Shown: positions 1 to 35,727 of the stretch, piece by piece
Layout: every line of letters starts with the position of its first letter
Numbering within the stretch: position 1 is the first letter of the stretch
From: Betaproteobacteria bacterium
GTDB taxonomy: Bacteria > Pseudomonadota > Gammaproteobacteria > Burkholderiales > Burkholderiaceae_C
Assembly (NCBI GenBank): GCA_025360705.1
Contig: JANYBQ010000575.1
Location: 1-35,727, forward strand
Reading direction: 5' to 3'
DNA length: 35,727 nucleotides
Notes under the pieces: model-generated
What the model was told of the DNA's origin: nothing
The model's input: only the letters and a program-made list of their open reading frames with translations
Database searches by the model: none
Made by a program: the position numbers and the translations under genes

Positions 1-27
1 ACGTCGGGTAATTGACAGTTTATGCAT
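1..27 (-). CDS. 5' end of a further gene running off the window; possibly a second ABC substrate-binding protein
   Basis: Reverse complement reads aacggagaccacc-ATG CAT AAA CTG TCA ATT ACC CGA CGT (MHKLSITRR): SD-like GGAG plus ATG directly after a livF stop. The basic N-terminus could begin a signal peptide. Only 9 codons are visible. Confidence 0.4.
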
Positions 28-82
28 GGTGGTCTCCGTTAAGTTTCAAGGTTGCGGGGGGGGTAAAGGTCGGCCGGGCGGG

Positions 83-793
83 TCATGGCAGGCCCAGGTA
101 GGCTTGCTTGATACGTTCGTCTTTCATGAGTTGTGCCGGCGGGCCTTCGGCCACACACCGGCCCACGTCAAGTACGTAGGCCCAGTCGCACAGTTCGAGT
201 GCCTCGACGACCCGCTGCTCGACCAGCAAAATCGTCAGCTTCCTATCGCGGTGGATGTCATGGATGCGCTCGAAAATCATGTCCACCACGATCGGTGCGA
301 GCCCCATCGAGGGTTCGTCCAGCATCAGCAATCTTGGCGATGACGCAAGGCCGCGTCCGATTGCCAGCATTTGTTGTTCACCGCCCGAGAGTGTCCCGGC
401 AAGCTGGCTGCGCCGTTCGGCCAGCACCGGAAAAAGCGAGAAGCAACTTTCGAGATTGCCGTTCCATTCGGCACGGCCCTGGGCGGTAGTTGCCCCCATC
501 TCCAGGTTCTCCAGCACGGTCAGGTTGCTGAAGACCTGACGGCCTTCCGGAATATGCGCGATACCCAGGTGGGCACGATCCTTCGCTGGCAGCGTCAACA
601 GATCGTGTCCGTCGAAAACTATGCGTCCGGCGGTAGGAATCACCTGGCCTGAAATGGCCTTGAACAGAGTGGTCTTGCCGGCACCGTTCGGCCCCACGAT
701 GGCGACGAACTGACCCGCGTCTACCTTGAGCGACACGTCGCTCAAGGCCCGAATCGCCCCGTAGGCGGCGCTGACGCTTTCAAGCCGCAGCAT
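83..793 (-). CDS. HAAT-family ABC transporter ATP-binding protein, LivF-like (set A)
   Basis: [22 protein letters not shown]; Walker [10 protein letters not shown], signature LSGGEQQMLAIGR, Walker B LLMLDEP. ORF track extends upstream to 901 but homologous start is ATG at 793. Confidence 0.92.
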   Translation of the reverse strand: MLRLESVSAAYGAIRALSDVSLKVDAGQFVAIVGPNGAGKTTLFKAISGQVIPTAGRIVFDGHDLLTLPAKDRAHLGIAHIPEGRQVFSNLTVLENLEMGATTAQGRAEWNGNLESCFSLFPVLAERRSQLAGTLSGGEQQMLAIGRGLASSPRLLMLDEPSMGLAPIVVDMIFERIHDIHRDRKLTILLVEQRVVEALELCDWAYVLDVGRCVAEGPPAQLMKDERIKQAYLGLP

Positions 794-2567
794 GCAGTTC
801 CATCCATTTCTTGCCAAGATAGGCCTTGATGACTTCCGGGTCGGCCATGACGGTCGCGGGAGCACCTTGGGCAATGACCTGCCCGTGGTCCAGCACGACA
901 AAGCGGTTGGCCAGCCGTGTCATGGCGTGCATGGTGTGCTCGATGATCACCACCGTAACGCCAGCCGCCGGAAGGCGCTGGATCACCCGCACAATCTCTT
1001 CGACTTCTCCCGCGCCCAGGCCCGCCAGCGTCTCGTCGAGCAGCAGCAGTTTGGGTTTCGAAGCCAGCGCACGTGCGAGCTCCATCAGCCGCAGTTCCAG
1101 GTTCGTCAGCCCGCTGATGCCGGCGTGCGCCTTGCCGTCGAGCCCGACGATGCCCAGCGCCTGGTGCGCCATGGCGATCGCGTCGGCTCCATCGCGGCCT
1201 CGGGACAGCGCGCCCACCACGACGTTGTTGAGAACACTCATGCGCTGGAACGGCCGCGCGACCTGAAAAGTCCGGCCCATGCCCAAATGGCACAGGGCAT
1301 TGGGACGCAAGCCGACCGTGGTCGTGCCGTCCAGCACGGCCGTCCCGGCGCTGGCTTTCTGAAATCCGTTGAGGACGTTGAACAATGTGGTTTTGCCGGC
1401 GCCGTTTGGCCCTATGACACCCACTATCTCGCCGCGCAGGACTTCGAAACTTACGTTTTGTACGGCTTTAAGGCCGCCGAATGATTTGCTCAAACCCGAT
1501 ACCTTCAGAAGCACATCGTGGCCGGTGATCGCGGCTGGCGTTTGCGACCCGACCGCAGCCGCAGTGGCCGGGCGCGACGGCGCGTGCACCGTTTCTATGC
1601 CGTGCGGCTGGCGACGCCTGGCCAGCACATCGCGCACCTTCCAGAACAGTCCTTCCGGCGCCAACAGGATTACCAGCATGATCGTCAGGCCGTAGATGAC
1701 TCCCTGGATGCCCGGAAGAATATGGCCGAGCTGTGCGCGCAGACCCTCGGTCAGCGGTATCAGTACCACCGCCCCGATAACCGGTCCCCACAAAGTGCCG
1801 ACGCCACCGAACAGGGTGAGGATCAGGGCTTGCGCGGACACCACGGTCCCGAGTACACCGTGGGGCGTGACTACCTGCAGCACGACCGCATGGAAGCCGC
1901 CGACCAGCGCACCCAGAGCGCCGCTGGTCATGAAGCCGATCATCTTCACGCGAAAGGTATCGATGCCCGCAGCTTCGGCGGCCAGTTCGTTTTGTTTGAT
2001 CGACAACATGGCAAGACCGAACCGCGAGCGCTCCACCAGCAGCGTGATCAGGAGCACGGCCGTCATCAGCGCGACACCGATCAGCGTGTTGACCCTGGGA
2101 TCGGCGAACTGCATGAACTTGAACGGCTGGTCGCGACGCACCGGAAATGTCAGTTCCTGCCAGCCCATCCAGTCGAAAACGAAGATGAACAACAGGGGAT
2201 ACGCAAGCATCGCCAGCGCAAAATAATGTCCGCGCAAACGAAAAGTGATCGATCCGATCAACATGCTGGCGAACCCGCCGATGAATGCCGCAGCGGGCAG
2301 CCCGATCCAGGGAGAAATACCGAATTTGATGGCCAGCAGGGCGACGGTGAAGGCGCCGACGCCAAAAAAGGTCGCGTGGCCAAACGAGATCAGCCCGGTA
2401 TAGCCGCTGAACAGGTTCCAGGAGAGCGCCAGCGTGGCCCAGATCGGGATGGTGCTGAGAATCAGCTGATAGTAAGGGTCGCGGACGAAAAACGCCGAGG
2501 CGGCCATCAGCAGGGCGACGGCGACGATCATCCGCAGGGCCGCGCCCTTGAAAGGACTGGTCAACAT
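780..2567 (-). CDS. HAAT-family ABC transporter LivM-LivG fusion (permease + ATPase), set A
   Basis: From [13 protein letters not shown]: LivM-like membrane domain ([25 protein letters not shown]) continuous with LivG-like ATPase ([29 protein letters not shown]). Start trimmed from the 740-aa ORF to ATG at 2567. Confidence 0.9.
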
Positions 2568-3523
2568 CAGGCGCGCTCCGCGCTGCGGCCGAAGAGCCCT
2601 TGCGGACGCAGCAGCACGACCACCAGGAACAGAATGAAGATGGTGGCGTTTTGCAGCTGGAACGGCAGGAAATAGGTAGACAGCTGCTGCACCACGCCCA
2701 TCGTGAAACCGCCCCAGAAAGCGCCCAGCATGCTGCCCATGCCGCCCAGCACGACACCCGCGTACATGATGATCACGAATTCGACGCCGATGTAGGGATT
2801 GACCGGGTAATACATGGCGATCAGGCCGCCCGCCAGCGCGGTCGCTCCGGTGCCGATCGCAAACGCCCGCGCATAGGCTTTTTCCACGTCGATGCCCACG
2901 ATGGTGGCAGCGGTCGGGTTGTCGGCCGCGGCGCGCATCGAAGTTCCGGCGCGGGTGCGCTGGACAAAGAAATAAAGCGCCGTGCTGGCAACAACCGCGC
3001 AAATGCAGCCGATGGCCCGCGCCTGGTTCACGAACACGGTAATCGCGCCTTCGGTGAACGGACCGACGGTCCAGGACGACGACGAGAGCGCAGACTGGAC
3101 GGTTTTGGGCGACGAACCAAACAGGATCAACGCCAGGTTCGACAGCACCAGACTCAAACCCAGGGTCAGGATGAGTTGTGCGAAATGGCCCTCGTTGTCA
3201 CTGCCGACAACCCGGGCGCCACTAACATGCGAGATCACATAACGCTGCAAACCCCAGCCCGCCCCGGCCAGCACGACCGCCGCCACGACGATCGCGAGGT
3301 AGGCACCGAGCGCGGGTCCCAGTCCGAAAACGGTCGCCAGCATTCCGCCCACGATCATGGTGGCGTACATGCCCAGCATCATGAATTCGCCCTGCGCGAA
3401 ATTGATGACGCGAATCACCCCGAATATCATCCCGAGGCCGGTGCAAAGCAGTCCATAGATGCTGCCGACCAGCAAACCGGTAACGATGCGCTGTAACAGG
3501 TTTTCAACAAGAGCCGGATCCAT
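2567..3523 (-). CDS. HAAT-family ABC transporter permease, LivH-like (set A)
   Basis: MDPALVENLLQRIVTGLLVGSIYGLLCTGLGMIFGVIRVINFAQGEFMML; LivH signature; TGATG overlap with next gene. Confidence 0.93.
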   Translation of the reverse strand: MDPALVENLLQRIVTGLLVGSIYGLLCTGLGMIFGVIRVINFAQGEFMMLGMYATMIVGGMLATVFGLGPALGAYLAIVVAAVVLAGAGWGLQRYVISHVSGARVVGSDNEGHFAQLILTLGLSLVLSNLALILFGSSPKTVQSALSSSSWTVGPFTEGAITVFVNQARAIGCICAVVASTALYFFVQRTRAGTSMRAAADNPTAATIVGIDVEKAYARAFAIGTGATALAGGLIAMYYPVNPYIGVEFVIIMYAGVVLGGMGSMLGAFWGGFTMGVVQQLSTYFLPFQLQNATIFILFLVVVLLRPQGLFGRSAERA

Positions 3524-3532
3524 ACCGATTGC

Positions 3533-4279
3533 TCAATGCTGCGAGCCCTGCATCGCGGGCTCCATGTCAGCGTCGCCGTGGCCCATGTAGGCCCGCTGAA
3601 CCTGAGGATCGCGGATCAATTCCGCTGCGGTTCCCGACAGCAGAACCTCGCCGGACTCCAGCACGTAACCATGGTCGGAAATTCCGAGCGCCATGTTCGC
3701 GTTCTGCTCGACCAGCAGAATCGCCGTACCGTCGTCGCGGATGCGCTGGATGATTCCGAAGATTTCCTCCACGATGAGTGGCGCCAGACCGAGAGACGGC
3801 TCATCCAGGATCAACAGTTTCGGCCGCGACATCAAACTCCGGGCGACGGCCAGCATTTGCTGTTGTCCACCGCTGAGCGTGCCGGCATCATGCCCGCGTT
3901 TTTCTTTCAGGATCGGAAACTGCGCATAGGCTTTTTCGATGTCCTGCTTTATCTGCGCCTTGTCGTGGCGCGAATAGGCACCGAGCTCCAGATTCTCTTC
4001 AACCGTCAGCTCTGAAAACAACAGGCGCCCCTGCGGCACAAGCGCAATCCCCAGACTGACCATCCGGTCCGGCTTCAGGCGCTCGATGCGTTTTCCATCG
4101 AATGTGATGGTCCCGCTGGTCGCCGCCGTAAGGCCCGCAATGGTCCGCACCGTGGTCGTCTTGCCCGCGCCGTTCGCGCCGAGCAATGTCACGATGCTTC
4201 GGTCCGGCACCTCGAAGGACACGCCCTTCAGCGCCTTGATACTGCCGTAGAACGTTTCGACCTTGTCAAGCTTCAGCAA
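3533..4279 (-). CDS. HAAT-family ABC transporter ATP-binding protein, LivF-like (set B)
   Basis: MLKLDKVETFYGSIKALKGVSFEV; GANGAGKTTT, LSGGQQQMLAVAR, LLILDEP. Start codon is TTG (revcomp of caa 4277-4279). Confidence 0.92.
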   Translation of the reverse strand: MLKLDKVETFYGSIKALKGVSFEVPDRSIVTLLGANGAGKTTTVRTIAGLTAATSGTITFDGKRIERLKPDRMVSLGIALVPQGRLLFSELTVEENLELGAYSRHDKAQIKQDIEKAYAQFPILKEKRGHDAGTLSGGQQQMLAVARSLMSRPKLLILDEPSLGLAPLIVEEIFGIIQRIRDDGTAILLVEQNANMALGISDHGYVLESGEVLLSGTAAELIRDPQVQRAYMGHGDADMEPAMQGSQH

Positions 4280-6122
4280 CTGCGCGCTCCTTGCCCAGAT
4301 AGGCCTCGATGACCTTTGAATCGCCCTGAATCTCCAGCGGCGTGCCCTCGGCGATCATCACGCCATGGTCCAGCACCGAAATCCGGTCGGCCAGGCCCAT
4401 CACGAAATTCATGTTGTGTTCGATCAGGAGAATCGACACTCCCAGCTGGTCCCGAATGGTGCGCAGAATACCCAGCAACTCCTCGATTTCATGTTTGCTC
4501 AGGCCCGAGGCCGGCTCGTCGAGCAGCAGCAGCACCGGATCGGCCGCCAGTGCCCGCGCGAGCTCCAGACGGCGCTGCTGGCCGAAAGCCAGCGAGGACG
4601 CTTTTGCGTCGGCGAGCTGGTCCAGCCCCACATAAGCCAGCAAGGCCAGTGCCTTCTCCCGGGCGGCCCGCGCCTGGGCCACGGCGCCAGGCAGCCGAAG
4701 CGCCGCGCCGAGAAGTCCCTGCTGAAGGTGTGCGTGCATACCCACCATGACGTTCTCCACCAGGCTCATCTTGCCGAACAGGCGGATGTTCTGGAAGGTT
4801 CGCACCAGACCCAGTGCGACCAGGTCGTGGGACTTGAAGTCGAGCAGCTGTTGGCCGCGAAAACGCATAGCGCCAGCGTCTGGGGCGTAGACGCGGCTGA
4901 GCGAATTGAGGAAGGTTGTCTTGCCCGCTCCGTTCGGACCGATCAGAGCCCGGATCTCGCCCGCCTTCAGCGACAGGCTTGCGCCCTGCAGCGCTTTCAA
5001 ACCGCCAAACGACAGGTGAAGACCCTCCACCTCCAGCACCGTTTCATTCTTCGCGGTCGGTACGTGGCGCGATTGGAGTCGCGTCGCGGCCCTGGCCTGA
5101 TTGCGCAGCGCCGCCGATTTTTCCAGCTCCGGAAATTGACCGGCCACCGCCTGCCGCGACAGCACTTTGCGGCGCCAGAACTCCTCGAGTTTTCCGGCAA
5201 TACCTTCCGGCATGTAGATCAGCGTAAGCAACAACACGAACGCAAAAATCAACTCGCGGTATTCCGCGAAAGGCCGCAGTAATTCGGGCAAGGCCACCAA
5301 TACCAGCGGTCCCAGAATCGAGCCCAGCACCGACCCCAATCCGCCCACGACGATATACAGCAGATGCCAGATCGACGGCCACAGACCGAACTCATAAGGG
5401 TCCAGGAAACGCACCAGGCCGGCCTGCAGTCCGCCCGCGATGGCACAGTAAAACGCGTTGACCGCAAATGCCATCGTCTTGTACTTGGCCAGGTTCACGC
5501 CCATCACTTCCGCGGCGTTCTCGTTGTCGCGAATCGCCATGAAGGCGCGGCCGATCCTGGAGTCGATGATGCGCAGCGCCAGCACCACCATGGCGATGGT
5601 GACGACCAGAATCACGAAGTAGTAACTCTTGTCGTCCTGCAGATACGCGATTCCGAGCCCGCTGCGCGAAGTGCTCAAACCGGGTGACCCACCGGTCATC
5701 GACACCCAGTCAACCAGCACTACCTGCACGGTCCAGACAAATGCCAGAGTGGCCAATGCAAGATAGTGGCTGCTCACGCGCAAGGCCGGCAGCCCCACGA
5801 CGAATCCGAGCCCGGCTGTCAGAACCCCGACACCGGGCACCGCCAGCCAGAACGGCACGCCGTAGCGGTTGCCCAGAATCGCGACCGCATAGGCACCAAT
5901 GCCGAAGAACGCCGCGTTGGCCAGGGACACCTGTCCGGCGTACCCCATCAGCAGATTCAGCCCGAGCGCCAGGATCACCGCAATGCCCATGGTCGAGAGA
6001 ATGTGTACCGCGTACGACGATGCGACGAACGGAATCACGACGAGCAGCAGCAACAGGCCGTAGATCGCTGCCCGCCCCGATGGCTTTTTTGGCATGGAGG
6101 TGGTGACTGTGAGATCGGTCAT
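4266..6122 (-). CDS. HAAT-family ABC transporter LivM-LivG fusion (permease + ATPase), set B
   Basis: LivM-like N-terminus (LGLNLLMGYAGQVSLANAAFFGIGAYA) continuous with LivG-like ATPase ([51 protein letters not shown]). Confidence 0.92.
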   Translation of the reverse strand: MTDLTVTTSMPKKPSGRAAIYGLLLLLVVIPFVASSYAVHILSTMGIAVILALGLNLLMGYAGQVSLANAAFFGIGAYAVAILGNRYGVPFWLAVPGVGVLTAGLGFVVGLPALRVSSHYLALATLAFVWTVQVVLVDWVSMTGGSPGLSTSRSGLGIAYLQDDKSYYFVILVVTIAMVVLALRIIDSRIGRAFMAIRDNENAAEVMGVNLAKYKTMAFAVNAFYCAIAGGLQAGLVRFLDPYEFGLWPSIWHLLYIVVGGLGSVLGSILGPLVLVALPELLRPFAEYRELIFAFVLLLTLIYMPEGIAGKLEEFWRRKVLSRQAVAGQFPELEKSAALRNQARAATRLQSRHVPTAKNETVLEVEGLHLSFGGLKALQGASLSLKAGEIRALIGPNGAGKTTFLNSLSRVYAPDAGAMRFRGQQLLDFKSHDLVALGLVRTFQNIRLFGKMSLVENVMVGMHAHLQQGLLGAALRLPGAVAQARAAREKALALLAYVGLDQLADAKASSLAFGQQRRLELARALAADPVLLLLDEPASGLSKHEIEELLGILRTIRDQLGVSILLIEHNMNFVMGLADRISVLDHGVMIAEGTPLEIQGDSKVIEAYLGKERAVAEA

Positions 6123-6991
6123 ACCTGCTTTCGTACCGGTTTGCCAAACAATCCCGACGGCCGGATCATCAACACCGCGATCAGTATCACGAAGGACACG
6201 ACGCGCTTGAAGCTGGACGAGACAAAAACGCCGGCGAAGTTCTCGAACACACCGACCATGATGCCGCCCACGATGGCGCCCGGAATGCTGGTGAAGCCGC
6301 CCACAATGGCGGCCACAAAACCTGGTATCAGGACGCCGCCCAGCTCGGTGTTGATGCCAATCAAAGGCGCGATCAAAACTCCGGCGATGCCGCCCAGCGC
6401 CGAGCCCAGCGCCCAGGTCTTGGAAAAGATGCCCGACACGCTGATGCCCATCAGCGAGGCCGCTTCCTGGCTCTGCGCTGTGGCGCGCATCGCCTTGCCC
6501 AACTTCGTATAGCGGAAGAAGAGCATCAGGGCCGTCACGACCACCGCCACCGTGACGATGATGGCCAGCCGCTCCGGCGTGATAAGCACCCCGCCAAACT
6601 CGATCGGGGCAGAACTCAACACACCGGTGATGGTGCGCGGCGTGTCCTGCCAGACCAGCCGGATCGCATTCTTGATGATCAGGCCGACGGCCAGCGTGGC
6701 GAGAATGACGGTGAAAGGCGGCGACTTGATCAGGGGCCGGTAAGCCACCCGCTCCACCACCATCCCCACCAGCGCCGAGGCCACCATCACAGCGGCTATG
6801 GCCGGGAAATAAGGCATGTGAAATTCGGTCACGAAAAGCCAGCCCATGTAGGCGCCCACCGTCACCGACTCGCCCTGGGCGAAGTTGACGATTTCGGTCG
6901 CCTTGTAGATCAGCACCAGCCCTATCGCGACCAGCGCATAGAGCGCTCCCGCGGCAACGCCGCTCACGATCAGCTGCGGTACCAGTTCCAT
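6119..6991 (-). CDS. HAAT-family ABC transporter permease, LivH-like (set B)
   Basis: MELVPQLIVSGVAAGALYALVAIGLVLIYKATEIVNFAQGESVTVGAYMGW. ORF extends to 7018; internal ATG at 6991 fits LivH starts better. ATGA overlap with LivMG. Confidence 0.9.
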   Translation of the reverse strand: MELVPQLIVSGVAAGALYALVAIGLVLIYKATEIVNFAQGESVTVGAYMGWLFVTEFHMPYFPAIAAVMVASALVGMVVERVAYRPLIKSPPFTVILATLAVGLIIKNAIRLVWQDTPRTITGVLSSAPIEFGGVLITPERLAIIVTVAVVVTALMLFFRYTKLGKAMRATAQSQEAASLMGISVSGIFSKTWALGSALGGIAGVLIAPLIGINTELGGVLIPGFVAAIVGGFTSIPGAIVGGIMVGVFENFAGVFVSSSFKRVVSFVILIAVLMIRPSGLFGKPVRKQV

Positions 6992-7019
6992 GTCACCTCC
7001 GGTCGCGGCGGCGCTCACC

Positions 7020-8258
7020 CTACCACTTCAGCGTGGCGTTCTGGGGAAACTTGGTCGTCGGGACCGGCGTTTTGAAATCCACGATCGGCTGGAAGCTGCC
7101 GCCGGTGACCCTAAAGAAACTCAGTCGGCGATTGCCGTTGTGGCTCTCGGTGAAAGTCAGCGGCTGAATCACGGAGACGGCGTTGGGCCAGGTATCGGAG
7201 GCCTTGTATTCCTTGAGTGTCTCCAATGCTTCCACGACGCCCTTGCGGGTCATGTCCTTGCCGGCACGCTTCATGCCCTCGGCCAGCGCGTACATCGTGC
7301 CGTAGTTGTAGACATCCACATAGTTGGGGCGGTCCACCGGGTACGAGGGGAACATCTTCTTGAAGCGGGCTTCGAACTCCACCATGTCCTTGACCTTGTT
7401 GCCGTTGAAATACGGCGGAACGTATTCGACGATGACACCCTCGGCCGCCGGACCCGCGACGGTCAGAAAGCCGCTGTTCATCATCGATGTGTCGCCCTTG
7501 AATGGCGTCTTGATGCCCAGTTCACGGGACTGGCGAATGGCGCGTGCCGCCTCGACGTAAAACCCGTACATCAGGATGTAGTCGGGGTTGGTCTGCTTCA
7601 CCGCCAGCAGCTGCGAGCTGAAATCGGTCTCACCCGGGTTATATTTCTGCTGCGTCAGGACCTCAATGCCGTATTTTTCCTTGATGATTTTGATGACCGA
7701 ATCGGCCAGGGACTGCGAGAACTCGTCCGCCCCGTTCATGACGGCGACCTTCTTGACCTTCAGGTATTCGCCGATGAAGATGGCATCGTTCTGCGCAATG
7801 TCGCGCACATCGATCGTCGCGCCCGAAAACACCCAACGGCTCTGCGCATCGATGATCTTGGGGCTTGCGGCCGAGCCGTTCATGTAGGGCACCTTGGCCC
7901 GGTGGGCTTCTTCGCCGACGACGATCCCGACATTGCTGACGCCACCGCCGAGGATCGCGAACACCTTGTCGCTCTCGATCATCTTCTTGGCCACCGCCTC
8001 CGCCTCGGAAGGCTTGGCGGCGTCGTCATAGGAAATCATCTTTATCTTGCGACCGTTGACGCCACCGGCCGCATTGATTTCACCGATCGCCATCAAGGCG
8101 CCGTCGCGGCCACCCAGGCCGACCCAGCTCGCCGGCCCTGTCATCGGGCCGTGATAGCCGATAAGAATCTCGTCATCGGCCGCGATTGCCGACGAAGCGG
8201 CGACCAGGCCAGTAGCCAACACCATCGCCAGTTTTCCAAATATCGAACGTATGTTCAT
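7020..8258 (-). CDS. ABC transporter periplasmic amino-acid/amide-type substrate-binding protein, LivK-like (set B)
   Basis: Signal peptide MNIRSIFGKLAMVLATGLVAASSAIAADDEILIGYHGPMTGPASWVGLGGRDGALMAIGEINAAGGVNGRKI typical of Peripla_BP_6. Confidence 0.92.
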   Translation of the reverse strand: MNIRSIFGKLAMVLATGLVAASSAIAADDEILIGYHGPMTGPASWVGLGGRDGALMAIGEINAAGGVNGRKIKMISYDDAAKPSEAEAVAKKMIESDKVFAILGGGVSNVGIVVGEEAHRAKVPYMNGSAASPKIIDAQSRWVFSGATIDVRDIAQNDAIFIGEYLKVKKVAVMNGADEFSQSLADSVIKIIKEKYGIEVLTQQKYNPGETDFSSQLLAVKQTNPDYILMYGFYVEAARAIRQSRELGIKTPFKGDTSMMNSGFLTVAGPAAEGVIVEYVPPYFNGNKVKDMVEFEARFKKMFPSYPVDRPNYVDVYNYGTMYALAEGMKRAGKDMTRKGVVEALETLKEYKASDTWPNAVSVIQPLTFTESHNGNRRLSFFRVTGGSFQPIVDFKTPVPTTKFPQNATLKW

Positions 8259-8338
8259 ACCGTCAACCTTTCTTTAAATTCCGACAACTACCCGCCTTGA
8301 GCCAACGCGTCCCCGACCCGCTGGAGCCACTTCAAAAC

Positions 8339-9073
8339 TCAGGAATTCGCCGCGCCACCATCGATGTTGATGGTCTGCCCGGTGATATACGACGCGCCGT
8401 CGCTGCACAGGAAGGTCACGACGGATGCAATCTCTTCAGGTTCGCCGAAACGACCAAGAGGAATCGTTGCCAGGATGGCGTCACCGCGCTGCTTGAATAC
8501 CGTGTCGGTCATGCCGGTCCGGATCGCGTTCGGCGCCACGGCATTGACCAGCGTGTGGGGGGCAAACTGGCGCGAAAGGCTGCGCGTCAGACCCACAATG
8601 CCGGCTTTCGCGACCGAATAGGCAACCCGTCCGGGTGTGCCTCTGCGAAAAGCCCCGGAACTGCAGTACACGATGCGACCGACCGCGCCCGTGTCACGGC
8701 GCGTCTGATACGCGACGCCGAGGTCGTAGCCATTGGTCAAACTCGACGCAATTGCACGGTCGTAAGCCGAATGGTCGTCCGGGTCCAGCGGATCTGGCTC
8801 GAACAGCCCCGCCATGTGGATCAGCCCGAATATCGACCGCCCTGCCGCGTCGAGCGCGGCGGCTGCCTCTTTGGCGGACGCGAGGCTGGACACGTGAACG
8901 GTCAGACGGTCACCACCGTCCAGGCTGGTTTTCACGGCGTCGAGGCGGCCGGCGTCGACATCGACCAGCAAGACGCGAGCCCCAAGTTCCAGCAATTGAT
9001 GTGCGCAGACCCGGCCAATCCCACCGGCGCCGCCGGTGATCACAAACTGCCGCCCCTCAAACGTACTTGGCAT
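8339..9073 (-). CDS. Short-chain dehydrogenase/reductase
   Basis: MPSTFEGRQFVITGGAGGIGRVCAHQLL; TGxxxGIG, Ser/YxxxK (YSVAK), C-terminal TGQTINIDGG. Start trimmed to ATG at 9073 with GAGGAG upstream. Confidence 0.92.
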   Translation of the reverse strand: MPSTFEGRQFVITGGAGGIGRVCAHQLLELGARVLLVDVDAGRLDAVKTSLDGGDRLTVHVSSLASAKEAAAALDAAGRSIFGLIHMAGLFEPDPLDPDDHSAYDRAIASSLTNGYDLGVAYQTRRDTGAVGRIVYCSSGAFRRGTPGRVAYSVAKAGIVGLTRSLSRQFAPHTLVNAVAPNAIRTGMTDTVFKQRGDAILATIPLGRFGEPEEIASVVTFLCSDGASYITGQTINIDGGAANS

Positions 9074-9119
9074 CCGTTTTCTCCTCTCGAGCGCTGCAAG
9101 GATTGCTCGCAAAGCTACT

Positions 9120-9138
9120 ATCCACTTTAAATGTGGAT
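9120..9138. promoter_or_regulatory. 19-bp near-perfect palindrome ATCCACTTTAAATGTGGAT, candidate operator
   Basis: 6-bp perfect outer arms ATCCAC/GTGGAT and inner TT/AA symmetry, just downstream of a minus-strand TATAAT, upstream of the SDR gene. Confidence 0.5.
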
Positions 9139-9140
9139 TA

Positions 9141-9158
9141 ATTATATTGTCAGACCAT
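9141..9158 (-). promoter_or_regulatory. Minus-strand -10 box (TATAAT) with adjacent GntR/FCD-like operator ATTGTCAGACCAT
   Basis: Revcomp of 9141-9146 is TATAAT. 9146-9158 ATTGTCAGACCAT is an imperfect palindrome fitting the TNGTNNNACNA pattern known for FadR-subfamily GntR operators. No good -35 seen. Confidence 0.45.
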
Positions 9159-9251
9159 TGAATTGGATAATGGTAAAAACCCTTAGCCAGGGTTGATCTC
9201 TTCTTACATTTGGTAATAGAGCGCACGACATCCAGATTTGGACGTCCACAG

Positions 9252-9270
9252 GGCGGAGCGGCGCTCCGCC
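9252..9270 (-). other. Strong 8-bp-stem hairpin in the intergenic region after the FMN dehydrogenase gene
   Basis: GGCGGAGC-GGC-GCTCCGCC, perfect arms; no clear U-tract on the minus strand. Confidence 0.55.
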
Positions 9271-9320
9271 TTACCGTTCGCGTGTGTTCTGTCCTTGAGC
9301 GGGGCAGAGCACATTTTGGA

Positions 9321-10484
9321 TCAGGGGCTTATGTGAGCCGCTTGCGCACCGTGATTGAAATACACGAAGCTTGAATTCAATTCGCCGGGCGAGGCGCATC
9401 CGAGCTGGGCCAGTGAACTTGCCAATTCGCTTGTGAGTATTTCGATCACGCGGGGGCCGCCGGCAGCACCGCCCATAGCGGCGGCGGCAAAAAGAAATGG
9501 CCGGCCCAGCAATACGAAATTCGCGCCTAGCGCCAGCGCCTTGGCAATGTCTTCACCCGAGCGCACGCCGCTGTCGAGCAGCAGCGGATAGGCCGCCCCA
9601 ACTGCGGCCCGGATTTCCGGCAACACCTCGATCGGGGACACGGCGGACCCCAGCTGGCGGCCCCCGTGGTTGGAGACGGAGATGGCATCGACCCCCAAGC
9701 TTGTCATGCGTTTGGCGTCGCCCGGGTGCAGCACGCCCTTGACGATCAGCTTGCCCGGCCAGTTGTTCCTGATCGTGTCGAGCACCGCCCAGTCCAGGCT
9801 GGCACCCGCCATGTCCTTCAGCAGCCCGGCAAGCGACATCCGGTCCTGCGACGAAGATGCGGCGGCATCCAGGTTGGCCATGCGCGGGGACCCGGCGCGC
9901 AGGGTCTTCAGGCTCCATTGCGGGTGCAGCATAAATTCGGCCACCACCGACGGCGTGGGCCTGAACGGCAGGCTGAAGCGGTTGCGAAGATCGCGCAGCC
10001 TGTGTCCCGGGTTATTCGCATCCACGGTAACGATGAGCGTGTCGATTCCGGCGCTGCGAGCACGAGCCATCAGATTGGTGGAAATGCGCGGTTCGGTGCT
10101 GACATAGATTTGAAACCACGCGTTGCCACTGGCCAATTCGGCGACACGTTCAATCGAAATGCTGCCGGCCGTGGACAGCCCATAAGGAATATTCGCCGCA
10201 AGCGCCGCGCGTACCAGTTCCTCATCGGTGTCGGGCCATGCCAGGCGGCCCAAACCCATCGGCGCGACTCCAAAGGGCGCGCCATAACGGTGTCCCAAAA
10301 AATCGGTGTCCAGGCTCCTGTGGCTACCCAGGCTGAGCACTCTGGGCATAAGCCGGATGTGGCTCCATGCTTGCAGATTGCGCAGCACCGAAGTCTCGTC
10401 GCCGGCGCCGCCCTCGATAAAGTCGAAGATCGGCCGGGGCAACCTCGCCTTGGCGCGGCGTTGCAGGTCAGGTACGGTCAACAT
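9321..10484 (-). CDS. FMN-dependent alpha-hydroxy-acid dehydrogenase (lactate/mandelate dehydrogenase family)
   Basis: MLTVPDLQRRAKARLPRPIFDFIEGGAGDE, PMGLGRLAWPDTDEELVRAA, LGVDAISVSNHGGRQL, LLLDSGVRSGEDIAKALALGANFVLLGRPF. Confidence 0.93.
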   Translation of the reverse strand: MLTVPDLQRRAKARLPRPIFDFIEGGAGDETSVLRNLQAWSHIRLMPRVLSLGSHRSLDTDFLGHRYGAPFGVAPMGLGRLAWPDTDEELVRAALAANIPYGLSTAGSISIERVAELASGNAWFQIYVSTEPRISTNLMARARSAGIDTLIVTVDANNPGHRLRDLRNRFSLPFRPTPSVVAEFMLHPQWSLKTLRAGSPRMANLDAAASSSQDRMSLAGLLKDMAGASLDWAVLDTIRNNWPGKLIVKGVLHPGDAKRMTSLGVDAISVSNHGGRQLGSAVSPIEVLPEIRAAVGAAYPLLLDSGVRSGEDIAKALALGANFVLLGRPFLFAAAAMGGAAGGPRVIEILTSELASSLAQLGCASPGELNSSFVYFNHGAQAAHISP

Positions 10485-10487
10485 CGG

Positions 10488-11252
10488 TCAGATCCGGGAC
10501 AGGCCCAGGCCCATGCCGCCGTCGACGTCCAGAATCGCGCCGGTGGTCCATTCCGCGCATACCAGGTACTCCATGGCTTCGGCGATCTCGGTAGATGTGC
10601 CCACACGACCCAGTGGATGCGCCGATGCCACGGACGCGTAGAAGGCGCGTGCGCCGGCCTCGTCAAAGGCACCGGCGCGAACATTGATTTCCGTAGGGAC
10701 CGCGCCAGGGATCACGCAGTTCACCCTGACCCGTTTAGGCGCGAACTCCCCCGCCAGCACACGCGTAAGCACCTGCACGGCGCCCTTGGTAGCGGCATAG
10801 GGCGCACGACCTGGAAATGCGCAGCGCGTATGCACCGAGCCCACGAACATCACCGCACCCTGCGTCTTCTCCAGGTGCGGCAATGCCTGGCCCGTGAGCA
10901 GCATGGGGCCGATCACGTTGGAGCTGAAGATGCCTTCAAGGGCCTCTGCGCCAAAACTCTCCAGGTCGCCGTGCAGGATATTGCCGGCGTTGTTGATGAG
11001 CACGTCAAGCTTGCCTGCGCCATGCGACAGCGCGGCCTCCAGCATGCGGGCACGCCCGGTGCCGGACGTGACGTCGGACGCGGCGAAAGCGCATCGGGCG
11101 CCGATAGACGAAGCAACCCGCTTCAACGCGTCCTCCCGCCGGCCGGAGATCGTCACCCGCGCTCCTTTTGCCGCGAAATAACGTGCGCAGCCCTCTCCGA
11201 TGCCGGAACCTCCGCCGGTCACCAGCACCGACATTCCATTCAGTGAGCGCAT
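10488..11252 (-). CDS. Short-chain dehydrogenase/reductase
   Basis: VLVTGGGSGIGEGCARYF, NNAGN, YAATK, TTGAILDVDGGMGLG. Confidence 0.92.
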   Translation of the reverse strand: MRSLNGMSVLVTGGGSGIGEGCARYFAAKGARVTISGRREDALKRVASSIGARCAFAASDVTSGTGRARMLEAALSHGAGKLDVLINNAGNILHGDLESFGAEALEGIFSSNVIGPMLLTGQALPHLEKTQGAVMFVGSVHTRCAFPGRAPYAATKGAVQVLTRVLAGEFAPKRVRVNCVIPGAVPTEINVRAGAFDEAGARAFYASVASAHPLGRVGTSTEIAEAMEYLVCAEWTTGAILDVDGGMGLGLSRI

Positions 11253-11311
11253 TGCCGCCTTTCAGGGTTTGATTGATGCAGGCACCATCCCGTGTCTATC
11301 GGGTCCGGGCG

Positions 11312-12277
11312 TTACTCCGCTTTTATATCCGCGGCCTTGATCAGCGCGGTCCAGCGCACCGAGTCCTGTTCAAGGAAGGTCTTGAACGCCGACGCTGGTC
11401 CGCCCACCGGCACCATGCCCAGGCCGACCAGGCGTTCGCGCACTTCGGGCCTGGCCAGCGACTGGTCGATCGCGGTGTTCAGTCGCGCGACGACCGCAGG
11501 TGGCGTGCCGGCGGGCGCCACGATGCCGAACCACGCGCCGACGTTGTCGAAGCCGCTGATGCCGGCCTCGGTCACGGTAGGCACGTTGGGAAAGTCGGGA
11601 TGCCGTTTCGCCGCCGTGATGGCGAGCGGCTTGACGCGTTTGGCGGCTACAAATTCCTTCAGGCCGGCCATGGTGTAGAAGGTATAGGTGACGCGGCCCG
11701 ACATCACCTCGGCGATTGCCGGTGCTGCGCCGCGAAACGGGACATGGGTCATCTCGGTACCCGTGGTGTGCGCGAGCAGGGCTCCGGCCAGATGCGCAGG
11801 CCCTCCATTGCCGGCCGACGCGTAGGTGACGTGGCTGGTGCGCGCCATCTTCACGATGTCCTGAATCGAATTGGCCGGCGAGTCCTGCGCCACCACCAGC
11901 ACGGTCGGCAACACGGCGGTATGCGACACCGCCACGAAGTCCTTCAGGGGATCGGGCTTGGGCCGGTTCATCAAAATGGGATTGACGATGAACGTGGACG
12001 CGGTGGACAGCAGCGTGTAGCCGTCCGGCTCGGCCTGGGCCACGGCGTCGGTCGCTATCTGCCCACTGGCACCGGCGCGGTTTTCAACCACCACTTGCTG
12101 GCCCAGTGCAATCGACAAGTCCTGCGCCAGCACCCGTGTGTAGGTGTCAAGCGGACCGCCGGCGGCAAAACCGACCAGCAGCTTGATGGGTTTGGCAGGG
12201 TAGGCCTGCGACCAGGCGCTGGTACTGGCTATGCAGGATATGACCAGGGCAATCAGATTGCGGCGTGTGAATGTCAT
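11312..12277 (-). CDS. Bug/TctC-family tripartite tricarboxylate transporter substrate-binding protein
   Basis: MTFTRRNLIALVISCIASTSAWSQAYPAKPIKLLVGFAAGGPLDTYTRVLAQDLSIALGQQVVVENRAGASGQIATDAVAQAEPDGYT: classic Bug signature. Confidence 0.94.
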   Translation of the reverse strand: MTFTRRNLIALVISCIASTSAWSQAYPAKPIKLLVGFAAGGPLDTYTRVLAQDLSIALGQQVVVENRAGASGQIATDAVAQAEPDGYTLLSTASTFIVNPILMNRPKPDPLKDFVAVSHTAVLPTVLVVAQDSPANSIQDIVKMARTSHVTYASAGNGGPAHLAGALLAHTTGTEMTHVPFRGAAPAIAEVMSGRVTYTFYTMAGLKEFVAAKRVKPLAITAAKRHPDFPNVPTVTEAGISGFDNVGAWFGIVAPAGTPPAVVARLNTAIDQSLARPEVRERLVGLGMVPVGGPASAFKTFLEQDSVRWTALIKAADIKAE

Positions 12278-12328
12278 GGAGGATGCCTATAGAAAAGAGT
12301 TGTGGCTTGGGTTGACGCCAAGAAAGCG

Positions 12329-13027
12329 CTAACCAAGGTAGTGGGCGATCACCTGTTCGTCGGCGGCCAGTGTTTTGCTTTCGCCCTGCAGCACGATGCT
12401 GCCACGATCCAGCACATAGGTGCGTTGCGTGGCGGCCAGCGCGCGCCGGGCGTTTTGTTCCACCAGCACGATCGTAAGCCCCTCCCGATGCAGTGTCGCC
12501 AACACCGCGAATACCTGTTGGGTGATCAGGGGCGACAGGCCCAGGCTGGGCTCGTCGAGCAGCAACACCCGCGGGCTGCCCATCAACGCGCGGCCGATCG
12601 CCAGCATCTGTTGCTGGCCGCCCGACAAGGTGCCGGCGAGTTGTTGCAGGCGCTCGCGCAGGATCGGGAACAGCACCAGCACGCGCTCGAGGTCGTACCG
12701 CGCCGCCCGTAGCCCACGCGCCAGCAGGCCCAACAACAGGTTCTCGCGCACGCTCATTTCGGCCAGCACCTGCCGCCCTTCGGGCACCTGCAGCAAACCG
12801 GCGCGCGACACCCGATGTGGTGCACGCTGCGTGATGTCGCTGCCATCGAAGAGGATCTTGCCGCCGGTGGCGCGCACCACGCCGCTGAGGCAGTTGAGCA
12901 AGGTCGACTTGCCCGCGCCATTGGCACCGATGATCGCGATCATCTCGCCTTCGGCCACGCGCAGGTCGATGTCGCGCAGCGCCTCAATGCCGCGGTAGCC
13001 GGCACGTAACTGGCTAACTTCGAGCAT
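12329..13027 (-). CDS. HAAT-family ABC transporter ATP-binding protein, LivF-like (set C)
   Basis: MLEVSQLRAGYRGIEALRDIDLRVAEGEMIAIIGANGAGKSTLLNCLSG; LSGGQQQMLAIGRAL; LLLLDEPSLGLSP. Start trimmed to 13027. Confidence 0.92.
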   Translation of the reverse strand: MLEVSQLRAGYRGIEALRDIDLRVAEGEMIAIIGANGAGKSTLLNCLSGVVRATGGKILFDGSDITQRAPHRVSRAGLLQVPEGRQVLAEMSVRENLLLGLLARGLRAARYDLERVLVLFPILRERLQQLAGTLSGGQQQMLAIGRALMGSPRVLLLDEPSLGLSPLITQQVFAVLATLHREGLTIVLVEQNARRALAATQRTYVLDRGSIVLQGESKTLAADEQVIAHYLG

Positions 13028-13785
13028 CAGTCCGCTCCCATGTAGGCGGCGACCACGGCCGGGTCGCGCATCACCTGCTGGGGCGTGCCGTGGGCGATCA
13101 GACGCCCGCCGTCGAGCACGTGGACGTCGTGACACAACTCGGCCACGAAGCGGGTGTTGTGTTCTATCAGCAGCACCGCCATGCCGTCTTCGGATAACGA
13201 ACGGAAGATGATTCCGAGTTCGGCCGCCTCGACGTCGTTCATGCCGGCCACCGGCTCGTCCAGCAGCAGCACATCGGGCGCGCTGGCCACCGCCCGCATC
13301 ATCTCCACGCGCCGCTGGTGGCCGTAGGCCAGGCTGCCGGCGGCCAGTTCGGCAAAAGCCGTCATGCCAAAACGGGTCAGCAGGCCGCGCGCCCGTTCGC
13401 GCAACGCGCGCGTTTCCCGGCGTGAAGAAGGCAGACCCAGCAGATTGGCCAGCGCGGAGCTGCGCTCCAGCCGGTGAAATCCGATCATGACGTTCTCCAG
13501 CACCGACGCCTCGGCGAGTAGGCGGATGTTCTGGAAGGTGCGCGCCACGCCGCTGCGCGCCACTGCGTCGGCAGTGGCGGTGGCAATCGATTGGCCGTTC
13601 AAGCGGATGTCGCCGCTGGACAGGGCGAGTACACCCGTCACCAAGTTGACCAGCGTGCTCTTGCCCGAGCCGTTGGGCCCGATCAGCCCGGTGATGCGAC
13701 CCCCGGTGACGCTGAAACTCACGCCGTCCACGGCCTTGACGCCACCGAAGTTACGCCGTACATCGACCAGTTCGAGTGTTGCCAT
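13027..13785 (-). CDS. HAAT-family ABC transporter ATP-binding protein, LivG-like (set C)
   Basis: GPNGSGKSTLVNLVTG, ARTFQNIRLLAEASVLENVMIG, LLLDEPVAGMNDVEA. Confidence 0.93.
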   Translation of the reverse strand: MATLELVDVRRNFGGVKAVDGVSFSVTGGRITGLIGPNGSGKSTLVNLVTGVLALSSGDIRLNGQSIATATADAVARSGVARTFQNIRLLAEASVLENVMIGFHRLERSSALANLLGLPSSRRETRALRERARGLLTRFGMTAFAELAAGSLAYGHQRRVEMMRAVASAPDVLLLDEPVAGMNDVEAAELGIIFRSLSEDGMAVLLIEHNTRFVAELCHDVHVLDGGRLIAHGTPQQVMRDPAVVAAYMGAD

Positions 13786-13789
13786 GGCG

Positions 13790-14662
13790 TTAAACCTTTA
13801 TAGCCGCAGCCGCCGCCAGGCGTGCGCGGCGATGGCGGATGGCGGCGAACAGGGTATCGCCCGCGCCTTGCGGCAAAAACACCACGACCAGTATCAGAAT
13901 CACGCCGTTGACCATCGGCCGGTATTCAGCCAGCGGCCGGGCCAGCTCGGGCAACAGGGTCAGGATGGCGGCGCCGATCGCGGGGCCGAGCAGGGAACGC
14001 CGGCCGCCCAGAATAATCGCCGTCAGGGACGACACCATGAACGCAAAACCGAACTGGGTCGGTTGCACGCTGTAGGCATACAGACTCTGCAGGCCGCCAA
14101 ACAGGCCACCAATGGCACCGCTGAGTACAAAGGCCAGTGCGTGGTTCCTGCGCGCTGAAACGCCCAGGCTGGCGGCGACCATTTCGTCCTGGCGCAAGGC
14201 GTCGAAACTGCGGCCCAGCCCGGAGCTGCTGATGGCATGCACCAGGTAGCCAACTGCCAGTACGGCGACCAGCAGTTGAGGGGTGCCAACCAGCTTGGGC
14301 AGGCTGTTCAAACCCACGGCGCCGCCAGTCAGCGGCTCGGCATACAAGGCCAGCGACACGATGACCTCCACCAGGCCCAGTGTGGCGATGGCCTGATACA
14401 CGCCGCGCAGGTGCGCCAGCGGCACCGACACCAGCCATCCCGCCAGCGCACCAATCGCCAGTGCAGCTGCAATGGCCACCAACGTCGGCACGCCGGCGTG
14501 TATGACCATCAGCGCACAGGCATAGGCACCCAAGGCCGCGAATGCCGCGGTTGCAAGCGAAAAGACGCCGCAGCGCAGAACGATCTGCTGGCTGTACGCA
14601 AAACCCAGCGCCAGCAGGAAAAAGTCGAACACCGGCTGGTTAGCACGCAGGAAATCCATCAT
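13790..14662 (-). CDS. HAAT-family ABC transporter permease, LivM-like (set C)
   Basis: FAYSQQIVLRCGVFSLATAAFAALGAYACAL; hydrophobic; overlaps LivH stop by 4 nt. Confidence 0.9.
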   Translation of the reverse strand: MMDFLRANQPVFDFFLLALGFAYSQQIVLRCGVFSLATAAFAALGAYACALMVIHAGVPTLVAIAAALAIGALAGWLVSVPLAHLRGVYQAIATLGLVEVIVSLALYAEPLTGGAVGLNSLPKLVGTPQLLVAVLAVGYLVHAISSSGLGRSFDALRQDEMVAASLGVSARRNHALAFVLSGAIGGLFGGLQSLYAYSVQPTQFGFAFMVSSLTAIILGGRRSLLGPAIGAAILTLLPELARPLAEYRPMVNGVILILVVVFLPQGAGDTLFAAIRHRRARLAAAAAIKV

Positions 14663-15555
14663 TGCCGGCCCATTCCGGCGGGAACCGTAGCTCCGCCAAA
14701 CAGGCCGTTGGGCCAGAACAGCAACACCACGAACAGGGTGCTGAAAATCAGGGTATCGGACAACCCGGCGGGCAGATAGGCCACCGTCATGGTCTGCAAT
14801 ATGCCGAGCAGCAGGCTGGCGGCAACCGCGCCGGGAAGATTGCCCAGACCGCCCAGCACCACCACTACAAATGCCTTGAGCATGTAGGGTTCACCCATCA
14901 GAAAATGCACCGAGTTGAACGACAGGCCGATCAACACACCCGCCAGTCCGGCCATGCTGCCGGCGATAAAGAAGGTCTGGAAATAGACCGCGCGCGCACT
15001 CACGCCCAGCAGCGCCGCGGCGCGTTCGTTGATAGCTACCGCACGTATCTGGCGACCGAATGAGGTGCGTTGCAGATACAGCACCAACCCGGCCAGCAGC
15101 AGCGCTACCAGCAGCACGATGGCGATCTGCAGCAACGAGATGCGCAGGCCCCAGGCGCGAAAGAACTCCACTGGAAAAATCCCGAACGGGAAGCTCAGCA
15201 CTTTGGTGTCCGACATGCGCTGTGCCAGGCTGGCCAATATCAGATCCACACCGATGGAAATCACGATGGCACCGAATTCCGAGTCGGCATGGCTGCGCCG
15301 GCGCAGGGGCTGGAAGCCCAGCACGTCAATAAGTACCGAGATCAATCCACAAGCAAGCATTGCCAGCAACAACGCGACCCAGAACGGCAACCCGCTGACC
15401 ACCGCGTAATAGGCGATGAACGCGCCGGACATGAAGACACCGCCATGCGCCAGGTTCAACACCTTCTGCACCCCGAAAATCAGGTTGAAACCGAGCGCGA
15501 ACAACGCATAGATCGCGCCCGACACCAGGCCGTTCAGGATTTGTTGCCCAAGCAT
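14659..15555 (-). CDS. HAAT-family ABC transporter permease, LivH-like (set C)
   Basis: MLGQQILNGLVSGAIYALFALGFNLIFGVQKVLNLAHGGVFMSGAF; LivH signature. Confidence 0.93.
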   Translation of the reverse strand: MLGQQILNGLVSGAIYALFALGFNLIFGVQKVLNLAHGGVFMSGAFIAYYAVVSGLPFWVALLLAMLACGLISVLIDVLGFQPLRRRSHADSEFGAIVISIGVDLILASLAQRMSDTKVLSFPFGIFPVEFFRAWGLRISLLQIAIVLLVALLLAGLVLYLQRTSFGRQIRAVAINERAAALLGVSARAVYFQTFFIAGSMAGLAGVLIGLSFNSVHFLMGEPYMLKAFVVVVLGGLGNLPGAVAASLLLGILQTMTVAYLPAGLSDTLIFSTLFVVLLFWPNGLFGGATVPAGMGRQ

Positions 15556-15587
15556 GGCGGTGGTCTATCCCAAAGCCACGTCAGCGC

Positions 15588-16793
15588 TTACGGTGCCAGC
15601 ACGAACTTGCCGTTTTGCACTGTCAGCACATTCATGCCCACATGCGGAACACGGTCGGCGTCCACTGCGTAAGTGCCTTGCCCGACCACAACCTTGATGT
15701 CTTTGGCTTTAGACATCGCGGCGCGTACCGCCTCGCGGCTCGGGTTGGGTCCAGCGGCCTTGAGCACGGCAGCCGCGACACGCATGCCGCCATAACCCAC
15801 CGCCGCCCAGTTGTCGGCTTCGGTGTTGTACTTGGCTTTGAAAGCGGCAGCGAAGGCTCGGCCAAAGTCGTCGGCGCCGCCCGGCACCCAGTCGCCGATC
15901 AGGTACACGCCTTCGACCGCCTTGCCTCCGCGTTCCGCGAACTGCGGAGATGCGAGCGAGTTGTGCCCCATGATCTTGACCTTGGAGTCGAGGCCGGCCT
16001 GACGCAGCTGGATCACGATATTGGCCGATTGCGGGGCCGCGGCGGAGATGAAAACACAGTCCTGGTTGCCGCCTGCTACCTTGGTGGCAAGCGCGGCGAA
16101 GTCGGAGTCGCTGCCCTTGATCGACTCGACCGCGCCAATCGTCACGCCCTTGGCCTTGACGGCGGTCTCGAAGGTCTTTTGCAGCGTCACATAAGCCTCG
16201 ACGTCGCTGATGCCGATCACAGTGCAGTTCTTGACCTTGAGTTTGTCAGCCGCGTAGTTGGCGATGTAGGGAATCGTGACCGAGGCGGGCTGTGTCAGGA
16301 TGCCGGACCACGGGCCGGCCTTGAGCACATCGGTCGAATTGGTGGTGGTCATCAACGGCAGCTTCAGGTCGTTGGCTGCATTGGCCGAAGCCGTGGCCAG
16401 CGCGCCGCTGGTAGGGCCCATGATGAGCAGGATGCTCGGGTCAGCGGCATAACGCGTCAGCAGCGGCAAGGTCTGCGTGCGGTCGTTGGCGTCGTCGGCC
16501 ACGATCACCTTCAGGCTATTGCCAGGGCCCATTTCTCCTTTACGGTTGATTTCCTCGGCCGCCAGCACCATGCCGTCCTTGACCGGCGAACCGATGAACG
16601 CGGCGCCCCCGGTCAGGGACTGCAGCACCACTACCGTGTATTCGGTTGCCGCGGCCATGCAGCTTGCGCCGGCCAGCAGGCTCAGCGCCAGCCATTGGCG
16701 CAACGGCTTGCGCGGTGGATAGCGCGACACCAGGCTCACGTGCGCGGATGCGGACGGTTGTGCCGCGGGAATCGGGAATCTAGAGCACTGCAT
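15588..16793 (-). CDS. ABC transporter amino-acid/amide-type substrate-binding protein (set C)
   Basis: From MQCSRFPIP (SD-like AGGAG upstream): hydrophobic leader WLALSLLAGASCMAAATEY, then LTGGAAFIGSPVKDGMVLAAEEINRKG. Confidence 0.9.
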   Translation of the reverse strand: MQCSRFPIPAAQPSASAHVSLVSRYPPRKPLRQWLALSLLAGASCMAAATEYTVVVLQSLTGGAAFIGSPVKDGMVLAAEEINRKGEMGPGNSLKVIVADDANDRTQTLPLLTRYAADPSILLIMGPTSGALATASANAANDLKLPLMTTTNSTDVLKAGPWSGILTQPASVTIPYIANYAADKLKVKNCTVIGISDVEAYVTLQKTFETAVKAKGVTIGAVESIKGSDSDFAALATKVAGGNQDCVFISAAAPQSANIVIQLRQAGLDSKVKIMGHNSLASPQFAERGGKAVEGVYLIGDWVPGGADDFGRAFAAAFKAKYNTEADNWAAVGYGGMRVAAAVLKAAGPNPSREAVRAAMSKAKDIKVVVGQGTYAVDADRVPHVGMNVLTVQNGKFVLAP

Positions 16794-16883
16794 GAGTAAG
16801 TCTCCTGTTGGGGTGAAAAAGGAAAAAAGGGTGTGCACACAATTGCGCGCCAGCGTATCGGTAGTCAGGCTGGTAGTGGGAAA

Positions 16884-17765
16884 TCATCCTTCGACTTCCA
16901 GTGGGCTGGCATCGGCTGCCACGGGACGCGGACCGCTGGCGCCAAACGGATAGACACCGCAACCCAGGCGCTGCGAGATGGCACGTGCCGCGTCGTGGAG
17001 CGCGTCGACCAACGCGGCCTCGTCCTCGGACGCTACATGGTGCGACGGAAACGCGAGCCCGAGCGCACCGACGATCCGCTGTCCTTCCTTGAACAACGGT
17101 ACCGACACCACGCCCAGGCCCAGCGAAGTCTCGTTGCGCTGGATGCTATAGCCGTCGCGGCGCACGGCCGCCACGAGTTTTTCGAGGGTGGCGCGGTCGC
17201 GTATCGTGTCTTTGGTGATTGGCGGTACCGGCAGGTCGAGCAGGTGTTCAGTGTGTTCGGCATCCAGGTAAGCCATCAGTACCCGCCCGGCTGAAGAAGC
17301 GCCGATAGGTACGCTGCTGGCGGAGCGCCAGCCGGTGTCCATGAACATCGGGCCTTCCAGGCCGATCAGATAAAGCGACTGGTCGCCGTCGGGGACCGAC
17401 AGCCGCACGCTGTGCCCGGTGCGGATCAGCAGTTCCCGCATAACCGGCGTGGCGGCCTGGCACAGGCTGTCATAGGTAGTAAAACGCGAACCCAGCACAT
17501 AACAGCGCTGGCCCACCGAATAGGCGCGGGTCGCCGGGTTTTGCACCACCAGGCCACTGTCCACCAGCGCGCTGAGTATCTTGGACACCTGGCTCTTGGA
17601 CAGGTCGCAGCGCTGCGCCAGCTCGGTGACACCGAAGTCGCGCTGGTTCTGTTCGAATTCCAGCAACACGCGCAAGCCGGTGCGTAACGACTTCATGGGC
17701 TCGTCGGCGGCAACCGGAGGCGCGCCGTCGAATACTGGCCTGGGACGCAACGCCGCCATATTCAT
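16884..17765 (-). CDS. IclR-family transcriptional regulator
   Basis: HTH FGVTELAQRCDLSKSQVSKILSALVDSGLVVQNPATRAYSVGQRCYVLG followed by IclR-type ligand domain (GHSVRLSVPDGDQSLYLIGLEG, YSIQRNETSLGLGVVSVPLF). Confidence 0.93.
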   Translation of the reverse strand: MNMAALRPRPVFDGAPPVAADEPMKSLRTGLRVLLEFEQNQRDFGVTELAQRCDLSKSQVSKILSALVDSGLVVQNPATRAYSVGQRCYVLGSRFTTYDSLCQAATPVMRELLIRTGHSVRLSVPDGDQSLYLIGLEGPMFMDTGWRSASSVPIGASSAGRVLMAYLDAEHTEHLLDLPVPPITKDTIRDRATLEKLVAAVRRDGYSIQRNETSLGLGVVSVPLFKEGQRIVGALGLAFPSHHVASEDEAALVDALHDAARAISQRLGCGVYPFGASGPRPVAADASPLEVEG

Positions 17766-19855
17766 TGCTCTTTCGGCGGTACTGACGGCACCACCAGTAC
17801 ATCCAGGGCCACCACGCCCTTGCCGAGGGGGCGAACCAGCAAGGGGTTGACATCGATCTCCCGCACCCAGGTGTCGCGCAGAAAACGCTGAGCGAGCCGG
17901 TGGATGGCGCTGGCGGCGGCAGCCACGTCAAGCGCGGCCTGGCCCCGTGCGCCGCTCAGGATCGGCGCAATCCGCAGGCTGCCCAACGCCAGCGTAATTT
18001 CTTCGATGCTGGCGGGCAATCCGACGAAACGCACATCGTCCAGCAGCTCGGCCCAGATGCCCCCGGCGCCCACCATCAGGACGCGGCCGAGTTCCGGGTC
18101 GATGGAGCAACCCACGATCAGCTCGAAGCCGCCGCAGAGCATCGGTTGTACCGAATAACCCGCGATCGCCGCGTCGGGTGCGTAGGCTGCAACCGAACGC
18201 CGCATCGTGTCCCACGCGTCGCCAAGCGCTTGCGCATCGCGCAGGTTCAGCGCCACGCCACCCGCTTCGCTCTTGTGGGCGATAGCCGGCGATACGACCT
18301 TGAGCACCACCGGGTAACCCTGGGCAAGCGCGAAATCGAGCGCCGCGGCGCGTTCGGTAAATACTCCTTCAGGCACCAGCGGCACATGGGCGCGCCGCAA
18401 GAAATCGGCACTGGAGGAGCTGACGGCGCTGGCGACGTCGTTGCTCAGGCTGCAATCCGCGGCAGGCAAGACGCGCGCCGCGCTCTGGCGGCGGCCCAGC
18501 GCTGCAACCACCCGCTCGGCGGTTGGCAACACCAGCGCCCCGGCGCGCATCAACTGGCGCCGGTCCGCCGGTGTCAACTGGTCGGAGGATGACAGGTAAG
18601 ACAGCGCCAGCCGCTTGCCGATGGCTAGCGCATCGCGGCTCAGTTTCTCAAGCCACGGCAGCAGCGCCTTGTAGTCGTGCGCCAGGCTGGTCAACACCAG
18701 CAGCAGGGTTTCGATGGATGCGTCGTGCAGCACGGTCTCGGCGCAATGCGCATAACCTTTCTCGTCGGTGAACAGGGCTGTGTCCACCGGATTGGCCACC
18801 GTCATCTGGGCCGGGAGAACCTCGCGCAAGCGGCTTTGCGTGGCGGCCGAAAAGGCAGGCAGCAAAAGATCGTGTTCGGCCGCGGCGTCCGATATCAGCA
18901 CGCCGAGTCCACCCGACACGGTGAGTACACCCAGGCCCGCGCTGCTACGGGTGGGAAAACCGTAGCGGTCGAAAGCGATGGCCACATCGACCAGTTGGTC
19001 CAGGTTGTCGACCGTGATCAAGCCTGCCTGCGCTGCGATATCGCGCCATACTTTCCAGGCACCGGCCAGCTTGCCGGTGTGCGACACGGCTGCCGCGCGG
19101 CCCAGCTGCGACTTGCCCGAGCGCAGCACCGCGATGGCCTTGCCAGCGGCGCGTGCGCGCCGCGCCAGACCCTTCAGCCGTTCGCCCTGCTTCAGGCCTT
19201 CGACGTACAGCGCGATCAACTCGACGTTGTCGTCGGCCAGACTGTGTTCGACCAGCTCGAGCAGGCCGATATCGGCTTCGTTGCCGGTGGATACCCAATA
19301 GGCAAGGCCGATGTCCAGGTCGTTGAAACTTTGCAGCAGCGAATTGCCCAGTGCTCCGGACTGTGTCAGCAACGCCACCTTGCCCGGCCGCGGCATGCTG
19401 TTTTTAAGTTCGCTTGAAAATGTGGCGGTGACGCCGAACGCGGGGCGCAGCAGTCCCACGCAGTTAGGTCCTACCAGCCGGATGCCGGTGCGCCGGCAAA
19501 TGTCGCTCAGACGCGCCTGCTCGGCGGTTTCGCCGGCCTCGGCAAAACCGCCGGCAATCGAGATCGCGCTGGCCACGCCACGCGAAGCGCATTGCTCCAG
19601 CGCGTCGGCCACGCCTTTCGCCGGCAACAGGATCAGTGCCAGGTCGATGCCTTCGGGCAGGTCTTGCGCGGTGGCGTAGCAAGGCACGCCGTCGATCTCT
19701 TTATGTTTTGGGTTGACCGGGTAAATCCGGCCCCGATAGCCATATTTTTTCAGGTACGCCAAGGGTCGCCCGGCGAGTTTGCCGGCATCCGGCGACGCGC
19801 CAACCAGCGCAATGCTGACCGGGTTTAACAGGCGTGATAACGCGTCCATGGTCAT
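17762..19855 (-). CDS. NDP-forming acyl-CoA synthetase (acetate-CoA ligase ADP-forming-like, fused alpha-beta)
   Basis: LLNPVSIALVGASPDAGKLAGRPLAYLKKYGYRGRIYPVNPKHKEIDG (CoA-binding), GKVALLTQSGALGNSLLQ, ATP-grasp end LPEGVFTERAAALDFALAQGYPVVLKVVSPAIAHKSEAGGVALNL. Confidence 0.92.
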   Translation of the reverse strand: MTMDALSRLLNPVSIALVGASPDAGKLAGRPLAYLKKYGYRGRIYPVNPKHKEIDGVPCYATAQDLPEGIDLALILLPAKGVADALEQCASRGVASAISIAGGFAEAGETAEQARLSDICRRTGIRLVGPNCVGLLRPAFGVTATFSSELKNSMPRPGKVALLTQSGALGNSLLQSFNDLDIGLAYWVSTGNEADIGLLELVEHSLADDNVELIALYVEGLKQGERLKGLARRARAAGKAIAVLRSGKSQLGRAAAVSHTGKLAGAWKVWRDIAAQAGLITVDNLDQLVDVAIAFDRYGFPTRSSAGLGVLTVSGGLGVLISDAAAEHDLLLPAFSAATQSRLREVLPAQMTVANPVDTALFTDEKGYAHCAETVLHDASIETLLLVLTSLAHDYKALLPWLEKLSRDALAIGKRLALSYLSSSDQLTPADRRQLMRAGALVLPTAERVVAALGRRQSAARVLPAADCSLSNDVASAVSSSSADFLRRAHVPLVPEGVFTERAAALDFALAQGYPVVLKVVSPAIAHKSEAGGVALNLRDAQALGDAWDTMRRSVAAYAPDAAIAGYSVQPMLCGGFELIVGCSIDPELGRVLMVGAGGIWAELLDDVRFVGLPASIEEITLALGSLRIAPILSGARGQAALDVAAAASAIHRLAQRFLRDTWVREIDVNPLLVRPLGKGVVALDVLVVPSVPPKEQ

Positions 19856-19876
19856 ACCAGTCGGCGCGGTATCGAT

Positions 19877-21022
19877 CTAGCGGCGCGGCAGTTCGACCAC
19901 CGCCGAACCTTTGATGGTGACCTGGCCGAACTGGTTTTCACCCCAGAGTTCCAGGTCAACCAGACCGACGCCGTTTTCAACCCGTTTACCGGTGACCTTG
20001 CCTTTGAAATAGTTGCAGTCGCCGAAGATCACGGGCATCTTCAGGCGCGCGCTGTAACTGCGCATCCAGCCGTTGTCACCGATCCAGTTGGTGACGCAGG
20101 TGGCCAGCATGCCGCAGCGTTGCGGGCCGTTGTCGTAAGGCCCTGGCATGCCCAGGTCCACCGTGGCAACCTTGGCATCCTGGTGGCCGATGCTTGGCAA
20201 CACGGCCGCGCCGTAATAACTTTTGTCGTAGTTGTTGGGCAGTTTCTCGGGGCTGGTATTGGCCCAGCGTTTGTATTTCCAGCGCAGCTTGGTGGACTTG
20301 TAGCCCGAGGTGCCGACCGCACCGCAATAGTAGGAAGTCATGTCCTGCTGGTTGATCGGGCCGCGCACGGTGCTCGGTAGCGCGCTGCCCACTTCCACAT
20401 CGTCCCAATACAGCATCCGCGCTCCGCGCACGTATTCGTTGACCTGGTCATCGGCGATTTTTGCCAGCTCGTCGGCGCCAAATACGTGTTTCTCACGCGG
20501 CGCGTAACTCAAACCGCCTTTGGCCGCCTGACGCGCAACGCGGAAACAGTGCGACAACACCTGGGTCATCAGCCGGCCGTCCTGATCGTGGTAACGCACG
20601 TCGCCGGTTTGCACGATCATGTTGGACACGGTCTTGCCCGACAGCGGCTGCGCGTCAATATATTCGGCCGACGCAGTAATGGCGTCGTTGCGCCGGATCG
20701 GATGGTGGAATTTCGCATCGATGCCCGAGTAATACCACTGCACGTCGGGCAGGCCGGGGGCCACCACGGCATCCCAGATACCGAAGAAGAATGTCGGCGA
20801 CGCGATGATGCCGCCCCACTTGGTTCCCTTGGCGTAGTCCGCATCATGAAACAGCGGGTTGTCGTCGCCAATGCCCCATGCGTAATGGCGGATCGCGTCG
20901 CGGCTGGCCTCGTAGTTCCATTGCTCAACACGGATCGGCATGCCGATAAGCGCGCGTGCCTGCGCCAGCGCGTCTTCGGCAATGGCCGGGGCCAGCAGTT
21001 GTTTTTCAATCGTTTCGGTCAT
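19877..21022 (-). CDS. MaoC/hotdog-fold acyl dehydratase-like protein
   Basis: AIRHYAWGIGDDNPLFHDADYAKGTKWGGIIASPTFFFGIW and C-terminal VTGKRVENGVGLVDLELWGENQFGQVTIKGSAVVELP. Confidence 0.85.
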   Translation of the reverse strand: MTETIEKQLLAPAIAEDALAQARALIGMPIRVEQWNYEASRDAIRHYAWGIGDDNPLFHDADYAKGTKWGGIIASPTFFFGIWDAVVAPGLPDVQWYYSGIDAKFHHPIRRNDAITASAEYIDAQPLSGKTVSNMIVQTGDVRYHDQDGRLMTQVLSHCFRVARQAAKGGLSYAPREKHVFGADELAKIADDQVNEYVRGARMLYWDDVEVGSALPSTVRGPINQQDMTSYYCGAVGTSGYKSTKLRWKYKRWANTSPEKLPNNYDKSYYGAAVLPSIGHQDAKVATVDLGMPGPYDNGPQRCGMLATCVTNWIGDNGWMRSYSARLKMPVIFGDCNYFKGKVTGKRVENGVGLVDLELWGENQFGQVTIKGSAVVELPRR

Positions 21023-21110
21023 AGTGGATTTCAGTCAAAAATTTTGAGTTCAGTAAGGCTTGAAAAAATAGACGTCAGATCGGCCCGCACAGTAGAAAGA
21101 TTCATAAGCT

Positions 21111-21875
21111 CTAGAGCTTGGTGCTGCCCAGGCCCATGCCGCCGTCGACGTCCAGAATGGCGCCGGTAGTCCATGAGGCGTTGATCAGGTACTCCATCGC
21201 CTGCGCGATGTCTTCGGTTTCACCAATACGCCCTATCGGATGCAGATGCGCCAGCTTGTAGAAGAAGGCCTTGGCTTCTTTCGGATCCTGCCCGGTGACG
21301 GCGGCGTTGATTTCGGTTGCTACGGCACCCGGGATAACGCAATTGACGCGTATTTTCTTCGGGCCGAGTTCCGAGGCCAGCACCCGCGACATGGTTTGAA
21401 CAGCGCCCTTGGACGCCGCATAGGCCAATCGTCCCGACAGGGCCAAACGGGTATGCACCGAGCCGATGAAGATGACGCTGCCATGGGTTTTTTCCAGCGC
21501 GGGCACCGCCGCCTGGGTCAGCATCAAGGGCGCCGCCACATTGTTCTGCAGCACCTGCACCAGCGCTGCCTCGTCGAGACCGATCAGGCCGCTGTGGTGG
21601 GTAATGGCGGCGTTGTTGACCAACACATCCAGCTTGCCGCCGCCGTGTTGAATGGCGGCATCCAGCATGTCCTGCCGGCTCTGTGCAACGGTCACGTCGC
21701 CCACCACCCAGTGACAGGCCGGGCCTATGGCTTCAGCCACTTCGCGCAGGCGGTTTTCGCGCCGGCCGCTGATCGTGACACGTGCGCCATGGGCCGCGAA
21801 ATAGGCGGCGCAGCCAGCGCCTATACCGGTCCCGCCACCGGTTATCAGGATGGACTTGTCTTGCAACGTGTTCAT
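21111..21875 (-). CDS. Short-chain dehydrogenase/reductase
   Basis: MNTLQDKSILITGGGTGIGAGCAAYFAAHGARVTISGRRE; YAASK; TTGAILDVDGGMGLG. Start trimmed to 21875 with AAGGA upstream. Confidence 0.92.
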   Translation of the reverse strand: MNTLQDKSILITGGGTGIGAGCAAYFAAHGARVTISGRRENRLREVAEAIGPACHWVVGDVTVAQSRQDMLDAAIQHGGGKLDVLVNNAAITHHSGLIGLDEAALVQVLQNNVAAPLMLTQAAVPALEKTHGSVIFIGSVHTRLALSGRLAYAASKGAVQTMSRVLASELGPKKIRVNCVIPGAVATEINAAVTGQDPKEAKAFFYKLAHLHPIGRIGETEDIAQAMEYLINASWTTGAILDVDGGMGLGSTKL

Positions 21876-21904
21876 GGTTTCCTTTTCAGTCCGCGCAACC
21901 GGAT

Positions 21905-22612
21905 TCAGCAGCGCGCGATATCCGCGTCGCTGCGGCGGGTCGCCCACATCGCCGCGCGTTGCAGCATGCGCTTATGGGTCGGTTGGTCGATCGACGCACT
22001 GTCGTGGCCCAGCGCGTCGTACACCACGCGACCCTGGCTGACCTCGCGCGCCCACAGGCAGGGCGAAGCGCTGTCCTGCACGGTGGCCTGCACCGTAGCC
22101 AGCGCCTCGATGCCGGACACCAGACTCATCTTCGAATAGGCTTCTTCATCGAAGTCGAATGCCGGCAAGCCGCGCGTAATCGCGTGCTGCGCGGCGGTCA
22201 TGCGCACCGATACCTGGCCATGGGGTGGGTGGTAGGAGGTACCCCAGGTCCAGCCCGCTCCCACGATCTCGCGCCAGCCCGGCCAGTCGTCAAAGGAAAT
22301 TGCCGCCGTGTGCATGGCCAGAATGCCGCGACCGCGTTGCAGGTGCGCCTCGATGCGCCGGGCATCCACTTCGCCCACAGTAACCGCCCACAACGCGCGG
22401 TCGTTGGCAAAACGCTCTGCCAGCATGGGAAAGCGCAAGGCATACACCGTGAGCAGGTCGTAGTCGCCATCGTCGAGCCAGGACAGGCCGGTATGGATGT
22501 CGGTGGTGATGTCGGATTCAAAACCGACTTCGCCGAGAGCGTTTCTCAAAGTTTCCGACGCAGCGTCGAAAGGGTGGTACAGGCCACCGGTCAGGATAAG
22601 GTTGCGTGCCAT
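21905..22612 (-). CDS. ThuA-like domain protein
   Basis: LILTGGLYHPFDAASETLRNALGEVGFESDITTDIHTGLSWLDDGDYDLLTVYALRF and RGRGILAMHTAAISFDDWPGWREIVGAGWTWGTSYHPP: ThuA pattern (GG..H, LHTA..F.w..w..ivGg.f..H). Confidence 0.8.
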   Translation of the reverse strand: MARNLILTGGLYHPFDAASETLRNALGEVGFESDITTDIHTGLSWLDDGDYDLLTVYALRFPMLAERFANDRALWAVTVGEVDARRIEAHLQRGRGILAMHTAAISFDDWPGWREIVGAGWTWGTSYHPPHGQVSVRMTAAQHAITRGLPAFDFDEEAYSKMSLVSGIEALATVQATVQDSASPCLWAREVSQGRVVYDALGHDSASIDQPTHKRMLQRAAMWATRRSDADIARC

Positions 22613-22627
22613 AAGAGGAGTCGAAAC

Positions 22628-23377
22628 TCAGGCGCGCGGAATCTGCGACAACAGGCTGTGTACCAGGCCGCCATCGACACCGAGGTCCTGACCATGGATG
22701 TAGCTTGAGGCATCGGAGGCCAGGAACATCACCGCATTGGCGATATCTTCGACCGAACCGAGGCGGCGCAGCGGCACCGCGTTGGTCCGGAGCTCGCGTA
22801 TTTTTGTATTCGCGAAAACCGCTGTGCTCATGCCGCCATCCACAAAACCGGGCGAGACCGAATTCACGCGCACACCGTATTGGCCCAGTTCGAGCGCGAG
22901 CAATTTGGTCAGCACCACCAGGCCTCCCTTGGCCGCCGCATAGGCGTTGGTGCCCAGGCTTGGCGTGATGGCGTTGATGGACGAGATACTGACGATATTG
23001 CCGTGGCCGCGTTCGCGCATGCCCCGGCCAACGGCGCGCGAAAGTATGTAGGCGCCCACCAGGTCGACGTCGAGAACGCGGCGAAAGTCCTCCACGCTGA
23101 TGTCCAGCAAATGGCCAAACTTGACGATGCCCGCGTTGTTGACCAACAGGTCTGGCGTGCCGCCGAGCGTTGCAAGCGCGGCGTCGACGGCTTTTTCGTC
23201 GGTCACGTCGCAGGGCAGCGCGATCGCGTCACCGAGCTGGGACGCCATGGCGCGCGCGGCTTCGGCGTTGGCATCCATGACGCCGACGCGGTACCCGGCC
23301 CGGCGCGCCGCCGCGGCAATCGCAGCACCGATACCGTTGCCGGCGCCGGTAACAAGAGCTAGTTTTTGGGCCATCAA
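22628..23377 (-). CDS. Short-chain dehydrogenase/reductase
   Basis: MAQKLALVTGAGNGIGAAIAAAARRAGYRVGVMDANAEAA; NNAGIV; YAAAK; IHGQDLGVDGG. Start 23377 or 23374. Confidence 0.92.
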   Translation of the reverse strand: MMAQKLALVTGAGNGIGAAIAAAARRAGYRVGVMDANAEAARAMASQLGDAIALPCDVTDEKAVDAALATLGGTPDLLVNNAGIVKFGHLLDISVEDFRRVLDVDLVGAYILSRAVGRGMRERGHGNIVSISSINAITPSLGTNAYAAAKGGLVVLTKLLALELGQYGVRVNSVSPGFVDGGMSTAVFANTKIRELRTNAVPLRRLGSVEDIANAVMFLASDASSYIHGQDLGVDGGLVHSLLSQIPRA

Positions 23378-24744
23378 TGGGATTCGTTACCACCTACGGG
23401 TGTGCCGCCACGGGCCTGTTGCACGATCGACTGGGTGAGGATTCTGCCGAAGTCATGGGTGCGCCATTCGGCCATCGGTTTGCGTTCCGGCTCAACGCGT
23501 GTCAGGTCGATCGACTTGCCGCCCAGCATCACCATGCGCAGCTTGTCGCGCCGACCCAGCACCGTGATGTCGCGCGATGGGTCGCCGTCTACCACGATCA
23601 GATCGGCCAGCCGTCCGGCTTCGAGCGTACCGACCTGGTCCTTCATGCGTAACGCAAGTGCGCCGGACCGGGTGCCGCAACTGATGGCCTCGAGCGGCGT
23701 CAGGCCCAAATGCCTGATAAAGACTTCCATCTCGCGGTAGTGCCAGTCGCCATAAGGCGTGACCGAAAACCCCGACTCGGTGCCGCACACCATCGGCACT
23801 CCGGCCTTGAAGGCCTTGTAGAACATTTTGGCGCTGCCTGCAATTTCCTTGCGAAAAATGTCCTGCATTACCGGGCTGGCATGGATGGCGTCGCCGAACT
23901 CCATCAGGTTGGCCTGGAAGGTCAGGGCGGGCACGATAAAGGCCTTGTGCTTGAGCAGAGCCTCAAGTGCGGGCTCGTCCATCTGGGTGGCATGGATGAT
24001 TTGGTCGAAGCCCGCTTCGCAGGCCACCTTGATCGCCTTGGCACCGCGGCAATGGCCAGCCACGGGTATGCCGAAGTCGTGCGCCAGATCGCAGATCGTG
24101 CGCAGCTCTTCCACGGTGAAGGTGACGAATTCGCCCTCGCTGCGGCGGTGCGCAAAAGAACCGGTCACATGCACCTTGATCCAGTCGCAGCCGATCTTGA
24201 TCTGGCGCCGTACTTCGGCCACGATCTCGTCCTTGCCGCGCACCATGCGTGCATAGGCCATGGTGCCGGTGTCAGGCATCAACCGCCCTGCCGCGCCACC
24301 GACCGAAGTCATGAGCGCATAACCGCCCACCGCCATGCGCGGACCTTCAATCACACCCGACTGGACAGCTTCTTTCAAGTCAACGCCCAGATCGAACAGC
24401 GAATCGGCGTCGAAGAAACCGGTGACACCGGCCGTCAGCATATGGCGTATATTGCGCACCGCCGTAATCGCCGCCATGCCGGGTCGCCGATGGTAGAAAA
24501 GTTCGTCATGCCCGGCGGCATCATCGAACGTGCAGTGCACATGGCCATCTATCAGTCCAGGCATGACCGACAGGCCGCTGGCGTCGAAACGCGGCACGTT
24601 GTCCAGCCGCGCAGCCGCGGTCTCGGCCGCATGGCCCACAGCCTGGATTCGCTCCCCATCGATCAGCAGCGAGCCCTTGCGCGCGGCGGCTCCGGTACCG
24701 TCGATGATGTTGGCGTTTTGAATCAGGAGATTTTGGTTAGGCAT
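23374..24744 (-). CDS. Amidohydrolase-family protein (imidazolonepropionase-like metal-dependent hydrolase)
   Basis: LLIQNANIIDGTGAAARKGSLLIDGERIQAVG, MPGLIDGHVHCTF (HxH), DWIKVHVTGSF, VAGHCRGAKAIKVACEAGFDQIIHA, GTLEAGRLADLIVVDGDP. Confidence 0.93.
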   Translation of the reverse strand: MPNQNLLIQNANIIDGTGAAARKGSLLIDGERIQAVGHAAETAAARLDNVPRFDASGLSVMPGLIDGHVHCTFDDAAGHDELFYHRRPGMAAITAVRNIRHMLTAGVTGFFDADSLFDLGVDLKEAVQSGVIEGPRMAVGGYALMTSVGGAAGRLMPDTGTMAYARMVRGKDEIVAEVRRQIKIGCDWIKVHVTGSFAHRRSEGEFVTFTVEELRTICDLAHDFGIPVAGHCRGAKAIKVACEAGFDQIIHATQMDEPALEALLKHKAFIVPALTFQANLMEFGDAIHASPVMQDIFRKEIAGSAKMFYKAFKAGVPMVCGTESGFSVTPYGDWHYREMEVFIRHLGLTPLEAISCGTRSGALALRMKDQVGTLEAGRLADLIVVDGDPSRDITVLGRRDKLRMVMLGGKSIDLTRVEPERKPMAEWRTHDFGRILTQSIVQQARGGTPVGGNESH

Positions 24745-24764
24745 GGTTTTTCATCTCGATTGTG

Positions 24765-24805
24765 TCCCATATGGAAACTGTATTTCCGATATGGAACTAA
24801 GTCAA
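24765..24805 (-). promoter_or_regulatory. Minus-strand promoter for the amidohydrolase operon with twin IclR-like operator half-repeats
   Basis: Revcomp TTGACT (24800-24805), 17 nt, TACAGT (24777-24782). TCCCATATGGAAA (24765-24777) and TCCGATATGGAAC (24785-24797) are 20 bp apart, the latter inside the -35/-10 spacer. Confidence 0.5.
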
Positions 24806-24814
24806 GTAACTTGG

Positions 24815-24827
24815 GAAACTTTGTTTC
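24815..24827. promoter_or_regulatory. Inverted repeat GAAAC-TTT-GTTTC, candidate regulator site
   Basis: Perfect 5-bp arms, 3-nt spacer, located where the -35 of the plus-strand promoter would be. Confidence 0.35.
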
Positions 24828-24846
24828 TCTTTAATGGAATTCTACT

Positions 24847-24852
24847 TATAAT
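24847..24852 (+). promoter_or_regulatory. Candidate -10 box for the plus-strand Rieske operon
   Basis: Exact TATAAT; no good TTGACA at 16-18 bp upstream. Confidence 0.4.
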
Positions 24853-24876
24853 TCGATAACCACAATATCGGGGTAC

Positions 24877-24924
24877 CGTCGTTTGCCTCGTCGTTTGCCT
24901 CGTCGTTTACTTCGTCGTTTACCG
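24877..24924 (+). repeat. Four tandem 12-bp repeats, CGTCGTTTGCCT
   Basis: CGTCGTTTGCCT / CGTCGTTTGCCT / CGTCGTTTACTT / CGTCGTTTACCG read directly. Confidence 0.95.
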
Positions 24925-24998
24925 ACTAGTTAATTTTGAGCCTTACAGACGCAGTTCCTGTCACGCAAACGAAGCGTGGCCTTTTCAAGGATGACAGC

Positions 24999-26249
24999 AT
25001 GGCCCAGTCCCTCTATGAGAAAGAGCAGATCGCACAGATGGTGCACCGCGCCGTGCAACACGCGACCGCCGGCACCACCGACTCCACCGATGAAATTTAC
25101 CGTCTGCCGGTCGAGTTGTACAGCCCGCGCAGCTGGGACGAGGAAATGAACGCTATCTTCCGCCGCCTGCCTTTGATGCTGGGATTGAGCACCGAGATGC
25201 GTGCGGCCGGAGACTACAAGGCGATGAAAGTGCTGGACGTTCCGGTGTTGATGGTGCGGGGTGAAGACATGCGTATGCGCGCCTTCATCAACGCCTGCCG
25301 GCATCGCGGTCGTGCGGTAACGCAGACCAGCGAAGAAAGTGGACAGGTGCGCAGTTTCGTGTGCCCGTACCATGCCTGGCGCTTCGGCACCGATGGCGCG
25401 TTGCTGTCGGTTGCCGACCCGCGCAAGTTCGGCGAGGTGGACAAGAGCCAGCGCGGCCTGGTCGAACTGCCGTGTGAGGAACGCGTCGGTTTCATCTGGG
25501 TCTGCATCACCCCGGGCCTGCGTTTCGATTTGACCGAATATCTGGGCGGCATGCTCGACGAGTTGACCTGCCTGGAGGCCGACAAGTGGTTCTTGCACGG
25601 CACGTCCAGGCTTGAAAGCGCCAACTGGAAAATTACCCATGACGGGTATCTGGAGAGTTACCACATCCCCTTCCTGCACCGCGACACCTTGTCCAAGTTC
25701 TGGAACCGTGAGAGCGCGAGTTCGGTGTCCCTGTACGACGCGTTCGGTCCGCTTGCCTGCGGTCCGCACCAGCGCATGGCCGGCAATGCCTGGGGTAACG
25801 ACCCGGTGCTGATGGGCCGCATGAAGGATGTGCCCGAGTCGGAGTACACGGAGAAGCACTTCCATGCCGTGCGGACCCTTTTTCCGCACATCTCGATCTC
25901 GGCCGACAAGAACGGGGGCATGGTGTCTCAGCTATTTCCGGTGGCGTCCGACCGATGTATCACGATACAGAACCACGTCAACCCACGGGATCCGGCCACT
26001 TATACGGCTGAAGAAGCCGATGCGATGCAAAAACGCATAGTGCTTTACGCGCAAATAGTGCGCGACGAGGACTACAGCGCCAGTTTCAGTATCCAGGAGG
26101 GTCTGAATTCCGGTGCAAATCAAGAAATGTTGTTCGGCCGCAATGAAGGCGGTGCGCAGAACTTCCACCGTTCGGTGGCGCACTACGTGCAGGCCTACCG
26201 CCAGATCCAGCCCAAACGCGTCATCGCCATCCAGGGAGCACAAGCATGA
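24999..26249 (+). CDS. Rieske-type aromatic-ring-hydroxylating oxygenase, alpha subunit
   Basis: Rieske motif CRHRGRAVTQTSEESGQVRSFVCPYH; mononuclear iron motif NWKITHDGYLESYHIPFLH. Start ATG 24999 with AAGGA; the ORF-track start at 24936 is TTG. Confidence 0.93.
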   Translation: MAQSLYEKEQIAQMVHRAVQHATAGTTDSTDEIYRLPVELYSPRSWDEEMNAIFRRLPLMLGLSTEMRAAGDYKAMKVLDVPVLMVRGEDMRMRAFINACRHRGRAVTQTSEESGQVRSFVCPYHAWRFGTDGALLSVADPRKFGEVDKSQRGLVELPCEERVGFIWVCITPGLRFDLTEYLGGMLDELTCLEADKWFLHGTSRLESANWKITHDGYLESYHIPFLHRDTLSKFWNRESASSVSLYDAFGPLACGPHQRMAGNAWGNDPVLMGRMKDVPESEYTEKHFHAVRTLFPHISISADKNGGMVSQLFPVASDRCITIQNHVNPRDPATYTAEEADAMQKRIVLYAQIVRDEDYSASFSIQEGLNSGANQEMLFGRNEGGAQNFHRSVAHYVQAYRQIQPKRVIAIQGAQA

Positions 26250-26827
26250 CCATCCCCAGCCGCGTAGCCGCATCGGCCGAACGCACGCTTGAGAGCCGTC
26301 TGGCCGAGGTCGAGGACCGCACCGCCATCCGTGAACTGACCGCGCGCTACAACTTTGCCATCGACGACCGGGACCTGAAAACCGTGGGCGAGCTATTTAC
26401 GGATGATGGCTCGTTCGGATCGAAGGACGGTGCCATGCGCGCCACCGGCCGCGAAGCCATCCTGAAACAGTTCGAAAGCCGTTTCAGCGTGCTGGGCGCC
26501 ACCAACCACTTCGCGCACGACCATGCGATCTGGTTCGAAAGCGGCACCCGTGCGCGTGGCCTGTTGTCGATACATGCCGAAGTGTGGCGCAAGGAGCAGC
26601 CCATGGTGACGGCGCTGCGTTACGACGACGTCTATGAAAAGTCCGGTGGCTTGTGGCGTTTTGCCGAACGCTTGCTGTCTTTCTTCTACTACCTCAACGT
26701 AAAAGACTACCCTGCGGCGATGGGCACGCTGGAGCGTAACCATGGGTCCGACAAACCGGTTGCGGCGGACTATCCGGAACGGCTGTCCACTTACGTCGAG
26801 CTGCGGCCCGGCAAGTCGAAACCGTGA
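26246..26827 (+). CDS. SnoaL/NTF2-like protein, possible oxygenase small subunit (copy 1)
   Basis: EVEDRTAIRELTARYNFAIDDRDLKTVGELFTDDGSF typical of SnoaL-like domains; ATGA overlap with Rieske alpha gene. Confidence 0.85.
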   Translation: MTIPSRVAASAERTLESRLAEVEDRTAIRELTARYNFAIDDRDLKTVGELFTDDGSFGSKDGAMRATGREAILKQFESRFSVLGATNHFAHDHAIWFESGTRARGLLSIHAEVWRKEQPMVTALRYDDVYEKSGGLWRFAERLLSFFYYLNVKDYPAAMGTLERNHGSDKPVAADYPERLSTYVELRPGKSKP

Positions 26828-26971
26828 ACCTGAAGGAGCCACACCACCAGTATCCACAGAGCATGTTTCAAACCGGCGCTCGGGGGACTATTCGCTTGGC
26901 GCGGAGGCTGGATTTTAGTAGTATCGGATGGGATGCCTGCCGGCATCATCAAAATCAAACAGGAGACAGTT

Positions 26972-28099
26972 ATGAGAGTCAAACCACAAGTCCTGGCGCT
27001 GCTGTTAGCCAGTGCCGTTGTGAGCCCTCTGCGCGCTGGCGCGGCGGAATTTACCATCGCTTCGGTCAAGGCACTTACCGGCCCGCTGGCTTTCGTCGGT
27101 GTGCCTGAAGCCAACGCCGTGAAGATGGCGGTTGATGAGCTGAACGCCGCCAACTATCTCGGCGCGGGCAACTCCATCAAGCTGATCTCGAACGACGACC
27201 AGAACGACCGCGCGCAACTGACCACGCTGCTCACGCGCGCGGCAAAAGTCGACAACGCGTTGATCGTGCTCGGCGGCGCCAACAGCGTTCTCATGATTGC
27301 AGTGGCGCCACTGCTAAATGACCTGCAGATCCCGATGTTCGCGACGGCCCAGACGGCCGCTCCACTGGCTGCCACCAAGTGGTACCTGAAGGTTACGGCG
27401 TCGTCCGAACTTCAGGTCGCTCCGCTGGCCCAATATGCCATCGACAAGGTCAAGCCCCAGCGCCTCGCGGCCATCTGGGGGCGTGACAACGATGGCCACA
27501 TCAACAACATGAAGGCCTTCATGGGGCCGCTTGGTGCAAAGGGTTTCAAACCTATCGCCGAGGAAACGATCCTGATCTCGGACACCGACTTCGGTGCGGT
27601 ATCCACCAAGATCGCCGCGTCCAAGCCCGATGCAATTTGGCTTGGGTCGAATGCGGCACAGGCGGCCAACCTGGTGATCCAGTTGAAGCAGGCCGGCGTA
27701 TCCCCCAATACGGCCTTTTTCGGTACAGCGGGTCTGGGTGCCGACTACCTCAAGATCGGCGGCAAAGCAGTGGATAACACCTATTTCTCGACCGACTTCA
27801 ACGACCAGTCCACGGCAGCGCTGAATGTCAAGTTCGTCGAGAACTACAAGAAGCTGTTCAACACGGCACCCGACAACTGGGCCGCCGTCGGTTACTCGGA
27901 AGCTCTGCTCGCAGCCCGCGCGATCAAGGACTCGATGCCCAATCCGACCCGTGAAAAAGTGCTTGAGGCAATCATGAAACTGCGTGACGCCGACGTGGTG
28001 CTGGGTAACGGCAAGTGGACCCAGAAGCCCGACCGGATCCCCGAGTACGGCCCGGCCGTCATGGTGATCCGCAATAACAAGCCGGTTCCGGCCAACTGA
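26972..28099 (+). CDS. ABC transporter amino-acid/amide-type substrate-binding protein (set D)
   Basis: MRVKPQVLALLLASAVVSPLRAGAAEFTIASVKALTGPLAFVGVPEANAVKMAVDELNA; AGGAG before ATG 26972. Confidence 0.92.
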   Translation: MRVKPQVLALLLASAVVSPLRAGAAEFTIASVKALTGPLAFVGVPEANAVKMAVDELNAANYLGAGNSIKLISNDDQNDRAQLTTLLTRAAKVDNALIVLGGANSVLMIAVAPLLNDLQIPMFATAQTAAPLAATKWYLKVTASSELQVAPLAQYAIDKVKPQRLAAIWGRDNDGHINNMKAFMGPLGAKGFKPIAEETILISDTDFGAVSTKIAASKPDAIWLGSNAAQAANLVIQLKQAGVSPNTAFFGTAGLGADYLKIGGKAVDNTYFSTDFNDQSTAALNVKFVENYKKLFNTAPDNWAAVGYSEALLAARAIKDSMPNPTREKVLEAIMKLRDADVVLGNGKWTQKPDRIPEYGPAVMVIRNNKPVPAN

Positions 28100-28124
28100 T
28101 CCGCGTTGCCTATTGATGTTTTCA

Positions 28125-28158
28125 CGATTCACGCCAGCCTGAACGGTGTCGTGAATCG
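28125..28158 (+). other. Intercistronic stem-loop between substrate-binding protein and permease genes
   Basis: CGATTCACG (28125-28133) / CGTGAATCG (28150-28158), perfect 9-bp arms, 16-nt loop. Confidence 0.6.
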
Positions 28159-28263
28159 CGCAACTCTCCATAGTCAAGGGCAACCGCGCGCCGGGATGGC
28201 CGGCAACTCGAACCTTTCCGACTCCGCGGCCCCGGCGCTGCGCGTAACGAATATGGACCACGC

Positions 28264-29154
28264 ATGATTGCCCAGCAACTCGTCAATGGACTCGTCACCG
28301 GCTCGGTATATGCGCTGTTCGCGCTCGGATTTACGCTGATCTTCGGCACATTCAAGATTCTGAATCTTGCGCATGCCGGGGTATTCATGTCCGGTGCGTT
28401 CATCGGCTACTTCGCGGTACTGCATGGCCTGCCCCTCTGGTTGGCGCTGATACTCGCCATGGTCGGGGCGGGGCTGGTCTCCTATGTTGTCGAACTGGCC
28501 GCCTTCGCCACCATCCGCAACAGCGGCCAGATAGAGTTCGCCGCGTTGATCTCATCGATTGGCGCCAACCTCTGTCTGATGAGCGTTGCGCAGCGCCTGT
28601 CCAACACCAAGGTGCTACGTTTCCCGTTCGAGACCTTTCCGGTGGAGTTCTATGAGATCGGTCCGGTGCGTTTCTCCTTTCTGCAAATCACCATCCTGCT
28701 GGTGGTGATGGTGTTGCTGGCGGTGATGATGTTCTATCTTTACAAGACCAGCTTTGGGCGCCAGATTCGCGCGGTCAGCGGCAGTGAACGCGTCGCCTCC
28801 CTGCTCGGGGTCAACCCGGCGCTGGTGTATTTCCAGACCTTTTTCATTTCCGGGGCGCTGGCAGGAGTCGCCGGCATCATGATCGGGCTGTCGTTCAACT
28901 CCATCCATTTCTACATGGGCGAGCCCTACCTGCTTAAGGCCTTTGTGGTTGTGGTGCTGGGGGGCTTGGGGAGCGTGCACGGCGCGGTCGTCGCCGGAAT
29001 GTTGCTCGGCATCTTCCAGAATCTTGCGGTCGCCTACCTTCCGAGCGCATTGACCGAGACGATCATTTACGGATTGCTGTTCGTCGTGCTGCTGGTCAAG
29101 CCAAGCGGCCTGTTTGGCAGCGAGGGCGTCCAGGTGGGAGTGTCGCGGCGATGA
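28264..29154 (+). CDS. HAAT-family ABC transporter permease, LivH-like (set D)
   Basis: MIAQQLVNGLVTGSVYALFALGFTLIFGTFKILNLAHAGVFMSGAF. Confidence 0.93.
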   Translation: MIAQQLVNGLVTGSVYALFALGFTLIFGTFKILNLAHAGVFMSGAFIGYFAVLHGLPLWLALILAMVGAGLVSYVVELAAFATIRNSGQIEFAALISSIGANLCLMSVAQRLSNTKVLRFPFETFPVEFYEIGPVRFSFLQITILLVVMVLLAVMMFYLYKTSFGRQIRAVSGSERVASLLGVNPALVYFQTFFISGALAGVAGIMIGLSFNSIHFYMGEPYLLKAFVVVVLGGLGSVHGAVVAGMLLGIFQNLAVAYLPSALTETIIYGLLFVVLLVKPSGLFGSEGVQVGVSRR

Positions 29155-30044
29155 TGAACCTGATCTATACCTACCAGCCGCTGTTCGATTACTTTCTGCT
29201 GGCAGTGGGCTTTGCCTACAGCCAGCAGATGGTGCTGCGCGCCGGCGTGTTCTCGATCGGTTCGGCCGGCTTTGCTTCCATCGGTGCGTACAGCGTCGGC
29301 ATCCTGGTCAAGAATCACGGAGTGAACGCCATCGTCGCGCTGCTGCTTGCGACGATCATCGGCTGCATCGGCGGCTTCCTGCTGTCGATCCCGCTGGCGC
29401 GCCTGCGCGGCGTATTCCAGGCCATCGCCACGCTGGCCTTTGTTCAGATCGTGGTGTCGCTGTGCCTGTACTTCGACGGGCTGACGGGCGGTCCGCAAGG
29501 CTTCAACAATATTCCGAAGCTGGTGCAAACCTGGCACCTCGTGCTTGCGGTCCTGGTGACTATTTATTTCATGATCGTGATCAGCCGCTCGGCAATAGGC
29601 CGCGCTTTCGACGCGTTGCGTCAGGACGAAACCGTGGGCGCGACCCTTGGCATCTCGATCCGCAAGTACCACATGATCGCATTCGTATTAAGCGGCGCGC
29701 TGGCCGGCTTTTTTGGCGGGATGCAGAGCCTCTACACCTTCAGCATCGAGCCCGAGATGTTCGGCTTCGCCTTCCTGGTGGCCGCGCTTACCTACATCAT
29801 TCTCGGTGGCCGGGGCACCGTGACCGGGCCCATCATCGGCGCGGCCATTATGTCGCTGCTGCCGGAGCTGGCGCGGCCGCTGGCCGACAACCGCCAGTTC
29901 TTCCAGGGCGCGCTGATGATGGTGATGATCGCCTTCATGCCACACGGCGTGTACGACGGCCTGGTGCTTTACCTGCGCAAGCGGCGAGCCGCCGCGCGCG
30001 ACAAGATTTTCAAGGAGCGCACCAATGCCGTCACTGGTGCTTAG
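29151..30044 (+). CDS. HAAT-family ABC transporter permease, LivM-like (set D)
   Basis: FAYSQQMVLRAGVFSIGSAGFASIGAYSVGIL; ATGA overlap with LivH. Confidence 0.92.
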   Translation: MMNLIYTYQPLFDYFLLAVGFAYSQQMVLRAGVFSIGSAGFASIGAYSVGILVKNHGVNAIVALLLATIIGCIGGFLLSIPLARLRGVFQAIATLAFVQIVVSLCLYFDGLTGGPQGFNNIPKLVQTWHLVLAVLVTIYFMIVISRSAIGRAFDALRQDETVGATLGISIRKYHMIAFVLSGALAGFFGGMQSLYTFSIEPEMFGFAFLVAALTYIILGGRGTVTGPIIGAAIMSLLPELARPLADNRQFFQGALMMVMIAFMPHGVYDGLVLYLRKRRAAARDKIFKERTNAVTGA

Positions 30045-30786
30045 CAACGTCTCCAAGCGCTTTGGCGGACTGCTGGCGGTATCCGACGTCAACATGGAAG
30101 TTCCGCCCGGTCAGATCACCGGACTGATTGGCCCTAACGGCGCCGGCAAGACCACCGTGGTCAACATGATCACGGGTCTGCTGAAATTGACCACCGGCAG
30201 CGTCAAACTGGGTGAGCAGGACATCACTGAGGCACAGGCGCACGAGGTTGCGTTCGCCGGGGTGTCGCGCACCTTCCAGAATATCCGGCTGTTGCCCGAG
30301 GCGACGGTGCTGGAGAACGTGGTGATCGGTTTTCACGTGCATGTCAAGTCCTCCCTGTTCGCGCAGCTTGTCGGTCTGCCGTCGTCGCTGCGCGAGTCGC
30401 CACGATTGTTCGAACGCGGCAGGCAGCTGCTGGAACGCTTCGGCATGAGCCGCTATGCGGACCACCCGGCCGGCGGCCTTGCCTACGGCCACCAGCGCCG
30501 CGTGGAGATGATGCGCGCGGTAGCAACCGATCCGCAAATCCTGCTCCTTGACGAGCCGGTGGCGGGCATGAATGACGTCGAAGCCACCGAGCTCGGACAG
30601 GTGTTCAAGGAGCTGACTGCCAGCGGCATTGGTCTGCTGCTGATCGAACACAACATCCGCTTCGTGAACCAGCTTTGCCAGCAGGTGTACGTGCTGGATT
30701 CGGGCGCCATGATTGCCTCTGGCAGCCCACAGGAGGTGATGCACGATCCGGCCGTGGTCGCGGCCTATCTGGGTGGCAAGAAATGA
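30025..30786 (+). CDS. HAAT-family ABC transporter ATP-binding protein, LivG-like (set D)
   Basis: [54 protein letters not shown]. Confidence 0.93.
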   Translation: MPSLVLSNVSKRFGGLLAVSDVNMEVPPGQITGLIGPNGAGKTTVVNMITGLLKLTTGSVKLGEQDITEAQAHEVAFAGVSRTFQNIRLLPEATVLENVVIGFHVHVKSSLFAQLVGLPSSLRESPRLFERGRQLLERFGMSRYADHPAGGLAYGHQRRVEMMRAVATDPQILLLDEPVAGMNDVEATELGQVFKELTASGIGLLLIEHNIRFVNQLCQQVYVLDSGAMIASGSPQEVMHDPAVVAAYLGGKK

Positions 30787-31499
30787 TGCTGGAGGTGCGC
30801 GACCTGGCCGCCGCTTACTCCGGCATCGAAGCGCTGCGCGGCGTCAGCCTGCACATTGAAGCCGGTGAAATGGTGGCACTGATCGGTGCCAACGGCGCCG
30901 GCAAGTCGACTTTGCTCAATTGTCTGTCGGGGACGGTACGGCCGCGCCGAGGCTCGATCCGCTTCGAAGGCCATGAAATCGCCGGAATGAAGCCGCACCG
31001 TGTTGCGCGACAAGGCCTGTTGCAAGTGCCCGAGGGGCGCCAGATACTGGTCGATCTGACGATTGAGGAGAACTTGCAATTGGGCGAACTGGCGCGCGGC
31101 GCGCGGCCTTCCAATTACGGCTTGCGCGATGTGTACCAGCTGTTTCCGATACTGGAAGAACGCCGTACGCAACGCGGTGGAACGCTTTCCGGCGGCCAGC
31201 AGCAGATGCTCGCCATCGGGCGCGCGCTAATGGGTGGACCCAGGCTGCTGCTGCTCGACGAGCCAAGTCTCGGCCTGTCGCCGCTTATCACCGACCAGGT
31301 GTTCGAGGCACTGCGCGGCCTGAACGACACCGGCCTCACCATCCTGCTGGTGGAACAGAACGCCCACCGCGCCCTACAGGCCACCCAACGCGCCTACCTT
31401 CTGGAACACGGCGAACTGGCCTTCCAGGGCAATAGCTCCGACCTGATCAACGACGCAAAGGTCATCGCGCATTATCTCGGGCACTTGCCCACCGACTGA
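30783..31499 (+). CDS. HAAT-family ABC transporter ATP-binding protein, LivF-like (set D)
   Basis: MMLEVRDLAAAYSGIEALRGVSLHIEAGEMVALIGANGAGKSTLLNCLSG; LSGGQQQMLAIGRAL. Start trimmed from 30675 to 30783. Confidence 0.92.
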   Translation: MMLEVRDLAAAYSGIEALRGVSLHIEAGEMVALIGANGAGKSTLLNCLSGTVRPRRGSIRFEGHEIAGMKPHRVARQGLLQVPEGRQILVDLTIEENLQLGELARGARPSNYGLRDVYQLFPILEERRTQRGGTLSGGQQQMLAIGRALMGGPRLLLLDEPSLGLSPLITDQVFEALRGLNDTGLTILLVEQNAHRALQATQRAYLLEHGELAFQGNSSDLINDAKVIAHYLGHLPTD

Positions 31500-31527
31500 C
31501 TTCCAATATCTCCGAGAGGAAACGCAA

Positions 31528-32772
31528 ATGACTACGCTAAATGGAACGAATGGGCCGCTGCCGCTGGTTGCCGAGTTTGCGGCGATGATCGAAGGCAACA
31601 CCCAGATCCAGCGACACGATCTGTTTTCACGGCTTCGACGGGACCTGCCTATTTTTCGCAGCGAGCGGCTGGATGCCTGGGTCGTGTCGCGCTACGACGA
31701 CGTCAAAACCATCCTGTCGGGCAGTCAATTTCAACCGCCGCAGCAGGGCGCGGGCGCATCGGCTTTCGGACGCTCATTCATGCAGATGAACGGGCGTGAG
31801 CACGGCAAGAAAATTGGCGTGGTCGCGCGCGAAATGCGCTCGCCACGGTCGCTGCGCGAGAGGCTCAACGACATCGTATTCGAGATCGCGCGCGATCAAG
31901 CCGCCGCGCTGCCAATGGGTGAACCGATCGAGTTGCGCGAGCGTTACGCGGTGTGGGTGCCATTGTTGTCGATCACCGTGCTGACGGACTTGCCCGAAGC
32001 GGCTCGCTTCCGCGACTGGTACAGAACCATCGTGGCGGGGAGCACCTCCAGCATTACCAATCCAGCAGCCCGGGAGACCGCGTTCACGGCGCGCGAAGAG
32101 GTGCGTGTTTTCCTGGAACCCATCATCGACGCGCGGCGCCTGAAGCCGGGGAACGACCTTCTTTCCGACCTGGTGACCGCGGAATACGAAGGAAAGCCGA
32201 TTCCCCACGAGGAAATCGTGTCCAACATAATTTTCCTGCTGGCCGCGGGCGTGGAGACCACCGAAAGGGTGTTGACCAGCGTGCTTCGGCATGTCGCACT
32301 GGACCCCGTGGAATGGCAATGGTTGAAAGGCAATTACACCGACCCGGAATCGCTTGCAGCGTTTTGCGCCGAGGCGCTGCGCTTTTATCCACCCGTCAGC
32401 GCCAACATACGCACGGCATTGGAAGAGGTGGAGATGGCCGGTGTGACGATCCGGAGCGGGGAAAAAGTATGCGCGTTGAGTGTCTCGGGCAACTATGACG
32501 AGAACCATTTTCCCGCTGCGTCGCGGTTCGACCACAACCGTTTCATGGGTTCCAGCGAACGCCAATTCACCGGCGGAGGCGACATACTTTCATTCGGTGA
32601 TGGAACCCACCACTGCGTAGGCTCACGACTGGCCAAGGTAGAGATGACCCACGCCTTGACGGAGTTTCTTGCACGGGTCGGGCGTATCGAGTCGGTCGGA
32701 ACGCCGCCGGCAGGCGAAGGTTTTATCTTTCATTCGCCCGCGAAACTCCCGGTAATTCTGCATCCGGTCTGA
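31528..32772 (+). CDS. Cytochrome P450
   Basis: I-helix LLAAGVETTERV, ExxR in AEALRFYPPV, heme-ligand loop LSFGDGTHHCVGSRLAKVEM. Confidence 0.95.
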   Translation: MTTLNGTNGPLPLVAEFAAMIEGNTQIQRHDLFSRLRRDLPIFRSERLDAWVVSRYDDVKTILSGSQFQPPQQGAGASAFGRSFMQMNGREHGKKIGVVAREMRSPRSLRERLNDIVFEIARDQAAALPMGEPIELRERYAVWVPLLSITVLTDLPEAARFRDWYRTIVAGSTSSITNPAARETAFTAREEVRVFLEPIIDARRLKPGNDLLSDLVTAEYEGKPIPHEEIVSNIIFLLAAGVETTERVLTSVLRHVALDPVEWQWLKGNYTDPESLAAFCAEALRFYPPVSANIRTALEEVEMAGVTIRSGEKVCALSVSGNYDENHFPAASRFDHNRFMGSSERQFTGGGDILSFGDGTHHCVGSRLAKVEMTHALTEFLARVGRIESVGTPPAGEGFIFHSPAKLPVILHPV

Positions 32773-32819
32773 TGCCGCCTGAGGCAACAAAACATACCGG
32801 CACAACAAGGGGCATAAGC

Positions 32820-33398
32820 ATGACCATTCCCCGCCGCGTCGCCAGCACCGAGCGCTCTCTCGAGAGCCGCCTGACCGAGGTTGAAGACCGTACGGCGATA
32901 CGCGATCTGACCGCGCGCTACAACTTTGCCACCGATGACCGCGATTTGAAAACCGTGGTCGAGTTGTTCACCCACAACGCTTCGTTCGGATCAAAAGATG
33001 GCGCCATGCGGGCATCCGGCCGCGAAGCCATCATGAAAACATTGGAAAGCCGCTTCAACGTGCTGGGTGCCACCAACCACTTCGCGCACGACCATGCGAT
33101 CTGGTTCGAAAGCGGCACCCGCGCGCGGGGTCTGTTGTCGATACACGCCGAAGTGTGGCGCAAGGAGCAGCCCATGCTGACGGCGCTGCGCTATGACGAT
33201 GTATATGAAAAATCCGGCGGCTTGTGGTATTTTGCCGAGCGGCTGCTGTCTTACTTCTACTACCTCAACGTGAAGGACTACCCTGCGGCGATGGGCACGC
33301 TGGAACGCAACCACGCGTCCGGCATACCGGTCGCGGCGGACTATCCGGAACGGCTTTCCACCTACGTCGAGCTGCGGCCCGGCAAGGCGAGGGCATAA
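32820..33398 (+). CDS. SnoaL/NTF2-like protein (copy 2)
   Basis: MTIPRRVASTERSLESRLTEVEDRTAIRDLTARYNFATDDRDLKTV; nearly identical to copy 1. Start trimmed to ATG 32820. Confidence 0.87.
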   Translation: MTIPRRVASTERSLESRLTEVEDRTAIRDLTARYNFATDDRDLKTVVELFTHNASFGSKDGAMRASGREAIMKTLESRFNVLGATNHFAHDHAIWFESGTRARGLLSIHAEVWRKEQPMLTALRYDDVYEKSGGLWYFAERLLSYFYYLNVKDYPAAMGTLERNHASGIPVAADYPERLSTYVELRPGKARA

Positions 33399-33410
33399 AA
33401 CACAAAGTCC

Positions 33411-33442
33411 GCCGCACGGTTCTTCGGTAGCGCACGTGCGGC
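33411..33442 (+). other. Intercistronic stem-loop upstream of the flavoprotein gene
   Basis: GCCGCACG (33411-33418) / CGTGCGGC (33435-33442), perfect 8-bp arms, 16-nt loop. Confidence 0.55.
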
Positions 33443-33507
33443 AACGGGGCACGAGCACACGACGCATCGCATGCCAGGTCATTCTTTGCAACAAACAAGG
33501 AGCGTAC

Positions 33508-35205
33508 GTGGACACGCAATTGAAGCGAAAGATCGACACACTGGTGGTTGTGGGCGCGGGTTTGTCGGGTATCGCAACCGCTCTGGGCGCGGCGATGAAT
33601 GGGCTCAAAGTGGTGGTGCTGGAGTCTTCCGACATGGTGGGTGGCGCTGCCGCTTTTTCCGGCGGCCAGGTATGGGTGGGCGACAACCACGTGGCCCGAC
33701 GCGAAGGCCTGACCGACACCCCGGAACTTGCGGAGCAGTATGTGCGCCACATCGCACACGACCACCCGGAATATCTCGACGACGCCGCGATGCATCGCTG
33801 GCTCAAGGTTTCGCCGGTGGCCGTCAAGTACTGGGAAGACGTGGGTGCGATCCGCTGGACCCTCATCCCTGGCCTTGCCGACTACCACAACGAGGCACCT
33901 GGCGCGCAGCCCGCGGGACGCTACCTGACCAACGAATTGATCGATGGCACGGCTTTGGGTTCCTGGCGAGAAAAAATGCGCGTGAGCCCGTATTTCCCCG
34001 TGGGCACCACCTATGCCGAGATGTTCCTGAAGGGGCGGCGCATGACCAATGTGGACGGTAAAGAGTCCACCGGCGAAAGTGCCGCGGTGCAGGGTTTTGG
34101 CATGCCGGAGAACCCCGACAACAAGACCCGGCCGACGGCTGGCAAAGGTGATCCGCTGACCTTTGGACCAGGCGTGTTCGGCAGCTTTCTGGCCAAGGCA
34201 CTGCAGTACGACAACATCGAGATCCTGCTCCAGCACCCGGTAACGGAATTGTTGCGCGGCGCGGACAGCAAAGTCCACGGCGTGCGTGCGCAAGGCCCCC
34301 AGGGCGTGGTGGAGTTTTTGGGCACGGTGGTGCTGGCCACCAGCACCTACGATTGGGACCCGGAGCTGGTGCAGGAGCTCGTGGGTCTGGGGCCGGAGGA
34401 CTTTGGAAGCGTCGCGCCCCGCAGTATCAAGGGCGATGGCATACGGCTGGTGCGCGCGATAGGCGGGGCGGTTGTCAAGCTGCCCGCCACCTGCATTCCC
34501 ATGTTGCCCGGCTGGAAGACCGATGCCGGAGTCGGTTATGCCTACGGTCCCGACTACGCCATGCCGCACGCGATCATCGTGGACAGGACCGGCAAGCGTT
34601 ATTGCGATGACTCGTACTGGGTCGACATCGTCGCCAGGACCATGAACCCGGAGGACAAGCACCTGCCGTTCTATCTCGTCTTTGATGAGCAGCACCACCG
34701 CAAGTACGGTCTGGGCGCAACGCCGCCCGGTGGGCAATATCCCGAAGGCATGGTGGAGTCGGCAGCGACGCTTGAAGAACTTGGCACCAAACTGGGCATT
34801 GACGGTGCGCAACTGCAGAAGACTGCGGCGCGTTTCAGCGAGAGCGCGCTCCAAGGTCACGACCCGGATTTCGGGCGTGGCACGGTGGACTACATCCGGC
34901 GCTTCGCGGGCGACCCGAGCCACAAGCCAAACCCGGTGCTGGGCGCCATCGACACGGCACCATTCTTCGGTTTCCGGCTACGGTTTGTCGGTACCGGTAT
35001 CGGCTCCAGCGGCATACACATCGACGGAGACGGCCACGTGCTCGACACCCAGGGCCAGGCGATTCCCGGCTTGTACGCGGTGGGCTCCTGCGCCGCATAC
35101 ACCACCATGGGAACGGGCTACAACAGCGGATTTGCGCTGGGCCGCGGCCTGACCCAGGCCTACCAGGTCAGCCGGGAACTCGCCGGTCTTGCAGTCATGT
35201 CTTGA
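33508..35205 (+). CDS. FAD-dependent oxidoreductase of the fumarate reductase/3-ketosteroid-delta1-dehydrogenase type
   Basis: LVVVGAGLSGIATALGAAMNGLKVVVLESSDMVGGAAAFSGGQVWVGDN; C-terminal GLYAVGSCAAYTTMGTGYNSGFALGRGLTQAY. GTG start 33508 preceded by AAGGAG fits better than the upstream ATG at 33436. Confidence 0.88.
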   Translation: MDTQLKRKIDTLVVVGAGLSGIATALGAAMNGLKVVVLESSDMVGGAAAFSGGQVWVGDNHVARREGLTDTPELAEQYVRHIAHDHPEYLDDAAMHRWLKVSPVAVKYWEDVGAIRWTLIPGLADYHNEAPGAQPAGRYLTNELIDGTALGSWREKMRVSPYFPVGTTYAEMFLKGRRMTNVDGKESTGESAAVQGFGMPENPDNKTRPTAGKGDPLTFGPGVFGSFLAKALQYDNIEILLQHPVTELLRGADSKVHGVRAQGPQGVVEFLGTVVLATSTYDWDPELVQELVGLGPEDFGSVAPRSIKGDGIRLVRAIGGAVVKLPATCIPMLPGWKTDAGVGYAYGPDYAMPHAIIVDRTGKRYCDDSYWVDIVARTMNPEDKHLPFYLVFDEQHHRKYGLGATPPGGQYPEGMVESAATLEELGTKLGIDGAQLQKTAARFSESALQGHDPDFGRGTVDYIRRFAGDPSHKPNPVLGAIDTAPFFGFRLRFVGTGIGSSGIHIDGDGHVLDTQGQAIPGLYAVGSCAAYTTMGTGYNSGFALGRGLTQAYQVSRELAGLAVMS

Positions 35206-35304
35206 TTGTGGCGATGCCTTGAAAAGGAGGCTGTGGAGGTTTTATCTTGCGAGGTGCGAGGTGCGTCGGGAAGGCATGTGGACGCCCGGCATGGCCGAGC
35301 CCCC

Positions 35305-35679
35305 TCAACCCAGCGTCCGCGCTCGTATCCCGGCCCTTCGCAGCAGTCCATGGAACAACAGTTCTCCGCGCGCGATGCCCACCGGGCGCATGTGTGCGGC
35401 TTGGGCGTGGATGCTGTCGAGCACGGCATCGGGAATGGGCTGGTTCGGGCCGGCCATACCGTCGCTGGCCAGCTGGATGTCGCAGGCGCGCTGGTACAAC
35501 CACAGGGTTTCGAACGCCTCGGCAATCGCCGGCCCGGCCACCAGCACGCCGTGGTTGCGCAGCAGCAGCACCGGGTGGGGGCCTAACCCGCATATTTCAC
35601 GCATATGCCACTGTATGGCCGGATTGGTGTGAATTTGATGATTGGCGGCCTCAAACCTTGTGTTCAGAGGCCATTGCAT
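35305..35679 (-). pseudogene. C-terminal part of a class II aldolase/adducin-family protein; possibly truncated
   Basis: GLGPHPVLLLRNHGVLVAGPAIAEAFETLWLYQRACDIQL is a class II aldolase C-terminal motif. In-frame TAG codons at 35716-35718 and 35722-35724 block N-terminal extension in this frame. Confidence 0.5.
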
Positions 35680-35727
35680 GACGTGGGAGATGCAAACGAC
35701 GCGCTGGGGTCGCAGCTACCCCTACCC

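Follow-up and report, generated by a model that had tools for sequence, protein, structure and literature searches.

A four-unit 12-bp tandem array between a conserved promoter region and a Rieske oxygenase gene, probably a lineage-specific product of slippage

Repeat number is known to tune bacterial promoters and leaders (PMC3899988, PMC3894217, PMC12817950). In the pil1 locus of Streptococcus gallolyticus, 22 five-base GCAGA repeats alter the reading frame of a leader peptide that precedes a terminator (PMC3894217), and the promoter tandem repeats of M. tuberculosis consist of units of 54-58 bp that carry the promoter itself (PMC12817950). The array described here resembles both in its location between the promoter region and the start codon. 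However, its 12-bp unit is frame-neutral and its leader has no terminator-like site, which distinguishes it from pil1 (PMC3894217), and it also differs in unit length from the promoter-bearing 54-58 bp units of M. tuberculosis (PMC12817950). In its head-to-tail units of some 12 bp, whose identity decays, it is similar to bacterial minisatellites and VNTR-type intergenic repeats, but it comprises only about four copies.

The window, i.e., the whole stretch of 35,727 nucleotides analysed (contig JANYBQ010000575.1 of a Betaproteobacteria bacterium), contains the array on the plus strand at 24877-24924: copies 1 and 2 (24877-24888 and 24889-24900) are identical and each read CGTCGTTTGCCT, followed by two diverged units, copy 3 (24901-24912, CGTCGTTTACTT) and copy 4 (24913-24924, CGTCGTTTACCG). 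These units are exactly those given in the initial annotation. TRF reported the array at 24877-24920 (3.7 copies, 93% matches) with a score of 74, the highest among the 18 TRF rows of the window; TRF thus trims copy 4, whose last bases may belong to the flank. Across 100 shuffles of the window that kept its dinucleotide composition, the best TRF score averaged 44.6 and did not exceed 65 (0/100 reached 74), so the array is a genuine tandem duplication with adjacent head-to-tail units beyond chance. A gross assembly collapse is unlikely, since the repeat, with 48 bp in total, fits within a single short read. The motif TACCG is present on both edges of the array (24874-24878 and 24920-24924, 46 bp apart), possibly by chance.

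The first gene 3' of the array encodes a Rieske/ring-hydroxylating oxygenase alpha subunit of 416 aa (24999-26249, plus strand; Pfam PF00848 and PF00355), with AAGGA upstream of an ATG whose position is kept in the orthologs, and is followed by genes for a SnoaL-like protein, a branched-chain amino-acid-type ABC transporter and a P450. On the other side lies a divergent amidohydrolase of 456 aa (23374-24744, minus strand; PF01979), which is also the neighbour in three orthologous loci (L038, L039 and L041) and is missing from L040 and L042 within the compared stretch. The Pfam assignments thus agree with the gene neighbourhood, a Rieske oxygenase operon, given in the initial annotation. The two genes sit in a large divergent catabolic cluster (1468-24744 on the minus strand and 24999-35205 on the plus strand), comprising several branched-chain-amino-acid-type ABC transporters, SDR dehydrogenases, acyl-CoA ligase-like and MaoC-like proteins, the P450 and the Rieske oxygenase. 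A TATAAT at 24847-24852 (plus strand), which aligns gap-free with CACAAT of L038, is the probable -10 element of the oxygenase operon; its -35 partner is poor (TTTCTC at 17-bp spacing), and for lack of a good partner a sigma-70 scan did not list it. The array begins 24 bases after TATAAT and ends 74 bases before the ATG at 24999, close to the earlier estimates of about 25 and 75 bp. Together with the conserved promoter region, this arrangement suggests that the array is transcribed as part of the 5' leader, as had been proposed.

Rhodoferax and other Comamonadaceae yielded five orthologs of the oxygenase (L038-L042; 74-78% protein identity), and no further orthologs this close were present in 7 genomes of the genus or 401 of the family. 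The orthologous locus nearest to that of the window (L009, from genome G004 of the same genus) is identical over the first 600 bases to L038, the locus of a Rhodoferax MAG, and the window therefore probably derives from Rhodoferax or its GTDB equivalent. None of the five orthologs has the array upstream (0/5), i.e., the array does not behave as a conserved cis-regulatory element. From the distal operator to the -10 element the window and L038 match without gaps at 64 of 91 positions. The leader itself, from the -10 element to the ATG, is not conserved: with gaps, the window matches L038 at 70 of 112 positions (62%), a level that shuffled sequence also reaches (mean 61%). The distance from the proximal palindrome of the promoter region to the start codon is 178 bp in the window, 146 in L038 and 125.5 in L039, so that most of the added leader length can be put down to the extra array copies (36-48 bp).

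The host genome comprises 5.18 Mb in 701 contigs, and the array occupies a single locus in it, which suggests a local origin. The 12-mer search proposed at the outset yielded no second array, even when three units were searched with a tolerance of 3 mismatches, and the 12-mer CGTCGTTTRCYT occurs singly at 4 further places; with 7 matches in total (3 of them in the array) against 5 for a reversed control pattern, these single occurrences are at chance level. In a set of 61 genomes, a three-unit search that tolerated up to 3 mismatches hit the array locus and, with 3 mismatches, one further place, which lies in a genome of another family. When 401 genomes of the family, ours among them, were searched for the pattern, no further array of this kind turned up: the 400 others had no perfect two-unit match, and with up to 2 mismatches three of the 400 were hit once each, all at 2 mismatches. 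By inspection of these unannotated matches (L059, L061 and L062), we rejected them as relatives of the array: they look unrelated and apparently coding, those of L061 and L062 resembling each other and that of L059 being a different, CAGACGACG-type repeat. The array was not found in viral contigs (IMG/VR), and the intergenic region had no match in plasmids. A dispersed repeat family or mobile element was accordingly discarded, as the genome, 60 relatives and IMG/VR yielded no second array and plasmids no match to the intergenic region. In a sample of about 105 kb from other contigs of the same genome, all arrays scoring at least 74 look coding (unannotated), so that a non-coding array of this strength is not commonplace there.

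The four direct copies, in one orientation and at a constant 12-bp phase, might be taken as repeated sites in the leader for a DNA- or RNA-binding protein. We consider this quite improbable, since the array is missing from all orthologous leaders (L038-L042), a regulon would need a second array and none exists elsewhere in the genome, 12 bp is off the helical phase (10.5 bp), and the promoter is already occupied by a different, conserved pair of candidate operators (see below). A binding site shared across a regulon was likewise dismissed, the other occurrences of the 12-mer being single and at chance level.

The leader has a predicted folding energy of -39.3 kcal/mol, which equals that of its shuffles (z = 0.03), and we thus dropped the idea of a structured leader. 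Leaders built in silico with 1 to 8 copies left a predicted fraction of 0.34-0.35 of the Shine-Dalgarno sequence unpaired, as against 0.23 when the array was removed, and in them the start codon was predicted to be mostly open; an effect of copy number on the ribosome-binding site was rejected, because no change is predicted between 1 and 8 copies. These predictions bear indirectly on the possibility that the array is a variable-number tandem repeat which tunes oxygenase expression via leader length or structure. Its position between the probable -10 element and the ribosome-binding site, the identical and diverged copies that point to a past expansion, and the systems cited at the beginning all speak for such a role. 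Against it stand the constant Shine-Dalgarno exposure and the small number of copies, only about four, two of which have diverged (diverged copies lower slippage rates), and the oxygenase gene is catabolic, unlike the surface antigens that are usually phase-variable. On balance we regard a tuning repeat as unlikely.

A frame of 16 codons runs open through the array, from TTG 24883 to TAA 24931 (TTG-CCT-CGT-CGT..., translated as LPRRLPRRLLRRLPTS), and further downstream GCAAACGA (24965-24972, plus strand) is complementary, over all of its 8 nt, to the TCGTTTGC of copies 1 and 2. This anti-repeat sits within a hairpin (CACGC-AAACGAA-GCGTG, 24963-24979) just 5' of the Shine-Dalgarno sequence, and complementarity over 8 nt was reached in 2.5% of the shuffles of the downstream leader (P ~0.025). 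It is therefore conceivable, though very improbable, that a leader peptide or RNA pairing between array and GCAAACGA controls the downstream gene. The TTG start is unconvincing, with GGGG as its sole possible Shine-Dalgarno sequence; no terminator-like site occurs on the plus strand at 24859-24999, for which reason a leader-peptide attenuator was rejected; the fold is that of shuffled sequence; neither feature is conserved in the orthologs; and the single P value is weak because several features were tested. Hardly to be expected at all is the more elaborate scenario in which a recent, copy-number-variable repeat pairs with GCAAACGA in the hairpin before the Shine-Dalgarno sequence and thereby tunes a catabolic oxygenase in an environmental bacterium. 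In single-sequence folds, L038-L042 each show a hairpin of unrelated sequence near the corresponding place.

We favour the interpretation, with a probability of roughly 0.7, that the array is a short tandem repeat specific to its lineage, which arose by slippage in a rapidly evolving spacer and probably has no dedicated function. Most likely it represents an ordinary local stutter, because it is missing from the relatives and the control sites that are conserved adjoin the array and do not fall within it. A 12-bp stretch of the fast-evolving 5' leader, which separates the ribosome-binding site of the oxygenase from a conserved promoter probably under IclR control, would have been multiplied by local duplication or by replication slippage; the resulting array lengthens the spacer from the promoter region to the start codon and probably does little else. 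The stepwise expansion suggested by the initial annotation fits this scenario, its local origin being backed by the two identical and two diverged copies; a regulatory role, which the same annotation had considered, is not supported, given five array-free orthologs out of five, the unconserved leader, the shuffle-like fold and the constant Shine-Dalgarno exposure. Three observations run against a functionless array: its absence at 74-78% protein identity is compatible with a recently acquired function, non-coding arrays of this strength are not commonplace in the 105-kb sample, and the 8-nt anti-repeat is slightly above chance. As it stands, the array is one more short tandem repeat in bacterial intergenic DNA and carries little weight; if its copy number were variable and tied to expression, repeat-driven switching would extend from pathogen surface antigens to environmental catabolic operons.

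For the control of the operon, the conserved IclR-type operators are a more useful lead than the array. Two GGAAA-N4/5-TTTCC palindromes lie upstream of the array at 24765-24828, between the amidohydrolase and Rieske genes (GGAAACTGTATTTCC and GGAAACTTTGTTTC). The distal candidate operator (24765-24796) has the boxes TCC-CATAT-GGAAA-CTGTA-TTTCC-GATAT-GGAA, which alternate as TCC-N5-GGAAA-N5-TTTCC-N5-GGAA and so form a direct repeat (D3) with 20-bp spacing; the proximal palindrome, GGAAACTTTGTTTC(T), at 24814-24828, is about 40 bp from it and beside the -35 position. Both have counterparts in L038 (GGAAACAACGTTTCC / GGAAACTTGGTTTC) and L039 (GGAATAATTATTTC / GGAAAACACTATTTCC), the palindrome centres being 39.5-41 bp apart in all three loci, and the alternating palindromic boxes kept in L038 and L039 agree with IclR-type operators; in L040-L042 the palindromes are weak or absent. 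A survey of IclR-family sites described motifs of several alternating boxes as well as palindromes in tandem, spaced 18-22 nt from each other (PMC8222616). The boxes of the window, i.e., sequence adjoining the array and not the array itself, resemble these in their alternating direction, half-site steps of about 10 bp and 20-bp repeat, but their cores (GGAAA/TTTCC) deviate somewhat from the two published consensuses and the second palindrome lies farther off, at 40 bp instead of 18-22 (PMC8222616). The presence of an IclR gene in the cluster fits this likeness: an IclR-family regulator (16884-17765, minus strand; PF01614 and PF09339) is the candidate owner of the operators and probably controls the promoter. 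Its linkage to the oxygenase is kept in Rhodoferax lacus, where a single contig carries both genes about 7.1 kb apart and oriented to each other as in the window, in which the distance is 7.2 kb.
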